Source: Amycolatopsis marina
Lineage (GTDB): Bacteria; Actinomycetota; Actinomycetes; Mycobacteriales; Pseudonocardiaceae
Direction: 5' to 3'
Assembly: GCF_900111885.1 (NCBI RefSeq)
Contig: NZ_FOKG01000018.1
Location: 62,001-126,000, forward strand
Length of the DNA stretch: 64,000 nt
Part shown: in pieces, positions 1 to 64,000 of the stretch
Layout of the letters: each line of letters opens with the position of its first letter
How positions within the stretch are numbered: position 1 is the first letter of the stretch
Made by a program: the position numbers and the translations under genes
Notes under the pieces: model-generated
What the model was told of the DNA's origin: nothing
Seen by the model: the letters and a program-made list of their open reading frames with translations, nothing else
Databases searched by the model: none

Positions 1-172
1 CCACCGGGAACACCTGTCGCATACGGCCCGCTCGGATGTCCACCTCGACCGGGTTGAACGAGGTTCCCGCGACCCGCACCAGCACCTGCCCTGGTCCCGG
101 ACTCGGCAGGTCGACGTCCTCGACGCGCAGGACGTCGGCATCTCCGTGCTCGTGGTAGCGCACCGCCTTCAC
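1..172 (-). CDS. Zinc-type alcohol dehydrogenase / quinone oxidoreductase, N-terminal part
   Basis: The reverse strand encodes the first 57 residues of a medium-chain reductase; the rest lies beyond the left edge. The start VKAVRYHEHGDADVLRVED, then PSPGPGQVLVRV and an FNPVEVDIRAGRM stretch, match the GroES-like N-terminal fold of NADPH:quinone reductases. These enzymes reduce quinones or enals in the cytoplasm with NAD(P)H. The GTG start at 172 is supported by an AGGAGG-type ribosome site about 8 bases upstream. The catalytic and nucleotide-binding parts are not visible, so substrate and zinc dependence cannot be judged. Confidence 0.8.
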   Translation of the reverse strand, partial: MKAVRYHEHGDADVLRVEDVDLPSPGPGQVLVRVAGTSFNPVEVDIRAGRMRQVFPV

Positions 173-613
173 CCCAGGACCTCCTCCTGCGTGTGCCGAT
201 CAATATCGTCGCAGCAGTGGCAACCGGTTTGTCGCCGCGTGTGCGCTCGTCGGTGGTTTAGGACCTCACGGGCTCCTGCCACAGCGCTACCGTGGCGCAG
301 GCCGCCGCGAGCAGCCAGACAACGGGCCCGGACAGTCCGCCCAGCGGGTCGACGTGGCCGGCTATGTGACCCGCCGGCCGAGCCTCACGGACCGGCATGC
401 CCAGGTGATCGAGGTCGCCGCCAGCCACAACGAGTGGAGGTGCGAGATCTGGCAGCCGGTCACGACGGAGGCGAACGCGGTGCTCGGCTCGCTGCCTGGC
501 ACGGATCTGCGGGGGATGGCGGCAACACTGCAGCGCCTCGCCGAGGTGACCTATGACCAGGCGCGGAACCTGTTGGCGCCCACTCAGATCGGCTCCGTCA
601 GCCACGATGCCGT
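173..613. other. About 440 bp with no assignable gene
   Basis: This gap lies between the reductase start and the end of the TetR gene. A plus-strand frame is open across roughly 240-776 and between 354 and 590 it reads like plausible protein, but it has no good start, no recognised motif, and runs antisense into the TetR gene. It may be the remnant of a lost gene. I do not call a CDS. Confidence 0.4.
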
Positions 614-1195
614 TCAGGGAAACACGATGCGCTCGACCGCCGCCGTGACAAGTCGTTCGCGCTCGGCCTCCGAAAGCACGTCCGGCAGCGTGAGCTGCTC
701 CACGATCAGCCAGTTGAACGCCAAGTACAGCAGGCGGACGGCGGTCGCATCCCCCGGCAGGCCAGAGCCCTCGTGATAGGCGACGTTGGCGTCGATGTCG
801 GCGCGGACACGTTCGGTCAGCACGGCGCGTAGCGCGGGGCGGCGGGTCGCCTCGAGCCGCAGTTCGAGGAGCGCGAGGTAGCCGCTGCGAAATGCGCTGA
901 CGCGACCGACCAGTTCCCGCATCAGGAACGTGTAGGTCCGCACATCCGCGTCTGCCGCCCGCTGGCGCGCGATCAGCTCGTCGTCGGGCTGAAGCCGTTC
1001 GTAGACCCGGGCACCGGCCTGCGTGAGCAGGTCATCGCGGTTGGCGAAGTAGTTGGAAGCCGTGCCGGGCGGCACCGCGGCCTCGGTGTCCACGGCCCGG
1101 AACGTCAGCCCTCGTGCGCCGTCCTTCGCCAGCACCTCGATGGCGGCGTCGACGAGAGCCGCCCGTCGCTCGTTGTTCCTGCGCACCATCGACAC
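614..1195 (-). CDS. TetR-family transcriptional regulator
   Basis: This 193-residue protein has the TetR layout: an N-terminal helix-turn-helix at about residues 28-57 ending in TASNYFANRDDLL, the usual recognition helix and YF/Y-x-NRDDL turn, followed by an all-helical ligand domain of normal length. It lies 72 bp downstream of a desaturase on the same strand and may be co-transcribed with it. A second desaturase/TetR pair lies at 10.6-12.2 kb, so control of acyl desaturation is a reasonable inference. A second Met three codons in is an alternative start. Confidence 0.85.
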   Translation of the reverse strand: MSMVRRNNERRAALVDAAIEVLAKDGARGLTFRAVDTEAAVPPGTASNYFANRDDLLTQAGARVYERLQPDDELIARQRAADADVRTYTFLMRELVGRVSAFRSGYLALLELRLEATRRPALRAVLTERVRADIDANVAYHEGSGLPGDATAVRLLYLAFNWLIVEQLTLPDVLSEAERERLVTAAVERIVFP

Positions 1196-1227
1196 CGCTT
1201 CACAGGTAGCCCGTAACCACTACATGC

Positions 1228-1239
1228 ACAGTACTCTGT
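1228..1239. promoter_or_regulatory. Possible short inverted repeat upstream of the TetR gene
   Basis: ACAGTACTCTGT has 4-base inverted arms around a TACT centre and lies about 33 bases upstream of the TetR start, inside the desaturase-TetR gap. It could be an autoregulatory operator, but the arms are short and could arise by chance. Confidence 0.25.
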
Positions 1240-1267
1240 CGGTCGTGCAAGGGGTGGGGCCGCCACG

Positions 1268-2239
1268 TCACGGCTGGCGGAGCTTCTCCAGCCGCTGCGG
1301 TGTCGGCCACCGGACCTTCCAGGCCCAGCCGAGCCGCTCGAACAACCGGATGACCGCGGCGGAGATGTCCAGCTGCCCGCGCTCGACCCCGTGTCGCGCA
1401 CAGGTGGGATCGGCGTGGTGGGAGTTGTGCCACGACTCACCGAACGACGCGATCGCCAAGGGCCAGAAGTTCGCGGAGCGGTCACGGCTGCGGAAGGGAC
1501 GCTCGCCCAGCATGTGGCAGATCGAGTTGACCGACCACGTGACGTGGTGCAACAACGCGATCCGCACGAGTCCCGCCCAGAAGAAGCCGGTCAGCGCCCC
1601 CGTCCAGGACCACGTCAGCAGTCCGCCGAGCAGGGCAGGGAGCAGCAGGGTTGCCGCACTGAGCAGGGGGAACAGGCGGTTCACGCGGACGATGTCGCGG
1701 TCGGCGAGCAGGTCTGGGGCGAACCGTTCGATGTTGGTCATGTCCCGGTCGAACAGCCAGCCCACGTGGGCGTGCCAGAATCCCTTGACCAGCGCGGTCG
1801 CGGTCGTACCGAACCGCCACGGCGAGTGCGGATCACCCTCCCTGTCCGCGTAGGCGTGGTGCCTGCGGTGATCGGCGACCCAACTGATGACCGGGCCCTG
1901 CATGGCCATACTGCCTGCCACCGCCAGCCCGATCCGCAGTGGCCGCACCGTCCGGAACGACCCGTGGGTGAAATACCGGTGGAACCCGACCGTCACCCCG
2001 AGCCCACTCAGCGCGTAGAAGAAGGCCACCAGGCCGATGTCTGTCCAGCCGATTCCCCAGCCCCACGCCGCGGGCACGGCCGCCGCCACCGCCAGCAACG
2101 GCACGACGACAAACGTGCCTACCAGGACGATTTCCTTGCGGGGGCGTCTACCGGCGACGATCGGCGGCCGGGATCTGCGTGGCTCCCGAGTCGGTGCCGG
2201 GGGCTGTGTGGATGGCGCGTTCTCCGAGGTGGTGGTCAA
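1268..2239 (-). CDS. Membrane fatty acyl-CoA desaturase (delta-9 type), copy 1
   Basis: A 323-residue di-iron membrane desaturase. The three histidine boxes are HRYFTH (residues 87-92), HRRHH (124-128) and HNSHH (271-275). Hydrophobic pairs at about 38-82 and 190-235 give the usual four transmembrane helices. Enzymes of this family insert a cis double bond in acyl chains bound to CoA using O2 and an electron donor. The likely start is TTG at 2239, preceded by GGAG about 7 bases upstream. Box sequence and flanks are very close to the desaturase at 11243-12223, so the two are paralogues. Probably the first gene of a unit with the downstream TetR gene. Substrate position is inferred from the family. 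Confidence 0.9.
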   Translation of the reverse strand: MTTTSENAPSTQPPAPTREPRRSRPPIVAGRRPRKEIVLVGTFVVVPLLAVAAAVPAAWGWGIGWTDIGLVAFFYALSGLGVTVGFHRYFTHGSFRTVRPLRIGLAVAGSMAMQGPVISWVADHRRHHAYADREGDPHSPWRFGTTATALVKGFWHAHVGWLFDRDMTNIERFAPDLLADRDIVRVNRLFPLLSAATLLLPALLGGLLTWSWTGALTGFFWAGLVRIALLHHVTWSVNSICHMLGERPFRSRDRSANFWPLAIASFGESWHNSHHADPTCARHGVERGQLDISAAVIRLFERLGWAWKVRWPTPQRLEKLRQP

Positions 2240-2522
2240 GGTACTCCACTCCTCTTTGTCCTTGCTCTCGTCTCAACTCGGGTATCGGGTTCCCCTATTG
2301 CGTGGCGGAAAACAACGCGTGGCCGCGGCCGGGAATGAATCGGCGGCCGGGTGGGTTGTACAGGGTGGTCGTAGTTTTTGAGTGTTCGTGTTACCTGCAC
2401 GCTCGCGAGGAACGATGTTGCGGGCGCGCCGCTTTCCTTCAGTCAGCTGGAGAAGCCGCGTCGAGAACCGGCCAGGGGCACCGCAGAGTGCGGACCCCTC
2501 ATCCAGCCCTGTAAGGAGCAAA

Positions 2523-2723
2523 ATGACTCAGGGAACAGTCAAGTGGTTCAACGCGGAGAAGGGCTTCGGCTTCATCTCCCAGAACGACGGACCGGACGTC
2601 TTCGTGCACTACTCGGAGATCGAGGGCAACGGTTTCCGTAGCCTCGACGAGAACCAGCACGTGGAGTTCGAGCTGGCGCAGGGCCCCAAGGGCCCGCAGG
2701 CCACCGCAGTCCGCTCGGTCTGA
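2523..2723 (+). CDS. cspA: Cold-shock domain protein
   Basis: A 66-residue single-domain cold-shock protein. It starts [18 protein letters not shown], containing RNP1 (KGFGFI), followed by RNP2 (VFVHY), and binds single-stranded RNA and DNA as an RNA chaperone. The ATG at 2523 follows a strong AAGGAG site at the usual spacing; longer upstream frames lack this support. The 283-bp gap before it, shared with the divergent desaturase, leaves room for a long 5' leader, as is common for this family, though no specific leader element is visible. A perfect hairpin follows 37 bases after the stop. Confidence 0.95.
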
Positions 2724-2760
2724 GCCACCGCAGGCGCAAGTCTGCAACGGTTGTCATGTA

Positions 2761-2796
2761 GCGAGGGGCCGACACCAGCTGGTGTCGGCCCCTCGC
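2761..2796. terminator. Perfect hairpin between convergent cspA and sigma factor genes
   Basis: Left arm GCGAGGGGCCGACACCAG and right arm CTGGTGTCGGCCCCTCGC are exact complements (18 bp). The hairpin lies between two convergent stop codons and can serve both strands. It has no strong U-tract, as usual in GC-rich actinobacteria. Confidence 0.85.
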
Positions 2797-2803
2797 CGCG
2801 TGT

Positions 2804-4081
2804 TCAGGGAAGTTCGCACGCCTCGGCACGCTCGAGCAGGAGTGCGCGTTCCCGCTCGTTCTGGGTCAGCGCCGCCGCGCGTTCGAACTCCGCACGGGCC
2901 TCCTCGAGACGGCCGAGCCTGCTGAGGAAGTCCCCGCGCACGCTCGGCAGCAGGTGATAACTCCGCAGGGACGGCTCGTCGGCCAGGCCGCCGAGGTGTT
3001 CCAGGCCCGCCTCCGGACCGAACGCCATCATCAACGCGACAGCGCGGTTGAGTTCCACGATCGGAGACGGCGAGACGGTCGCCAGTTCCGCGTAGAGGTC
3101 CGCGATCCGTTCCCAGTCCGTCTCCCCGGCGGTGCGTGCCCTGCCATGGCACGCCGCGATCGCCGCCTGCAGGGTGTAGGAACCGCGTGGCCCCTCCACC
3201 GTCTCCGCTCGCTCCAATGCGGTGAGCCCGCGGCGAATCAGCAACTGGTCCCACCGCCCCCGGTCCTGGTCGAGCAGCAGGATCGGCTCGCCTGTCGGCC
3301 CAGTACGTGCCTTGGTCCTCGACGCCTGGATCTCCATCAACGCCACCAGGCCGTGTACCTCGGGCTCCTTCGGGACGAGCTCGGCGAGTATGCGACCGAG
3401 ACGCAACGCGTCCGCGCACAGTTCGGGCCGCATCCAGTCCGCACCGGCGGTGGCGGAATACCCCTCGTTGAACACGAGATAGATGACCTCGAGCACCGAG
3501 GACAGCCGCTCCGCGAGTTCGGCGCCCTCCGGCACCTCGAACGGGACCTTCGCCTTTGCCAGCGCCCGTTTCGCACGCACGATCCGCTGCGCGATGGTGG
3601 GCTCGGGAGCGAGGAACGCACGGGCGATTTCCGGCGTTGTCAGGCCACCGAGCAGGCGCAGCGTGAGCGCCACCCTGGCCTCGGTGGACAGCACCGGATG
3701 ACACGCCGTGAACACCAGACTGAGCAGGTCGTCACCGATGTGGTCGTCCACCACAAATGCCTCGGGCTCGGGCACCGATCCGGCCCCGCCGAGCTCCAGA
3801 TCACGGCCGATCTCCTCGACTTTGCGCTCGAGCCGTTGCTGCCTGCGCACCAGGTCGATCGCCCGACGTTTCGCGGTCGTCATCAGCCAGGCGCCGGGAT
3901 TGTCCGGCACGCCCGACTCGGGCCACTGCTCCAGCGCGGCGACCAGCGCGTCCTGCGCGAGTTCCTCGGCAAGACCCACATCGCGGACGATGCGCATCAG
4001 CCCGGCGATCAGTCTCGGCGACTCGATGCGCCACACCGCGTCGATCGCCCGATGCGTGTCGGACACGTCGAGCACCGTCAC
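2804..4081 (-). CDS. ECF42-type RNA polymerase sigma factor with C-terminal extension (solo)
   Basis: A 425-residue sigma factor. Region 2 is at about residues 15-85 (LAEELAQDALVAAL, then NPGAWLMTTAKRRAIDLVRR), region 4 at about 125-175 (LTTPEIARAFLAPEPTIAQR), and a long helical TPR-like extension runs to the end with ECF42 signatures YLVFNEGYSAT and ELNRAVALMMAFGP. It directs RNA polymerase to a specific regulon. ECF42 genes usually sit beside a DGPF (YCII-like) partner; none is seen upstream here, whereas the second ECF42 gene at 25042 has one. It is convergent with cspA. Confidence 0.9.
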   Translation of the reverse strand: MTVLDVSDTHRAIDAVWRIESPRLIAGLMRIVRDVGLAEELAQDALVAALEQWPESGVPDNPGAWLMTTAKRRAIDLVRRQQRLERKVEEIGRDLELGGAGSVPEPEAFVVDDHIGDDLLSLVFTACHPVLSTEARVALTLRLLGGLTTPEIARAFLAPEPTIAQRIVRAKRALAKAKVPFEVPEGAELAERLSSVLEVIYLVFNEGYSATAGADWMRPELCADALRLGRILAELVPKEPEVHGLVALMEIQASRTKARTGPTGEPILLLDQDRGRWDQLLIRRGLTALERAETVEGPRGSYTLQAAIAACHGRARTAGETDWERIADLYAELATVSPSPIVELNRAVALMMAFGPEAGLEHLGGLADEPSLRSYHLLPSVRGDFLSRLGRLEEARAEFERAAALTQNERERALLLERAEACELP

Positions 4082-4455
4082 GATCCGGCCTCGGTGTCCT
4101 CGACAACGTCACGGGTGGTCATGAAATGCAAGGTGCCCCTCTCCCGCCATGCCAGCTGGTGCAGCTCCCGTAATCGCACATGGTGCACTGTCCGGCCCGG
4201 CCGCCACCAGATACCCACTGGAACACATCCGGCTACCTGGTCACCTCAAGCCGGGGGAGTCCTGTGAGGCGAACATGCGACAACGCCAATCGCCGTGAAG
4301 CACGCTTCCCGCCCCTGAGCGCCATTCTGACCGACTCGGAGAACAACTTCCGATATTGGGCCCCGCACGCCGTGGTGTCGTGGCCGAGCAGCCGAATTGG
4401 TCCGCTGGTGGCGTAATCGGTTTCCGGCGTGCGGCAGCGCCCCTAGCGTGACCGC
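4082..4455. other. 374-bp divergent intergenic region
   Basis: It separates the ECF42 gene (minus) from the hydrolase gene (plus) and should hold both promoters. I see no coding frame with start, ribosome site and plausible composition, and no DGPF partner gene for the sigma factor. Confidence 0.5.
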
Positions 4456-5253
4456 ATGGACTCATTGATCACCGGTACGGCGGCGGGTGTGCCGTTCACC
4501 GCCCTACCCCCTGCGGACGCGGGCCCCGCCCCCCTGATCGTCACCTGGCACATGCTCGACGCGCCGAGGTCGGACGCCGCGTTCGCTGCCGCGTTGCCGA
4601 TGAACGACGTGCCCGCGTGGCGGGTCCACCTCGGCATGCCGATGTGTGGAGCGCGCATGGTCGACGGCAGCATGGACGCCGGATTGGAGTTGATACGCAA
4701 GGACGTCCTGATGTCCTATTTGTACCCGTTCGTGCGGCAAGCGACCGAGGAGTTCCCGGCCGCGCTGGCGTCGATCCGCGCGCAGTTGCCGGTCGACGAC
4801 GGACCGATAGGCGTGCTCGGCGGTTCGCTGGGTGGTGCCGTCGCACTGCGTGTCCTCACCGACACCGAGACACCGGTCTTCGCCGGTGCCGTGGTGAACG
4901 CCGCCATCCGGATGCGGTCCGTCGTCGGCCTGTTCCCCGGCGACTACCCGTATGACGCCGAGTCCGAGGAGGCCGTCGACAGCCTGGACTTCGTCGCGAA
5001 GGCGGACGTCATCGCCGGCCGCGCACCGCTGCTGGTGGTCAGCGGCGAGCAGGATCACCCGGAGCTGCGCATCGATGCGATGCGCCTGGTCACGGCTGTG
5101 GGGGAGCGGTCCGAACTGCTGTCGATTCCTGGGCTGGGGCATCCGCTCGCCGACGAGCCCGGAATCGAACCCGCGCCACAACTGCCGCTGGCTCGCGAGG
5201 TGGACAACGGCCTGACCAGGTGGTTCCACCGCCAGCTCACGAACGTGAGTTAG
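4456..5253 (+). CDS. Alpha/beta hydrolase
   Basis: A 265-residue alpha/beta hydrolase. The nucleophile elbow is GGSLGG (Ser124), the acid is probably Asp200 in SGEQDHPE, and the base is His229 in GLGHPLADEPG, in the right order and spacing for a catalytic triad. No signal peptide or membrane segment is seen, so it is cytoplasmic. The substrate is unknown; esterase or peptidase activity are both possible for this fold. It stands alone, divergent from the ECF42 gene. Confidence 0.8.
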   Translation: MDSLITGTAAGVPFTALPPADAGPAPLIVTWHMLDAPRSDAAFAAALPMNDVPAWRVHLGMPMCGARMVDGSMDAGLELIRKDVLMSYLYPFVRQATEEFPAALASIRAQLPVDDGPIGVLGGSLGGAVALRVLTDTETPVFAGAVVNAAIRMRSVVGLFPGDYPYDAESEEAVDSLDFVAKADVIAGRAPLLVVSGEQDHPELRIDAMRLVTAVGERSELLSIPGLGHPLADEPGIEPAPQLPLAREVDNGLTRWFHRQLTNVS

Positions 5254-5325
5254 GCGCACCGGCGTTCAGCTGCTTGATCGACCTGCCCCCTTGCCCCGCC
5301 GACGGCGTCAGTACGGTCGGGCGCG

Positions 5326-5964
5326 ATGTCCACAGCACACTCGGCCCAGCCCAGTCACGTCTGGTACGTCAGCTACGGGTCGAACATGTACGCCGACCGA
5401 CTCACCTGCTACCTCAAGGGCGGCACACCTCCGGGCGCACGCAACGCGTGCCCGGGTTGCCGAGACCAGCGACCACCGCTGGCCGACACCAAACACGAAC
5501 TACCAGGCGGCATCTACTTCGCGACCGAGTCGAAGCTGTGGGGCGGCGGGATCGCGTTCTATGACCCCGCTCTCCCTGGGACGGCGCCGGCCCGCGCCTA
5601 CCTGGTCACCGCGGAACAGTTCACCGACATCGCCGCACAGGAGATGCACCGGGTGCCGGAGCCGCACGGCGCCCTCGACCTGAGCCGTGTCCTCGAATCA
5701 GGCCGTGCCCAACTCGGTCCAGGCCGATACGAGACACTGCTGCATCTCGGCGAAGTCGACGGTCACCCGGTGCTGACCTTCACCGCGCCATGGCCGGCTG
5801 ACGCCGTCGAGCACGCCGCGCCGTCAGCGCCCTACCTGCGAATGCTCGCGGGCGGGCTGGGGGAAGCCCACCAGTGGGACATCCACCGTGCGGCGCGCTA
5901 TCTCGCAGGCCTTCCCGGCGCGAACGGCGCCTGGAAAGCCGCGGACATCGCCGCCCTTCTCTGA
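5326..5964 (+). CDS. Gamma-glutamylcyclotransferase-fold protein
   Basis: A 212-residue protein opening with VWYVSYGSNM, the phosphate-like binding loop (YGSN) of the gamma-glutamylcyclotransferase / AIG2 fold. Related actinobacterial proteins are often mislabelled as histone deacetylases. The middle (GGGIAFYDPALPGTAPARAY) fits the beta-barrel core. I cannot assign the catalytic Glu with certainty, so the reaction (release of pyroglutamate from gamma-glutamyl compounds) is only a family-level guess. It is read in the same direction as its neighbours but is separated from both by 70-90 bp. Confidence 0.7.
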   Translation: MSTAHSAQPSHVWYVSYGSNMYADRLTCYLKGGTPPGARNACPGCRDQRPPLADTKHELPGGIYFATESKLWGGGIAFYDPALPGTAPARAYLVTAEQFTDIAAQEMHRVPEPHGALDLSRVLESGRAQLGPGRYETLLHLGEVDGHPVLTFTAPWPADAVEHAAPSAPYLRMLAGGLGEAHQWDIHRAARYLAGLPGANGAWKAADIAALL

Positions 5965-6051
5965 GGCGACGATCTCGGTCGCCGGTTCGCGAGGCCACTT
6001 TCGCCGAATTGGACCGCGACCACGAACCACCGCACGTGACAGCATCCGGAC

Positions 6052-6696
6052 GTGATCAGTCTCGGCTCCGCGCTCGGAGTCTTCGCAGTGGCACTGGGAA
6101 TGGTTCTGACTCCCGGGCCCAACATGATGTACCTCGTTTCTCGGAGCATCACCCAGGGCAGGCGCGCGGGAGCCATCTCCCTCGGCGGAGTCGCCATGGG
6201 ATTCCTGGTGTACATGGCCGCGGCCAACCTCGGTCTCTCCCTGGTCTTCGTCGCGGTGCCACAGCTGTACCTGGCAGTGAAGCTCGCAGGCGCCGCCTAC
6301 CTCGGCTGGCTTGCCTGGAAGGCACTGCGACCGGGCGGAGCGTCGCTGTTCGCGCCGCAGCAGCTCGACCCGGACTCGCCGCGCAGGCTCTTCGTGATGG
6401 GGCTGATGACCAACCTGCTGAACCCCAAGATCGCCGTGCTGTACCTGTCGTTGATTCCCCAGTTCATCGACCCCACCGCAGGGAATCTGCTGCTGCAGGG
6501 ATTCCTCCTCGGCGGAGTGCAGATAGTCGTGGCGCTCACCGTGAACTTCGCGATCGTGCTGGTCTCCGGGACCCTGGCGGTCTTTCTGGCCCGTCGCCCC
6601 AATTGGTTGCGGATCCAGCGGTACCTGATGGGCACCGTGCTCGGCGCGCTGGCGATCAAACTCGCGACCGACCACTCCCGGCCCGCGGCCGCCTGA
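6052..6696 (+). CDS. LysE/RhtB-family amino acid exporter
   Basis: A 214-residue membrane protein with about six hydrophobic segments. It carries the family hallmark GMVLTPGPNMMYLVSRS near the N terminus and NLLNPKIAVLYLSLIPQF in the middle. The family exports amino acids or related metabolites. The start is GTG at 6052. The substrate cannot be deduced from sequence. Confidence 0.85.
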   Translation: MISLGSALGVFAVALGMVLTPGPNMMYLVSRSITQGRRAGAISLGGVAMGFLVYMAAANLGLSLVFVAVPQLYLAVKLAGAAYLGWLAWKALRPGGASLFAPQQLDPDSPRRLFVMGLMTNLLNPKIAVLYLSLIPQFIDPTAGNLLLQGFLLGGVQIVVALTVNFAIVLVSGTLAVFLARRPNWLRIQRYLMGTVLGALAIKLATDHSRPAAA

Positions 6697-6749
6697 ACCC
6701 CGGCAAGGGATAATCACGACCGGTCGCGATCGAACACCGGGGGACGCTC

Positions 6750-7667
6750 ATGCGGTTGGGGTTGAAGAGTCTCATCAACGCGGAGCTCGTGGCACACGTC
6801 GACGAGTGCCGGGCGGCCAATGCCGGGTCGGGGACCGCGAAGGGCCCGAGCACGCTGGGTGAGCTGCTGGAAGTACGGGCCAGACGGGCCGCGGTCACAT
6901 CACCTGCCGACTCGTCGGCCGTCGAACAGGTAGCCGAAGCCGCTGGTCGGCGAGTGCCCGTGAGAGTCCTCGCTCCCGGCGGAGCCGTGCCACGCGGCGT
7001 ATATCTGGACATCCACGGTGGCGGCTTCTACATGGCTCGGCGGCGCAGGGGGACGCGCGCAACCAGCAGCTCGCGGATGCGCTCGGAATCGTCGTCGTGA
7101 GTGTGGACTACCGGCTCGCTCCTGAACATCCCTGGCCCGCCGCTCCCGACGACTGCGAAACAGCCGCACTGTGGCTCCTTGAGCAGGCCGGAACTCGTTT
7201 CGGCACGACAAGACTGGCGATCGGCGGCTTTTCGGCGGGGGCCACCCTCGCCATGGCGGTACTGCTGCGCCTGCGCGACCGCGGTCTCGCCGACGCGTTC
7301 GGCGGGGCCGCGTTGCACGTACGATCTGAGCGGTCTGACCCCCGCAGGTCGGCTGATCGCTGATGAGTACTTCATTCAGGCATACGCCGGTCACGTGACT
7401 GACCGCACGGTCCACGACATCTCCCCGGTCTACGGGGACCTGCGCGGCCTGTGTCCGATTTTGCTGGTCGTCGGCAGCTCGGACATCCTGCTCGAGGACA
7501 ACACGGCTATGGCTGCCCGGGTTTCGGCGGCCGGCGGCGAAGTCGACCTCCGGATCTACCCGGAGGCCCCCCACGCCTTCACCTCCCGCTCGACCGGCAT
7601 GGCCAAAGCAGCGCTGCACGATATCGAGTGCTGGCTCGCCGACCGCTTCTTCACCGCCTCCAGTTGA
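6750..7667 (+). pseudogene. HSL-type (HGGG) esterase, interrupted by two compensating frameshifts
   Basis: Three consecutive frames together encode one intact-looking alpha/beta hydrolase: N-terminal part with the oxyanion HGGGF (about 7014-7028), middle part with VDYRLAPEHPWP and nucleophile GGFSAGA, and end part with SSDILLED and PHAF supplying Asp and His. A base seems missing in the GG at 7034-7035 (ATGGCTCGG where ATGGGCTCG would keep frame) and an extra base is present near 7316, restoring frame. As written the gene makes only a 116-residue fragment. Either a recent pseudogene or sequencing errors. The ATG at 6750 has a GGGGGA ribosome site. Confidence 0.75.
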
Positions 7668-7686
7668 AGTTCGATCGCCGACAGCA

Positions 7687-7709
7687 AAGTGCTCAGAAGG
7701 TGAGCACTT
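7687..7709. terminator. Hairpin between esterase and VOC protein
   Basis: AAGTGCTCA and TGAGCACTT are perfect 9-bp arms around a GAAGG loop, 19 bases after the esterase stop. It may be a terminator; its place 50 bases before the next start also allows an operator role. Confidence 0.5.
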
Positions 7710-7760
7710 CGGCCCTGATGCTGGCCTTGTCAGCAAGTCACGCCGCCGAAGGGAACACCG

Positions 7761-8186
7761 ATGTTGCGCGGATTCTCCACCATCAGCCTTTTCGCCGAGG
7801 ACATCCAGGCAGCCAAGCACTGGTACACCGACCTTTTGGGGCTCGAGCCATACTTCGAGCGCCCCGTTGATGGACCGCTCGCGTACGTCGAGTTCCGCGT
7901 CGGCGACTATCAACACGAACTGGGCATCATCGACAGTCGCTATGCACCCCACGTTCCGCCCCCCGCCCCAGGGGGAGTGGTGCTGTACTGGCACGTCGAC
8001 GACGTCGAGACCACACTCGAGACACTGCTCGCCAAGGGGGCGAGAGAACACGAGGCGCTGACCGTCCGCGAGGAGGGGTTCGTCACCGCCTCGGTGATCG
8101 ATCCGTTCGGCAACGTCCTCGGCATCATGAAAAGTCCGCACTACCTTGACGTTCTCGCTGGTTTTTCGGGACGCGAACCCGCTTGA
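7761..8186 (+). CDS. VOC-family (glyoxalase-like) protein
   Basis: A 141-residue vicinal-oxygen-chelate protein. It shows the paired beta-alpha-beta-beta-beta pattern: FSTISLFAEDIQAAKHWYTDLLGL at the N terminus and VLYWHVDDVETTLETLLAKGA ending in VIDPFGNVLGIM. Family members act as dioxygenases, glyoxalases or antibiotic-binding proteins. The gene is single with an ATG start and AAGGGAA ribosome site. The reaction is not predictable. Confidence 0.8.
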   Translation: MLRGFSTISLFAEDIQAAKHWYTDLLGLEPYFERPVDGPLAYVEFRVGDYQHELGIIDSRYAPHVPPPAPGGVVLYWHVDDVETTLETLLAKGAREHEALTVREEGFVTASVIDPFGNVLGIMKSPHYLDVLAGFSGREPA

Positions 8187-8236
8187 CCTCGACCGGTCTG
8201 TAGGGTCGGAGATTCATCAGCGGACCGGCAAGGACG

Positions 8237-9121
8237 GTGAGCACCCATGACCGCCAGCTCAGGCCGAGTGCTCTCGTCCAACGCCCGAATGGTTCGCCTG
8301 CCCTAGTGTCAGCGCCAGCCGAACAAGCCGTTCACGCCGCCGTCGTCTCCAGGCTCAGGGCCGCGGGATGCGTGTTCGCCGAGGACGAGGCCCAGCTGCT
8401 CATTTCCGAGGCACGGACCGACTCGGACCTCACCTCGATGGTCGACCAGCGGGTCGACGGACTGCCCCTGGAACAGGTTCTCGGCTGGGCCGAGTTCCGT
8501 GGTCACCGCATCGTCGTGGATCCAGGAGTCTTCGTCCCGCGCCGCCGTACCGAGTTCCTCGTCACCCAGGCCGCCGCTGTCGCCCCACCAGCACCACTCG
8601 TCCTCGACCTGTGCTGCGGTTCCGGCGCGGTGGGCGCGGTGCTCCTCGCCGAACTGGACGATGTGGAACTCCACGCGGCCGACATAGACCCGGCCGCCGT
8701 CCACTGCGCTCGCCGCAACATCGCCGCGGCCGGCGGCCGGGTCTATGGGGGTGACCTCTACGAGCCCGTCCCCGACGGCTTGCGCGGGCGCGTAGAGGTC
8801 CTCGTGGTCAACGCCCCCTACGTGCCCACCGGCGCGATCGAACTGATGCCGCCCGAAGCCCGTCTGCACGAGCCGAGGGTCGCGCTCGACGGGGGAGTGG
8901 ACGGACTGGACATCCACCGGAGGGTGGCCGCAGAGGCGGCCGACTGGCTCGCGCCCGGTGGTCATGTGCTGATCGAGGCGAGCGAGCGCCAGGCCCCGCA
9001 CACGGCCGAGATGTTCGCCCGCAACGGTCTGGTCCCGCGAACGGCCGCCTGCGAGGAGCTCGACGCCTCGGTCGTCATCGGGACCAGACCGGCCGTCCAC
9101 AGTGGATCGTGCACGCGATAA
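8237..9121 (+). CDS. PrmC/HemK-like N5-glutamine methyltransferase paralogue
   Basis: A 294-residue class I SAM methyltransferase with the PrmC layout: helical N-terminal domain with LEQVLGWAEFRG, SAM motif I LDLCCGSGAVG (about 122-132), and the catalytic loop NAPY at residues 192-195. True PrmC release-factor methyltransferases have NPPY; this paralogue reads NAPYVPTGAI. It may methylate Gln or a related amide on another protein. Start GTG at 8237 is in frame with the whole domain; the nearby ATG is not. Confidence 0.75.
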   Translation: MSTHDRQLRPSALVQRPNGSPALVSAPAEQAVHAAVVSRLRAAGCVFAEDEAQLLISEARTDSDLTSMVDQRVDGLPLEQVLGWAEFRGHRIVVDPGVFVPRRRTEFLVTQAAAVAPPAPLVLDLCCGSGAVGAVLLAELDDVELHAADIDPAAVHCARRNIAAAGGRVYGGDLYEPVPDGLRGRVEVLVVNAPYVPTGAIELMPPEARLHEPRVALDGGVDGLDIHRRVAAEAADWLAPGGHVLIEASERQAPHTAEMFARNGLVPRTAACEELDASVVIGTRPAVHSGSCTR

Positions 9122-9164
9122 CATTCCCGCCTCGTGGCCAGACAACCGGCTGACAGGGAGCAAC

Positions 9165-9635
9165 ATGGGGTTCTTCGGCGCGTACGTCTTCGACAAAGCC
9201 GGGTGGCGGCCTCATCGTCCCGGTCAGAAGCCGGATGTCGCGGGGCCGTGGCTCACCGTGGACATCTACGACAGCGACTTCACCACAGTCACCTACAGCC
9301 CGACGGGTCCGGGCAGCGGTGTCGCCTATCTCGGCTTCACCCCACGTGACTACTTCGAGGAGGAGGACGCGTCGCAGCCGACGGACGTCGCGCGCGAGGC
9401 AGCCGGTCTCGCGTTCTGGTGGACGCAGGTCAAGGGTGACACGAGCGAGTCCGAAAGAGCGGAGAAGGAACGGCTGTTCGCCACCTACCTCGCCGACGAC
9501 GAAGAGGTCGATCCCGCAGTGCTCACCGACGACGCCATCGGACAGTTCGAGGACGACGAGATCTTCGTCGAGGTGCGCACCGCCCGCTTCCTCGACGCCC
9601 TCAACCTGCCCGTTCCCGAGGACCTTCCCCACTGA
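9165..9635 (+). CDS. Conserved-looking hypothetical protein, 156 aa
   Basis: The ATG at 9165 has a clear CAGGGAG ribosome site; an upstream in-frame ATG lacks one. The protein is soluble and acidic, starting MGFFGAYVFDKAGWRPHR and containing AYLGFTPRDYFEEED and an acidic tail. No known domain is recognised. It follows the PrmC paralogue closely (43 bp) on the same strand. Confidence 0.7.
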   Translation: MGFFGAYVFDKAGWRPHRPGQKPDVAGPWLTVDIYDSDFTTVTYSPTGPGSGVAYLGFTPRDYFEEEDASQPTDVAREAAGLAFWWTQVKGDTSESERAEKERLFATYLADDEEVDPAVLTDDAIGQFEDDEIFVEVRTARFLDALNLPVPEDLPH

Positions 9636-9675
9636 CCGTCGTTACAGGGGAGTAGGACCAGCGAACGAAGGCCGG

Positions 9676-10532
9676 TCACGGCAGCCGTGCTTCGATGAGC
9701 CAGGCTGCCGAGTCGTAACAGACACCACGGGAACTGTGGTGGTCCGACATGTCGGATCGCAACGCGTCGAGCGCCCGTGCACGCTCATCCTCGTCGAGCC
9801 CGTTCAGCATTCCCCCGAACTGTGCCGAGACGAACTCGCAAGCGTCCTCGACGTCGCGGCCGAAGTACATCGGTTCGCGTAGATCGCGCAGCTGTACATC
9901 GGCGAATCCCGCCGACGTCAGCAGTCCACGGACCACCACAGGATCGCTCAACGACATCGGTCCTGGTGCGTCCGGTCCAGCGGTGGCACCGGACGGCCGC
10001 TGGTGAACGCCGCCCGGAAAGCGGTCAGCCATTCGTTGTGCTGTGGCAGTTGCCAGGACAGCAGCACCAGGCGGGCGGCAGGGCGCATAGCTCGGGCGAT
10101 ATTGGCGAAAGCTGCAGGCGGGTCGCCGAAGAACATCGCACCGTGCCTGCTGATCGCGAGGTCGAAACTTTGCGAGGGAAACGGATGGGTCTGCGCGTCC
10201 GCTTGCCGGAGAGTGACGTTGGAGAGTTGATCGCGCTCGGCCAGCCGACGTGCGAGTTCGAGCATCCGGGAGGACAGGTCGACCCCGAGCGCCCATCCTG
10301 CCGTGGCCCGGCGGGCCGCGTCCCTGGTCGCCTGCCCGTTGCCGCAGCCGATGTCGAGCACGATGTCGGTGGCCCCGATCCGCGCAGCGGCCATGAGGTG
10401 CTCGTGGTACCTGGCTACGCCTTCGTCGATACGGTCGGCACGGTCCGCCCAGAACGTCCCCTGATCGCCGTCCCAGGCGCTCAGTTGCTCCGCATTGTCG
10501 TTCGAGACCGGTACGGCACCGTCAATGGCCAT
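9676..10532 (-). pseudogene. Class I SAM-dependent methyltransferase with a frameshift
   Basis: The N-terminal two thirds contain SAM motif I VLDIGCGNGQATRDAA, motif II VDLSSRMLELARRL and SFDLAISRHGAMFF, typical of UbiE/arsenite-type small-molecule methyltransferases. Translation then stops early, while the overlapping frame continues with DAPGPMSLSDPVVVRGLLTS, the expected C terminus, to 9676. One missing C in the run near 9972-9978 explains it. The ATG at 10532 has a GAAGGG site. Pseudogene or sequencing error. Substrate unknown. Confidence 0.75.
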
Positions 10533-10598
10533 TCGGACCCTTCGGTTCGACGTCGCTGGTTCGACGCGAGCAGGCGATCCTACGCGCACGATCGTCAC

Positions 10599-11171
10599 TC
10601 AGACGTGCTCGGCCACCAGTGCGCGCAGCGCCACGCAGGCCTGCTCACCACTCGGTAGTGAATCGGGAGCCACAAGTGACTGCACCACAAAGCCGACCAC
10701 CAACGAATGGATGACCGCGCCGACGGTATCGGCGGTCGCCACATCGATGTCATCGACGTCCCGGGCGAGCAACATGGCGGCCAGTTCGGCTCGAGCGATC
10801 CGGGTGGCGTCACGCAGGGCGTCGCGAATGTCATCAGCGAAATCAGCTTGGGCATAGGCCTGCACGCTGGCCACGACGAGCTCCCGGTGCGGGGCAAGCG
10901 ACGTGAAAAGCTTCTCGAGAGCAATCTGCAGTCGCTGGGCCGGAGCCGCCCCGGCCGCGGCCCGCACCGACGCGGCGATTATGTCGCCCCACTCATCCTG
11001 CGCCTGCAGCGCGGCGAGGTTCATCAACGCGTCCTTGGAGCCGAAGTGATAGCCGATCGAGGCCAGATGCGATCCCGACGCCGCAGCGATGTCGCGTGCG
11101 GTCGTGCGGTGGTATCCCTTCTCGACCAGGCATTTTCGTGCACCGGCCAATAGGTCGTCGCGTTGACTCAC
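10599..11171 (-). CDS. TetR-family regulator divergent from desaturase 2
   Basis: A 190-residue TetR protein: helix-turn-helix at about residues 20-48 with TARDIAAASGSHLASIGYHF followed by SKDALM, then a helical ligand domain. The GTG start at 11171 lies 22 bases from the first of two identical palindromes in the gap to the divergent desaturase. By position it very likely controls that desaturase and itself; in related systems acyl-CoA acts as ligand, which is inference here. Confidence 0.9.
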   Translation of the reverse strand: MSQRDDLLAGARKCLVEKGYHRTTARDIAAASGSHLASIGYHFGSKDALMNLAALQAQDEWGDIIAASVRAAAGAAPAQRLQIALEKLFTSLAPHRELVVASVQAYAQADFADDIRDALRDATRIARAELAAMLLARDVDDIDVATADTVGAVIHSLVVGFVVQSLVAPDSLPSGEQACVALRALVAEHV

Positions 11172-11192
11172 GCAGCCGACACTAGCACTTTG

Positions 11193-11233
11193 ACGTACGT
11201 ACGCCTTGCGGAGTGGATTTGAACGTACGTACG
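11193..11233. promoter_or_regulatory. Twin palindromic operators between TetR and desaturase 2
   Basis: The palindrome CGTACGTACG occurs at 11194-11203 and again at 11224-11233, exactly 30 bp apart, about three helical turns, between divergent TetR and desaturase genes. Each copy is preceded by a matching A. Their symmetry, repetition and placement fit a TetR dimer-pair operator; the second copy abuts the desaturase ribosome-site region. Confidence 0.75.
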
Positions 11234-11242
11234 ATCAAGCCC

Positions 11243-12223
11243 ATGGCGACCAACTCTTCCCCTCCTGCCACCACTTCCGAGGGAAAACCGCCCACCAAGG
11301 GCACGAAGCCCATCGTCTCGGGCAGGCGCAACCCCACGGCGCAGTTCTCCGTCTACATCGGCCTGCTCGTCCCGATGCTCGCGCTAATCACAGCGGTACC
11401 CTTGGCTTGGGGATGGGGACTGAGCTGGATCGATATCGGTTTGTTCCTGGTCTTCTACGGGATCAGCGGGCTTGGTATCACGGTTGCCTACCACAGGCAC
11501 TTCACACACGGCTCGTTCAAAGCGAAACCGTGGTTGCGGGCGGCGCTCGCGATCGCAGGCAGCACCGCGCTGCAGGGGCCAGTGACCGTGTGGGTGGCCG
11601 ATCATCGACGGCACCACGCGTTCGCGGACCGGCTTGGGGACCCACACTCGCCGTGGCTATTCGGCACCACACCATGGGCCATCGCCAAGGGGTTCTGGCA
11701 CGCGCACATGGGCTGGAACTTCTCGCGGGACGTCAGCAACATCGATCGGTTCGCGCCAGACCTGGTCAAAGACCCGCTCATCAGCAGAATCGACCGACTG
11801 TTCTTGCTGTGGACCCTGCTCAGCTTCGCCGTTCCCGCTCTGCTCGGTGGCTTGATCACCTGGTCACTGTGGGGCGCGGTCACCGCGTTCTTCTGGGCCG
11901 GACTGGTGCGCGTTTGCGTACTGCATCACGTGACCTGGTCGGTGAACTCGATCTGCCACATGCTCGGGACGCGGCCATTCACCACCAGAGACAAGTCCGC
12001 GAACTTCTGGCCGCTGGCGATCGTCTCGTTCGGCGAATCATGGCACAACTTGCACCACGCCGACCCGACCAGCGCCCGGCACGGCGTGCAACGCGGTCAG
12101 ATTGACATCTCCGCGCGCGTGATCTGGCTGTTCGAGAAGCTCGGCTGGGCCTACGACGTGCGCTGGCCGCCCCGCCGACGGCTCAACCGCCTCGCCGATC
12201 GGACCAGTACCGCCCGAGGGTGA
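11243..12223 (+). CDS. Membrane fatty acyl-CoA desaturase (delta-9 type), copy 2
   Basis: A di-iron desaturase of 326 residues from the ATG at 11243 (an upstream ATG-like frame overlaps the operator and is unlikely). Histidine boxes HRHFTH, HRRHH and HNLHH occur in family order, with the signature HHVTWSVNSICHMLGTRPF shared almost exactly with copy 1. Four transmembrane helices are expected. It introduces cis double bonds into acyl chains. Divergent TetR and twin palindromes indicate regulated expression. A hairpin overlaps the stop codon. Confidence 0.92.
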   Translation: MATNSSPPATTSEGKPPTKGTKPIVSGRRNPTAQFSVYIGLLVPMLALITAVPLAWGWGLSWIDIGLFLVFYGISGLGITVAYHRHFTHGSFKAKPWLRAALAIAGSTALQGPVTVWVADHRRHHAFADRLGDPHSPWLFGTTPWAIAKGFWHAHMGWNFSRDVSNIDRFAPDLVKDPLISRIDRLFLLWTLLSFAVPALLGGLITWSLWGAVTAFFWAGLVRVCVLHHVTWSVNSICHMLGTRPFTTRDKSANFWPLAIVSFGESWHNLHHADPTSARHGVQRGQIDISARVIWLFEKLGWAYDVRWPPRRRLNRLADRTSTARG

Positions 12224-12248
12224 GGGCTCGGACGCCGGAGCCCTCACC
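12219..12248 (+). terminator. Terminator of desaturase 2
   Basis: GGTGAGGGCTC and GAGCCCTCACC form an 11-bp perfect stem with an 8-base loop. The left arm includes the desaturase stop codon. Confidence 0.7.
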
Positions 12249-12300
12249 GACCACGAAACCCTGTCCAACATGACGGGGCCCGAGAACCCGGAGGAGAGTC

Positions 12301-12969
12301 ATGACGAACCATCGGATCAGGATCCGCCGACCGGAGCGGGCCGAACTACCGGCGGTCGCCGAGGCCTACACGGCGGCCAACCTGCACGACCCGGTCCTGA
12401 GCTGGGTGATCGACGACGAGGACGCACGGCGACGGCTCGCAGTCGACACCGGGCCGGAGGTGACGATGCCCTACCTGGAAAGCATTCTCCTCTCGGGAGC
12501 GCTGGTGATCGCCGAGGAGAAGACCGGAGTTGTGGCCGGGATCTCGATCTGGGAGCGGATCGACTATTCGCAGGGAACCGGCACATCGACCCTGCAGGAC
12601 CCGGAGGGCGCCCAGTTCATCGAGCACACCTACGGCGAGTTCGCCGACCGGATGAAACTCCTGATCGAGCTCACCGGACAGCGCCGTCCGCAGGCAGGCA
12701 CGTACTGGTACCTGTCGAACGTCGTGGTCGACCCGGACCGGCGTGGACAGGGCATCGGTGGCGCCATGCTCCGCGAGCAATTGGGGCAACTGGACGCGGA
12801 ACGCGTGCCGGCCTACCTGGAAGCCAGTTCGCCACGGAACCGGAGGCTGTACGAGCGAGTCGGGTTCACCGACGTGGGCGACCCAATCGAGCTTCCCGAC
12901 GGTCCACGGCTGCAACCGATGTGGCGGCCCGCGAGCGCCGAGGTGGCCCGGTCACCCTGGACCGGGTAG
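12301..12969 (+). CDS. GNAT-family acetyltransferase
   Basis: A 222-residue GNAT protein. The acetyl-CoA loop is VVVDPDRRGQGIGGAML (R-G-Q-G-I-G), followed by LEASSPRNRRLYERVGF, the classic C-terminal strand and helix. It transfers acetyl from acetyl-CoA to an amine. The start has a GGAGAG site. Acceptor unknown; no partner gene suggests one. Confidence 0.85.
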   Translation: MTNHRIRIRRPERAELPAVAEAYTAANLHDPVLSWVIDDEDARRRLAVDTGPEVTMPYLESILLSGALVIAEEKTGVVAGISIWERIDYSQGTGTSTLQDPEGAQFIEHTYGEFADRMKLLIELTGQRRPQAGTYWYLSNVVVDPDRRGQGIGGAMLREQLGQLDAERVPAYLEASSPRNRRLYERVGFTDVGDPIELPDGPRLQPMWRPASAEVARSPWTG

Positions 12970-12972
12970 CGG

Positions 12973-13008
12973 CCCCTATCGCACTTTCCCGGGAAAGTGC
13001 GATAGGGG
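12973..13008. terminator. 36-bp perfect palindrome between convergent genes
   Basis: CCCCTATCGCACTTTCCC is followed directly by its exact reverse complement. It lies three bases after the GNAT stop and 15 before the stop of the convergent SnoaL gene, so it can terminate both. Confidence 0.85.
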
Positions 13009-13022
13009 GAGTGCGGATGGAA

Positions 13023-13448
13023 TCAGCGGCTCACCGCGGTTTCCTGATCCACATGCGACAGTTTCTCGGGGTTGCGCACGTAGTAGAGCCCGGCGACCAG
13101 GCCCTGCTCGACCTGCACCGCCATGACACCGTCGATCTCCCCGTTGATCCGGACGATCAGCGCAGGCGAGCCGTTGACCTGCACCGGCTCGACCGACATC
13201 GCGGTGCCGACCCTGGTCAGGCCGGCGGCCAGCAGGCGGGCCACCTTGTCGGCGCCCACGACGGGACGCGGCACGGCCCGCTTGACCCCGCCACCGTCGC
13301 TCAGGACGACGACCTCCGGCGCGAGGATGTCGAGCAGACCCTGCAGGTCGCCCGTCTCAACCGCCCGCTGGAACGCCGCGAGCGCGACCCGGGTCTCGGC
13401 AGGGGAGACCACGTCCCGGAGGACGTCGGCGAGGTTGTGGGGAGCCAT
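13023..13448 (-). CDS. Stand-alone SnoaL-like domain of the ECF41 sigma-factor C-terminal type
   Basis: A 141-residue protein resembling the C-terminal regulatory domain of ECF41 (SigJ-like) sigma factors: FQRAVETGDLQGLLDILAPE, VVLSDGGGVKRAVPRPVVGA, and YYVRNPEKLSHV near the end. In ECF41 proteins this NTF2-like domain is fused after sigma regions 2 and 4 and modulates their activity. Here no sigma regions precede it in any frame, so it is either a free domain or the survivor of a truncated sigma gene. It is not an enzyme I can name. Confidence 0.7.
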   Translation of the reverse strand: MAPHNLADVLRDVVSPAETRVALAAFQRAVETGDLQGLLDILAPEVVVLSDGGGVKRAVPRPVVGADKVARLLAAGLTRVGTAMSVEPVQVNGSPALIVRINGEIDGVMAVQVEQGLVAGLYYVRNPEKLSHVDQETAVSR

Positions 13449-13824
13449 CTGAGACGGGGCAACTCGGCCGGCAGACAGGATTCATCTTCACCGAGGCAAG
13501 ACACCCGAGGGAGTGGCCCCCGCCTGACGATACCGTCTACTTAACATAATGTAGCTTATCGGCGTTTTCGTGACCTGCGATAACGGCGGCACGGATGCCA
13601 GCTCCGGCCTGCGCCTCACCAGCTCGCCTTCTGGCCGTTCACACACTGCGGGACAAACCATCCGGCGCCAGATCTCCTCCCGCCACCCAGTGCACAACTC
13701 CGCCGTCGCCTTAACCGGCGCGGTAACCGCGGGCTCAGGGAGTCGCGGACCCCACTTCCCTGTCCCAGCCACCCTGCCCCAATACGTCACCGTGACGTTT
13801 CGCGGCAGGGTGGCTGGACGTTTG
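13449..13824. other. 375-bp intergenic region ending in a nested hairpin
   Basis: No supported gene. AT-richer patch at about 13540-13565 could be promoter sequence for the SnoaL gene. At 13765-13817 a 14-bp outer stem (CCAGCCACCCTGCC with its complement) encloses an inner perfect stem ACGTCAC/GTGACGT. It ends 8 bases from the stop of the minus-strand zinc-ribbon gene and probably terminates it. Confidence 0.6.
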
Positions 13825-14238
13825 TCAGCGTAGTTGTTCGAGGTCGTGAGCCGCGGCTGCCAGTTCGGTGGCCATTCGCCGGAGTTCGCGGGCGTCCGCA
13901 CCGTCGTCGGCTGCGGTAACCACGTCCTCCGCGGCACACCTCAGTTGGAACAACCGGTCCTGCAAAGTCGCGATCTCCGTGTCGGACAGCACGACAGAAT
14001 CCTCGGGCAGGCCGCTGCGCTGGACCGCGCTCCTGCGCTCATACGCCCGCTGCCTGCAGGACTGTCCACAGTAACGACGACGCCTGCCGACACTTCCACG
14101 TTGCTCCAGTCGCCGACCGCACCACCCGCAGTGCCGGAACGCGTTGCGCCGCGCCTCAGCTGTTGCGTCACGTGACGATTCGACGTGCTCCGCGACCTCA
14201 CTCACCCGCCAGACCCTAGCTGGCCATTCGCTGCTCAT
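13825..14238 (-). CDS. Putative zinc-ribbon protein, hypothetical
   Basis: A 137-residue protein with the Cys pattern CGWCGRRLEQ...RRYCGQSCRQRAYERR at about residues 37-67, consistent with a small zinc-binding module rich in Arg, followed by a helical acidic C terminus with coiled-coil character (LQDRLFQLRCAAEDVV). It could bind nucleic acid, but no function is known to me. The ATG at 14238 is preferred over longer frames because it clears the divergent GDPD gene's start region. Confidence 0.7.
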   Translation of the reverse strand: MSSEWPARVWRVSEVAEHVESSRDATAEARRNAFRHCGWCGRRLEQRGSVGRRRRYCGQSCRQRAYERRSAVQRSGLPEDSVVLSDTEIATLQDRLFQLRCAAEDVVTAADDGADARELRRMATELAAAAHDLEQLR

Positions 14239-14271
14239 GCCGAGGCCACGCCGAGCGGGCACACTGGAAGG

Positions 14272-15057
14272 GTGCAACCCCAGCATCCGTATCTCGCCAC
14301 ACCTGGCCCCCGCGCCTTCGCCCATCGCGGGTGGCATCTCGGTGAGCTCGCCGAGCTGGAGAACTCCCTGCCTGCCTTCCAACGGGCGGTCGCCGAGGGC
14401 TACCACTACCTCGAGACCGACGTGCACGCCACCGCCGACGGGGTCCTGGTGGCACTCCACGACGTCTCACTCGATCGCACCACCGACCGGACCGGACCTG
14501 TCGCCGGGCAGCGCTGGGCCGAAGTCCGCCGGGCGAAGATCGGCGGAAAGGTCGAGCTGTCGCGGCTGGAGGACCTGTTGGAGGAACTCCCCTCGGCGTT
14601 CTTCAACGTGGACGTGAAGTCCGCCGCGGCCGTCGAGCCGTTCCTCGAGGTGCTCGCGCGCACCGGAACCTATAATCGCGTCGCGGCGGCGTCGTTCTCC
14701 GATGCCAGACTGGCCCGGCTCCGCCGGCTCGCGGGCCCGCGACTGCTCACGGCGATGGGCCCGAGGTCCGTGGCCGCGCTCTGGGCGCACGGATACGCGC
14801 CGTTCCTGAGGCTGGGCACGTTCTGCCGGGGCGCGATGGCGCAGGTGCCGATCAGGCAGGGGGCGATGACCATCGTGCACCGTGGCTTCCTGCGCGCGGC
14901 GCAGCTCGCCGGCGCGGAGGTGCACACCTGGACCGTGGACGATCGGGCCGAGATGTGCGACCTGCTCGATCTCGGCGTGCACGGCATCGTCACGGATCGC
15001 CCCGATGTGCTCCGCGAGGTGCTGTTGGAACGCGGCGCCTGGCACACCGCCGCATGA
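14272..15057 (+). CDS. Glycerophosphodiester phosphodiesterase
   Basis: A 261-residue GDPD-family TIM-barrel enzyme. Key residues are visible: AHRGWH (His18 and Arg19), ENSLPAF, ETDVH (Glu48 and Asp50) and ALHD (His63), which bind the metal and substrate. It hydrolyses glycerophosphodiesters to glycerol-3-phosphate and alcohol. No signal peptide, so cytoplasmic. GTG start at 14272 with GGAAGG ribosome site; the gap to the divergent zinc-ribbon gene is 33 bp. Confidence 0.9.
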   Translation: MQPQHPYLATPGPRAFAHRGWHLGELAELENSLPAFQRAVAEGYHYLETDVHATADGVLVALHDVSLDRTTDRTGPVAGQRWAEVRRAKIGGKVELSRLEDLLEELPSAFFNVDVKSAAAVEPFLEVLARTGTYNRVAAASFSDARLARLRRLAGPRLLTAMGPRSVAALWAHGYAPFLRLGTFCRGAMAQVPIRQGAMTIVHRGFLRAAQLAGAEVHTWTVDDRAEMCDLLDLGVHGIVTDRPDVLREVLLERGAWHTAA

Positions 15058-15071
15058 CCGCCGTTCGGCGG

Positions 15072-15737
15072 CTACCGGGGAGGCTTTCCGTCCCACGCCG
15101 CCTTCCAGGTCTTCGGGCCGAGACGTCCTGAGTCCCTGATCCCGTTGGCGCGCTGCAGTTCCAGCACCGCCACCTTCGTCTTCGCGTAGTAGCAGCCGGT
15201 GCCGCTGAAGCCGTAGCCGAACTCGTTCATCCGAAGCTGGAACACCCGGAGCGCGGGTGCGCAGTCGCCGTGGACGTACACCACTCCCGGCCACGCCGGT
15301 GCGACGGTCGGATCGGCCGGTGCTCCGTTCCCCATGTAGGCCGACTCGCGGTAACTCGGCTTACGCTTGCTCCGGGCGTCACTGTCGCCGCGCAGGCCCA
15401 GCATGCCCGCGCACTCCCACGGTTGCCAGCCGCGCATCCGGTAGAGGTACAGCGCGCGGTAGTCCTGCTCCCGCGGACTCGCCTGGTCCGGTCTCCCCTC
15501 TCCGCCGACACTGCGCCAGGTGGGCAGATCGAACTGGTATGCGCCGTAGAAGCCACTTCCGGTGTTGACGTGGTAGCGGCCGCTCGACTCGCACATGCGC
15601 AGCTTCGCCCACGTTGCGGCGCTGGGGTCGGCCGAGGCGGGAAGCGCCGTCGCGAACTGAACACCCGCCACGGCCACCCCGACGAGCACGGCTCGCACGA
15701 GGAACCGGAGAACGTGGGCCCGCCGCGGTGTCGTCAT
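15072..15737 (-). CDS. Secreted resuscitation-promoting-factor-like protein with C-terminal peptidoglycan-binding domain
   Basis: A 221-residue exported protein. An Arg-containing start, hydrophobic stretch and ALPASA/DPSA cleavage site near residue 36 give a signal peptide. The Rpf lysozyme-like domain follows at once: WAKLRMCESSGRYHVNTGSG with catalytic Glu50, then FYGAYQFDLPTWRSVGG. The C terminus (RVFQLRMNEFGYGF, KVAVLELQRANG) resembles a peptidoglycan-binding domain. It should cleave cell-wall peptidoglycan, with roles in growth and resuscitation in related actinobacteria. Convergent with GDPD. Confidence 0.88.
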   Translation of the reverse strand: MTTPRRAHVLRFLVRAVLVGVAVAGVQFATALPASADPSAATWAKLRMCESSGRYHVNTGSGFYGAYQFDLPTWRSVGGEGRPDQASPREQDYRALYLYRMRGWQPWECAGMLGLRGDSDARSKRKPSYRESAYMGNGAPADPTVAPAWPGVVYVHGDCAPALRVFQLRMNEFGYGFSGTGCYYAKTKVAVLELQRANGIRDSGRLGPKTWKAAWDGKPPR

Positions 15738-15921
15738 GACTGAACAGTAAGAAACAACCTCACCAGCCACAACAGAACCAGGCAAAACACCCGCATCACC
15801 CCCCGCACGGGTGGTTCGCCATGTTGGCGACATTCGCGGAAGTCGGCGGTGCGCTCCCCTCTCCCCTGACGGGCAAGTAGTCTCCGCTCTGGCCAGACGT
15901 CACGAGTTGCAGGAGCTTGGC

Positions 15922-17346
15922 ATGACCACCATCCCGTCCGGCCCGGCTCCCGCGGCTGACGCCAGGCAGCGCAAGCGCGAGCAACGCGGCTGGTACTTCT
16001 ACGACTGGGCCAATTCGACCTTCTTCACCTCTGTCATCACCGTGTTTGGTGCGCTGTACATGGGGTCGGTGGCGGCCGACGACGCACGGACCGATCTCAC
16101 CCGCAACGGCCCGATACCCTGTGTCGACGATCTCGGGCGCGACAGCACCCTGCAGAACTGCGACATCGGTCTTTTCGGACTGACCTTCCCCGCGGGCTCG
16201 CTGTGGGGGTACCTGCTCGCCGCGGCGACGATCGTCCAGGTCCTCGTGCTGCCTGTGACCGGAGCCATCGCCGACCGCAGCCAGAGCAAGAAGAAGATCC
16301 TCGGCGGCTTCGCGTTCCTCGGTGCCGCGTCGTCGGCGTTGCTGTTCTTCGTGGCGGACGGCAACTGGGAGCTGGGCGTCGTCCTGTACATGCTCGGCAA
16401 CATCGGTTATGGCGCCTCGATCGTCGTGTACTACTCGTTCCTTCCCGACATCGCGACGCCGGACGAGCGGGATGCGGTCTCCTCGCGCGGGTGGGCGTTC
16501 GGGTACCTCGGCGGCGGTGTCGCGCTGGCCCTGCAACTGGCGTTCTACCTCGGCAGGGACGCGTTCGGCGTCAGCGAGTCGACGGCGGTCCGGATCTGTT
16601 TCCTCACCTCCGGGATCTGGTGGGCGGCGTTCACGCTGATCCCGTTGCGGAGGTTGCAGGAGCACCAGGAGCCACACGGCAGGGAGCAGGGTGTCTCGGT
16701 GCTGCGGGCAGGCTTCACCGAACTACGGGACACCGTGAAGGCGGCCAGGGCGTTCCCGCTGACGCTGGCCTTTCTCGGCGCCTACCTGGTGTACACCGAC
16801 GGGATCTCGACGGTGGTGACCGTGTCGGCGCAGTACGGCAAGGAGGAGCTGAAGTTCGCCGACGAGGTGCTGATCGCGACAATCCTGGTGATCCAGTTCG
16901 TGGCCTATTTCGGCGGCGTCGCCCACGGCATGATCGCGCGGCGGTTCGGCGCGAAGAAGACGATCCTCGGCAGTCTCAGCGTGTGGATCCTGGTGATCGG
17001 GGCCGCGTTCTTCGTCCAGGCGGGCCAGCAGTTCCAGTTCTACGCGGTGGCCGTGGGGATCGGGCTGGTGCTCGGTGGCACCAACGCCCTGTCGCGGTCG
17101 CTCTACAGTCAGATGATCCCGGCGGGCAAGGAGGCGCAGTACTACTCGCTCTACGAGATCGGCGAGCGGGGAACGTCGTGGATGGGCCCGCTGTTGTTCG
17201 CCGCCGTCGGGCAGGCCACCGGCTCCTTCCGGTACGCGATCATCGCGCTGACGGTCTTTTTCGTGATTGGCCTCGTGCTGGTGGCTCTGGTTCCGGTGCG
17301 CCGCGCCATCGCCGCGGCGGGCAACCGGGAGCCGACGGTGATCTGA
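15922..17346 (+). CDS. Atg22-like MFS transporter
   Basis: A 474-residue protein with about 12 transmembrane segments. It has the Atg22/UMF1 family start RGWYFYDWANSTFFTSVI, GAIADRSQSKKK after helix 2, a short periplasmic-type insert with two Cys at about residues 70-90, and a C-half GTNALSRSLYSQMIPAGKE. The family exports amino acids or other small molecules; substrate here is unknown. ATG at 15922 is the first good start. Confidence 0.85.
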   Translation: MTTIPSGPAPAADARQRKREQRGWYFYDWANSTFFTSVITVFGALYMGSVAADDARTDLTRNGPIPCVDDLGRDSTLQNCDIGLFGLTFPAGSLWGYLLAAATIVQVLVLPVTGAIADRSQSKKKILGGFAFLGAASSALLFFVADGNWELGVVLYMLGNIGYGASIVVYYSFLPDIATPDERDAVSSRGWAFGYLGGGVALALQLAFYLGRDAFGVSESTAVRICFLTSGIWWAAFTLIPLRRLQEHQEPHGREQGVSVLRAGFTELRDTVKAARAFPLTLAFLGAYLVYTDGISTVVTVSAQYGKEELKFADEVLIATILVIQFVAYFGGVAHGMIARRFGAKKTILGSLSVWILVIGAAFFVQAGQQFQFYAVAVGIGLVLGGTNALSRSLYSQMIPAGKEAQYYSLYEIGERGTSWMGPLLFAAVGQATGSFRYAIIALTVFFVIGLVLVALVPVRRAIAAAGNREPTVI

Positions 17347-17491
17347 CAGTGCGTCCGCGAACCGAGCTGGCCCGCGGAGTCGATCATGTCGCGCGTTTCA
17401 GACTGGCCCTGACTCGTACCCGATGCGGTACGGAGGGTTCACTGCCCGTACTCCCAACCGCGCGGACGCTCGCCCGATAGGGTGCCTCGTC

Positions 17492-18244
17492 GTGACCACG
17501 CTTGAAGAAGAGCTGGACCCGGCAGGCGCGCTGTCCTCGGTTCCGGCGGCCGGTGACCGCAGACGCGGTGCCGTCGTCGGCAGGCTCAAGTTCTGTTATG
17601 GGCCGATGGACTGCGGCAAGTCGACGCTGGCGCTGCAGATCGACCACAACCACGCCAGACAAGGCAGGCGTGGCCTGCTGCTGGTTCGCCACGACCGGTC
17701 CGGGGAGCCGCAGATCACCAGCAGGATCGGGATCACCCGCAGAGCGCTCGAGGTGGGACCGGAGACCGATCTCCGCGAATTGGTGCGCGGGCAGTGGTCG
17801 CGAGGACTGCACGTCGACTACCTGATCATCGACGAGGCGCAGTTCCTCTCCCCCGGACAGGTCGAACAGCTCGCCGAACTCGCCGACGACGTCCAGCTGG
17901 ACGTCTACTGCTTCGGTATCGCGACGGACTTTCGCAGCCAGCTGTTCCCGGGTGCCCGGCGTCTGTTCGAACTGGCCGACGAGTTGCAGCCGGTTCAGGT
18001 CGAGGTGCTCTGCTGGTGCGGTCTTCCGGGGCGGTTCAACGCGCGGGTCCTCGACGGTCAGGTGCTACGGGCGGGCGACACCGTCGTTGTCGCGGACGCC
18101 GAAGGATATGTTGAACATTCACCTATGCCACGCTCGCAGACCCAGTCAACTACGGTGCGTTACCAGGTTCTGTGCCGCCGACACTTCCGGCTTGGTGATC
18201 TTGGACCCCACTCGGAACACCCAGAGCAATTACGCCTGACCTGA
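17492..18244 (+). CDS. tdk: Thymidine kinase
   Basis: A 250-residue type II thymidine kinase. P-loop GPMDCGKST at residues 37-45, catalytic Glu in IIDEAQFLS (about 115), and FGIATDFRSQLFPGA in the lasso/nucleoside region. Cys residues in LCWCGLPG and VLCRRHF provide zinc-ligand candidates; the first pair is C-x-C, slightly tighter than the usual C-x2-C. It phosphorylates thymidine with ATP in the salvage pathway. The GTG at 17492 removes an implausible upstream extension. Confidence 0.9.
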   Translation: MTTLEEELDPAGALSSVPAAGDRRRGAVVGRLKFCYGPMDCGKSTLALQIDHNHARQGRRGLLLVRHDRSGEPQITSRIGITRRALEVGPETDLRELVRGQWSRGLHVDYLIIDEAQFLSPGQVEQLAELADDVQLDVYCFGIATDFRSQLFPGARRLFELADELQPVQVEVLCWCGLPGRFNARVLDGQVLRAGDTVVVADAEGYVEHSPMPRSQTQSTTVRYQVLCRRHFRLGDLGPHSEHPEQLRLT

Positions 18245-18467
18245 GTAGCGCTAGATAGCCCATACGGGCGATAATCCCAAGAAGACGGGCGATAACGCGT
18301 CACGCCGACGGCGAAATTCCGTCCTACTAGAGGAAGCTGTTGCCGACGGGTGACGAAGCTCATCGTGAGCAACGACATGCCGGTACGGGAATCCCCCGAC
18401 CGGCCCGGTCGTTGCATAGGGTGAGCATCGCCCTGGCTCTCGACAGAGCCGACTGAAAGGACCCACC

Positions 18468-18812
18468 ATGGCCGACCGTGTTCTTCGTGGAAGCCGGTTG
18501 GGAGCGGTCAGCTACGAGACCGACCGTAATCACGACCTAGCCCCGCGCCGTACCGTGCGTTACGCATGCCCCAAGGACCACGAGTTCGAGGTGCCGTTCT
18601 CCGACGACGCCGAGATCCCGTCGGTGTGGGAGTGCAGACTGCACGGCAGCGAGTCAGAGATCATCGACGGCGGTCAGCCTGCGCAGCGCGACGTGAAGCC
18701 TCCCCGGACGCACTGGGACATGCTCTTGGAGCGTCGTTCCATCCCGGAACTGGAGGACCTGCTCAACGAGCGTCTCGCCGAGCTGAAGGGACGCCGGACC
18801 CGCTCCGCATGA
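18468..18812 (+). CDS. rbpA: RNA polymerase-binding protein RbpA
   Basis: A 114-residue RbpA, an actinobacterial factor that binds RNA polymerase and principal sigma factors and stabilises open complexes. It begins MADRVLRGSRLGAVSYETD (N-terminal tail), has the core with YACPKDHEFEVPFSDDAEIP and WECRLHG, then the basic linker and C-terminal sigma-interacting helix THWDMLLERRSIPELEDLL. GAAAGGA ribosome site. The 223-bp gap upstream should carry its promoter. A perfect hairpin follows. Confidence 0.96.
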   Translation: MADRVLRGSRLGAVSYETDRNHDLAPRRTVRYACPKDHEFEVPFSDDAEIPSVWECRLHGSESEIIDGGQPAQRDVKPPRTHWDMLLERRSIPELEDLLNERLAELKGRRTRSA

Positions 18813-18836
18813 GCGCCGGCTAACCGCTCCCACCAC

Positions 18837-18876
18837 AGACGCGGGCCCCGCACCAACTGGTGCGGGGCCCGCGTCT
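18837..18876. terminator. 19-bp perfect hairpin between convergent rbpA and ppm1
   Basis: AGACGCGGGCCCCGCACCA and its exact complement at 18858-18876 enclose a two-base loop. It ends 8 bases before the ppm1 stop and serves both genes. Confidence 0.88.
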
Positions 18877-18883
18877 GTACGTG

Positions 18884-19669
18884 TCAGCTCTTTCGGGTGA
18901 AGATGGAGCGCAGTTGGTCGAGCCGGTGTCGCAAGCCCCAGATTCCGACCCGCACCATGGCCTCCCGCACGATCGACCCGCTCATCTTCGACTCGCCGAT
19001 CTCGCGTTCGGTGAAGGTGATCGGCACCTCGACCACGGTGAAGCCCTCGCAGACCGTGCGCCAGGCCAGATCGATCTGGAAGCAGTAGCCACGGGAGGCG
19101 ATCTCGTCCAACGCGAGCTTCTCCAGCACCTGTCGCCGATAGGCCCGATAGCCCGCGGTGATGTCGTTGATCCGGGCGCCGAGCGCGATTCTGGAGTACA
19201 GGTTGGCACCGCGGGACAGGATCTGCCTGCGCAGTGGCCAGTTCACCACACTGCCGCCGGGCACGTAGCGGGAGCCGAGCACGAGGTCCGCATCACCGAG
19301 CGCGTCCAGGATGCGGGGCAGGTCCTCCGGCGCATGCGAGCCGTCGGCGTCCATCTCGACCAGCGTCGCGTAGTCGCGGGCCAGACCCCACCGGAAGCCG
19401 GCGACGTAGGCCGCGCCCAGCCCGGCCTTCTCCGAGCGGTGCATCACGTGCACGCGCTCGTCGGCGGCCGCCAGGTCGTCCGCGAGCACCCCTGTGCCGT
19501 CCGGGCTGCCGTCGTCCACCACCAGCGCGTGCACGGCGGGATTGGCCTCGTGCAGCCTCCGCAGAATGTCGGGGAGGTTGTCCCGCTCGTTGTAGGTCGG
19601 GATCACGACCAGCACCGGCTCGATGCTCTCCCCATGCCGCGTCCCCTCGGCGGGAACCCCCTGCGCCAT
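18884..19669 (-). CDS. ppm1: Polyprenol monophosphomannose synthase
   Basis: A 261-residue GT2 glycosyltransferase of the dolichol-phosphate mannose synthase type. [18 protein letters not shown] opens the fold, [11 protein letters not shown] binds the nucleotide, [18 protein letters not shown] holds the D-x-D metal site, and FQIDLAWR occurs late. It moves mannose from GDP-mannose to a polyprenol phosphate for lipomannan and glycoprotein synthesis. In Mycobacterium tuberculosis it is fused to an Lnt-like domain; here they are separate, two bases apart, with its GAGGAGG site inside the end of lnt. Confidence 0.93.
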
Positions 19670-19671
19670 AC

Positions 19672-21288
19672 CTAACCCTCCTCGGCGACGCCGCGCGCCG
19701 CACTCTCGTCGGTCTTCTCGGCGTTCGCACGCCGGGTGCGACGGGTGAGCACGACACCGCTCGCCACCGCCAGCAACGCGGCCCCGACCAGCACGTACTC
19801 GGTCCATGCACCGAGTCGATCTGACAGGGTAGTCTGCTGCCGCAGGGGCACGTCCCGCAGCAGCGTTTCTTGGGTGAACAGGCTGGTGGAGGCGTCGAGA
19901 CTGCCGTCGGGCCGGACGATCGCGCTGACCCCGCTGGTCGCCGCCACCACGACCGCGCGACCGTGCTCGACTGCGCGGACCCGGGACATCGCGAGCTGCT
20001 GGTAGCTCATCTCCCCGGGCCCGTACCAGGCGTTATTGGTCGGGATGACCAGCAACTCGGCGCCCGCCCGTGTCGCCTCACGCGAGACGTAGTCATAGGC
20101 GGCCTCATAGCAGATGGCCAGGCCGACCTTCGTCCCCGCGACGTCGAACACCCCGGGCTCGGTGCCGGACAGCATGTCGCCGGTGTCATCGACGAACGGA
20201 GTGAACAGCCGGGCGATGGACCGCAGGGGGACGTACTCGGCGAACGGCACCAGCTCCTGTTTGGCGTAGCGATCCACCTGGCCGGTCCCCGGTTGCCATT
20301 CGATCACCGTGTTCTGCGCCTGCCCCGTGGGCAACCGGTACAGGGCGCCGATGAGGGTCGGCGCACCGAACGCGTCGACCACCTCGTTCAGTACGGGATC
20401 GGGCCCGCGGACCTCGGTCGCGGTCTCCGGCCAGACCACGAGGTCGGGCCGAGGGACCGCACCACTCTCGATGCGGCGTGCGAGCTGCGCGCTCGCCTCC
20501 AGGTGGTTGCGGCGGATCGTGGCCCGCTGGCCGAGCAGGCCGAGTCCTGCGTCAGGCGCGTTGCCCTGGACAACGGCGACCGAGCGGGTGCCGGCCTCGG
20601 CGGTTGTGCCCACCGTGGGCCACAGTGCCAGGCCGGCGATGACGGGCAGCAGGGTGCACGCGACAGGAGTAATCCAGCGCGGGTCGGGCCTGCGGTGCCC
20701 GGCATGGAGGAGGACGCCGAGCCGAGCCAGTCCGAACCCGGTGAGCAGGACCGCGAAGCCGACCAGCGGCGCCCCGCCGACCGAGGCCAGTGACAGGTAG
20801 GCGCCCTCCGGCTGACCGAACGCCACCCGGCCCCAGGGGAATCCGTTGATCGGCCACCGGGAGCGCACGGTCTCCTGCAGCAGGAACACCATCGCCATCC
20901 ACACGGGTGCGGCCGGCAGGGTGGTGACCTGCGTCATCAGGCCACAGGCCGCGGCGACGAACAGGGCCATGACCGCGGAGAGCCCGAGCCAGGGGGCGCT
21001 GCCGAAGTCGGCGCCGAGGAAGTCCTGGATCCACACGAGGTGGGCGAGGAAGAAGACCAGCCCGAACACGAGGCCGTAACCCGCTCCTGCCCAGAATCGT
21101 CTGCGGAACAGGACGAGGCCGAGTCCGGCGAAGGCCAGCGGCGCCAGCCACCACAGCGGCCGCGGCGGGAAGCTCAGGTACAGCACGAACCCGGAGAGCG
21201 CGGTCAGGAGCAGACGCGCGGCCACGGGACGCCAGCGCCGCGTGGCCGCGCCGGGCGATGCGACCGTGTCGGTCATGGTGGTGCTCAC
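19672..21288 (-). CDS. lnt: Apolipoprotein N-acyltransferase
   Basis: A 538-residue membrane enzyme: six to eight N-terminal transmembrane segments, then a periplasm-facing nitrilase domain with the Glu-Lys-Cys triad in [10 protein letters not shown] (about Glu278), [16 protein letters not shown] (Lys333) and [11 protein letters not shown] (Cys383), and a last C-terminal helix. It adds a fatty acid to the N-terminal Cys of lipoproteins. The GTG start overlaps the amidohydrolase stop by four bases (GTGA), so the two are translationally coupled. It feeds directly into ppm1. Confidence 0.93.
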
Positions 21289-22904
21289 GCTCGGCCGGAC
21301 ACGGCGAGCTCGTCGTAAATGACCCGGCCCGCGCGCACGGTCCGCAGGCATCGTGGCAGCTGGGCGGACGGCTCGAGCGCGGGCAGGCCCGGAACTCCGG
21401 AGCGGGGGTCGGTGGACCAGCGCTGCACCCGCTTGTCCGAGCCTGCGACGACGAGGTCGGCGGCCTTCCAGATCGTGTAGTGCGCGGGCGCGCCGGGGAC
21501 GAGGCTGCCCGTGATGCCGTCGGCGACGCCCGCTGCCCGGTGCCCTCCCCTGGTGTGCGCGGTGAAGGCGGCGCGGGGTGAGAGCCCTGCTCCCGGCGTG
21601 CCGTGGTGCACGGCGGCCCGGACACTGGCCCAGGGGTTCAGCGGTGTGACCGGGGCGTCCGAGCCCAGTGCCAGCGGCATGCCCTGGGCGGCGAGGGTGG
21701 CGAAGGGGTTGAGCCCGGCAGCGCGCTCGGCGCCCAGGCGTTCGGCGTACATGCCCGACCGCCCGCCCCAGGCGGCGTCGAACAAGGGCTGGACGGAGGC
21801 CACCACTCCCCAGCTCGCGAGGATGCGAGCCTGTTCCGCGTCGATCATCTCCACGTGTTCGAGCCGGTGACGGCGGGCGGCGAGAGCGCGGCTGCCCACT
21901 GCCCGTTCGGCGAGTTGGAACCCCTGGACGACCTCGCCGACCGCTGCGTCACCGATGACGTGGAAACCGGCCTGCAGGCCGGCCTCGGTGCAGCCGACGA
22001 CGTGGTCGGCGATGGCTTGCGCGTCGAGGTAGCGGGCGCCGCTGGTGTGCGGCTGATCGGTGTACGGCGCGCACAGGGCGGCGGTGTGCGAACCGAGTGC
22101 GCCGTCGACGAAGAGGTCGCCGGCGAGTCCCGGCAGGCCGAGGCGGTTCGCGAGGTCGACGGCGCCGGTCTCGCCCCAGTAGCCGACCACCGCGGGCAGG
22201 TCCGGATCCTTGGCCAGGTCCAGCAGTGCGGTGAGGTCGTCGACGCCGGAGATGTCGGGGCCCGCGCACTCGTGCACGGTGGCGATGCCGCGGGCGGCAG
22301 CGGTGCGTAAGAAGGCCACCTGCGCGTCGTGGCGCTGGCCAGGGGTGATGGCGGCTCGTGCGGCGGCTCGCACCAGGTGGTGGGCCTGCCTGGTCAACGG
22401 GCCGTCGGCGGACCAGCCGGCAGCGGAGCGGGCGGCAGGGGCGAGTTCGACCATGGCGGTGGAGACCAGTGCGGAGTGCACGTCGACCCGGCTCAGGTAG
22501 ACGGGAACGTCTCCCGCGGCCTCGTCGAGTTCCGCCCGGCTGGGCACGCGGGTGTCCTGCCATGCCGAGGAGTCCCAGCCGTGGGCAAGCAGTACCTCGC
22601 CGGGCTTAGCGGCCGAGCGGACGGCCGCGAGGAGTTCGGCGCCGCTGCGCGCGGCCGAAAGGTCGAGCCCGGCCAGGTGCAGTCCGGTGGCGGTGGCGTG
22701 CACGTGGGCGTCGACGAACGCGGGGGCGACGAAGGCGCCGTCCAGGGCGACCTCCTCGGCATCCGGGTGCAGCGCGCGCCCCGGGCCGTCCTGCCCGACC
22801 CAGACGACGGTGTCCCCGGTGACGGCCATGGCCGTGGCGTCCGGCGAACTCGGGCTGTGGACGCGTCCTCCGGTCAGCAGGAGCGTCCGCTCTTCGCTGT
22901 TCAC
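21285..22904 (-). CDS. YtcJ-like metal-dependent amidohydrolase
   Basis: A protein of about 539 residues with the amidohydrolase fold: N-terminal barrel LLLTGGRVHSPSSP, metal motif VDAHVHATATG, later His in FHVIGDAAV and HRLEHVEMID, and terminal Asp in LGSDAPVTPLNPWASV. Family members hydrolyse amides or formamides of unknown nature. Start GTG at 22904 is chosen; the ribosome site is weak and a start upstream is possible. First gene of an operon with lnt and ppm1, though a functional link is not evident. Confidence 0.85.
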   Translation of the reverse strand: MNSEERTLLLTGGRVHSPSSPDATAMAVTGDTVVWVGQDGPGRALHPDAEEVALDGAFVAPAFVDAHVHATATGLHLAGLDLSAARSGAELLAAVRSAAKPGEVLLAHGWDSSAWQDTRVPSRAELDEAAGDVPVYLSRVDVHSALVSTAMVELAPAARSAAGWSADGPLTRQAHHLVRAAARAAITPGQRHDAQVAFLRTAAARGIATVHECAGPDISGVDDLTALLDLAKDPDLPAVVGYWGETGAVDLANRLGLPGLAGDLFVDGALGSHTAALCAPYTDQPHTSGARYLDAQAIADHVVGCTEAGLQAGFHVIGDAAVGEVVQGFQLAERAVGSRALAARRHRLEHVEMIDAEQARILASWGVVASVQPLFDAAWGGRSGMYAERLGAERAAGLNPFATLAAQGMPLALGSDAPVTPLNPWASVRAAVHHGTPGAGLSPRAAFTAHTRGGHRAAGVADGITGSLVPGAPAHYTIWKAADLVVAGSDKRVQRWSTDPRSGVPGLPALEPSAQLPRCLRTVRAGRVIYDELAVSGRA

Positions 22905-23020
22905 ATCTGCAGAGTCTGCCTGGTGCCGGTTGCGCGTCCACACCGGGGATCGGGCGCTGTGACCTCTACAGATAACACCCGCATAACGGCAAAATTTACG
23001 TTCGTAGTGCTCTGTGACAG

Positions 23021-23037
23021 GATAATTTCACGTTATC
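23021..23037 (+). promoter_or_regulatory. Possible promoter element upstream of kamA
   Basis: GATAAT at 23021 resembles a -10 box, and GATAA/TTATC forms a small inverted repeat ending 20 bases before the kamA start. The surrounding patch is AT-rich for this genome. No good -35 is seen. Confidence 0.35.
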
Positions 23038-23056
23038 TCGAACTTGAGGAGCAGAT

Positions 23057-24463
23057 GTGACTGCGATCCAGGAACCTGCCTCGACTGCCCCCGGTGCCCA
23101 GCATGAGCTGGGTCCCGAGCAGCCGTACGTCTATGCCAGGACGGAGTTGGTCGAGCCGGACTGGCGTCGACTGCCCGGCTGGCAGGACGTGACCGAGGCC
23201 GAGTGGCGGGACGCGCAGTGGCAGCGGGTGCACTGCGTCCGCAACATCAAGCAGCTCCGGGCGCTGATGGGTGATCTGCTGGAAGACCGGTTCTACGAGG
23301 ACCTGCTGGCGGACCAGCGCGAGATGGCGACGATGTCGATGCTGCTCCCACCGCAGATGCTCAACACGATGGCGCCGCACGCGGGTTCGGACCCCCGGAA
23401 GGTGACCGAGGAGTTCTACGCCGACCCGATTCGTCGGTACATGCTGCCCGTGCGCAGCGACCGGGAAACCGAATGGGCCTCGCATCCGCACGCTGAACGG
23501 GACTCGCTGCACGAGGCCGAGATGTGGGTGGCCGAGGGGCTCACCCACCGCTACCCCACCAAGGTGCTCGCCGAGTTGATCTCGACCTGCCCGCAGTACT
23601 GCGGGCACTGCACTCGGATGGACCTCGTCGGCAACTCCACCGAGCAGGTCGACAAGCACAAGCTGTCGCTGAAGCCGGTGGACCGGCAGGACGCCATCAT
23701 CGACTACCTGAAGCGGACCCCGGGCGTGCGCGACGTGGTGGTCTCCGGCGGTGACGTCGCGAACGTCCCATGGCATCAGCTCGAGTCGTTCCTGATGCGG
23801 TTGATGGACATCGAGACCGTCCGCGACATCCGGCTGGCCACCAAGGCGCTGGCGGGACTTCCGCAGCACTGGCTGCAGCCGAAGATCGTCGAGGGTCTCG
23901 CCAGGGTCGCGGGCACGGCGGGCAGGCGCGGGGTGAACCTGGCCATCCACACCCACGTCAACCACGCCCAGTCGGTCACGCCGCTGGTGGCCGAGGCGAC
24001 CAGGACCGCACTCGACGTCGGAGTCAGGGACGTCCGCAACCAGGGCGTGCTGATGCGGGGGGTCAACGCGACCCCGAACGAGCTGCTCGATCTGTGCTTC
24101 GCGCTGCAGGGTGAAGCCGGGATCCTGCCGTACTACTTCTACATGTGCGACATGATCCCGAACTCCGAGCACTGGCGGGTGTCGGTGCACGAGGCACAGG
24201 AACTGCAGCACGCGATCATGGGCTACCTGCCCGGTTACGCCACACCGCGGATCGTCTGCGACGTGCCCTACGTCGGCAAGCGCTGGGTGCACCAGCTCGC
24301 GGAGTACGACCGGGAGAAGGGCATCTCCTACTGGACCAAGAACTACCGCACCGGAATCGAGCTGGAGGACCCGGAGGCCCTCCAGCGGCGCTACCCGTAC
24401 TACGACCCGATCTCCACGCTCCCGGAGGCCGGGAAGAAGTGGTGGGCCGAACAGGCGGACTGA
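23057..24463 (+). CDS. kamA: Lysine 2,3-aminomutase-family radical SAM enzyme
   Basis: A 468-residue KamA homologue. Radical SAM cluster motif CPQYCGHC supplies Cys178, Cys182 and Cys185. The two Asp that hold the substrate epsilon-amine in lysine 2,3-aminomutase appear kept: Asp365 (FYMCDMIP) and Asp402 (VCDVPYVGK), exactly 37 residues apart as in the Clostridium enzyme. The PLP lysine is probably Lys408 in a loop one residue shorter than the usual PGGGGK. This supports conversion of L-lysine to beta-lysine. GAGGAGC ribosome site before a GTG start. No beta-lysine pathway genes are adjacent. Confidence 0.85.
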   Translation: MTAIQEPASTAPGAQHELGPEQPYVYARTELVEPDWRRLPGWQDVTEAEWRDAQWQRVHCVRNIKQLRALMGDLLEDRFYEDLLADQREMATMSMLLPPQMLNTMAPHAGSDPRKVTEEFYADPIRRYMLPVRSDRETEWASHPHAERDSLHEAEMWVAEGLTHRYPTKVLAELISTCPQYCGHCTRMDLVGNSTEQVDKHKLSLKPVDRQDAIIDYLKRTPGVRDVVVSGGDVANVPWHQLESFLMRLMDIETVRDIRLATKALAGLPQHWLQPKIVEGLARVAGTAGRRGVNLAIHTHVNHAQSVTPLVAEATRTALDVGVRDVRNQGVLMRGVNATPNELLDLCFALQGEAGILPYYFYMCDMIPNSEHWRVSVHEAQELQHAIMGYLPGYATPRIVCDVPYVGKRWVHQLAEYDREKGISYWTKNYRTGIELEDPEALQRRYPYYDPISTLPEAGKKWWAEQAD

Positions 24464-24611
24464 CTCGCCGCCGAAATCGGTGGACGACGCATCGCCCTCT
24501 GCCAGAATTCCTCGAAAGAAGTTCGGCGGATGTGTCGATCCACGGCAATCGCCGTTCGACCTAGGGGTGCAAGGGCCCGAGAGGGGCCCGATGACTCAGG
24601 GAGACGGAACC

Positions 24612-25031
24612 ATGAAGTACATGCTGATCATGCGTGCCACCGACGAGACCTTCGCGGAGTTCCAGAACACGGACTTCAACGAGATCATGGACTCGATGGG
24701 CCGTTTCAACGACGAGATGATCCGCGCGGGTGTGCTTGTCGCCGCCGAGGGCCTCGATGACGCCGCCGAGGGCGTCGTGGTCGACTACTCCTCCGAGCCG
24801 CCCGTGGTCACCGATGGCCCGTACGGCGAGACCAAGGAGTTGTTCAACGGGTTCTGGTTGCTGAACGTGGCATCGAAGGAAGAGGCCATCGAATGGGCGA
24901 AGCGGGCGCCGCTGGCCGGTGCTGGCAGCAAGTGCGAGATCCGCAGGGTCCCCTCGATCGACGAGTTCCCGCAGGACAACGAGTGGATCCAGAAGGAGAA
25001 GGCCTGGCGCGAATCCACGGGCCAGCTCTGA
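24612..25031 (+). CDS. DGPF-domain (YCII-related) protein, ECF42 partner
   Basis: A 139-residue protein: MKYMLIMRATDETFAEFQN at the start, the VVTDGPYGETKELFNGFW stretch that gives the DGPF/YCII family its name (here DGPY), and AIEWAKRAP later. It is followed after 10 bp by an ECF42 sigma factor, the standard pairing in actinobacteria, in which the sigma factor is thought to drive its DGPF gene. Its own biochemical role is unknown. The ATG at 24612 has a GGGAGA site. Confidence 0.9.
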   Translation: MKYMLIMRATDETFAEFQNTDFNEIMDSMGRFNDEMIRAGVLVAAEGLDDAAEGVVVDYSSEPPVVTDGPYGETKELFNGFWLLNVASKEEAIEWAKRAPLAGAGSKCEIRRVPSIDEFPQDNEWIQKEKAWRESTGQL

Positions 25032-25041
25032 CAGGCTGCTG

Positions 25042-26325
25042 ATGGTCGATCCGACGGGCCGTGAGGCCGTCACCGCCGTCTGGCGGATCGAGTCCGCGCG
25101 GATCGTCGGCGCGCTCGCGCGCTACACCGGCGACTTCGCGCTGGCCGAGGACCTCGCCCAGGAGGCACTGGCGGAGGCGCTTGTCACCTGGCCACGCGAA
25201 GGCACACCCCGCAACCCCGCGGGGTGGCTGCTCACCGTCGGCAGGCGCCGCGCGATCGACATGTTCCGCAGGCGCTCCGCCCTCGACGAGAGGTACGCCG
25301 CCCTCGCCCATGAGCTGGGCGAGGGCGGCGCCGCCTCGGGCAGCCCCGCTGATCCGGCCCCCGACCCGCAGGACGTGCTGTGGGATCCGGACCAGATCGA
25401 CGACGACGTGCTCGCGTTGATGTTCATCTCCTGCCACCCCGTGCTGTCGCGAGAGGCACGGGTGGCGCTCACGCTGCGGGTGGTCGGCGGTCTGACGAGC
25501 GACGAGATCGCCAAGGCGTTCCTCGTGCCGACCGCCACCGTGCAGGCCAGGATCACCAGGGCGAAGAAGACCCTCGGCGCGGCGCGGGTGCCGTTCGAGG
25601 TGCCGCCGCCACAGCACCGAACCGAGCGGCTCGGTTCGGTGCTCAGCGCGATCTACCTGATCTTCACCGAAGGATCGTCGGCCAGCTCGGGCAACAGTCT
25701 GATCCGCTTCGACCTCGCGGGGGAGGCATTGCGCCTCGCCCGGGTGCTGACCCGGCTGATGCCGAACGAACCCGAGGTCTACGGCCTGCTGGCGCTGCTC
25801 GAGCTGACATCGGCGCGCTTCCCCGCCCGCACCGGGCCGGACGGCGAACCGGTGCTGCTGGACGAGCAGGACCGGCGCCGCTGGGACCGTGCGGCGATCG
25901 GCAGGGGGCGGGCCGCCCTGGCCCACGCGGGACAGGTAGGCCGGGGCCTTGGCGCCTACGGCCTGCAGGCGGCGATCGCCGAATGCCACGCACTCGCCCC
26001 GTCCGTCGACGAGACGAACTGGGAACGCGTCGTGCTCATCTATGAGGCGCTCGGCCGGCTCGCCCCGTCACCGGTGATCGACCTCAACCGGGCGGTGGCC
26101 GTCTCCATGGCCCGGGGACCCGCTGCGGCGCTGCCGATCGTGGACGAACTGCTGTCCGCCGAGGCGCTGTCGAACTCGTACCTGCTGCCGAGCGTGCGCG
26201 GTGAGCTGCTCACCCGGCTGGGGCGCACAGCTGAGGCCCGTACCGAACTGGAGGCAGCCATCCGGTTGTGCGGCAACGGGCGCGAGCGGGCGGTCCTGGA
26301 ACGCAAGCTCGCCGCCCTCGGCTGA
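25042..26325 (+). CDS. ECF42-type sigma factor with C-terminal TPR-like extension
   Basis: A 427-residue sigma factor. Region 2 (AEDLAQEALAEALVTWP, NPAGWLLTVGRRRAIDMFRR), region 4 (LTSDEIAKAFLVPTATVQAR), then a long helical extension with IYLIFTEGSSAS and DLNRAVAVSMARGP near the end. It shares these marks with the solo ECF42 gene at 2804-4081. The DGPF gene just upstream is its expected partner. ATG at 25042 sits 10 bp after that gene's stop. A hairpin follows 70 bp downstream. Confidence 0.92.
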   Translation: MVDPTGREAVTAVWRIESARIVGALARYTGDFALAEDLAQEALAEALVTWPREGTPRNPAGWLLTVGRRRAIDMFRRRSALDERYAALAHELGEGGAASGSPADPAPDPQDVLWDPDQIDDDVLALMFISCHPVLSREARVALTLRVVGGLTSDEIAKAFLVPTATVQARITRAKKTLGAARVPFEVPPPQHRTERLGSVLSAIYLIFTEGSSASSGNSLIRFDLAGEALRLARVLTRLMPNEPEVYGLLALLELTSARFPARTGPDGEPVLLDEQDRRRWDRAAIGRGRAALAHAGQVGRGLGAYGLQAAIAECHALAPSVDETNWERVVLIYEALGRLAPSPVIDLNRAVAVSMARGPAAALPIVDELLSAEALSNSYLLPSVRGELLTRLGRTAEARTELEAAIRLCGNGRERAVLERKLAALG

Positions 26326-26396
26326 CGCCCGTGGAGCTCACCGTTCACGGGCCGGAACGCGCCGGGTTGACCGTGACGGGTGCAGTCCGCCGAGTA

Positions 26397-26426
26397 GAGC
26401 GGGATCCCGTTTCCGGGACCCCGCTC
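26397..26426 (+). terminator. Terminator-like hairpin after the ECF42 operon
   Basis: GAGCGGGATCCCG and CGGGACCCCGCTC pair over 13 positions with one mismatch and a short TTTC loop, followed by a T/C-rich tract. Confidence 0.6.
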
Positions 26427-26457
26427 GTTCTCCCTTGCGGTTTCCGTGGCGCAGGGC

Positions 26458-26562
26458 TCAGAGATCGAGATCCAGGGCCCTGATCAGTTTGTCCGCGGAG
26501 ATGAACTTGAAGTTGTGTTGGTCCGCGGTTCGCCGTCCCCGGCGTTCGCGGACGTTCGGCAC
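26458..26562 (-). CDS. Possible 34-residue small protein
   Basis: A short minus-strand frame from GTG at 26562 encodes a basic N terminus (VPNVRERRGRRTADQHN) followed by FKFISADKLIRALDLDL and a stop. The C-terminal part looks like real protein rather than shadow frame, with balanced Phe, Ile, Lys, Asp use. No good ribosome site is present and no family is recognised. The rest of the 26427-26747 gap shows no other gene. Confidence 0.3.
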   Translation of the reverse strand: MPNVRERRGRRTADQHNFKFISADKLIRALDLDL

Positions 26563-26747
26563 TCTTGCGATTACTTGCGAAGGACGTCACCAAAGGTGAC
26601 CGTTAGAGCGCTCTACGGGGCGCGACAATCAGACGGAGGTGCCCGAAGACCCTGTTTGCCAGTAACGAGACCGCGGCACAAGAATGTGATCAAAGCACAA
26701 TCGCGAGGGCGAACGAGTGGAAACTTTGTGGTTTCGACCCCTGAAAC

Positions 26748-27143
26748 TCAGCGCTCCTGCCGCAGGGCCGCCCATCCCAGTTTCTCCTGCTGTCGCTTGG
26801 ACATTCCGGCGACGACAAGATCGTAGGAGTCCTCGATCATCTCCGCCACCAGCGCAGTGGGCACCGAGCCGTCCAGGACCACGGTGTTCCAGTGCCGCTT
26901 GTTCAGGTGATAGCCGCCCGTGATGCCCGGGTACCTTGCCCGTAGCGCCACGGCGAGATCGGGATCGCACTTGAGACTGACCTGCAACGGCCGGGACGTC
27001 AGGCTGCTGAGCGCGAACATCTTGCCCGCGACCTTGAAGACACTGGTGGCCTCGCCGAACGGGAACTCCTCGCGAGCGCCCGCGAAGCTCAGACACATCT
27101 CCTTGAGTACGTCGGGGGTCATGGAGGCGAGACTAGCCGTCAA
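26748..27143 (-). CDS. MmcQ/YjbR-family DNA-binding-fold protein
   Basis: A 131-residue YjbR-like protein: FAGAREEFPFGEATSVFKVAGKMFAL, then SLKCDPDLAVALRARYPGI and YHLNKRHWNTVVLDG, the conserved block of this family (CyaY-like fold). Molecular role unknown. The TTG start at 27143 overlaps the end of the upstream acetyltransferase gene by 11 bases; an internal ATG at 27122 is a second choice but lacks a ribosome site. Confidence 0.85.
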   Translation of the reverse strand: MTASLASMTPDVLKEMCLSFAGAREEFPFGEATSVFKVAGKMFALSSLTSRPLQVSLKCDPDLAVALRARYPGITGGYHLNKRHWNTVVLDGSVPTALVAEMIEDSYDLVVAGMSKRQQEKLGWAALRQER

Positions 27144-27639
27144 CTGATCCGGCTCCGCCGACCCGCTTCACATACCGGTGGGCCGGAACCAGGACCGGCC
27201 CGTCCGCGCCGGGCGCGTGATGGTCGAACGGTCCCTCGTCGACCCAGCCGTTGCGCTCGTAGAACCTCCGCGCCCTGGTGTTGCCCGCGACGACCGCGAG
27301 CCACGCCCGCCCGTATCCGTTCGCGACGACCAACCGTTCCGCCTCCGTCAGCAGAACGGCGGCGATGCCGCTGCCCCGGTGCCGCCCCGCGACGTACACC
27401 TGCTCGACCTCGTCGCGGACCACCATCACGAATCCCGCCACCTCGTCGGCGACCGTTGCGACCACCGTGTCGTCGACGTGCTGTTCGGCTCGTGTCCAGA
27501 ACGAATCCCGGGTCCGGATCGCGACCAGGTGCTCGGGGACGTTTCCCAGGTAACCGTCACACCATCCCCGGTACCAGATTTCCGCGACGGCCCCGGCATC
27601 GTCAGGGCGGGCAGGACATACATTCGCATCGGCCGTCAT
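27133..27639 (-). CDS. GNAT-family acetyltransferase
   Basis: A 168-residue GNAT protein with VYVAGRHRGSGIAAVLL (acetyl-CoA loop R-G-S-G-I-A) and LAVVAGNTRARRFYERNGW. It acetylates an unknown amine using acetyl-CoA. It overlaps the downstream YjbR gene, so the two are probably co-expressed. Confidence 0.85.
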   Translation of the reverse strand: MTADANVCPARPDDAGAVAEIWYRGWCDGYLGNVPEHLVAIRTRDSFWTRAEQHVDDTVVATVADEVAGFVMVVRDEVEQVYVAGRHRGSGIAAVLLTEAERLVVANGYGRAWLAVVAGNTRARRFYERNGWVDEGPFDHHAPGADGPVLVPAHRYVKRVGGAGSVDG

Positions 27640-27860
27640 GGGACGAGTGTAGGAACAAGCACCGACGACCTGTGGACTCTCGCGGCCTCACCGGTGAGTG
27701 GCCGGACGGTCGCACCGCACACCCGGGCACCGCAGCACACGGCAGTCCCCACCCACCGCCGAGGTGTAGCCTGAAATTGCGCGAAACTATCGCCGCGGTC
27801 TCCCGGTGCTATTCGCACCGCTTGATTTCGAGCACGAGCACAAGCACGAACGGGAGCAGT

Positions 27861-28040
27861 ATGCCCACGACCGACGCGAGATCAAGCGCCTCCGGTAGCA
27901 GCGAGCACGTCGCCAACGGGTGCGCGGCATGCGATCACCCGCTGAGCACGCACGACCAGATCGCGGCCCGCTTCTGCCGTGCCACCGCGGCAGGCTCCTA
28001 TCGCCGCGGCTGCGTCTGCACGGCTCGCAGCAAATCCTGA
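27861..28040 (+). CDS. RGCVC-family small cysteine-rich protein
   Basis: A 59-residue protein from ATG 27861 with a CGGGAG ribosome site. It has CAACDHPLSTHDQIAARFC in the middle and ends with RRGCVCTARSKS, the motif that names this actinobacterial family. The Cys and His spacing suggests a zinc or other metal site; function unknown. It lies 54 bp before the HPF-like gene on the same strand. The 220 bp upstream shows no gene. Confidence 0.65.
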   Translation: MPTTDARSSASGSSEHVANGCAACDHPLSTHDQIAARFCRATAAGSYRRGCVCTARSKS

Positions 28041-28094
28041 CCTGCGCGAATCGTCGCAGACGGGTTGTCCGGAACTTTCCGACAGGGAGCGCAA

Positions 28095-28445
28095 ATGCAG
28101 GTCCAGGTCAACACCGATGCCAACATCGAAGGTAACGCAGCGCTTCTCGCACACGTGGAGGCAGAGATCAGCGCGGCGCTTGCGCGGTTCGACGAGCAGA
28201 TCACCCGTATCGAAGTACACCTGAGCGACGACAACGGACAGCGGCCGGGGAACACCGACAAGCGGTGCATGCTGGAAGCCCGGCCTGCCGGGCAGCAACC
28301 CGTCGTCGTCACCCACAATGCGGAGACCATCGACCAGGCCTGTAGCGGTGCGACACAGAAGCTCAAGCACCTGCTCGAGAGCAGCTTCGGCCGGCTGGCG
28401 GACCGCGGAGGGCATGCGACGATCCGGGACGGCCACAGCCACTGA
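28095..28445 (+). CDS. HPF/RaiA-like ribosome-associated protein (short)
   Basis: A 116-residue protein with the S30AE-type beta-alpha-beta-beta-beta-alpha pattern: MQVQVNTDANIEGNAAL, RIEVHLSDDNGQRPG, and a final helix IDQACSGATQKLKHLLESSF. Family members bind the 30S decoding region and stabilise hibernating ribosomes. It lacks the C-terminal dimerisation domain of long HPF. The ATG at 28095 has an AGGGAG site. Some such proteins in actinobacteria are annotated simply as ribosome-associated; direct ribosome binding is inferred. Confidence 0.7.
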   Translation: MQVQVNTDANIEGNAALLAHVEAEISAALARFDEQITRIEVHLSDDNGQRPGNTDKRCMLEARPAGQQPVVVTHNAETIDQACSGATQKLKHLLESSFGRLADRGGHATIRDGHSH

Positions 28446-28535
28446 CCTGCCGTCGCTCGCCACGAGGTCACCTCCTGGCGAGCAAGATCCGCCAAGTCCC
28501 CACCGCGCCGCGCGTCAGTTGAGTACCGTTCCACT

Positions 28536-31109
28536 ATGCGAAGACTGCCGTGGCGGGCGGCTCCCAAGGCAACGCTGGCAAGCCCGCTGACTCTCGTCGC
28601 CGCCTCAGTGACCGCGCTGCTCGCGTGCTTCCTGGCCACCGCCGCGGTGTTGCACGCCTCGGCCGCGGGCGGCGCGGCTGTCGACTACCAGTCCGACAAC
28701 GCCTGCCCTGACGCCCACGGCCCGGCCTTCACCGGCCGTTCGGTACATCTCGACGACATTCCCCGCATCGTCGACACGGTGCGACGGCATGCGGCCGAGC
28801 AGGGGTTCGGTGCGGCTCAGGTTGCCATGTACACCTTCGACCTGCCGGAGACCGAGTTCGCGGGCACGGAGTACAAGACCCGGCTCGGCTACGCCGACGG
28901 CGGTATCGAGCACCTCCAGGTGGTCGAGGGCGACCCGGGACGCCCGGGACTGTCGATGGGCACGAGGCTCGCACTCGAGGAAGACATCCCGATCGGCACG
29001 AAGGGCCAGCAGGGCTCGATGCCGCCGATCGTCAGCCTGCACAGCGATCTCGATGAACCCGTCCCGCGCTGGTGGTGCTCACAGCGGGACATGGCCGTGC
29101 AGCAGCGGATCGTCGATCCGCCGGGTGGGGCGGTGATCTTCGCGACCGAAAGGGAGACCTTCACCGCCGCCGCGCGGGCAGCGGGCACCGACGGTGTGGA
29201 GTGGTTCAACATCACCTTCCCCGGCCCCGCGCCGCGCGACCTGGACGAAGCCTACGACCAGGTACGCAGGTCCGAGGCCGCGGTAAGCGGAGCACGAGCG
29301 GACTTGGCCCGCCAAGGGCTGGCCGAGCAGCTCAACTCGGGGTCGCCGTTCGCGCGGTCGGCGGAGATCGCGCAGAAGGCACAGACGAACGTGCTCGGGT
29401 CCATTCTTCCGCTGGCCTTCATCAGCGTGCTGGTGGGAATCGGCGGAGTCGGCACCGTGGGGCTGCAGTGGTTCCAGCGGCGGCACAGCGTGGCCCGGCT
29501 GCTCGCCGCGCGGGGCACGAGCCCTGCCGGAATCGGGGGTCTCGCGGTGGCCGAGCTGGGCCTTCCGCTGCTGGTCGGCGGGGTGTCCGGAGCCGCTCTC
29601 GCCTGGCTGCTGCTCGACGGGTACGGGCCACCCGGCCATGCGAGCACGACCGCGGTGATCGCCGCGGGCGGAGCGGCCGCAGCGGTCTTGCTCGTCTCAC
29701 TCGGCTTGCTGGCGGCCATCGTCGCGCACCGCAGCCATCGGGAGTTCCAACTCGGCCGCCTGCATGGAAAGGGCCGCGGCCGCATCTTGGCCTGGATCCC
29801 CTGGGAACTGGTGACGGCGGCGCTCGCACTGTTCGGCTGGATCCGGCTCACCGAGTACCGCCAGTCGTCGGGGTCGCTCAATCCGCTGCCGCAGGTGGAT
29901 CCGATCGCGCTGACCTATCCGGTTTTCGTCGTCCTCACGGCCGCGATGATCGCCGCGCGCCTGGCCTGGCTGGTGCTCCGCCTGTCGCCACGTGCGGTCT
30001 TCTGGTCGCGACCCACCCTGCAACTGGCGATCCGGCGCATGGCCAGCGCGCGCGCACCCGTGATCGCCGTACTGGCCATCGGTGTCGTCGCCATCGGCAC
30101 GCTGTCGGCGGGCAACGCGATCGCCGACGCTCAACGACAGTCGCTCGACACCAAGTCCGGGACTTTCGTCGGCGCCAACTCCCGGGTGGACACCGAGCAG
30201 CCGGTGGGGCTCGGTGAGAAGTCGTTGCCCGCGCCGGTCCGCGACGACAGCACCGTGGTCGGCGAGTTGACCGGGACCGGGAGCGTGGTGCTGGTCGTGG
30301 ATCCCACCACGGTCGGCTCGGTGGCCTGGTTGGCGGCTGTGCCGGACAGCGCGGCGCTACTGCGCACGCTCGGCGCCGCAGGTCCCGCAGCCCCCACCGC
30401 CGGCACACCGGCGATCCGGGTCGGGCACACCTCGGAGCAGGCGCTGGCACTCCCCGATCTTCCCGACGCGCGTCCGGTCGCGGACGTGCCGGTGTTCCCG
30501 ATCATCGGGTCCCAGCCCGGGTACGTGATCTCCCGGGACGCCCTCACACAGGAACAACTCGCCTCGATACCGCGTTGGAGCATCCTGTCCTCGCTCTCCC
30601 CGGACGAGCTGTCGGCGGGGCTGGCCGACGCGGGAGTGCTGCAACTCAACCCGATGAGCCGCGATTCGGCACTCGACGCGTTGCCCTTCTACGTCGTGGA
30701 GTGGAGTTTCGCCTACGTGACGATGCTCGGCGCGGTACTCGGTCTCGTCGCGGCGCTGGCCCTGCTCGTGGCCGTCGAGGTCCGCAGGAGACAGAACGCG
30801 CTCGCCGGGGCCCTGGTGCTGCGTATGGGGTTGCGGCCGAGGGCGCTGCTGGGCAGCTACCTGCTGGAGGTAGGCGCCCTCGCCGGGCTCGCCCTGCTGA
30901 CCGGAGTCGTGTGCGGGGCGGCGGTCGCCGGGATCTCGGTACCGCGGTTCGACCCCGCGGGCTGGCTGGCGCCACAGTCGGAACTGCCCAACCTCATCCC
31001 GTTCGTGCTCGGATTGTTAGCTGCCGGAGCCGTTGTCGTGGCACTGGCGGGCTGGCTCGCGATGCGCTCGGTGCGCACCGCCCGGACCGCGGAGCTGCTT
31101 CGTGGCTAG
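28536..31109 (+). CDS. FtsX-like ABC transporter permease
   Basis: An 857-residue membrane protein. One N-terminal helix (SVTALLACFLATAAVLHAS) precedes a large extracytoplasmic domain (about 45-270), then groups of helices at about 285-420 and 470-530, a second extracytoplasmic segment, and the final three helices at about 725-850, the FtsX/MacB-type arrangement. It works with the two ATPases encoded directly downstream, probably exporting or mechanically releasing a substrate at the membrane. Its stop TAG is overlapped by the next start (GTGGCTAG), the point where a 51-bp repeat begins. Confidence 0.88.
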   Translation: MRRLPWRAAPKATLASPLTLVAASVTALLACFLATAAVLHASAAGGAAVDYQSDNACPDAHGPAFTGRSVHLDDIPRIVDTVRRHAAEQGFGAAQVAMYTFDLPETEFAGTEYKTRLGYADGGIEHLQVVEGDPGRPGLSMGTRLALEEDIPIGTKGQQGSMPPIVSLHSDLDEPVPRWWCSQRDMAVQQRIVDPPGGAVIFATERETFTAAARAAGTDGVEWFNITFPGPAPRDLDEAYDQVRRSEAAVSGARADLARQGLAEQLNSGSPFARSAEIAQKAQTNVLGSILPLAFISVLVGIGGVGTVGLQWFQRRHSVARLLAARGTSPAGIGGLAVAELGLPLLVGGVSGAALAWLLLDGYGPPGHASTTAVIAAGGAAAAVLLVSLGLLAAIVAHRSHREFQLGRLHGKGRGRILAWIPWELVTAALALFGWIRLTEYRQSSGSLNPLPQVDPIALTYPVFVVLTAAMIAARLAWLVLRLSPRAVFWSRPTLQLAIRRMASARAPVIAVLAIGVVAIGTLSAGNAIADAQRQSLDTKSGTFVGANSRVDTEQPVGLGEKSLPAPVRDDSTVVGELTGTGSVVLVVDPTTVGSVAWLAAVPDSAALLRTLGAAGPAAPTAGTPAIRVGHTSEQALALPDLPDARPVADVPVFPIIGSQPGYVISRDALTQEQLASIPRWSILSSLSPDELSAGLADAGVLQLNPMSRDSALDALPFYVVEWSFAYVTMLGAVLGLVAALALLVAVEVRRRQNALAGALVLRMGLRPRALLGSYLLEVGALAGLALLTGVVCGAAVAGISVPRFDPAGWLAPQSELPNLIPFVLGLLAAGAVVVALAGWLAMRSVRTARTAELLRG

Positions 31110-31989
31110 CGGCGCGGAGCGCCTCCATGGGGGGCGGTGGTCGGGCGACGGGAGGGCTAGCGGCGCGGAGCGCCTCCATGGGGGGCGGTGGTCGGGCGAC
31201 GGGAGGGCTAGCGGCGCGGAGCGCCTCCATGGGGGGCGGTGGTCGGGCGACGGGAGGGCTAGCGGCGCGGAGCGCCTCCATGGGGGGCGGTGGTCGGGCG
31301 ACGGGAGGGCAGAACACGTCTTCGAACTCGACCGGGTCGGCGTCGACTACGTGACTCCCGCCGGAGTCGTCGCCGGCGTGGACGACGTGACCCTGTCCGT
31401 GCCCGCGACAGGTATCACCGTGCTGGCCGGGCCGTCCGGCTCGGGCAAGTCCACCCTGCTGCGGGTCCTGGGCCTTTTCGAGCGGCCGGCGCGAGGGCGG
31501 CTGGGTTTCCGCGGTACCGACGTCGGCGGTCTCGGTCATGCCGGCCGCAGAGCCATCCGTCGGCATGACCTCAGCCAGGTGTTCCAGAATCCGACCGACA
31601 ACCTGCTCGACTACCTCAGCGCCGCGAAGAACCTGCTGGCGGCCGCCGGGTCCGCGAACCAGGTGTGTGCGCCGGAGGTACTGCTGGAGCAACTCGGTCT
31701 CGGTGGAACGGGTTCCTGGCCGGTGTCCGCGCTGTCCGGCGGGCAGCAGCAGCGGCTGGCGTTCGGCTGCGCGCTCGCACGTGGTTCGTCGGTGGTCCTC
31801 GCCGACGAACCGACCTCGCAGCTCGACGAGCAGTCGGCCGATCTGGTGCTCGACACCCTGCGCGAGCTGGCACGCCGGAACGTCGCCCTGGTCGTCACGT
31901 CGCACGACGAGCGCCTGATCGAACTGGGGACGCGGGTGGTCCGGCTGCACGCGGGACGAGTGGACGAGATCAAGGATGCGATTTCATGA
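31102..31989 (+). CDS. ABC transporter ATPase with a 4x17-residue N-terminal repeat
   Basis: A 295-residue ATPase. The GTG at 31102 overlaps the permease stop, and residues 2-69 are four perfect copies of ASGAERLHGGRWSGDGR, coded by a 51-bp minisatellite. The true domain starts at about residue 70 (FELDRVGVDYVTP). Walker A is GPSGSGKST (110-118), the signature LSGGQQQRL, and Walker B VVLADEPTSQLD. No other good start exists between the repeats and the domain, so translation through the repeat is likely. It overlaps the second ATPase by four bases (ATGA). Confidence 0.88.
   Translation: MASGAERLHGGRWSGDGRASGAERLHGGRWSGDGRASGAERLHGGRWSGDGRASGAERLHGGRWSGDGRAEHVFELDRVGVDYVTPAGVVAGVDDVTLSVPATGITVLAGPSGSGKSTLLRVLGLFERPARGRLGFRGTDVGGLGHAGRRAIRRHDLSQVFQNPTDNLLDYLSAAKNLLAAAGSANQVCAPEVLLEQLGLGGTGSWPVSALSGGQQQRLAFGCALARGSSVVLADEPTSQLDEQSADLVLDTLRELARRNVALVVTSHDERLIELGTRVVRLHAGRVDEIKDAIS
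31105..31308 (+). repeat. 51-bp tandem minisatellite, four copies
   Basis: Four near-perfect 51-bp units begin at 31105, 31156, 31207 and 31258, each starting GCTAGCGGCGCGGAGCGCC and ending GGGCGACGGGAGG. Period 51 is a multiple of three, so the downstream ATPase frame stays open whatever the copy number. Each unit contains a small GGCGC/GCGCC stem. Confidence 0.97.
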
Positions 31990-32660
31990 CCGAACTGGCA
32001 CACCCCGCCGTGCACGCTGTCAATCTGCACCGGCGGTTCCCACATCCCAGTGGCGCGGTGTCCGTGCTGCGGGGCTTGGAACTGCGAGTCTCCCGCGGGG
32101 AGCTGGTGACGGTGTCGGGACGTTCCGGCTCGGGCAAGAGTTCGCTGCTGGCCCTGCTGTGCGGCTTCGACTCGCCGGATTCGGGCACGGTCCTGCTCGA
32201 CGGTGAGCCGATGAACGGGGCGCCGTCCTGGCACACCTGCGCGGTGCTGCCACAGGCCCTCGGACTCGCCACCGAGCTGACCGTCGCCGAGAACGTCGCG
32301 CTGCCGCTGCGGCTCCGGCCGGACCTGCGGCTCGGCGCGCCGGCTATCGCGGCCAGGGTGCGCGAACTGCTCACCGGGCTCGGTATCGGTGAGCTGGCCG
32401 AGCGCTACCCGCTGGAGGTGTCCTTCGGGCAACAGCAACGGGTGGCTTTGGCGAGGGCCGTCAGTGGCAGGCCGGCGGTGCTGCTCGTTGACGAGCCGAC
32501 CGCCCACCTCGATGCGGGAAGCACTCCCGCGGTGTTGCGGATGCTGCGCGGCTGTGCCGACGAAGGTGCCGCGCTCATCGTGGCGACCCACGACGATGCC
32601 GTGCACCGGATAGCCGATCGCCGGGTCGCGCTCCGAGACGGAGTCCTCACCGACACGTGA
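31986..32660 (+). CDS. ABC transporter ATPase, second subunit
   Basis: A 224-residue LolD/MacB-type ATPase. Walker A SGRSGSGKSS, a modified signature VSFGQQQRVALAR (usual LSGGQ), Walker B VLLVDEPTAHLD, and switch His in VATHDD. It probably forms a heterodimer with the preceding ATPase, the two signatures differing in strength, and drives the permease at 28536. The ATG at 31986 overlaps the previous stop. Confidence 0.9.
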   Translation: MTELAHPAVHAVNLHRRFPHPSGAVSVLRGLELRVSRGELVTVSGRSGSGKSSLLALLCGFDSPDSGTVLLDGEPMNGAPSWHTCAVLPQALGLATELTVAENVALPLRLRPDLRLGAPAIAARVRELLTGLGIGELAERYPLEVSFGQQQRVALARAVSGRPAVLLVDEPTAHLDAGSTPAVLRMLRGCADEGAALIVATHDDAVHRIADRRVALRDGVLTDT

Positions 32661-32697
32661 TCACCGCGATGTTCGAGCGTCCGTAGAATCAGTGGCG

Positions 32698-33777
32698 ATG
32701 CGACGCTACAGGTGGTGGTTCGGGGGGCTGGCGCTTGCCGGAGTCGTGGTCCTCGTCGCGGTGTTCGCGTTGCTCGGCAGGCAACCACCCGCACCGCAGG
32801 ACGATCTGCCCGGTCCGCCCGGCACCGGTCCGCTCACCGTCGTCGCGATGGGCGACAGCACATTGTCCGGCGAGGGGGCGGGTAACTACCTGCAGGAGAC
32901 CAACGGGCAGAACGGGAACTGGTGTCACCGCTCCCCCAACGCCTCCGTCTTCAAGATCGAAGCGCCGGGGATCGAGAAGAAGATCAACCTCGCGTGCTCT
33001 GGCGCGCCCTCGGCGCAGGTCGCACTCGGCGACATCAAGCAGTGGACCGAGCCGTCCCAGGCACAGCAGCTGGCCGAGCTGACCAAGACACACCGGATCT
33101 CCGCGGTGGTGGTCGCTCTCGGCGCGAACGACGACCCGCATTTCTCCGGACTCATCTCGGAGTGCTTCCGCGCGTGGTTCAGCGAGCGCATCCCGCCGTG
33201 CAGTGAGCGGATCAAACAGGACTGGCAGAACCGGGTCGACGCGATGGTGCCGAAGGTCGTCGGGGCGTTGGAGGACATCCGAAAGGTGTTGCGCCGCGCC
33301 GGATACGACACCGAGGACTACCAGTTGGTGCTGCAGACCTACGCGGCGCCGATCGGCCCGGACATCCCGGAGGAGTACCGCTCGCTCAACGGCTGCCCGT
33401 TCCGCAAGGAGGATCTGCGCTGGGTCAAGAACGAGGCCGTGAAGACACTCACCGCGGGGCTGCGCGACGTCGCCGCACAGACATCGGCACGTTTGCTCGA
33501 CCTGTCCGCCGCGGGCGACGGACACGAGGCCTGCAGTGGTGGCGACGATCCGAGTTCGGAGTGGTTCAGCAGACTCACGGTCCAGTGGACCGACCTCACC
33601 GACGCCGACCGTGCCGGGCATGCGATCCAGGACTCGTTCCATCCCAACGCGGCGGGGCATGCGCAGTTTGCCCGCTGTGTCAGCGAGTTCCTCGCGACCA
33701 GCGATCCCGCTGCGGCGTGTCTGGAAGGTGACGACGGTCAGTTGCATGCGGCGACAATGGCCGGGCCGCTGAACTGA
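32698..33777 (+). CDS. Membrane-anchored SGNH-family hydrolase
   Basis: A 359-residue protein with an N-terminal basic start and one transmembrane helix (FGGLALAGVVVLVAVFALL), then an extracytoplasmic SGNH domain: VVAMGDSTLSGEG (block I Ser), VVALGANDDPHF (block III Asn), and DSFHPNAAGHAQF (Asp-x-x-His). Six Cys in the domain suggest disulfides, as in secreted actinobacterial lipases of this type. Likely an esterase acting outside the membrane. ATG at 32698; a GTG two codons upstream is an alternative. Confidence 0.85.
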   Translation: MRRYRWWFGGLALAGVVVLVAVFALLGRQPPAPQDDLPGPPGTGPLTVVAMGDSTLSGEGAGNYLQETNGQNGNWCHRSPNASVFKIEAPGIEKKINLACSGAPSAQVALGDIKQWTEPSQAQQLAELTKTHRISAVVVALGANDDPHFSGLISECFRAWFSERIPPCSERIKQDWQNRVDAMVPKVVGALEDIRKVLRRAGYDTEDYQLVLQTYAAPIGPDIPEEYRSLNGCPFRKEDLRWVKNEAVKTLTAGLRDVAAQTSARLLDLSAAGDGHEACSGGDDPSSEWFSRLTVQWTDLTDADRAGHAIQDSFHPNAAGHAQFARCVSEFLATSDPAAACLEGDDGQLHAATMAGPLN

Positions 33778-33834
33778 CAGAGCGTCTGGGAACGGAGCTG
33801 GCCACTGGTCTCAAGCAGACACCGGGGCCCGTGC

Positions 33835-34395
33835 TCATTCCGGCAGCACGCAGGCGACGAGGTCGCGCAACTCGGTGCGCGACGGTGTGCGCCGTGCGAG
33901 CAGGCAACGAAGATTCAGTCCGTCGAGCAACGCAGTGAGGGCGGATGCCCGCACCGGGCCGACGACCGCGGCCAGTGATTCGGCGACCGCGTCGTTGTAC
34001 CGGTTGGCGGTTTCCCGCAGTGCCGGTCGGCGCAGCGCGGCGAGATACAGCTCGTAACAGACGACCGAGCGCGTCCGCCATTCACCGAAGCAGTAGTCCA
34101 GCACCTGATCCGCGAGCGCGCCGGCGAGATCGGCTCCCGGCTGCGGCCACGCGGCCTGGTGTGCGAGAAACCGCTCGGTGGCCCGCTCCAGCGCCACCTG
34201 GATCAGGTCGTCCCGTGACGCGAAGTGATAGGTCGTCGATCCGAGCGGCACATCGGCACGTTCGGCCACCGCCCGATGGGTCAGCGCCTCGATACCGAGT
34301 TCGGCGATGACGGCTTCGGCCGCGTCGGCGATGCGCTCCCGCCGGTGCGGGTCGTGGCGACGTACTCGTGATCGGTTGTCCGCTGCGGGAGCCAT
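33835..34395 (-). CDS. TetR-family regulator coupled to an SMR pump
   Basis: A 186-residue TetR protein: basic start, helix-turn-helix at about 35-65 (LTHRAVAERADVPLGSTTYHF then SRDDL), and a helical ligand domain. Its ATG shares a base with the stop of the upstream SMR gene (TGATG), so it is translated with the pump. It probably represses the pump and itself through a TGTACA-type site ahead of the operon. Confidence 0.88.
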   Translation of the reverse strand: MAPAADNRSRVRRHDPHRRERIADAAEAVIAELGIEALTHRAVAERADVPLGSTTYHFASRDDLIQVALERATERFLAHQAAWPQPGADLAGALADQVLDYCFGEWRTRSVVCYELYLAALRRPALRETANRYNDAVAESLAAVVGPVRASALTALLDGLNLRCLLARRTPSRTELRDLVACVLPE

Positions 34396-34715
34396 CAGTG
34401 GCCTCCACCGAGATTGAGCACCACCACGCCGCTGATCACCAGCACGACCCCGGCCACCTTCGTCCACGTGAACGCCTCGCCCAGCAACAGCACCCCGATG
34501 ATCGCGACGAGGGCGGTGCCCAGTCCCGCCCACAGCGCGTATGCGGTACCGACCTCGAAGGACTTGAGGGCGAAGGTCAGCAGGGCGAACGCCGCGAGGT
34601 ACCCGGCCACCATCCCGATGCTGGGCCAGAGCCTGGAGAAGCCCTCCGACAGCTTCATGCAGGTGGTCGCGAAAACCTCGGTGAGGATCGCGCCGATCAG
34701 GAACACCCAGCCCAT
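34395..34715 (-). CDS. SMR-family multidrug/guanidinium exporter
   Basis: A 106-residue protein with four transmembrane helices. The first helix has GWVFLIGAILTEVFATTCMKLSEGF with the essential membrane Glu (Glu12) and ends LWPS; AYALWAGLGTALVAIIG in helix 3 follows the EmrE pattern. Dimers exchange protons for cationic drugs or guanidinium. ATG at 34715 is chosen because upstream residues are non-hydrophobic and run through the operator. Transcribed with its TetR. Confidence 0.9.
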   Translation of the reverse strand: MGWVFLIGAILTEVFATTCMKLSEGFSRLWPSIGMVAGYLAAFALLTFALKSFEVGTAYALWAGLGTALVAIIGVLLLGEAFTWTKVAGVVLVISGVVVLNLGGGH

Positions 34716-34747
34716 TCGTACCACCTGACGCTCACCGGGAACCGACC

Positions 34748-34761
34748 TGTACAAGTGTACA
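34748..34761. promoter_or_regulatory. TGTACA-AG-TGTACA operator candidate
   Basis: Two TGTACA palindromes separated by AG lie 33 bases upstream of the SMR start, overlapping the expected promoter. They are a good candidate for the co-encoded TetR regulator. Confidence 0.6.
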
Positions 34762-34834
34762 TAACGGCGGTGGCGCCGACACGACGTCGATCAGCCGGGC
34801 GGCCGGTCGCGGTACCAGGCGAGCGACACCGCAC

Positions 34835-35290
34835 TCAGAGATTCGGCGAACGTCCCTCGAACGGTGTGGAGAGCACGACCGTTGTCCTGGTGGACACCTT
34901 GGCGGCCTCGCGGATTCTGCGGAGCAGGTCCTCCAGACCCAACGGGGACGCCACACGGACGAGCAGGATGTACGACTCGTCCCCGGCCACCGAGTAGCAC
35001 GACTCGATCTCGGTGATGTGCTCCAGCCGCTGCGGATAGTCGTCCGGCGCGGCCGGGTCGTTGGGGGTGAGGGAGATCAGCGCGGTCAGCGGCAGGCCAA
35101 TCTGCTCCCCGTCCAGCCGGGCCGTGTAACCGCGGATGACACCGCGCTGCTCCAGCCGACGGACCCGCTGGTGCACCGCCGACACCGAAAGGCCGACCCG
35201 TTCGGCGAGATCGGTGAAACTGCGTCGTCCGTCGGCGGCCAGTTCCCTGGCGATCGCCTGATCGAGAGGTTCGAGAGGCCCGGCGGTCAT
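34835..35290 (-). CDS. Lrp/AsnC-family regulator
   Basis: A 151-residue Lrp-type protein: N-terminal helix-turn-helix (LDQAIARELAADGRRSFTDL, VGLSVSAVHQRVRRLEQRGVI) and C-terminal RAM domain (HITEIESCYSVAGDESYILLV). Lrp proteins sense amino acids. The ATG overlaps the stop of the upstream M24 peptidase gene by four bases (ATGA), suggesting shared control of dipeptide or proline-peptide use. Confidence 0.9.
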   Translation of the reverse strand: MTAGPLEPLDQAIARELAADGRRSFTDLAERVGLSVSAVHQRVRRLEQRGVIRGYTARLDGEQIGLPLTALISLTPNDPAAPDDYPQRLEHITEIESCYSVAGDESYILLVRVASPLGLEDLLRRIREAAKVSTRTTVVLSTPFEGRSPNL

Positions 35291-36432
35291 GCGTCGAGCA
35301 CAACGAGTTCGTGCGGCCGATTGTTCAGTGGCTCCACACCGTCGGCGGTGACGACGACGATGTCCTCGATGCGCGCGCCCCACCGACCGGCCTGGTAGAT
35401 CCCCGGCTCCACGCTGAAGGCCATGCCCTCCTCGACGGTCAGGTCGTTGCCGCCCATGATGTAGGGCTCCTCGTGCACGTCGAGGCCGATGCCGTGACCG
35501 GTCCGGTGAATGAAGTAGTCGCCGAAGCCCGCGTCGGCGATGACGTCCCTGGCCGCACCATCGATCTGCGCGGCCGTCACGCCGGGACGCACGATCTCCA
35601 CGGCGGCACGCTGGGCCGCGAGCAGCACGGCGTAGGTGTCCTCGACGTCGCTGTCCTTCGGTGCTCCGACGGCGTAGGTGCGGGTGGAGTCCGAGTTGTA
35701 GCCCTCGGGGATCGGGCCACCGATGTCCACCACCACGACATCACCGTGTTCGATCACACGGTCGGAGACGTCGTGGTGCGGGCTGGCCCCATTGGGCCCG
35801 GAGCCGACGATGATGAACTCGGCCTCCGTGTGTCCTTCCTCGACGATCGCGGCGGCGATGTCGGCGCCGACCTCGGCCTCGGTCCGCCCCGGACGCAGCC
35901 ACTCGCCCATGCGCGCGTGCACTCGGTCGATCGCCGCGCCTGCCTTGCGCAGTGCCGCGATCTCGGTGGCGTCCTTGCGCATGCGCAGTTCCCGTACCAC
36001 CGGGCCAGCCAGCGTCTGCTCGGCGGAACCGAGCGCGCCACGCAGCGCGAGGACGTGCAGGGCGACCATCGTGTCACTGACCGCCACCCGGCCAGGTGCG
36101 CCGAGGCGGTTCGCGACAATCCCGTACGGATCCTCGCCGTCGACCCAGGTGACGACCTCGATGCCGAGATCGTCCAACGGGACGTCGGCGTACCCGGGCG
36201 CCTCGAGCTTGGGCAGCACGAGCGCCGGTGTGCCGTCGTCTGCCGGAATGACCAGTGTGGTCAGGCGCTCGAACGAACCGCCTGCCTGACCGATCAGGTA
36301 GCGCAGATCGGATCCGGGCGCGATCAGCAGTGCGTCGGTGCCTGCGTTCGCGGCCGCACCACGGGCGCGGTCGAGGCGGGCGCGCAGGCTCGTGACGTCA
36401 GGGGCGGGAGTGTGAAGGGAGCGACGCGACAT
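35287..36432 (-). CDS. M24-family Xaa-Pro dipeptidase-like metallopeptidase
   Basis: A 381-residue creatinase/prolidase-fold protein: N-terminal domain to about 130, then a pita-bread domain with metal ligands in VVVVDIGGPIPEGYNSDSTRT (two Asp), FIHRTGHGIGLDVHEEPY (His), FSVEPGIY (Glu) and ARIEDIVVV (Glu). It should cleave X-Pro dipeptides. The ATG at 36432 begins at the end of the 103-bp tandem repeats; the longer frame through the repeats is not used. Coupled to an AsnC regulator. Confidence 0.9.
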   Translation of the reverse strand: MSRRSLHTPAPDVTSLRARLDRARGAAANAGTDALLIAPGSDLRYLIGQAGGSFERLTTLVIPADDGTPALVLPKLEAPGYADVPLDDLGIEVVTWVDGEDPYGIVANRLGAPGRVAVSDTMVALHVLALRGALGSAEQTLAGPVVRELRMRKDATEIAALRKAGAAIDRVHARMGEWLRPGRTEAEVGADIAAAIVEEGHTEAEFIIVGSGPNGASPHHDVSDRVIEHGDVVVVDIGGPIPEGYNSDSTRTYAVGAPKDSDVEDTYAVLLAAQRAAVEIVRPGVTAAQIDGAARDVIADAGFGDYFIHRTGHGIGLDVHEEPYIMGGNDLTVEEGMAFSVEPGIYQAGRWGARIEDIVVVTADGVEPLNNRPHELVVLDA

Positions 36433-36440
36433 GGCCCGAG

Positions 36441-36724
36441 CGTAGCCGGGTGCGCTTGGTGTGGGTCCGGGTGCCCAGGGTGAGCCGGCGCAGCGAGGTG
36501 CACGCGGAGCGCAGCCTGCGGAGCGAGGCCGATCGGCACTGCGCGTAGCCGGGTGCGCTTGGTGTGGGTCCGGGTGCCCACGGTGAGCCGGCGCAGCGAG
36601 GTGCACGCGGAGCGCAGCCTGCGGAGCGAGGCCGATCGGCACTGCGCGTAGCCGGGTGCGCTTGGTGTGGGTCCGGGTGCCCAGGGTGAGCCGGCGCAGC
36701 GAGGTGCACGCGGAGCGAGGCCGT
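36441..36724. repeat. 103-bp tandem repeat, about 2.8 copies
   Basis: Units begin at 36441, 36544 and 36647 with CGTAGCCGGGTGCGCTTGG. The first two differ at one base (CAGGG/CACGG); the third lacks about 14 bases near its end (between GGAGCG repeats). They fill the space between the CHAT gene stop and the M24 peptidase start and contain many GCGNAGCG-type motifs able to form small stems. No gene lies in the repeats. Confidence 0.95.
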
Positions 36725-36728
36725 GCCC

Positions 36729-39353
36729 TCATCCGCAGCCGAGGCACAGGAACGGACGGCGCAACGGATCGACCGCGTTCGCCTCGGCGAGCGCCAGCGC
36801 GGGCGAGACCCCCGCAGCGAGCCCGCTGTGCAGGGCGGACATCGTCTCGGCCGCGGCCTGGTCGCCCACCCTGGCCACCGCGCCGACGACTGTCTTCGAC
36901 CCGCTGGCCAGCAGGGTTCCGGCGAAGCCGAGGGCCTCCTCCCCCGGCCGGATGTGGCTCATGGCCAGCTCGCACGCGGCGAGCACGACGTGTTCCGGCG
37001 GCGCCCCAAGCCGAGTGGTCTCGTGCGCGAAAATGGGACCGTCCACGAGATCCAGCCGGGAGAAGAGCGCGTTGGCGGGCTCGTGGGTGCCGTGCGCGAC
37101 CAGATGCGCCAGCCTGGAGCCGTCGAGTGCGGCGAGTACGGCCGAACTGGTGGCCTGATCGCCGTCGACGACTCCGGCTCGGGGGTACACCGATCGCAGC
37201 TGCCGCACCTCACCGATCGCTCCGGGGACGCCGGGGCCGCCCACGAGCACGATCGGGCTCGCGCTGCCGGGTTCCTTGCGATCGGCTGCCGCCACCCAGG
37301 CGGTGGCCGAAGGAACCACCGAAACCGGCCGGGCACGCAGCGAGGGCAGAACCGACCACGGGAGCGAGTACAGCGTCCCGATGGGCACGACCACGAGTTC
37401 ACTGTCGCCCACCAGATCGAGCAACGGCCGGATCAACAACCGATCCAGCAGGTCGGCGCGCCTTCGCGCGGAGGCCGCCACCGCGTCGGCGAGCGGCTTC
37501 GGGAGGTGGTCCGGAGCAAGTGCGTCGAGGTCGGCGTGCAGTTGGCGTGCCGTTTCCTCGGTCTCGGCGAGGGAGCCAAGGCGCACGAGCCGAAAGCCGC
37601 CGTCGCGGACGACGACGGCGAACAGCGCACCCTCGTTGGCCGCGAGGCTCACCAGCACGCGGCTGCCGAGTCGCCGCGCGACCTCGTCCGGCGTGCACAC
37701 CGGCCTCGGTTTGCCCCACTTGCTGGTGTACCACCCGAGCCTGCTGGCTTCCCGTTGCAGCCAGGCGTACCGCTGTTCGAGCGCGGCCACCGGCTCGCCC
37801 TCGAGGCGTCGCTGCTGCACCGTGCGCTGGACGTGGCGCATCTCGTTGATGTGCTTGGCGAGCACCGGGTCCTCGACGGCGGGCAGCGGCTCGTAGCGGT
37901 ACACCTGTGCCCTGGTTCGTTCCTGCCACGCCAGCACCCGGCGAGCACCTGCCTGCCCGCGAGCCTTCTGCAGCAGCAGCCGGACCGCGAGACTGCCGAG
38001 TTCCTGGCCGTGCACCGCGGTACCGCAGAGCAGGTCGAGTCCGCCCATCCGATCACGGGCCCAACCCAGCTCCGTCAGTCCCGCGCGGGCCTGGGCCACC
38101 GCGGACCGATGCCGCCCAACGGCCACGGCCAGCTCCGCCTTGCACAGTCGTAGCAGCATCCGGTGGTCGACGGGCGTGGTCCGGCGCGGTCGCGGCACCT
38201 TCGCGAGCTGACCCTCCGCGGTGTCGAGCGCGCCACGGCGGATCAGTAACCGGACCGCCAGCAACCGGGCGACCGCCGACTCGTCCCGCAGTCCCAACGT
38301 TGCGAGCCGGTCACTGAGCCCATCGAGGTTGGTGACGAGCCGAGCAGGTGGCCGCGATGCCGCGTTGTCGAGGACCGCGAGTGTCTCCGCACGCAGCCGG
38401 GTGAGCATGGCGACCTCGGCCCAGGATTGGTGGCCACGACGGAGGAAGCTGCGGCGTGCATCGCGCGCCAGTTGCACGGCCATGTCGAGATCACCGAGCA
38501 ACATCGCGGCAGCGGCACGGGCTACCTGAGCCTCGGCCACGTCCTGCACCACACCGTTGCGCTGCAGTTCTGGCAGAGCCTCGTCCAGGTGCTTGGCAGC
38601 CTCTTCCGCCAATCCTGCGGTCAGCAGCGCCTTTGCCTGGTCCAGTTGAATCTTCGGCAGGGAACCGGTGCCCTCCTGCGCAAAGATGCGTGCGGCTTGT
38701 TCGTAGTGGTGCAACGCCTCCGGGACGTCCCCGACCAAGTGCGCCTGATCGCCAAGGTTGTGTCGGATTTTCGCTTCAAGCAGGCGATACCCGTGCTCCA
38801 CGGCTAGGGCAAGGCTTCTCTTGAGATCGGTTAGCGCAGCGTCAGGATCATTCATCAGGAGGTGGACGTGCGATCGATTCAGCAGATTGCGCGTCAACAA
38901 CAGCCGGTTCTCGGGCACACGCAGGTCCAACGTAGGCAGAATGTTGTCGAGTAGTTGACGGGCCTCAGGGAGCTGGCCGGCTCTGAACAGGACCACTGCA
39001 CGTTGCAAGCCCGTCACCGCCGCGAGTGAATTCCGTCGATCGCCGCGAGGTAACTGATTCAGTACGGATTCGACACGCGCCAGGTGCGCCAGTCCCGCCT
39101 TTGGCGATTCCGTCTCCGCGACCGCGGAGGCAAGGCTAATTGTGATCCGGGCGCGAAGCGCGAGAGCGTCAAGGTCACCACCAGGGAGATGATCGTCAAG
39201 GTGCCGCAGTGCGTGGGTCAGTAGCTGAACGGCTTCAGCTGGACGCTGATCAGAAGCGACGTTTGCAGCACGTTCGTACAGTTGGCGCGCTCGGGCAACG
39301 ATGGCGGGGTCAGGTCGTGAACCGGGCACAGGAACAATAGGAGCACACCTCAC
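36729..39353 (-). CDS. TPR-CHAT caspase-like protease
   Basis: An 874-residue protein. About 20-480 is all-helical with many TPR-like repeats (e.g. AVQLLTHALRHLDDHL, DVPEALHHYEQAARIFAQEG). The C-terminal CHAT domain (about 560-874) has the caspase-type pair: His754 in LVAHGTHEPANALFS and Cys794 in VVLAACELAMS. No signal peptide or membrane segment. TPR-CHAT proteases are activated by a sensor through the TPRs and cut specific proteins. GTG start at 39353 with GTGGA site, 23 bp after the small protein gene of the same operon. No CRISPR genes nearby. Confidence 0.88.
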   Translation of the reverse strand: MRCAPIVPVPGSRPDPAIVARARQLYERAANVASDQRPAEAVQLLTHALRHLDDHLPGGDLDALALRARITISLASAVAETESPKAGLAHLARVESVLNQLPRGDRRNSLAAVTGLQRAVVLFRAGQLPEARQLLDNILPTLDLRVPENRLLLTRNLLNRSHVHLLMNDPDAALTDLKRSLALAVEHGYRLLEAKIRHNLGDQAHLVGDVPEALHHYEQAARIFAQEGTGSLPKIQLDQAKALLTAGLAEEAAKHLDEALPELQRNGVVQDVAEAQVARAAAAMLLGDLDMAVQLARDARRSFLRRGHQSWAEVAMLTRLRAETLAVLDNAASRPPARLVTNLDGLSDRLATLGLRDESAVARLLAVRLLIRRGALDTAEGQLAKVPRPRRTTPVDHRMLLRLCKAELAVAVGRHRSAVAQARAGLTELGWARDRMGGLDLLCGTAVHGQELGSLAVRLLLQKARGQAGARRVLAWQERTRAQVYRYEPLPAVEDPVLAKHINEMRHVQRTVQQRRLEGEPVAALEQRYAWLQREASRLGWYTSKWGKPRPVCTPDEVARRLGSRVLVSLAANEGALFAVVVRDGGFRLVRLGSLAETEETARQLHADLDALAPDHLPKPLADAVAASARRRADLLDRLLIRPLLDLVGDSELVVVPIGTLYSLPWSVLPSLRARPVSVVPSATAWVAAADRKEPGSASPIVLVGGPGVPGAIGEVRQLRSVYPRAGVVDGDQATSSAVLAALDGSRLAHLVAHGTHEPANALFSRLDLVDGPIFAHETTRLGAPPEHVVLAACELAMSHIRPGEEALGFAGTLLASGSKTVVGAVARVGDQAAAETMSALHSGLAAGVSPALALAEANAVDPLRRPFLCLGCG

Positions 39354-39376
39354 AATTCCACGTGCCGTCTGGCCGC

Positions 39377-39853
39377 CTACAGAATCACGGTTGGCGTTAC
39401 GACGGTGCGACCTGACGTCGGGTCACCGACCGTCACGACGATCTGAGTCGTCCCTCTCGGAACCTGATCGAGAACGAAACGGCCGCCTTCATCCGCGACC
39501 GTGCGGGACGAGCCGTGCTCCGAGACTCGGACCTCCACGCCGAACTCCCCCGCCGGGACGAGCCAGCCGTCGATCCGATGGTGCTTCCCGACCCGGGTCA
39601 GGTTGATCATCACCGTCAGATCGCTGACGGTGAAGGTGATCGTGCCCTGGTCGGTTCCACGCACACCGCTCAGCGCATCGGCACGCTCCCAGCGAGCGAC
39701 CTCCACGTCCAGGTTCTCCAACGCCATGGCGAACTGGACGCGTTCGACCAGGCCGTCGGGAACCGGGTCCACGCTGTCGAGCAGCCGGTCCAGATCGTCG
39801 AGCAGCGTCTCGTCGTCAGGAAACGCACTGCGCCCGGGCGAGGTCTCGTTCAT
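39377..39853 (-). CDS. Small protein between sigma factor and CHAT protease
   Basis: A 158-residue soluble protein. The N half is acidic and helical (DDETLLDDLDRLLDSVDPV, LVERVQFAMALENLDVEVAR); the C half has beta strands like a carboxypeptidase-regulatory or Ig-like domain (RVGKHHRIDGWLVPAG, FVLDQVPRGTTQIVVTVG). No membrane segment. Its ATG overlaps the sigma stop (ATGA), and the CHAT gene follows 23 bp later. By position it is a candidate sigma inhibitor or protease substrate; the sequence itself does not prove either. Confidence 0.75.
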   Translation of the reverse strand: MNETSPGRSAFPDDETLLDDLDRLLDSVDPVPDGLVERVQFAMALENLDVEVARWERADALSGVRGTDQGTITFTVSDLTVMINLTRVGKHHRIDGWLVPAGEFGVEVRVSEHGSSRTVADEGGRFVLDQVPRGTTQIVVTVGDPTSGRTVVTPTVIL

Positions 39854-40554
39854 GCTGTGCCCCCTTCGCGTTCGAGGAGGCCGCGAATCATGATCAGGCA
39901 GCGTCCACGTGTCGGTCCGATGCTGCCGTGGGGCATGCGCAGCGCTTGGGCGACGAGGCGGTACTCGGTGCGCCCGGCGAGGACGGTCAGCTTGAGCAGC
40001 TCCTGGCAGCGCTGCGGAAGTTTGGTGAAGGCGGCCCAGAGCCTGCGGTCCCGGTCCGACCTCAGTGCCTCCACGTCAGGCGACGGCTGATCGGAGAGCA
40101 TGTTCTCGGCGAGTTCGTCCGTGAGTGGTACCGGTGGGGCCTTGCGGCCGTGCGCGCGCTGTGCCTCGCGCCGGGCCGTCGTGATCAACCATGCGGCCAG
40201 AGCGCGAGGATCGTTGAGCTGCTGCAGGTGGCTGAACAGCGCCAGCCACACCGTCTGAACCACGTCCTCGGCGGTGTGCCGGTCCAGTCCGTTACTGCGC
40301 GCGACATGCCACAGCAATGGGCTCAGCTCGGCCACGAGACGGTTCATCGCCGCGCGGTCGCCCGCACGTGCGGCGTGCAGGCATGCCGCATACAGCTCGT
40401 TACCCTGCAGTCCCTCCCAGGGAGGGTCTGCTTCCACTGTCTGCGCATCGGCCACCGTATCTGCCTCACTTCGGTCGACTGCTGTTGATGTCAGCGGTCG
40501 CAGTATCCCGGTCGTATCGCGGTCAGTGACCACCAAAAGGCAACCTGAAGGCAT
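39850..40554 (-). CDS. ECF-type sigma factor of the CHAT module
   Basis: A 234-residue ECF sigma factor. Region 2 is at about 60-130 (MNRLVAELSPLLWHVARSNG, AEDVVQTVWLALFSHL, AAWLITTARREAQRA) and region 4 at about 165-225 (LPQRCQELLKLTVLAGRTEY, then VAQALRMPHGSIGPTRGRCL). The first 50 residues are low-complexity and the start is uncertain; ATG at 40554 is used, a GTG seven codons in is an alternative. It is overlapped by the next gene and leads the operon, so it may drive it. Confidence 0.87.
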   Translation of the reverse strand: MPSGCLLVVTDRDTTGILRPLTSTAVDRSEADTVADAQTVEADPPWEGLQGNELYAACLHAARAGDRAAMNRLVAELSPLLWHVARSNGLDRHTAEDVVQTVWLALFSHLQQLNDPRALAAWLITTARREAQRAHGRKAPPVPLTDELAENMLSDQPSPDVEALRSDRDRRLWAAFTKLPQRCQELLKLTVLAGRTEYRLVAQALRMPHGSIGPTRGRCLIMIRGLLEREGGTA

Positions 40555-40595
40555 CTCTCACTCGTTCGGAGCAGTAGTTGTATTTGATCCGGGGT

Positions 40596-40631
40596 ACCGG
40601 CCGGTGCTCGACAGTGTCGGCACCGGCCGGT
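40596..40631. promoter_or_regulatory. Hairpin upstream of the sigma factor gene
   Basis: Arms ACCGGCCGGTGC and GCACCGGCCGGT enclose an inner CGAC/GTCG stem. It lies 42-77 bases ahead of the sigma start on the minus strand and could shape the leader or act as operator. The surrounding 40555-40877 shows no supported gene. Confidence 0.6.
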
Positions 40632-40877
40632 CGCCCCACCCACCCCAGGCGGATCCTCCCCCGGACCCGCCCGACCCCCTTCGGGGTGGGCCGGCCTCAC
40701 GTGGCGATGTCTGCCGGCGGTCACCCTGCCCCCACGGCATTCGCCGACCCCGCGGTGCCGCAGGCCGTTCGACAGCCTTCGGGTCAAGCATCCGAGGCTC
40801 TCAGTGCGAAGTCGGTCCTCCCCGGCCCGATCCCGCACACCTGAGGCACCGCGTTCTCCATGTGAGCCCGTCTTGGC

Positions 40878-40916
40878 GGTGGTGTCCGGTAGCCCCCTCG
40901 GCTACCGGACACCACC
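40878..40916 (-). terminator. 17-bp hairpin downstream of the 52-aa gene
   Basis: GGTGGTGTCCGGTAGCC and its exact complement at 40900-40916 enclose a five-base loop. It follows the 40944-41102 gene by 27 bases and probably ends its transcript before the sigma operon. Confidence 0.8.
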
Positions 40917-40943
40917 ATCCCCCAGTGACCTGTGCTGTCCAGA

Positions 40944-41102
40944 TCAGTTGGCTGGCGGGCTGTTCGGGTCCCAGTTACCCAACGGCGTAGGCGACTTGGT
41001 CGGCGGTGTGGTCGGGGTCTTCGAGCCGTCCCCTTCCAACTCGGTGTCCGAGGCAGTCTGCTCCACGGAGGAAGCGGTCGCGTCTGTGTCCTTTGTGCTC
41101 AT
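40944..41102 (-). CDS. 52-residue Thr/Pro-rich small protein near the CHAT module
   Basis: ATG at 41102 follows GAGGAGAAC at ideal spacing. The protein is MSTKDTDATASSVEQTASD, then acidic residues, TPTTPPTKSPTPLGNWDPNSPPAN at the end split by Pro and Thr. It is unstructured-looking, with no signal peptide or Cys. It is transcribed as the sigma and CHAT operon but separated by a strong hairpin. It may be a substrate, ligand or exported-peptide precursor; none of this is shown by sequence. Confidence 0.6.
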   Translation of the reverse strand: MSTKDTDATASSVEQTASDTELEGDGSKTPTTPPTKSPTPLGNWDPNSPPAN

Positions 41103-41268
41103 TGTTGGTTCTCCTCAACCGCGTCTGGCCCTGGCATCGGACCACTGTCTTCGCGGAATAGGACGCAGCAAGGGCACCGCCAGATACAGAGATCCCCAAA
41201 CTTTTTTGAAGAAGTTCGCGTAGCCGAGGCCCAACCATCCATTCGGCGCAATAGACGACCTAGGAAAT

Positions 41269-42543
41269 CTACTCTGCGTAAATCTGTGTCGACACCGATG
41301 ACTCATTCGGACTAGTGCTGGTGGCTGTGGATACCGGCCGGTCCAGTTCTCGCCACACGGGGAACACGACCGGGCAGAGCGTGGCCAGCAGGCACAGCCC
41401 GCCCATCACCAGCACGGCAGGCCGGAGCCCGACGAGGTCGAGGAGCACACCGGCGAGCAGCGTGCCCAGCGGCATCGCCGCGAGCGCCATGGTGGTCAGC
41501 GCGGCGAAGACCCGGCCACGGAACTCGACGGGGACCCGCTCGTACTTGACTCCGGCGAGGATGGGGTTGAGGGGACCGCTGCCGAGACTCGACACGACGA
41601 CCAGCACCAGCAGCAGTACGGGATGCGGATTCAGCGCGAGCGCGGCGAACATCGGCGGCCCGCACAGCAGATAGCACACGACGAAGGTCAGCCTGCGCGG
41701 CAGCCGGGCACCGAGCCAGCCGTACAGCACGGCGCCGAGCAGCCCGCCGACGCCGACCGCCGCGATGGCCGCTCCGACGAGGGCACTGTTGTGCCAGACC
41801 AGCGCACCGTAGGCGGGCAGCAGCACCGAGGCCAGACCGACCAAGAGCGCATTCGTGGCCGCGACCACCACGCCGACCGCGAGCAGCAGCCGGTCGGCCC
41901 GTAGCCGCCTCATGCTGTCCCGAAGGTCGCCCAGATACCCGCGCACTCCGGTGCTCGCGTTTCCCGGTCGTGCCGCGGCGGGCACCAGCACTCCCACGAG
42001 CAGGGCGCCACCGAGAATCGCGCCCGCATCGATCAGCAGCACGGGCGCCGCTCCCAGGACGGCGATCAGGGCGCCACCCGTAGGTGCGCCCAGCAGGTCA
42101 CCCAGTCGTTGCACGCCCTCCTGAGCGCTGGTTCCCCGCTCGACGGACGCACCTGCCGCGTCGATCGCCTGCGGCAGCAGTACGGACTTGGCTGTCCGGG
42201 CAGGCGCGCGCCCGAGGCCGATACCGAACGCCAGGGCTGCCAACGCGGTGAAGGAGAGCCCAGTGCTCAGATGCGCGACAGGGATCGCCGCGACCGCCAC
42301 GACCGTGCCGAGATCGGCGAGGACGCTGACGATCCGTGCTCCATACCGGTCCACCAGCGGCCCCGCCAGCGCGACCGAGAGCAGCAGTCCGAGAGTTTCG
42401 AGTGCGGCGATCAGCCCCGTGCGCGCGCCGCTGCCGGTGCTGTCCAGGACGAACCACGGAATGGCGATCAGTGTCATCGCCGACCCGGCGGCGCTGAGTC
42501 CCGACGCCGTGAGGATGGCGAGCAGCGGCGCGCGGCGCCTCAC
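41269..42543 (-). CDS. MFS exporter
   Basis: A 424-residue MFS protein with about 12 transmembrane helices, GPLVDRYGARIVSVLADLG as the helix 2-3 loop, and YERVPVEFRGRVFAALTTM in the C half, typical of enterobactin-exporter-like and macrolide-exporter-like drug pumps. GTG start overlaps the ArsR stop (GTGA). The coupled regulator and its palindromic operator suggest drug-responsive export. Confidence 0.87.
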   Translation of the reverse strand: MRRRAPLLAILTASGLSAAGSAMTLIAIPWFVLDSTGSGARTGLIAALETLGLLLSVALAGPLVDRYGARIVSVLADLGTVVAVAAIPVAHLSTGLSFTALAALAFGIGLGRAPARTAKSVLLPQAIDAAGASVERGTSAQEGVQRLGDLLGAPTGGALIAVLGAAPVLLIDAGAILGGALLVGVLVPAAARPGNASTGVRGYLGDLRDSMRRLRADRLLLAVGVVVAATNALLVGLASVLLPAYGALVWHNSALVGAAIAAVGVGGLLGAVLYGWLGARLPRRLTFVVCYLLCGPPMFAALALNPHPVLLLVLVVVSSLGSGPLNPILAGVKYERVPVEFRGRVFAALTTMALAAMPLGTLLAGVLLDLVGLRPAVLVMGGLCLLATLCPVVFPVWRELDRPVSTATSTSPNESSVSTQIYAE

Positions 42544-43151
42544 GACTCCTCCGGACGCGTCGCTCTCGGGAACGCCGCCCAGTGGGTGACGACGGTGTCA
42601 TCACCGTCCCTGCGGATGCGCCGGTACCGCTCGACCACCGCCTGCACCTCCTCGGTGAGGGCGAGCGCCTCCGCCGGACTGAGGAAGAGTCGGTCGTCGT
42701 AGAAGCTGGCCTTGTCCTTCCAGCGGTCGAGCCACTGCGGCAGTTCGGCGACGAACTGCGACTCGACGGCGAAGCGCTGCTGGATCAGCGACTGCAGGTA
42801 GACGTTGAGCGGGCCAGCGAGCTCCGGGTCGTCCACGAAGTCGGCGACACGCATCGAGTGGCTCTCGTGTGTGGGCTTCCACCACCGTTCCCGTTTGGTC
42901 CCTCGAGTGGCGTCCTCCTCGACGAGTCCGTGCTCGGCCAGTTGGCGCAGGTGCCAGCTGGTGGTCCCGGAACTCTCGCCGACCCGCTGCGCCAGCCCGG
43001 ACGCCGTGGCGGGACCGTCGGCGCGCAGCAGGTCCAGCAACCGAACGCGCAACGGGTGGGCCAGAGCGCGCAGGGACCGCGCATCCAGATTGGCGGTGCT
43101 CGACCGCTGGGCACCGGGTTGGACACCGTCGATGTTGCCGGGATCGCTCAT
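42540..43151 (-). CDS. ArsR-type winged-helix regulator of the MFS exporter
   Basis: A 203-residue regulator: winged helix at about 22-95 (LRALAHPLRVRLLDLLRADG, SGLAQRVGESSGTTSWHLRQ, then KRERWWKP) and a helical C-terminal domain of about 100 residues. ATG at 43151 lies 17 bp from a near-perfect 46-bp palindrome. It overlaps the MFS gene, so it probably represses both. It lacks the Cys pairs of metal-sensing ArsR proteins, so a small-molecule ligand is more likely. Confidence 0.88.
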   Translation of the reverse strand: MSDPGNIDGVQPGAQRSSTANLDARSLRALAHPLRVRLLDLLRADGPATASGLAQRVGESSGTTSWHLRQLAEHGLVEEDATRGTKRERWWKPTHESHSMRVADFVDDPELAGPLNVYLQSLIQQRFAVESQFVAELPQWLDRWKDKASFYDDRLFLSPAEALALTEEVQAVVERYRRIRRDGDDTVVTHWAAFPRATRPEES

Positions 43152-43167
43152 GCCACAGACGCTATCT

Positions 43168-43213
43168 TGCAGAGAAGACTTTGCAAAGAGTTCTCTGCAA
43201 AGTCTTCTCTGCA
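43168..43213. promoter_or_regulatory. 46-bp palindromic operator of the ArsR-MFS operon
   Basis: Perfect 18-base arms TGCAGAGAAGACTTTGCA and TGCAAAGTCTTCTCTGCA flank a 10-base spacer. The site is AT-rich for this genome and starts 17 bases ahead of the regulator's ATG, so it overlaps the likely promoter. Confidence 0.85.
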
Positions 43214-43325
43214 TTCGGCGCGCCGCTGTCCGCAGACGGGGCCCGGGCGGTTCCCGATCCGGCCGGCTCCGAGGCGCGATCGCGCTGCCCGCGCTCGAGA
43301 CGACGCCAGCCCGGTTCTCGATCGA

Positions 43326-43751
43326 TCAGGCGGCCAACGCCGCCTGTACGGCGTCCTTGGTGACGCCGAGAGAGCCGAGGACGCGGACAGCAACTCCCGC
43401 GTCGTCGTCGTCACTGAGCAAGCCGAGTAGCAGGTGCGGCGTCCCGACGAACTCGCGTCCCTCATCGGCGGCTGCCGCCTTCGCGAGCCGCACGACCCGT
43501 TCGGTTCGCTTCGTCCAGGGTGCGGCAGAGGTGGTGCGGGGCTCTCCTCGGCCGATGATCTCCTCGATGCCACTGCGGATGGTGGACTCGCCGGCGCCGA
43601 GCGATTCGAGTGCGCACGCCGCGGTGCCGCCCTCGTCGAGCAGGCCCACTAGTACATGTTCAGTACCGATATAAGGATGGTTGAGACTGCTCGCGTACTC
43701 CTCTGCAAGAACGAATGCTCGCCTGGCCTGATCGGTAAGGATCTCCAACAT
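43326..43751 (-). CDS. Stand-alone Clp N-terminal-domain protein
   Basis: A 141-residue protein consisting of the double Clp N repeat: ILTDQARRAFVLAEEYASSL with YIGTEHVLVGLLDEG, and RVVRLAKAAAADEGREFVGT with HLLLGLLSDDD. No AAA ATPase domain follows. Such free N domains may act as adaptors or decoys for ClpC. ATG at 43751 has a GAAGGA site; the longer upstream frame is not used. Confidence 0.85.
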   Translation of the reverse strand: MLEILTDQARRAFVLAEEYASSLNHPYIGTEHVLVGLLDEGGTAACALESLGAGESTIRSGIEEIIGRGEPRTTSAAPWTKRTERVVRLAKAAAADEGREFVGTPHLLLGLLSDDDDAGVAVRVLGSLGVTKDAVQAALAA

Positions 43752-43965
43752 ACGACCAGCATCCTTCACCACGAAGCGACAAGGCATCGGTGAAGACCCT
43801 GATATCGCGGCGACACCCGTCTCAACGTCGTAACGGCTCGTCAACCTCAAGCACGGGCAGCTCGACATACACGCACGCTCATATCCCGGCAGGCCCCAGA
43901 CCGCCCGCCGACCAACCGGCGCGGCGTGAGTACAGGACACGGCGAGGTCGTGGCAGGCTGTCCGG

Positions 43966-44916
43966 GTGACCGCACCGCTAGCCCTTCTCGACGCAGCGAG
44001 CCTGTACTTCCGCTCGTTCCACGCGCTCCCCGAGTCCCTGACCGCTCCCGACGGCACCCCGGTGAACGCGGTGCGCGGGTTCGCCGACACCGTCGCGCGG
44101 ATCCTCACCGACCGGCGGCCCAGCCGCCTTGTCGCGTGCCTCGACGCCGACTGGCGTCCGCAGTTCCGCGTCGACCTGCTGCCGAGTTACAAGGCACACC
44201 GGGTCGCGGAGACTACTGACACCTCCGACAGTTCCGGCACCGCCGAGGAGGTGCCCGACACCCTGACCCCGCAGGTCCCGATCATCCTGGACCTGCTTGA
44301 CGCCGTCGGGCTGGCCACCGCGGAGGCGGAGGGCTTCGAGGCCGACGACGTGATCGGCACCCTCACCGCACGCGAGGCAACGGATCCGGTCGAGGTCGTC
44401 ACCGGTGATCGCGACCTGTTCCAGCTCGTTCGCAGCGAACCGACACCGGCATCGGTGATCTACGTGGGCAAGGGGTGGGCGAAGGCCGAGGTGCTCGGCC
44501 CCGCCGAGATCGCCGACAAGTACGGCGTCCCCCTGGAACTCGCGGGTCCCGGCTACGCCGACATGTCCGTGTTGCGTGGCGACCCCTCCGACGGCCTGCC
44601 CGGTGTCGCGGGCATCGGCGAGAAGACCGCGGCCAAACTGATCACCCAGTTCGGATCGCTCGACGCGCTGGTCGCGGCGGCGGCGAACGGCAGCGCGGAG
44701 CTGCCGGTGAAGACGCGCACGCGGATCCTCGACGCGGCGGACTATCTCCTCGTGGCCCCACGAGTGGTCGGAGTCGTGCCCGACGCCCCGGTGCGGATGT
44801 CCAGGGACGACCGGGTGCCGGCGGCCGCCGCCGATCCCGACCGGGTGGCCGAACTCGGGCAGCGGTGGAATCTCGGCCGCTCCACGGAGCGGCTCCTCGC
44901 GGCACTGCCCGGCTGA
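43966..44916 (+). CDS. 5'-3' exonuclease (PolA N-domain type)
   Basis: A 316-residue FEN-like nuclease: ALLDAASLYFRSFHALP (first Asp), RLVACLDADWRPQFR and YKAHR, EGFEADDVIGTLT and VVTGDRDLFQLV (metal-binding Asp), and the helix-hairpin motif GDPSDGLPGVAGIGEKTAAKL. It removes RNA or flap 5' ends. No polymerase domain follows, so it is a free exonuclease as in many actinobacteria. GTG start at 43966. Confidence 0.9.
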   Translation: MTAPLALLDAASLYFRSFHALPESLTAPDGTPVNAVRGFADTVARILTDRRPSRLVACLDADWRPQFRVDLLPSYKAHRVAETTDTSDSSGTAEEVPDTLTPQVPIILDLLDAVGLATAEAEGFEADDVIGTLTAREATDPVEVVTGDRDLFQLVRSEPTPASVIYVGKGWAKAEVLGPAEIADKYGVPLELAGPGYADMSVLRGDPSDGLPGVAGIGEKTAAKLITQFGSLDALVAAAANGSAELPVKTRTRILDAADYLLVAPRVVGVVPDAPVRMSRDDRVPAAAADPDRVAELGQRWNLGRSTERLLAALPG

Positions 44917-44933
44917 GCCGTCACACCGCCGTC

Positions 44934-45896
44934 TCACCCGCTCCGGACGGCCCGCCGATAGCGACCGGAGAGCGTCCGTACCAGTTCGACCAGTTCGGGC
45001 GGTTCGGTGACGGTGAAGTCGACGCCGAGCAGACCGAGGTGGACGGCGAGCGTGTCCACCGTGTCCGCGCCGGTGTGCAGGACGCAGGTGTCGTCATCGA
45101 TGGCCTCCACGGTGCCGACCGCCGGATTGATCCGATCGGCGACCAGCTCGGCAGGCGCGTGCACGATGACCCGCGCCCGGTACCGCCACGCGGCCGAGGA
45201 CACACCACTGCGGACCCGGTCAACGACGTCGCCCGGTAGCTCTCGTGGCGTGAACCGGGGCCCGGAGGGCGGCCGCGGGTCCAGCCGATCCACGCGGAAG
45301 GTCCGCCAGTCGTCACGATCGACGTCCCAAGCGACCAGATACCACCGCCGTCCCCAGGTCACCAGCCGGTACGGCTCCACGATGCGCCTACTCTCGGTGC
45401 CGTCGTGGTTGCGGTAGGCGAACCGCACGCGTTCCTGATCCCGGCATGCGGCGGCGAGCGTGCTCAGCACCTCGGCGTTCACCCGCGGTCCGGACTCGTC
45501 GCGAGGCACCGGCACCGTGTAGTTCTGCAGTGCGCTGACCCGGCGCCGCAACCGGTTCGGCAGGATTTGTTCCACCTTCGCCAACGCCCGCAGGGAGGTC
45601 TCCTCGACGCCGGCGATCGTGCCACCCGCCGCCGTCCGCAGGCCGACCGCGACCGCGATGGCCTCCTCGTCGTCGAGCACCAGCGGCGGCATCGCCGCCC
45701 CCGCTCCCAGCTGATAGCCGCCCACCGAACCACGCGTCGCGTTGACCGGGTAGCCGAGCGTCCGCAGCCGCTCGACATCATTGCGCACCGTGCGTCCACT
45801 CACCTCGAGCCGGTCCGCCAGCTCCGAGCCGGTCCACTCACGTCGCATCTGCAACAGCGCCAGCAGCCGCAGCAGTCGAGCCGAAGTTTCCAACAT
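44934..45896 (-). CDS. YafY-type HTH-WYL regulator
   Basis: A 320-residue DeoR/YafY-like regulator: N-terminal winged helix (LLALLQMRREWTGSELADRL, SGRTVRNDVERLRTLGYP), central WYL domain (ERVRFAYRNHDG, RLVTWGRRWYLVAWDVDRDD), and C-terminal WCX extension. WYL domains bind nucleic acid or nucleotide ligands. It is convergent with the exonuclease and unlinked to the PafB/PafC pair 10 kb away, which share the fold. Confidence 0.88.
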   Translation of the reverse strand: MLETSARLLRLLALLQMRREWTGSELADRLEVSGRTVRNDVERLRTLGYPVNATRGSVGGYQLGAGAAMPPLVLDDEEAIAVAVGLRTAAGGTIAGVEETSLRALAKVEQILPNRLRRRVSALQNYTVPVPRDESGPRVNAEVLSTLAAACRDQERVRFAYRNHDGTESRRIVEPYRLVTWGRRWYLVAWDVDRDDWRTFRVDRLDPRPPSGPRFTPRELPGDVVDRVRSGVSSAAWRYRARVIVHAPAELVADRINPAVGTVEAIDDDTCVLHTGADTVDTLAVHLGLLGVDFTVTEPPELVELVRTLSGRYRRAVRSG

Positions 45897-45976
45897 GGCT
45901 CGAAGTCTGTCATCCCGTTAGGAACATAACGTGCCTAAAGCCACCTCGATGCGGGCGCGGCCCCACGCGCTGGTCC

Positions 45977-46405
45977 TCAGGCGGGCATGCCCACCTGATA
46001 GTCGCCCTTCTCGCTGGTCACGGTGATTGGGACGGCTTTTGACTCGCCGCCGATCTGTGCCGTGCACTCGAAGGTGCTGTCCACCTCGACCCGCTTGCCG
46101 GAAGGGCAGGTCACGGATCGCAGATCCTCCACCAGGTACTCCTCGGTGAGGATCTCCCGGACGGACTTCTGCATCGCCTCGGCGTCGAACACCTTCGTGA
46201 CGCTGGTGCCCGGTACGGACGAGGACCGGTCGGTGGACGTGGTGGTCCCGGGCGTCGCGGTGGCCGTCATCGTGCTCCAGTCGGGCGCGGGCGACGACGT
46301 TGTCAGCGGAGGCGCGTCGTCTGCCGGAGCCGTACCGTCGCAGGCCGATGTCATTGTCACGACAGCGGCACATCCGAGTCCCACCAGCACAGCGCGTAAC
46401 CGCAC
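45977..46405 (-). CDS. DUF4333 lipoprotein
   Basis: A 142-residue lipoprotein. Signal MRLRAVLVGLGCAAVVTMTS is followed by the lipobox Cys22. After a Thr/Ser/Pro-rich linker comes a DUF4333 domain: KSVREILTEEYLVEDLRSVT, CPSGKRVEVDSTFEC (two Cys, probably a disulfide) and VPITVTSEKGDYQVGMPA. Cell-surface protein of unknown role; first gene of a DUF4333-Eis-DUF4333 string on the minus strand in map order. Confidence 0.85.
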   Translation of the reverse strand: MRLRAVLVGLGCAAVVTMTSACDGTAPADDAPPLTTSSPAPDWSTMTATATPGTTTSTDRSSSVPGTSVTKVFDAEAMQKSVREILTEEYLVEDLRSVTCPSGKRVEVDSTFECTAQIGGESKAVPITVTSEKGDYQVGMPA

Positions 46406-46440
46406 GGCACTACACCCCGAGAAGTTGATCGTTCAAAAGG

Positions 46441-47640
46441 TCAGAAGAAGGTACCGCACCACGCGGCGACACGGGTACCGAACAACAGATCGGCACGTTC
46501 CGCCACGCCGGAGTCTGCCACGTCGATACGACCGACCGACGCCAGCGCCGACGGCCGCCAGGTGCCGAGGTAGATCATGGCAAGGACGTCGACTCCCATG
46601 CTCAGCTGCGCAGGCGCATCGGTTCGGGTGACCGCATCCTTGCTGACCAGGTAACGACCCGAGTTGCGCGGCAGGATCGGGTCGGCCACCTCGAGTACGA
46701 CTTCGGCGTCGCCGCGCTCGCGGGCGGCGAGTGCCGCGGGAACGTCCACCAGCCGGAGCCAGGTCTCGTCCTCCACACCAGTGACCTTGACCGCCCGTGG
46801 GTCGGTGAACAGCAGCTCGAGCGGATCGTCGAGCGCCATCTCCGATACCTCGATGGTGTCGATGAGGTCGACACTGAGCAGGAACCGCCACATCCGGGCG
46901 TAAGCGTCCGGTGTCCTGGCGTGGAACTCCTCCACCCGTAGCACTGCGGGATCGGCGGGGTTGGGACGAGAGGTGTGGTAGACGACATAGCCGTCGATAC
47001 CGTCGGCGCCGTGGTGCAGAACGGTCTTCACCGGCGCCTCCGCGCGATTCAACTGCCGGTACAGACCGGGCCACCAGTACTCGGACCTGCGCATCGCGCC
47101 CGGCCGGTCGTCGTCGAGCCCGTCGTGAATCTCCGGCAGCCTCGTTTTGGCTGTCTCCAGGTCCAGCAGTTCGACCTCACCACCCGAGGGCGCCCCGGCG
47201 CGAACGACGGCCCTGCGCCGGTCCACGACACACCGGCGCCACAGCGTGGCCACCCCGTATCCGAACCGGCCGTAGATGAGTCCCTCGGAGGCATACAGGT
47301 TCGCGGCCACAACACCCCGATCGGCGAAGCCCTCAAGCTGGGTTCGCATCAGCTCGGTGAGCACGCCGCGCCGTGTCCGGTCCGCACGGACACCGACACC
47401 GGTCACCGCTGACAGCGGCACCCGCGCGCCACCTGGCACGGTGAGGTCGGAGTCGAACGAGCGCGCGGTGCCGATGAGTTCGGTGTCGAACACGCCGAGG
47501 GTGCGGTCCGGTTGGTAGGACTCGGTCGAACGCGCCCACTCCTCGTCTGTCGCGGGCGCCACGTGCAGCGTGCCGCGAAACAGGGTGTTCGCGGTCCGGA
47601 GTTCGTCCTGGCTGAGCAGTCTCGTGACGTGATCGGTCAT
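46441..47640 (-). CDS. eis: Eis-family N-acetyltransferase
   Basis: A 399-residue Eis-type protein: tandem GNAT domains with AVTGVGVRADRTRRGVLTELM (acetyl-CoA loop R-T-R-R-G-V) and a C-terminal SCP2-like domain ending CGTFF, whose terminal carboxylate is catalytic in Eis. Eis enzymes acetylate several amines of aminoglycosides or protein lysines. Length matches the family. Promiscuous amine acetylation is the family-level inference. Confidence 0.88.
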   Translation of the reverse strand: MTDHVTRLLSQDELRTANTLFRGTLHVAPATDEEWARSTESYQPDRTLGVFDTELIGTARSFDSDLTVPGGARVPLSAVTGVGVRADRTRRGVLTELMRTQLEGFADRGVVAANLYASEGLIYGRFGYGVATLWRRCVVDRRRAVVRAGAPSGGEVELLDLETAKTRLPEIHDGLDDDRPGAMRRSEYWWPGLYRQLNRAEAPVKTVLHHGADGIDGYVVYHTSRPNPADPAVLRVEEFHARTPDAYARMWRFLLSVDLIDTIEVSEMALDDPLELLFTDPRAVKVTGVEDETWLRLVDVPAALAARERGDAEVVLEVADPILPRNSGRYLVSKDAVTRTDAPAQLSMGVDVLAMIYLGTWRPSALASVGRIDVADSGVAERADLLFGTRVAAWCGTFF

Positions 47641-47681
47641 AGCTGGATGATCGTCGCAGGAACCATGGCGAGGCCAATGGT

Positions 47682-48356
47682 TTACCGCGGCATGCCGACC
47701 TCGTACTCGTTGTTGTTGCCGGTCACGGTGATGGGCACCTGCTTCGGCTGCCCGCCGATCACGGCCTCACACGTGAACGTGACGCCTTCCTCGATCTTCT
47801 GCCCGGACGGGCAGGAGACGCTCTCGACGCCCTCGATCTGGTAGTTCTCCACCAGCACCCGCTGCACGTCGGTCTGCATGCGCTCGCTGTCGAACGTCTT
47901 CCCCGGTGCCGCCCAGCCCGGCCAGACGAAGAGGGCCACGGCAGCCAGCGCGACCACGACGACCACTCCGCCGATGATCAACCAGAGGCCCTTGCCCGAC
48001 TTGCCGCCCTCGGGCGGCGGATAGGCCCCCGGCTGGCCATAGCCGAACTGTCCCTGCTGGGGCGGCTGGCCGTAGCCCTGCGGATAGCCGGACTGCTGCG
48101 GGTAGCCCGGTGCGCCGTACTGCGGCTGCCCGTGCTGCCCTGGCTGGCCCTGCCCTGGTTGCTGGGGGTAGCCGTAGCCGGGCTGCTGGCCGTACTGCGG
48201 CGGCTGGCCGTATCCGGGCGGTGGCTGTTGCCCGTACTGCGGCGGCTGGGCACCGTAGCCGGGCTGCTGCTCGGGGAACCCACCGGACGGTGGCCCGGAA
48301 CCGTAGGGTTGTTGTCCCCACTGCTGCGGGTCGTTTCCTCCGTACGGCGTGCTCAT
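47682..48356 (-). CDS. Membrane-anchored DUF4333 protein with Gly/Pro/Gln/Tyr-rich N terminus
   Basis: A 224-residue protein: residues 1-120 are low-complexity repeats such as [20 protein letters not shown] facing the cytoplasm, then one transmembrane helix ([20 protein letters not shown]), then an outside DUF4333 domain ([52 protein letters not shown]). The domain is clearly a paralogue of the lipoprotein at 45977. The start is ATG 48356. Confidence 0.88.
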
Positions 48357-48513
48357 TGTTCGCCTCCGCCAATCGACGTCGTCGGTCGGATCGCCATGGT
48401 CCCGGTAGGACCGCGCCCGTGCGCCGCCCCAGTCTCCGGCACGGCTGTGCCGGTTGTGCTCACTGTCCGGGGCGATCCAACCACAGGGACGGGTAACGCA
48501 CGCGTCAAGGTCG

Positions 48514-51348
48514 TCACGTCGCACCAGCGGCCACGACACCCCGACGCAGTGCGCGAACCGCGTCGCTCGCGGACTGACCCACGGGGTCGGACCTGCCGAG
48601 CACGTCGCGGATCTGGTCCAGCAGGTCGATGACCTGGCGAGACCAGCGGACGAAGTCGCCCGCGGACAGTTCCTGCCCGTTGGCTTCGGCCGCTGTGAGC
48701 ACCTTCTCCAGCGACTCTCCGCGTGCCCAGCGGTAGATCGGCCAGGCGAACCCCGCGTCGGGTTCGCGGGTGCGGTTGAGCCGGTGCCGCTGCTCGTCCT
48801 CGGCCAGTTCGAGCCAGATCCGCGCCGTGGCCTGCCACGCATTGGGCACCGGCCCGGACGGCAGCCTCGGCTCCCCCGCGGCGTCCCTGCGGGACTCGAA
48901 CACCAGGGCCGAAACCACGGCCGCCAGTTCCGGTGGCTTCAGCCCCTGCCACACGCCGTGGCGGATGCACTCGGCGGCCAGCAGGTCGGATTCGCTGTAC
49001 AGCCGCGCCAGCCTGCGGCCGTGCTCGGTGACCCCGTTGGCCTCGAAGACGTCCGTGTTCCCGGCGTCCGCCGTGTCTTCGGTACCCGCCACGTCCGCTG
49101 GGTGCTCGGGGAGCTGGGTGTCCACCGGGGCGAGATACCCGCGTTCGGTGAGCAGCGCCCGAATCCGGTCGAACGCCCTGGCCAGCGAGTGGGTGGTGGC
49201 CGCGACCTTGCGTTCCAGCTGCTCGGTCTCCGCGGCGAGCCGCTGGTACCGCTCCACCCAGCGCAGGTTCGCCTCGCGCTCAGCCAGGCCGTGGGCGGGA
49301 TGCGCGCGCAGCGCCCTGCGCAGGTCGATCAACTCGTCGTCGGAGTTGGCGTCCGAGCGCCGCTTGGACCGCGACGGCACGGAGACTCCCAGATCGCGCA
49401 GCCGGGACGCGATGTCGCGGCGGGTCTTCGGCGAACGCAACTCGACGTGTTTGGGCAGCCGCATCCGGTCCAGCGGTTCCACCGGCGACGGGAAGTCGGC
49501 CACCGACAGCGCGCCGGACCAGCGGTCCTCGGTGACCACCACGGGACGCGGCTCGCGAATCGGATCGAGGCCGGGGTCGACCACCACGGCCAGCCCGGAC
49601 CGCCGCCCCGACGGCACCGCGATGACATCGCCCCTGCGTAGTTTCTCCAGTGAGTCCATCGTGTCGGCGCGGCGGCTCACGCTGTTCTGCCTGGCGAGCG
49701 CCTTCTCCCTGGCGGAAATCTTCTTGCGCAGCTCGACGTAGGACAGCATCTGGTCGAAGTCGCCGGTGATGGCCTCCGCGTATCCGTCAAGCGCCTCCTT
49801 GTTGCGCTCGATCCGCCGGGCGAGGCCCACCACGGACCGGTCCGCCTGGAACTGCGCGAACGACTGCTCGAGCAGATCACGGGCCTGCGCCGCGCCGAGC
49901 TGGGCAACCAGATTGATGGCCATGTTGTAGCCGGGCCGGAACGACGAGCGCAGCGGATAGGTACGGGTCGACGCGAGGCCGGCCACCTGCTTCGGATCCA
50001 CGCCGGGCTGCCACACCACGACGGCGTGCCCCTCGATGTCGATCCCGCGCCTGCCCGCCCTGCCGGTGAGCTGGGTGTACTCGCCCGGGGTGAGGTCGAC
50101 GTGGGCTTCCCCGTTGTACTTCACCAGTCGTTCGAGGACGACGGTGCGGGCAGGCATGTTGATGCCCAGTGCGAGCGTCTCGGTCGCGAACACGACCTTC
50201 ACCAGGCCGCGGACGAACAGCTCCTCCACGGTCTCCTTGAACGCGGGCAGCAGCCCCGCGTGGTGCCCGGCGACCCCACGTTCCAGCGCCTCGCGCCACT
50301 CCCAGTAGCCGAGCACGCCGAGGTCGCCTTCAGGCAGGTCCGCGGTGCGATCCGCGACGACCTGACGAATCTCCTCGATCTCCTCAGGAGAGTTCAACCG
50401 AAGCCCGGCGCGAACGCACTGCCCGACAGCGGCGTCGCAACCGGCCCTGGAGAAGATGAAGACGATCGCGGGCAGCAGACCCGCGCTGTCGAGCCGCTCG
50501 GCGACCTCCACCCTGGACGGTGGCCGGAACCGGGGCCCGCCGTTGTGGCCGCCGCGTCCGCGCTGGCCGCGCTGCGTTCTGCCGAACCCGTAGTGCCTGC
50601 CCACCTCGTCGGCGCGGCGCAGCAAACTCGGGTTGATGCGGTTCTCCCCGTCACCACTGTCCCCAGCGAACAGATCGAACATCCGGTTGCCGATCAGCAT
50701 GTGCTGCCAGAGCGGAACCGGCCGGTGCTCGTCCACGACCACGGTCGTGTCTCCGCGCACCTCGACCAGCCACTCGCCGAACTCCTCGGCGTTGCTGACG
50801 GTCGCGGAGAGACCGACGACCCGGATGTGCTCGGGCAGGTGCAGGATGACTTCCTCCCAGACCGCGCCCCTGAACCGGTCCGCGAGGTAGTGCACCTCGT
50901 CCATCACCACGTAGCCGAGGTCGTTCAGGGTCGCCGAGCGCGCGTACAGCATGTTCCGCAGCACCTCGGTGGTCATGACCACGATCTGCGCGTTGCCGTT
51001 GATCGACGTGTCGCCGGTGAGCAGGCCTACCGCGTCGCTGCCGTAGCGGGCCGTCAGGTCCGCGAACTTCTGGTTCGACAGCGCCTTGATCGGCGTGGTG
51101 TAGAAGCACTTGCGGCCCTCGGCCAGCGCGAGATGTACGGCGAACTCTCCGACGATCGTCTTGCCCGCCCCGGTCGGGGCGCAGACGAGGACGCCGTGAC
51201 CGTCCTCGAGTGCCTCACAACCACGAACCTGGAAGTCGTCGAAGCCGAACGCCACCTCGCCGGCGAAATCGGCCAGTTGGGGATAACGGCCCCTGCGACG
51301 GGAGGCCGAGTAGGCCTCGGCAGGGGAATGAGAAGCGGATGGGGCCAC
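48514..51348 (-). CDS. helY: SKI2/Mtr4-like RNA helicase HelY
   Basis: A 944-residue superfamily 2 helicase. Walker [22 protein letters not shown] box [13 protein letters not shown], motif [15 protein letters not shown], and motif [14 protein letters not shown] lie in order; the C-terminal third (DSHCT-like) follows after about residue 600. It unwinds RNA with ATP. It is the usual neighbour of tatC and the paf genes in actinobacteria, here separated from tatC by a lipid kinase gene. Confidence 0.93.
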
Positions 51349-51501
51349 GACCTCAGGGTTTCACACGTGGTCATGCGCTCGCATGCGGCGGTTGCCGAGG
51401 GCACTTGCCTGTGCAATCCGCGCCCGGCCACGGTGTGCCGATCACTGCGGGTAGCGGTTGGTGTGTTCCGGTTGGGTCCGACGAGGTCGGTGGCACCGCG
51501 C

Positions 51502-52383
51502 TCAACCGACCACGGTCAGTGCTCCCGGGACGGACCGGGCAGTGATCGGCAGCTGTCCCAGTGCCTCGCCGTCGGCGTACACCGGCCACTCGCTGCCCGA
51601 GAGCTCGACGCTCACCGCACGCATGGTGTGCACCCCCGGGTACCGCACGTGTCGCCCGGTCCGCAGGCTGGGCAGCATCCGCAGCAGTTCGCGCCTGCTC
51701 GCACGACCGACGACCGTGACGTCGAACACACCGTCGTCGGGCCGGGCTTCGGGACAGATCGGCACTCCCCCGCCGTACCAGGCGGTGTTGCCGATCGCGA
51801 CCAGTGTCGCCTCGAACTCCTCCCTGCGTGCGCCGGTGTCCACCACGAGGTGCCGCGGCCGGAACGCGGCCAGTTCACCCAGGATGGCCAGGTCATAGCG
51901 ACGGGGCCCGGCCGGCCAGCGCATCCGGTTGGCCCGCTCGTTCACCGCGGCGTCGAAGCCGGCGCAGAGCACCGTGCTGAACCAGGTGTCCCCCAGCCGT
52001 CCCAGATCGATGCGCCGCCTGCGGCCGTCGGCCAGCGCGGCCACGACCTCGTCCACCGCACGCAGCGGGTCACGATCGACTCCGAGAGCCCTGGCGAGGT
52101 CGTTGCCCGTGCCGGAGGGGACCAGGGCCAACGCCGTCCCGCTGCCCGCGCAGAACTGCACACCCTGATGTGCGGCCCCGTCACCGCCGAGGACGACCAG
52201 CACGTCGAGCCCGTCCTCGTGGGATCTCGCCATCAACGCCTGCGACTCGGCCACACTGGTGGCCACCAGCAGATCGAGCCGGTCAACCGCGGCACGAAGC
52301 CGGTCGGCGACCGTTCCGGCGATCCTCGCCGCCGCCCCACGCCCGGAGTCAGGATGCACGGCGAGCGCCGCGTGCACGCCCAC
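51502..52383 (-). CDS. Diacylglycerol/lipid kinase
   Basis: A 293-residue DAGK-family kinase with VLVVLGGDGAAHQGVQF (nucleotide loop; the usual GGDGT reads GGDGA) and LALVPSGTGNDLARALG, plus later GGGVPICPEARPDDG and a C-terminal beta domain. It phosphorylates diacylglycerol or a related lipid with ATP. It starts four bases after the tatC stop, so the two are co-transcribed. Confidence 0.87.
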   Translation of the reverse strand: MGVHAALAVHPDSGRGAAARIAGTVADRLRAAVDRLDLLVATSVAESQALMARSHEDGLDVLVVLGGDGAAHQGVQFCAGSGTALALVPSGTGNDLARALGVDRDPLRAVDEVVAALADGRRRRIDLGRLGDTWFSTVLCAGFDAAVNERANRMRWPAGPRRYDLAILGELAAFRPRHLVVDTGARREEFEATLVAIGNTAWYGGGVPICPEARPDDGVFDVTVVGRASRRELLRMLPSLRTGRHVRYPGVHTMRAVSVELSGSEWPVYADGEALGQLPITARSVPGALTVVG

Positions 52384-52387
52384 CGCG

Positions 52388-53365
52388 TCAGGTGACGTCG
52401 TCGGTCTTCGAGCGCCCGGCGCCAGGGGTGGCCGACGGCTCGTCGTCGACCGAACTCGGCGTGTACTCGAACGGAGCGGCCTCGTCGTCGGCGAGGTTCT
52501 CCAGCCCTTCGGCCCTGCGCTGCTTCGCCAGCTTCCGGTCGTGCAGGCGGGAGATCTGGATCGCCAGTTCCGCCAGCAGCACGAGCGCGAGTGCCAGCGC
52601 CAGCATCGAGAACGGGTCGTTGCCCGGCGTCGCGAACGCCGCGAACACGAACAGGCCCATGATGATGCCGCGACGCCACCGCTTCAGCTGGTCGTACTTG
52701 AGGATCCCGACCCGGTTCAGCATCACCATCAGCAACGGCAGTTCGAAACTCACCCCGAAGATGAAAAGCAGCGCCAGGACGAACGAGATGTACTTGTCAC
52801 CGGTGAGCGCGGTGGAGAACACGTCACCACCGAAACCGACCAGGAACTTCAGCGCGCCGGGCACCAGCAGGTAGGCGAGCAACGCACCGGCCGCGAACAA
52901 GATGCTCGCGAAGCCGACGAAGGTCAGCGCGTACTTGCGCTCCTTCGAGTAGAGACCTGGAGCGATGAACGCCCAGACCTGGTAGAGCCACAGCGGTGCC
53001 ACGAGCACCATGCCTGCCGCTATGCCGACCTTCAACTGAATCATGAAGGACTCGAACGGCTGGGTCTGCAGCAGTGTGCAGGTCTCATCGAACTGGACGC
53101 GCAGCTTGTCCGGGCCGGAACTCGGCAGGTCACAGTAGGGCCCGGTCATCAGCGTGCCCAGAGAAGGCAGCCTGCCCACCGAGATCTCGAACCAGATGAA
53201 GCCCACGATCCCGCCCAGCACGACCGAGAGGAGCCCGTAAGCGAGCCTGCGCCGGAACTCGTACACGTGCTCGATAAGCGTCATCGTGCCGTCAGGGTTG
53301 TACCGACGGCTGCGCCGACGCCGCGTCCCGCGGCGCTCACGCTTGTCGGAGGCAGGGTCCGCCAC
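52388..53365 (-). CDS. tatC: Sec-independent protein translocase TatC
   Basis: A 325-residue TatC with six transmembrane helices. TLIEHVYEFRRRLAYGL contains the conserved E-x-R-x-R cytoplasmic stretch, and a twin-arginine-binding loop runs through KVGIAAGMVLVAPLWLYQVW; FGVSFELPLLMVMLNRVG holds the conserved FxxE region. The acidic C-terminal tail of about 50 residues is long for the family. GTG at 53365 is preferred for its GGA site; upstream residues look spurious. Confidence 0.93.
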   Translation of the reverse strand: MADPASDKRERRGTRRRRSRRYNPDGTMTLIEHVYEFRRRLAYGLLSVVLGGIVGFIWFEISVGRLPSLGTLMTGPYCDLPSSGPDKLRVQFDETCTLLQTQPFESFMIQLKVGIAAGMVLVAPLWLYQVWAFIAPGLYSKERKYALTFVGFASILFAAGALLAYLLVPGALKFLVGFGGDVFSTALTGDKYISFVLALLFIFGVSFELPLLMVMLNRVGILKYDQLKRWRRGIIMGLFVFAAFATPGNDPFSMLALALALVLLAELAIQISRLHDRKLAKQRRAEGLENLADDEAAPFEYTPSSVDDEPSATPGAGRSKTDDVT

Positions 53366-53394
53366 GGCGAGTTCCGTTCTGATCAGTGCTGCAC

Positions 53395-53457
53395 GCCCGG
53401 ACGGCATGATGCCGTCCGGGCACCTGGCTTGTCTTCAGTCCCCGTCCATCCGGACGG
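53395..53457 (-). terminator. Two hairpins between tatA and tatC
   Basis: Stem GCCCGGACGGCA/TGCCGTCCGGGC (12 bp, loop TGA) at 53395-53421, and a second CCGTCC/GGACGG stem at 53442-53457. They sit in the 98-bp tatA-tatC gap and may lower tatC expression relative to tatA by attenuation. Confidence 0.6.
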
Positions 53458-53463
53458 CAGGAC

Positions 53464-53814
53464 TCAGCTGACGTTCTTCTGCGCCTGGTCCGGGGTCGCG
53501 GCCGCCTGCTGCTTCTTCAGCTCGTCCAGCTGCCGCTGCAGCTCGGCGACCTGCTTGTCGGTGCCGTCCGCGGCTTCGGTGGAAGCCTGCCCGGACTGGG
53601 GCAGCTGCCTGGTCTCCGCCTCCACCGAGTTCGACGCAGTCGACGCGGTGGCCTCACCATCGGCGTCGCCACCCCGCATGTCCTTGGTCTCGGCCTTGAA
53701 GATCTTCATGGACTTGCCGATCGACCGCGCGGCGTCCGGCAGTCGCTTGGCGCCGAACAGCAGCACCACGACAAGAACCAGGATGATCAAGTGCCACGGC
53801 TGCAATGCGTTCAT
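53464..53814 (-). CDS. tatA: Sec-independent protein translocase TatA
   Basis: A 116-residue TatA: short N terminus, transmembrane helix ([20 protein letters not shown]) with the FGxKxLP hinge, amphipathic helix [18 protein letters not shown], and a polar tail with a Gln/Lys-rich coil. It forms the pore for folded twin-arginine substrates. Its ATG overlaps the preceding small membrane gene's stop (ATGA). Confidence 0.95.
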
Positions 53815-54068
53815 CGGTGGCCTCCTAACTCGTTCAGACCGATCTTACTGTCTTGTTCGTCACTGTTGTTCCGGTGTGCCCGGCTCGCGATCGCGACCCG
53901 CACCCCGGCTGAACGAGCGCGCAACAGCCCCACGTCGTCCTGGGTATTCCTAGACACCATGCTCACGGTGTGGTTGAACCGGCGCAAGGCCTTGGCCACC
54001 TGAAAGGCCAGCGCTCCGAGCACGATCAGCCCCATCGCAACCAATGCGATGCTCAGTACGTACAGCAC
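53811..54068 (-). CDS. Small membrane protein between pafC and tatA
   Basis: An 85-residue protein with one N-terminal transmembrane helix ([20 protein letters not shown]) and a basic, polar tail. It overlaps tatA by four bases and follows pafC after 18 bp, so it is part of the operon. It is not similar to TatB in the hinge. Function unknown. Confidence 0.8.
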
Positions 54069-54086
54069 CAGACCACCGTACTTCCC

Positions 54087-55058
54087 TTAGTTTGCCGTCA
54101 GATGACGAGCCCGCGCCAGTGCGTCGGCCGCACGCTGACGAACTGCCGACGCGAGGGAGGCAGGTCGCTCCACCACAGCACCACCGCCGAGCCCCAGAAC
54201 CAGCCGCACCATCCACGACTCGTCGCCGTACCGCATGCTGATCCGCAGCCGCCCACCGTCGAGCTCGGCGAGCTCGGCACACGGGTAGTACTCGGCCACC
54301 CACCGTGCATCGGGCTCGAGCACCAGTTCGGCCTCCTGCTGCTCCGGCCCAGGCGAGAACACACCGCCGGAGAGGTCGGTCGGCCTGGCGTGCGGTGGAG
54401 GCGCAGCGGGCTCCTCGAGCACCTCCAGGTCGTCGATCCGGTCCAGCCGGAACAACCGGACCGCGTCCGCCCGCCTGCACCAGGCCTCCAGGTACCCGAT
54501 CGCCTGCACGATCAGCAGCCGCATCGGATCCACGGTCCGGTCGTTGATCTCGTCCTTCGACGCCGTGTAGTAGCGCATCCGCAACGCCTTGCGCTGCTGC
54601 AATGCCTGCCGGATCGTCTCGCGGGTCCTGGCCGTCTCCGCCCGCTCCCGGACGCCGTTGCCGACCACCACACCGGACGGTCGCGACTCGCCGGCCGCTC
54701 CCTCGATCTTGGCGATCGCCCGCTGCACCGAGTCGGTGTCCACGACCCCCGGCGTCTCGGCGAGCGCACGCAGCGCCACCAGCAGAGCGGTCGCCTCGCC
54801 CCCGGTGAGCCGCAGCGGCCTGCGCATACCCGCGTCGTAGGTGACCGACACGGTGTCCTCGTCGAACGAGAGATCGATCAGGTCACCCGGGTCGTATCCG
54901 GGCAGTCCGCACATCCACAGCAGTTCCAGATCACGGCGCAACTGCTTGGAAGTCACCCCGAAATCGCGCGCGGCCTCGTCGATCCGAATCCCCGGCCGCG
55001 CCAGCAGGTACGGCACGAGCGCCAACAACCGGGGCATCCGCTCGGTCGATCCGGTCAT
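54087..55058 (-). CDS. pafC: WYL-domain regulator PafC
   Basis: A 323-residue HTH-WYL protein: MPRLLALVPYLLARPGIRID and FGVTSKQLRRDLELLWMCGL (winged helix), then WYL region (RKALRMRYYTASKDEIND, IVQAIGYLEAWCRRADAVRL) and a C-terminal WCX domain. With PafB it forms the activator of the mycobacterial DNA-damage regulon. The ATG overlaps the pafB stop (ATGA). Confidence 0.93.
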   Translation of the reverse strand: MTGSTERMPRLLALVPYLLARPGIRIDEAARDFGVTSKQLRRDLELLWMCGLPGYDPGDLIDLSFDEDTVSVTYDAGMRRPLRLTGGEATALLVALRALAETPGVVDTDSVQRAIAKIEGAAGESRPSGVVVGNGVRERAETARTRETIRQALQQRKALRMRYYTASKDEINDRTVDPMRLLIVQAIGYLEAWCRRADAVRLFRLDRIDDLEVLEEPAAPPPHARPTDLSGGVFSPGPEQQEAELVLEPDARWVAEYYPCAELAELDGGRLRISMRYGDESWMVRLVLGLGGGAVVERPASLASAVRQRAADALARARHLTAN

Positions 55059-56038
55059 CGCCGGTCCGCCTGGTGATGCAGGGCGAGTTCGAGCCGGTCC
55101 TGTACCGACTTCGCCAGCACGTCGGGCTCCAGCACCAGCACGTCCGGCCCGTGACCCGCGATCCAGTCGGCCGCACTCTCCGGGAAGTACAGGTCCAACT
55201 CGGCCACGTCGCCCTGTATGCCCCCCACGGTCATCCGGTCGACCACCGTCGCCCGCCTGCGTACCCCGGCGGCCCGCCCATCGGCGATCCACAGCCGGGC
55301 CCGCGCGGCCGGAGCCGGCTCCTGCCCGCCGGTGACGGAAACCAACTCCAGGAGGTTCACATCGGGCGGCCTGCGCACCGCGCCGGGTTTACCCACCGGC
55401 ATTACGTCACCAAGAATCCGGGACAACCGGAAACACCTGGGCGCGTCACGATCCCGATCGTGCCCCACCACGTACCAGCGAGCGCGCCACGACACCACAC
55501 CCCACGGCTCGAGCGTCCGGCTTGCGCGCTCCGGGGACCCGCTGCGCCGGTACCCGAACCGCACGGCCTGGCCCTTCTGCACAGCCGCCAGCAACGGCGC
55601 GAACGCCGGCTCGGCACGCACCCTCGGCTCGACCACCGTCTGCGCGTTCTGATCCACCTCGACGCCTGCCGCGCGCAACTTCACCAGCGCGCCCCTGGCC
55701 TGACCGGTGAGTTCGGGCGAATCCCACAACCGGGCCGCGAGCGCCACCGCGGTCGCCTCGTCCGGAGCGAGGTCGATCTCGCCCAGCTCATAGTCACGCC
55801 GGGCGATCCGGTAGCCCTCCACGGGGTCGAAGCCGGAGTTCCGGCCCGTCTCCAACGGGATCCCCAGCTCTCGCAACTCGGTCTTGTCCCGTTCGAACAT
55901 CCGGGAGAACGCCTCGTCCGACACGGCGTCGGCATATCCGGACACGATCCCGCGAATCCGCTCGGCAGCGAGGAACTGCCGGGTGGACAGCAGGGCAAGC
56001 ACCAGGTTGACCAGGCGCTCCGCGCGTGCAGTGGACAC
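55055..56038 (-). CDS. pafB: WYL-domain regulator PafB
   Basis: A 327-residue protein with the PafB start AERLVNLVLALLSTRQFLAA and winged helix (EAFSRMFERDKTELRELGIP), then WYL motif region (QAVRFGYRRSG, GVVSWRARWYVVGHDRDRD). It heterodimerises with PafC to drive LexA-independent DNA-damage genes in mycobacteria. Located between pafA (65-bp gap) and pafC (overlap). Confidence 0.93.
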   Translation of the reverse strand: MSTARAERLVNLVLALLSTRQFLAAERIRGIVSGYADAVSDEAFSRMFERDKTELRELGIPLETGRNSGFDPVEGYRIARRDYELGEIDLAPDEATAVALAARLWDSPELTGQARGALVKLRAAGVEVDQNAQTVVEPRVRAEPAFAPLLAAVQKGQAVRFGYRRSGSPERASRTLEPWGVVSWRARWYVVGHDRDRDAPRCFRLSRILGDVMPVGKPGAVRRPPDVNLLELVSVTGGQEPAPAARARLWIADGRAAGVRRRATVVDRMTVGGIQGDVAELDLYFPESAADWIAGHGPDVLVLEPDVLAKSVQDRLELALHHQADRR

Positions 56039-56103
56039 ACGACAACCCTAACCCTCCCGGCCCGCGCCGTTCAGGAGGTCCACGGTAGGACACGCCCGTG
56101 CCG

Positions 56104-57462
56104 CTACAGCGAGCTGATCAGCCGCTCCACCCGCTCGTCCACCGCACGGAACGGGTCCTTGCACAACACCGTTCGCTGTGCCTGGTCATTGAGCTTGAGA
56201 TGCACCCAGTCGACCGTGAAATCACGGCCCGCCTGCTGAGCGGCGGCAATGAAGTCACCACGCAGCTTCGCCCTGGTCGTCTGCGGCGGAGTGTCCTTCG
56301 CCAACTCGATCTCACCGTCATCGGTGACCCGGCGGACCAGGCCCTTGCGCTGCAGGAGATCGAAGATCCCCCGGCCACGCCGGATGTCGTGATAGGCCAG
56401 ATCCAGCTGCGCCACCCTGGGACTCGACAGGTCCAGATCATGCTTGTTCCGGTAGCGCTCCACCAGGCGGTGCTTGATCGCCCAGTCGATCTCGGTGTCG
56501 ATCTTGCTGAAGTCTTGCTGCTCCACCGCGTCCAGCGCACGCCCCCACAGCTCGATGACCCGCTCGGCCACGGGGCCGGAGTCGTTCGCCTGCACATGCT
56601 GCACCGCACGGGCGTAGTACTCCCGCTGGATGTCCAGCGCCGACGCCTCCCGGCCACCCGCGAGGCGCACCTGCCTGCGACCGGTCAGGTCGTGGCTGAT
56701 CTCGCGGATCGCCCTGATCGGGTTGTCCAGCGTGAAGTCCCGGAACTGCACGCCCTGCTCGATCATCTCCAGCACCAGATTCGCCGCACCGACCTTGAGC
56801 AGCGTGGTGGGCTCGGCCATGTTCGAGTCACCGACGATCACGTGCAGTCTGCGGTACCGCTCCGCGTCGGCATGCGGCTCGTCCCGGGTGTTGATGATCG
56901 GCCGCGACCTGGTGGTGGCGCTCGAAACGCCCTCCCAGATGTGTTCCGCACGCTGGGAAAGGCAGTACACCGCCCCCCTCGGCGTCTGCAGCACCTTGCC
57001 CGCGCCACAGATCAGCTGCCGGGTCACCAGGAACGGCAACAGCACGTCGGCGATCCTGGAGAACTCACCCGCCCTCGTGACCAGGTAGTTCTCGTGGCAA
57101 CCGTAGGAATTGCCCGCCGAGTCGGTGTTGTTCTTGAACAGGAAGATGTCCCCGCCGATGCCCTCGTCCGCCAGTCTGCGCTCCGCGTCGACCAGCAGGT
57201 CCTCGAGAATCCGCTCCCCTGCCTTGTCATGCGTGACCAGCTGCGTCAGGTCGTCACACTCCGCGGTCGCATACTCCGGGTGCGAGCCCACGTCCAGATA
57301 AAGCCGGGAACCGTTGGACAGGAAGACGTTCGACGAGCGCCCCCAGGACACCACCCGCCGAAACAGATACCTGGCCACCTCGTCAGGTGAGAGCCTGCGC
57401 TGCCCGTGAAACGTGCAGGTGACCCCGAACTCGGTTTCGATCCCAAAGATCCGCCGCTGCAT
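56104..57462 (-). CDS. pafA: Pup-protein ligase PafA
   Basis: A 452-residue carboxylate-amine ligase related to glutamine synthetase. It begins [16 protein letters not shown] (ATP/Mg Glu), has [14 protein letters not shown] with the conserved Asp near residue 57, [20 protein letters not shown] and [20 protein letters not shown]. It joins the C-terminal Glu of Pup to lysines of target proteins, using ATP. Dop at 61483 is its paralogue and shares the [10 protein letters not shown] block. Confidence 0.96.
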
Positions 57463-57540
57463 CCCTCAAGGGTAGGCGCTTCACCCGCCGTACCGGTGGG
57501 CCGTTCGGGCGGCGACACGCCGTCGGCTACGTTGCAGTTC

Positions 57541-59025
57541 GTGTTGTCGCACATCAAGCGCCCCTTGCGGACCGTCGGACGAACCGACAGGTCCCTCATG
57601 CGGCGCAGTGCCGCAATCCGGCCCAGCCCCGCCGATCACGCACTCCAAGTACTGTCCAGGTCCGCCGACAAGGGCAGGCTGTGGTGGGCCGTCACCCTCC
57701 TCCTGGCCAGCAGGAGAGGCAGCACCCGCCGGGCCGCCCTGCGTGGCGCGGCCGCCGTCGGCGGCGCCTCCACACTGGCCAACCTCGTCGGAAAACCCCT
57801 GTTCCCCCGCCGCCGCCCCGCGGCCGACGAGGTGTCCGAGCACCGGCAGCTGGTCAAGCGCCCGACATCTTCGTCCTTCCCATCAGGGCACTCCGCATCG
57901 GCAGCCGCCTACCTCACCGCGGTCGCCATGGAGTCGCCGAGAACCGCACTCGCGCTCGCTCCCGTCGCCGGCGCGGTCGCCTACTCCCGCATCCACACCG
58001 GAACCCACTGGCCCAGCGATGTCGCCGCGGGCGCCGCCCTCGGCGTCGCTGTCGGTCTCGCCACCCGGCACTGGTGGCCCCTCCCCGCCCAACACCCGGC
58101 GGAGACGGCCCACCGGGCCGAGGCGCCGGTGATGCGCGACGGCGAGGACATGCTCGCGCTGGTCAACCCCGGCTCAGGAGACCACGCGCACGACCCGATC
58201 CAGGACGCCGTCTACGCCTGGCCCAAGGCGACCATCGTCTACCCCCAGCCCGGCCTCGACATCCGCACCCAACTCGCCACGCACATCCGGGAAGCAGCAG
58301 GCCAGATCCGCGCACTCGCCGTGGCCGGAGGTGACGGCACCGTCGCCGCGGTCGCGTCGGTCGCCGCCGACCACGGCCTCCCTCTGGCCCTCATCCCCGC
58401 GGGCACCCTCAACCACTTCGCCCGCGACGTCGGCGTCCGATCCATGGCCGATGCGGACACCGCCACCGAAAAGGGCGCCGCCGTTGGCATCGACCTCGGC
58501 GAGATCGAAATCAACGGCACCGGCGGAACCGCCCGCCGCTGGTTCGTCAACACCGCAGGACTCGGCGGCTACCCCGAAATGGTCCGGCTCAGGGAACACA
58601 TCCAGCAACATCACCCGAAATGGCCCTCAGCCGCGATCGCGATGGTGCGCACCCTGCGCCGGGCCAAACCACTCGAAGTCGTGCTCAACGGCAAACCGAC
58701 CTCGATCTGGCTGCTCTTCGTCGGCAACGGCACCTACGCCCCGAAGGGACTGGTCCCCTCAGCCCGGCCCGCACTCGACACCGGCTTGCTCGACGTCCGT
58801 TACCTGCGTGCCGACCTGCCGTACTCCAGGGCGCGCTTCATCCTCGCCGCCCTCACCAACACCCTCAACGCCAGCCACGTCTACCGCCAGGCCGACCTAC
58901 CCGACCTGCACATACGCCTCCTCAACGGCAACCGCAGGGTCGCCACGGACGGCGAGGTGGGCCCGCTGGGCAACGAATTCCGCTTCCGCTCACGCCCCAG
59001 CGCCCTGACGATCTACCGCCTCTGA
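57541..59025 (+). CDS. Fusion of PAP2 phosphatase and lipid kinase (DAGK) domains
   Basis: A 494-residue protein. The N half is a PAP2 phosphatase with LVGKPLFPRRRP, SSSFPSGHSASAAAYL and SRIHTGTHWPSDVAAG in order (the three catalytic blocks). The C half is a DAGK domain: ALAVAGGDGTVAAVASV and LALIPAGTLNHFARDVG. It can in principle dephosphorylate one lipid and phosphorylate another. It is the only plus-strand gene inside the proteasome locus, divergent from pafA. GTG 57541 is the likely start. Confidence 0.88.
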   Translation: MLSHIKRPLRTVGRTDRSLMRRSAAIRPSPADHALQVLSRSADKGRLWWAVTLLLASRRGSTRRAALRGAAAVGGASTLANLVGKPLFPRRRPAADEVSEHRQLVKRPTSSSFPSGHSASAAAYLTAVAMESPRTALALAPVAGAVAYSRIHTGTHWPSDVAAGAALGVAVGLATRHWWPLPAQHPAETAHRAEAPVMRDGEDMLALVNPGSGDHAHDPIQDAVYAWPKATIVYPQPGLDIRTQLATHIREAAGQIRALAVAGGDGTVAAVASVAADHGLPLALIPAGTLNHFARDVGVRSMADADTATEKGAAVGIDLGEIEINGTGGTARRWFVNTAGLGGYPEMVRLREHIQQHHPKWPSAAIAMVRTLRRAKPLEVVLNGKPTSIWLLFVGNGTYAPKGLVPSARPALDTGLLDVRYLRADLPYSRARFILAALTNTLNASHVYRQADLPDLHIRLLNGNRRVATDGEVGPLGNEFRFRSRPSALTIYRL

Positions 59026-59049
59026 CCACCCCTCCACCTTCGGCGCGCC

Positions 59050-59154
59050 TGCAAGTACCACCAAGCAAGATCGAAAACGGCGTCAACCGCCGCCAACCCG
59101 AGGCGACTCGGCAGCGGAAAAGTGCGCTGTGGATCTTGCTTGGGCGTACTTGCA
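59050..59154. repeat. Long inverted repeat between convergent PAP2-DAGK and prcA
   Basis: TGCAAGTACCACCAAGCAAG at 59050 and its near-complement (21 of 23 bases including GATC ends) at 59132-59154 flank a 59-base centre that holds a further small CGGCG/CGCCG stem. It lies in the 169-bp convergent gap. It may be a terminator or a degenerate MITE-like element. Confidence 0.75.
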
Positions 59155-59194
59155 GACACTCCAACCTGGCCGGGTACGGCAGAGTCGGGAGTGA

Positions 59195-59977
59195 TCAGGA
59201 CTCGGGGGGAGCGTCCTTGTCGGTGTCCGGCTTGGCGTCGGCGGCCGGGGTGCCGGCTTCGGCCGGTGACGCCGCATCCGTCGAGGGCAGGAGCGCATCC
59301 AAAGCCGCACCGGTGATCCGGCGGAACTTGCGCCCCGGCCGCTCACGATCCAGCACCGCCACCTCGAGCTTGCCCGGCTCGCCCTCAGTGCCGTTGCTGG
59401 TGGCCGCGGTACTCGCCCGCAACGCGACAATCGCGACACCGAGCGCCGAGGCCAGATCCATGTCCTCCTCGAACGTCTCCTTCATCTTCGTGGTGATGGT
59501 GTCCGCCTGACCACCCATCACCACGAACCGCGGCTCGTCCCCGATCGAACCGTCATAGGTCAGCCGGTACAGCTGGTCGTCCGCCGTCGTCGCCCCCACC
59601 TCGGCCACACAGATCTCCACCTCGAACGGCTTGAGCTGCTCGGTGAAGATCGTGCCCAACGTCTGGGCGTACACGTTCGCCAACTGCCGCGCCGACACAT
59701 CACGCCGGTCATAGGCGTAGCCCTGCAGGTCCACGTGTCGAATTCCACCGCGGCGCAGACTCTCGAACTCGCTGTAGCGGCCGACCGCGGCGAAACCGAT
59801 CCGGTCGTAGATCTCCGAGACCTTGTGCAACGTCGTCGACGGGTTCTCCGCAACGAACAGCACACCGCCGCGATACTTCAGCGCGACGACGCTCCGTCCC
59901 CGCGCGATGCCCTTGCGCGCGAGTTCCGAACGCTCGCGCATCAACTGCTCGGGTGAGGCGTACAGCGGCATCGTCAC
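59195..59977 (-). CDS. prcA: Proteasome alpha subunit
   Basis: A 260-residue 20S alpha subunit: [20 protein letters not shown] (N-terminal gate), [40 protein letters not shown], then a C-terminal acidic tail of about 40 residues. Seven copies cap the catalytic core and bind the ATPase ring. GTG at 59977 has a GCGGAG site. It lies 79 bp after prcB in the transcript. Confidence 0.96.
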
Positions 59978-60056
59978 AGCGTTGGCTCCGCTCTGCTGGT
60001 CAGGACTCCGGCCTTGCCGGAATCACGGGACTGGTAAGTGTGGATGGGCCGCGCAG

Positions 60057-60908
60057 TCAGTGCCGGGCCCGCTCGGTGCGCTCCTGGACCACTGCCTCGG
60101 CGACGGCCGAGGTCTGCTCCTCGGGCACCGCGACGGCGCCGTGCTCAGCCGTGATCGTCACGACGTTCGGATAGATCCGGCGCACCAGATCAGGGCCGCC
60201 GGTCGCGGTGTCGTCGTCCGCGGCGTCGTACAACGCCTCGATCGCGGCCCGCACCGCCGCATCGGCATCGGCATCCGGATCGTGCAGCTTCTTCAGCGAC
60301 GACTTCGCGAACAGCGAACCCGAGCCGATCGCGTGATAGCCCGCGTTCTCCTCGTACCGGCCGCCGGTCACATCGAAGGAGATGATCCGGCCCGCACGCT
60401 TGGGATCGCTTGCCTCGACGTCATAACCGACGAACAACGGGAGCACCGCGAGCCCCGCCATCGCCGCGTCGAGATTGCCCTTCACCATGTTGGCCAGCTT
60501 GTTGGTCTTACCGTCGAGGGACAGCGAGACACCCTCGATCTTCTCGTAGTGCGCCAGCTCCACGATGTAGAGGCGCACCAGCTCGATCGCGATGCCCGCG
60601 GTACCCGCGATCCCCACCGACGAGTACTCGTCGGTGACGAAGATCTTCTCCAGGTCACGCGAGGCGATCAGATTCCCGGACGTGGCCCGCCGGTCACCGG
60701 CGATCAGCACACCGCCGCTGAAGGTGGACGCCACGATCGTCGTACCGTGCGGAACGTCCGGCCCGGCACCGGCGGCACCCGGCATCGACCGGGAGCTGGG
60801 AAGCAGATCCGGCGCCTGCACCCGAAGGAAGTCCGTGAAAGACGACGTCGTCGACGCCAGGTACGCCGAGGGCAGCGCGGAGCCGGAGTGACCGGAAATG
60901 TTGTCCAT
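60057..60908 (-). CDS. prcB: Proteasome beta subunit
   Basis: A 283-residue catalytic subunit. A propeptide of 55 residues ends PDVPHG, so autocleavage exposes Thr56 ([20 protein letters not shown]). Catalytic Asp/Lys environment and [19 protein letters not shown] are present. Cleaves pupylated substrates inside the core. 83 bp after pup. Confidence 0.96.
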
Positions 60909-60991
60909 ACGTGCTCGTAGTTCCCATCAACGAAGTTCGGCAGGGACGGGCCCGGGCCACCACGCGAGCGGTCCGGTACAGATCTGACTAA

Positions 60992-61186
60992 CTACTGGCC
61001 GCCCTTTTGCACGTACGCGCGAACGAAGTCCTCAGCGTTCTCCTCGAGGACATCGTCGATCTCGTCGAGGATCGTGTCCACGTCCTCGCCGAGCTTCTCG
61101 CGCCGTTCCTGGCCAGCTGGACCGCCGGCTTCGACTTCGTCGTCCGAGTCTCCGCCGCCGTGCTTCTCGACCTTTTCCTGCGCCAT
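60992..61186 (-). CDS. pup: Prokaryotic ubiquitin-like protein Pup
   Basis: A 64-residue disordered protein ending AYVQKGGQ. The last residue Gln needs deamidation by Dop to Glu before ligation by PafA. The helix-forming core EDVDTILDEIDDVLEENAED binds the proteasomal ATPase. ATG 61186 with GGGAGG site; a longer frame upstream is not used. Confidence 0.97.
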   Translation of the reverse strand: MAQEKVEKHGGGDSDDEVEAGGPAGQERREKLGEDVDTILDEIDDVLEENAEDFVRAYVQKGGQ

Positions 61187-61245
61187 CTCGCCTCCCGATG
61201 TGGCCGTTGCTGCAAGCCTACCCAGTGCCACCGACAATCACTGCA

Positions 61246-61450
61246 GCCGATCGGATTGCATCTTCGCGTCGTCCCGATCAAGGAAACCACAAGGCGCGCG
61301 CCTGCCGGAGGCACGGGCGGGCGGCGGCGGGCCCTGGTCGCGGATCAGCCGCCACTGGTACCCACGGGCCCGTCGACGTTCGTCCGTCCGCGCGCGGGCA
61401 AGACACTGCCGATCGGATTGCATCTTCGCGTCGTCCCGATCAAGGAAACC
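61246..61450. repeat. 43-bp direct repeat between pup and dop
   Basis: An identical 43-base block starting GCCGATCGGATTGCATCTTC occurs at 61246-61288 and 61408-61450, 162 bp apart, in the gap between the dop stop and the pup start. No supported gene lies between; a minus-strand frame through both copies is open but not credible. Confidence 0.95.
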
Positions 61451-61482
61451 CGACGCAAAGGCCAGTCCGGCCTGGTCAGCAG

Positions 61483-62985
61483 CTAGTCGGACCCGGTCAA
61501 CGCCTCCACGAGTTCCTCTGCGGTCGCCGAGTCGTCCAGCAGCTTTCCCACGTGCGCCTTCGTGCCACGCAGCGGCTCCAGTGTGGGAATCCGCACCAAC
61601 GACTCCCGTCCGACATCGAAGATCACCGAATCCCAGGAGGCCGCGGCGATCGAGGTCGCGTACTTTTCCAGCGTCCTGCCGCGGAAGTACGCCCGGGTGT
61701 CCGACGGCGGCGTGGTCACAGCCGCACGCACCTCCTCCTCGGTGACCAGGCGTTTCATCGAGCCCCGCGTCACCAGCCGGTTGTACAGCCCCTTGTCCAG
61801 CCGCACGTCCGAGTACTGCAGGTCCACCAGGTGCAACCGCGGCGCCGCCCAGCCGAGCTGGTCCCGGCCCCGGTACCCCTCGAGCAACCGCAGCTTCGCG
61901 GGCCAGTCCAGGCGGTCGGCACACTCCGCCGGATCCCGCGCGAGCGCGTCCAGCACCTCACCCCACACCCGCAGCACGTCCTTGGCGACCGTGTCACCGC
62001 CGTGCTTGTCCAGGTGGGCCGCCGCCATCTCGTGATAGGCGAACTGCAGGTCCAGCCCGGTGAACTTCCGGCCGTTGGCGAGTTCGACCTTCACCTTCAA
62101 GGTGGGATCGTGGCTGATCTGGTGCACGGCCCGCACCGGCTCGTCCAGCTTGAGATCGTCGAACCGCACCCCGGCCTCGATCATGTCGAGCACCAGCGCC
62201 GTCGTCCCGACCTTCAGGTACGTCGAGTACTCGGCGAGATTGGCGTCCCCGATGATGACGTGCAGCCTGCGGTACTTGTCCGCATCAGCGTGCGGCTCGT
62301 CCCTGGTGTTGATGATCCCGCGCTTGAGCGTCGTCTCCAGCCCGACCTCGACCTCGATGTAGTCCGAGCGCTGGGACAACTGGAACCCCGCGGTCTCACC
62401 CTGCGGACCGATACCGACCCGGCCCGACCCCGTCATCACCTGGCGCGACGCGAAGAACGGCGTCAACCCGCCGATCACCGCGGTGAACGGCGTCGACCTG
62501 GCCATCAGGTAGTTCTCGTGGGTGCCGTAGCTCGCACCCTTACCGTCCACGTTGTTCTTGTACAGCTGCAGTGGCGGCTGCCCCGGCACGGTGGCGGCCT
62601 TGATCGCCGCCTCCTCCATCACCCGTTCCCCGGCCTTGTCCCAGATCACCGCGTCCCGCGCGTTGGTCACCTCGGGAGCGGAATACTCGGGATGGGCGTG
62701 GTCCACGTAGAGCCGCGCGCCGTTGGTGAGGATGACGTTGGCCGCGCCCAGATCCTCGACATCCGGGTCCGGCCCCTGGTTGCCGGGGCCCGCCAGATCG
62801 AAGCCACGCGCGTCCCGCAGGGGCGACTCCACCTCGTAGTCCCAGCGCGCCCTGCGCGCCCGCGGTATGTCCGCCGCCGCCGCGTAGGCCAGCACCACCT
62901 GAGTGGAGGTCAGTACCGGGTTCGCAGTCGCGTCTCCCGGCACCGCGATGCCGTACTCGACCTCGGTTCCCATGATCCGCCGCAT
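61483..62985 (-). CDS. dop: Pup deamidase/depupylase Dop
   Basis: A 500-residue PafA paralogue. Start [19 protein letters not shown], an insertion at about 40-80 (the Dop loop, [20 protein letters not shown]) absent in Paf[15 protein letters not shown] with Asp95, the deamidase nucleophile position known from Mycobacterium, and [20 protein letters not shown]. It converts Pup Gln to Glu and also removes Pup. First gene of the locus in transcription order. Confidence 0.96.
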
Positions 62986-63022
62986 ATGTCCACCCTACGG
63001 CCCGCCATGCGATGATGCTGCG

Positions 63023-63535
63023 GTGCTACCCGGTGACGAACTCGTTGCGGTTTACGACGCCGATGGCACCGTTGTCGGCCAGGCCAACCGCGCGAAGGTC
63101 CGCGCGGACGGCCTCTGGCACGCGGCGGGCGTGGTGCTTGTGCGCTCGGGCGACGGCAACCAGGTCTACGTGCACCTGCGGTCACCGGACAAGGACGTCT
63201 ACCCCGGCGCCTACGACTGCTGGGCAGGCGGCGTCGTCGCCGCGGGCGAGACCCCGGCGGAGTGCGCCCGGCGGGAACTCGCCGAGGAACTCGGCATCAG
63301 TGGTGTGCCGCCCGCGCCGCTGTTCACCCACGTCTTCGATGTTCCTCCCATCCGCTGTCACAACTTCGCTTTCGAGGTTCGCTGGGACGGGCCGATCGTG
63401 CACCAGCCAGAGGAGATCGTCGATGGCCGCTGGATGCCGGTTAACGAACTCATGGCGTGGGCGGCCGACCCGGAAGGGCCGCTGGTCCCGGACGGCCGGG
63501 TGGGGCTGCTCGAGTGGTTTCGCCGCTTCGGCTGA
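63023..63535 (+). CDS. NUDIX hydrolase
   Basis: A 170-residue protein with the Nudix box GGVVAAGETPAECARRELAE followed by ELGI, matching G-x5-E-x7-REUxEExGU. It resembles isopentenyl-diphosphate-isomerase-like Nudix proteins (HLRSPDKDVYPGAYDCW). It hydrolyses a nucleoside-diphosphate-linked or similar substrate. GTG 63023 chosen; no clear ribosome site, so leaderless translation is possible. Divergent from dop by 37 bp. Confidence 0.85.
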   Translation: MLPGDELVAVYDADGTVVGQANRAKVRADGLWHAAGVVLVRSGDGNQVYVHLRSPDKDVYPGAYDCWAGGVVAAGETPAECARRELAEELGISGVPPAPLFTHVFDVPPIRCHNFAFEVRWDGPIVHQPEEIVDGRWMPVNELMAWAADPEGPLVPDGRVGLLEWFRRFG

Positions 63536-63557
63536 GTGGTCGTGCGTGCTGTGACCG

Positions 63558-64000
63558 TCAGCGCTGCGTCGATTCGCGGGCCAGTGCCGTGCCGACGACA
63601 GGGGCCAGCCGAACAGCGGCCTCCGCCGCCCGATCCGGACTGCTTGCCGCTACCTGCACCGCCGAGACCAGTTCGTCCCTGCTCAGTACAACCGTGCAAG
63701 TTGCCGCGGCGCACCAGGCCTGGTGCGCGGTCGTGCCTTCCGGCGCGGTGAGCGGGAGCGGCTCGGCATCGGCGCATCGGAGTTCCTCGACCACAGCGGC
63801 GGTGCTCTCGCCGAAGCCGAGTACGTGCTGCGTCAGCTCGGACCCGGTCGGATACCGCCACCCGGCCGAAGTCGACCGCCCTGCCTGGAGCTCGGCCAGA
63901 CAGCCCTCCATTGCGGACGGTGTGTCAGCCGGGCTGACTCCCTCCGCGGCGACGTCCGCGTCGGTCAACACCACCGAGGTCAGGGCTTCGATCGGCGGTG
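63558..64000 (-). CDS. Hypothetical protein, partial at right edge
   Basis: An open minus-strand frame reaching the window edge encodes at least 147 residues. The visible part begins PIEALTSVVLTDADVAAEGV and has paired Cys (GCLAEL, RCADAE, CAAATCTVVL), suggestive of an exported domain with disulfides like the extracytoplasmic sensor domains of actinobacterial surface proteins. The N terminus, and any signal peptide, is outside the window. Convergent with the Nudix gene. Confidence 0.6.
   Translation of the reverse strand, partial: PPIEALTSVVLTDADVAAEGVSPADTPSAMEGCLAELQAGRSTSAGWRYPTGSELTQHVLGFGESTAAVVEELRCADAEPLPLTAPEGTTAHQAWCAAATCTVVLSRDELVSAVQVAASSPDRAAEAAVRLAPVVGTALARESTQR

Follow-up and report, generated by a model that had tools for sequence, protein, structure and literature searches.

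Can a TPR-CHAT protease control a sigma factor outside CRISPR systems? A gene cluster in a 64,000-nt stretch of the Amycolatopsis marina genome (contig NZ_FOKG01000018.1, positions 62,001 to 126,000; the window) raises this question, as a sequence-only reading proposed that an ECF sigma factor, a small protein and a TPR-CHAT protease form a stand-alone proteolytic sigma switch. Open frames and profile matches place all three genes on the minus strand, and the four-base overlap described between the first two exists: the small-protein frame spans 39853–39377 and the sigma stop lies at 39850. The three genes are as described, but the unit is larger. Position 41102, taken as its right edge, is the start of a fourth, unannotated gene for a 52-aa peptide (41102–40944), and the transcription unit seems to extend upstream as far as a promoter-like motif, giving the order peptide, sigma, 158-aa protein and 874-aa TPR-CHAT protein. 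The motif, the peptide, a leader hairpin and the subtilase partner of other lineages were all absent from the earlier description.

Table 1. Features of the operon (window coordinates).
Feature	Position	Strand	Remarks
Promoter-like motif TGTATCTGG-N12-TGCGTCCTAT	41158..41188	-	Putative autoregulatory promoter of sigma
52-aa peptide gene	40944..41102	-	RBS-like GAGGAGA; acidic/Thr-rich start, Pro-rich middle, end ...GNWDPNSPPAN
Leader RNA hairpin	40878..40916	-	17 pairs; invariant CGAGGGGG in and beside the loop
ECF sigma factor	39850..40455	-	Likely start GTG 40455; frame opens at 40554
Small protein, candidate anti-sigma factor	39377..39853	-	158 aa
TPR-CHAT protease	36729..39353	-	874 aa; His754/Cys794, Asp831

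The sigma factor matches TIGR02937 (71.3 bits, cut-off 42.9, residues 69–224) in a profile search and PF04542 (45.1 bits, cut-off 24, 8.6e-12) in a Pfam scan, and has regions 2 and 4 of an ECF-type sigma. Its open frame (40554–39850) encodes 234 aa; however, relatives begin, as judged by eye, at an equivalent GTG behind a conserved GGCAGATACG, so translation probably starts at the GTG at 40455 and yields 201 aa. The protease contains a CHAT domain (PF12770, 93.4 bits, cut-off 24, 2.2e-26 in the Pfam scan), a family with no second match reported in the 7.0-Mb genome, together with a TPR_12 match (3.8e-15). The predicted His754/Cys794 pair that identifies it as a CHAT peptidase is correct at both positions and occurs in 138/138 sequences covering them, from an alignment of 147 CHATs that includes the window's own, holds nine incomplete sequences and excludes CHATs below 200 bits.

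The sigma factor, small protein and TPR-CHAT protease form a conserved module that is widespread in actinobacteria. Among 246 genomes of a class survey, the small-protein family is found in 81, the TPR-CHAT family in 82 and both in 80. In 78 of the 80 class-survey loci sigma is the immediate 5' neighbour of the small protein, which bears out the synteny on which the sequence-only reading depended, and a CHAT of the same family lies within the fetched stretch (up to ~7.5 kb on each side) in 56 of the 80. The small protein remains beside sigma even where CHAT is located elsewhere; in the one Geodermatophilus locus retrieved, that of G. sabuli (L231), sigma stands without the small protein. Since the locus sets partly overlap (e.g. 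L171/L041, L173/L098, L197/L090, L219/L122 and L242/L022), the 147 CHAT and 198 small-protein alignment rows are not all independent. Synteny, co-occurrence and the fusions described below rule out chance or artefact, and contradict a chance neighbourhood of three unrelated genes, to which we give next to no credence.

The small protein comprises two N-terminal helices (residues 14–28 and 35–46), a poorly ordered linker (58–67) with a nearly invariant Arg65 in the alignment, and a C-terminal β-sandwich. The β domain resembles many Ig/FN3-like sandwiches, and we claim no specific relative. No NCBIfam profile matches the protein, and a search for PDB sequence relatives gave no credible match; two scaffoldin chains at E 0.91 and 1.2 are taken as chance. 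No membrane segment is evident by eye, unlike in the anti-sigma factors RseA and RsiW, which are membrane proteins, and here the protease is a CHAT protein. The logic of anti-sigma proteolysis would be the one known from RseA/DegS and RsiW, both of them named in PMC10028731.

An association of sigma with the small protein is supported indirectly, by ten natural sigma–small protein fusions and by a closed sigma conformation predicted for one of them, whose sigma part finds its closest structural matches in sigmas bound by anti-sigma factors. These structural matches speak against a rival in which the small protein helps sigma as a positive partner or serves as its sensor subunit, comparable to the regulatory extensions of ECF41/ECF42, and the protease acts on sigma itself or clears spent complexes. 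So do the separate frames that sigma and the small protein occupy in 95 of the 96 loci having both, and we consider that rival unlikely. Co-occurrence, sigma-first synteny, fusions and the likeness to anti-sigma-held sigmas together point to a probable division of roles: a dedicated anti-sigma factor in the small protein and, in TPR-CHAT, the protease that relieves it, presumably by cleavage, with Arg65 as a candidate cut site.

These observations suggest a model in which the operon is a self-contained, CRISPR-free proteolytic sigma switch, a reading to which we assign an even chance. The N-terminal helices of the small protein would keep sigma in a closed form until some signal, sensed by the TPR part, switches on the CHAT protease. 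The protease would then cut the small protein, the likeliest place being the linker, at Arg65 or close to it, and the freed sigma would fire mainly or only its own promoter, raising the sigma operon and the cargo between promoter and sigma, here the 52-aa peptide. A different releasing protease, with CHAT as a downstream effector, is suggested by the subtilase genes present in 48/80 class-survey and 38/80 sigma-scan loci, and subtilase is also named in a review of ECF54 sigmas (PMC8999054). Yet CHAT is near-obligate, while no subtilase match is found in the window or in any of the 20/20 Amycolatopsis orthologue stretches, making release by subtilase improbable.

Autoregulation in the proposed switch is consistent with the distribution of the promoter-like motif. 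It has one exact match in the 7.0-Mb genome, with one site at one mismatch and four at two; the reversed control gives 1. A pattern written for the genus has exactly one match in 26/36 genomes, all 26 upstream of the sigma–small protein locus (reversed control, 0). As the pattern was derived from these same loci, what carries information is that it is missing elsewhere. Of the hexamers enriched upstream of sigma, TGTATC ranks first, with a presence in 43 of 151 loci versus 3.5 expected. Alignment within one genus found no shared promoter motif before CHAT or subtilase genes standing apart from sigma, and GTATC[AT]G, searched up to 400 bp upstream, occurs before 3/119 (sense) and 12/119 (antisense) such CHAT genes and before 8/85 and 5/85 such subtilase genes, with no shared motif in either set. 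The regulon therefore seems confined to the sigma operon, and sigma appears to turn on little besides it.

In 29 of the 44 loci scanned, a similar short ORF begins 27–83 bp behind the motif (Fisher p 2e-61, ignoring kinship and with at least nine genomes counted twice). Relatives of the peptide were recognised by reading behind the motif; a protein database search, by a method that requires shared 5-residue words, returned only the peptide itself. Among 31 related pairs of equal-length peptides more than 70% identical, some of them duplicates, median dN is 0.033 and dS 0.237, with rows L158 and L163 left out. In relatives, the cargo between promoter and sigma includes a papain-type protease, a repeat peptide and a chagasin-type inhibitor.

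All 13 Amycolatopsis orthologues with an adjacent CHAT have the peptide, and none of the 7 without one does (Fisher p 1.3e-5, ignoring kinship), although six of the seven look by sequence like one clade, so that the link may rest on only two losses. This pattern, the fact that small protein and CHAT almost always occur together, and the relatives with subtilase and, in some, papain and chagasin would also fit a small protein that acts chiefly on CHAT, as its inhibitor, substrate or adaptor, with sigma only regulating the expression of a device for cell death or defence built on the protease. They would equally fit a peptide that is itself the CHAT substrate. But the seven loci lacking CHAT and peptide retain sigma and the small protein, and the latter stays with sigma where CHAT sits elsewhere and is even fused to it. 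We regard such a CHAT-centred role as rather unlikely and continue to favour the anti-sigma switch.

The leader between peptide and sigma folds stably (z -6.2 for region 40855–40945). Its hairpin shows 36 doubly changed cells versus 14.2 in shuffles, a value reached by 0/500 shuffles, and the exact core, a pattern composed from the same loci, sits at the operon in 33/36 genomes. Four Rfam matches all score far below gathering thresholds, and no known RNA family is indicated.

The roles of TPR-CHAT protease, two-domain sigma inhibitor and ECF sigma, with sigma sites in the own locus, parallel those outlined for Craspase/CASP (Csx29, Csx30 and CASP-sigma; PMC10028731). Membership is rejected on the protease, which scores 16.5 bits against the Csx29 model NF041237 (cut-off 300). 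The candidate inhibitor also differs, with a C-terminal β-sandwich and 158 aa against at least 565 for Csx30. The proposed lack of Cas genes holds for Cas1 (PF01867), the one Cas family searched, which has no match in the genome versus matches in 9/14 control genomes. A fuller counterpart of Craspase is quite doubtful: TPR-CHAT would be gated by a ligand, possibly the leader RNA or the operon peptide, would cut the anti-sigma at one near-invariant arginine and would open a single promoter per genome driving fast-changing cargo, as a general actinobacterial proteolytic alarm. Cargo in that scheme would be short GN[WH][DE]P peptides, which either stand by themselves or form tandem repeats accompanied by a papain-type protease and a chagasin-type inhibitor. 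EACC2-caspase systems, as presented in PMC8195603, likewise have a caspase-fold protease near an ECF sigma and a TPR protein, but there the TPR protein is separate and carries DUF1822; the Pfam scan finds none of the domains of those systems here, although EACC and TRADD-N may have no Pfam model.

The suggested role in stress or phage defence finds no support. PADLOC gives no match up to E 1 for the protease, sigma or peptide and nothing credible for a known defence system; a HORMA match of the small protein (E 0.012) is taken as chance. As a whole, the original interpretation is partly supported.

A protease-controlled sigma of this sort was partly foreseen in print. For ECF54, PMC8999054 reports that proteolytic control has been proposed because CHAT, subtilase and carboxypeptidase genes are neighbours; control as presented there runs without an anti-sigma factor, and we found no description of a promoter or output for the group. 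Relatives here have a comparable trio of CHAT, subtilase and a carboxypeptidase-named protein; within the window itself, CHAT is accompanied by a CarboxypepD_reg match that stays under the cut-off and by no subtilase match. The carboxypeptidase-named neighbour here is a small protein, carboxypeptidase-regulatory-like and similar in appearance to an anti-sigma, and we infer that it may be the carboxypeptidase of PMC8999054. New relative to that account are the candidate anti-sigma, the once-per-genome promoter motif, the 52-aa peptide gene, the covarying leader hairpin and the variable cargo.

If the family is ECF54, then anti-sigma, promoter and output each gain a candidate, and three genes plus one reporter would suffice for a test. 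If the ligand-gated counterpart of Craspase is real, TPR-CHAT/anti-sigma/sigma circuits arise repeatedly. And if the switch proposed here is true, control of a sigma by a caspase-fold protease would not be peculiar to CRISPR systems but a widespread means of signalling in the actinobacteria, the phylum to which many antibiotic producers belong.

The minus strand of the window carries an operon in which a promoter-like motif, a short peptide gene and a hairpin precede the genes for an ECF sigma factor, a small protein that is a candidate anti-sigma factor, and a TPR-CHAT protein. The last three had been picked out by the sequence-only reading as a trio whose protease carries His754 and Cys794, and this observation is right: the coordinates and domain matches agree, and both residues are present in 138/138 aligned sequences that cover the two positions. 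Asp831, 37 residues past the cysteine, is found in 132 of the 138. The arginine pocket of separase is built around a similarly placed acidic residue; because of this likeness, arginine would be a plausible cleavage site for the CHAT protein. A search of the 7.0-Mb genome with PF12770 reported one match, the operon's CHAT. Judged from relatives, GTG 40455 is the likely true start of sigma. The domain scan of the small protein gave a weak CarboxypepD_reg match alone (E 0.018, below the cut-off), and NCBI labels many of its close relatives 'carboxypeptidase regulatory-like domain-containing protein'; its best named relative is from A. anabasis (77%).

Coordinates of the operon elements in the window and of related features at other loci (L, locus of a relative; G:C:position, genome:contig:site)
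Feature	Location	Strand	Remarks
Promoter-like motif	41158-41188	-	First in transcription order
52-aa peptide gene	41102-40944	-	Second in transcription order
Hairpin	40878-40916	-	Between peptide gene and sigma
ECF sigma (frame)	40554-39850	-	TIGR02937 and Sigma70_r2 matches
Small protein	39853-39377	-	158 aa; 4-base overlap with sigma stop
TPR-CHAT gene	39353-36729	-	Last of operon; TPR_12 and CHAT domains
Tandem repeat	36440-36717		Just 3' of CHAT gene; period 103, 2.7 copies, 98% matches
M24 peptidase gene	35287-36432	-	Xaa-Pro type; downstream of CHAT, same strand
Papain/chagasin cargo, A. anabasis	L022:8232-9380		With repeat peptide protein
Papain/chagasin cargo, A. suaedae	L227:5690-7813		With repeat peptide protein
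Papain/chagasin cargo, Labedaea	L206:5761-7800		Upstream of sigma and small protein
Off-operon hairpin core	G022:C97:1093
Off-operon hairpin core	G005:C2:2627875
Off-operon hairpin core	G024:C1:4873327
Off-operon hairpin core	G026:C4:4741046
Off-operon hairpin core	G026:C4:5449724
Sigma of the operon's family near C14/EAL protein	L220:10390-12510
50-aa ORF	L031:2131-2283	-	Distant relative

Synteny is conserved within the class. The small protein was matched in 44/60 related genomes in a first search, and a profile built from 17 small proteins (A1) matched 81/246 genomes of the class in 41/104 genera. Around the best match of each of 80 other genomes (at most about 7.5 kb per side, some stretches clipped by contig ends), sigma lies directly upstream of the small protein on the same strand in 78/80 loci (<700 bp between aligned parts); 56/80 stretches contain a CHAT of the operon's family, 48/80 a subtilase and 22/80 neither, and 17 of the 24 without CHAT span at least 6 kb on both sides. 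Sigma and CHAT were each present in 18 of 20 stretches around first-search matches. Scanning named genomes with sigma only (query A5) led to the same neighbourhood: among the best 80 of 444 matches, the small protein occurred in 77 (adjacent in 76), CHAT in 64 and a subtilase in 38. Amycolatopsis orthologue stretches retain the sigma-small protein pair in 20/20 and CHAT in 13/20, with a subtilase in 0/20. Beyond the surveyed class, all three genes also occur together in named loci of Solirubrobacter, Nitriliruptorales and Acidimicrobiales. Peptidase_S8 was found by Pfam in seven of eight neighbours scanned; the eighth is ribosomal protein L1. Two loci (L027, L028) have two tandem CHAT genes behind the pair and two subtilase matches upstream, and at another (L220) a sigma of the operon's family lacks the small protein and has in its vicinity a protein that combines caspase C14 and EAL domains.

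A CHAT profile (A7, E 1e-60) run over the same 246 genomes matched 82, in 42/104 genera. Both families occur in 80 genomes and neither in 163, with the small protein alone in G143 and CHAT alone in G141 and G187 (Fisher p 2e-61, kinship ignored). In G187, sigma and a small protein missed by A1 adjoin the CHAT after all; an 18-kb contig piece of G141 has CHAT and a subtilase but neither of the other two genes, sigma and small protein. In one genus, all 12 genomes lacking CHAT near the pair encode a family CHAT elsewhere, full length in 11 and split over two contig pieces in one, and a subtilase-like frame adjoins this distant CHAT in 10/10 retrieved loci. Since CHAT is encoded elsewhere where it is absent beside the pair, the protease may be able to act in trans yet is seldom missing.

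The motif upstream of the operon reads TGTATCTGG-N12-TGCGTCCTAT. In the window's genome, a looser pattern has one exact match, the operon site, one match with one mismatch and four with two; its reversed control gave 1. Among 36 Amycolatopsis genomes, the genus pattern, derived from the operon loci themselves so that its absence elsewhere is the informative part, has exactly one match in 26 and none in ten, several of which have the motif at 1-2 mismatches. Each of the 26 sites is on the strand of the small protein, 958-3096 bp upstream of it, and the reversed pattern has no match in these genomes. TGTATC is the top enriched hexamer in the 600 bp before sigma (43/151 loci from many families, Amycolatopsis included, vs 3.5 expected under a first-order model), and the 400 bp before sigma contain GTATC[AT]G in 50/155 loci in sense and 14/155 on the other strand. 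These matches suggest autoregulation and a very small regulon.

Directly behind the motif, 29 of 44 loci scanned (genus members, some genomes counted twice) carry a short ORF whose product begins with acidic residues, is rich in proline in the middle and ends in a GNWDPN- or GNHEP-like sequence; across 31 related pairs, median dN is 0.033 vs dS 0.237. The peptide gene is present in 13/13 orthologues with adjacent CHAT and in 0/7 without (p 1.3e-5, ignoring kinship; six of the seven appear to form a single clade, so that there may have been only two losses). All 20 retain promoter motif, sigma and small protein, including the seven that have lost adjacent CHAT and peptide (L151-L153, L165, L166, L169, L170). 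As both are present or both absent, the peptide seems tied to the protease. In A. anabasis, A. suaedae and a third locus (L023), its place is taken by a papain-family protease, a form of the peptide with repeats and a chagasin I42 inhibitor, followed by sigma, small protein and CHAT; papain and chagasin were Pfam-checked in the two named species. By eye, the repeat peptide has 7, 4 and 3 copies, respectively, and its C-terminal domain is similar to the end of the papain protein. Labedaea has papain and chagasin too. Each of these cargo sets would pair a protease with its presumed inhibitor. Cargo changes while promoter and switch remain. The L031 ORF, which encodes GGKPMPA repeats and is flanked by the small-protein and CHAT genes, is possibly an analogous peptide cargo.

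The covarying leader hairpin contains an invariant CGAGGGGG. Over 23 sequences and 17 pairs, pairing is 90.8%, and 36 cells are doubly changed vs 14.2 in shuffles (0/500); seven pairs show a double change, not above shuffles (6.3). In 33/36 Amycolatopsis genomes the operon carries the exact core, and five further exact copies lie elsewhere. An Rfam search found no fitting family. In several relatives, including some without the peptide gene (L152, L166), more GC-rich hairpins with GGGGAG-type loops follow.

Literature searches, covering few subscription papers, found no report of the candidate anti-sigma factor, promoter, peptide or hairpin. The idea of proteolytic sigma control is partly in print already: the family resembles the neighbourhood context reported for ECF54 in a review (PMC8999054), where carboxypeptidase, subtilase and CHAT neighbours are given as grounds for proposing proteolytic control, with no anti-sigma factor involved. 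In type III-E CRISPR, as reported in PMC10028731, Csx29 cuts Csx30, an inhibitor of CASP-sigma; by hypothesis, the operon would work like this circuit. It is not itself a member of Craspase, because its CHAT scores 16.5 bits with the Csx29 model against a cut-off of 300 and the genome has no Cas1. The role that the sequence-only reading gave the module, a proteolytic sigma switch with putative cleavage, is plausible and better supported by these comparisons than that reading could know.
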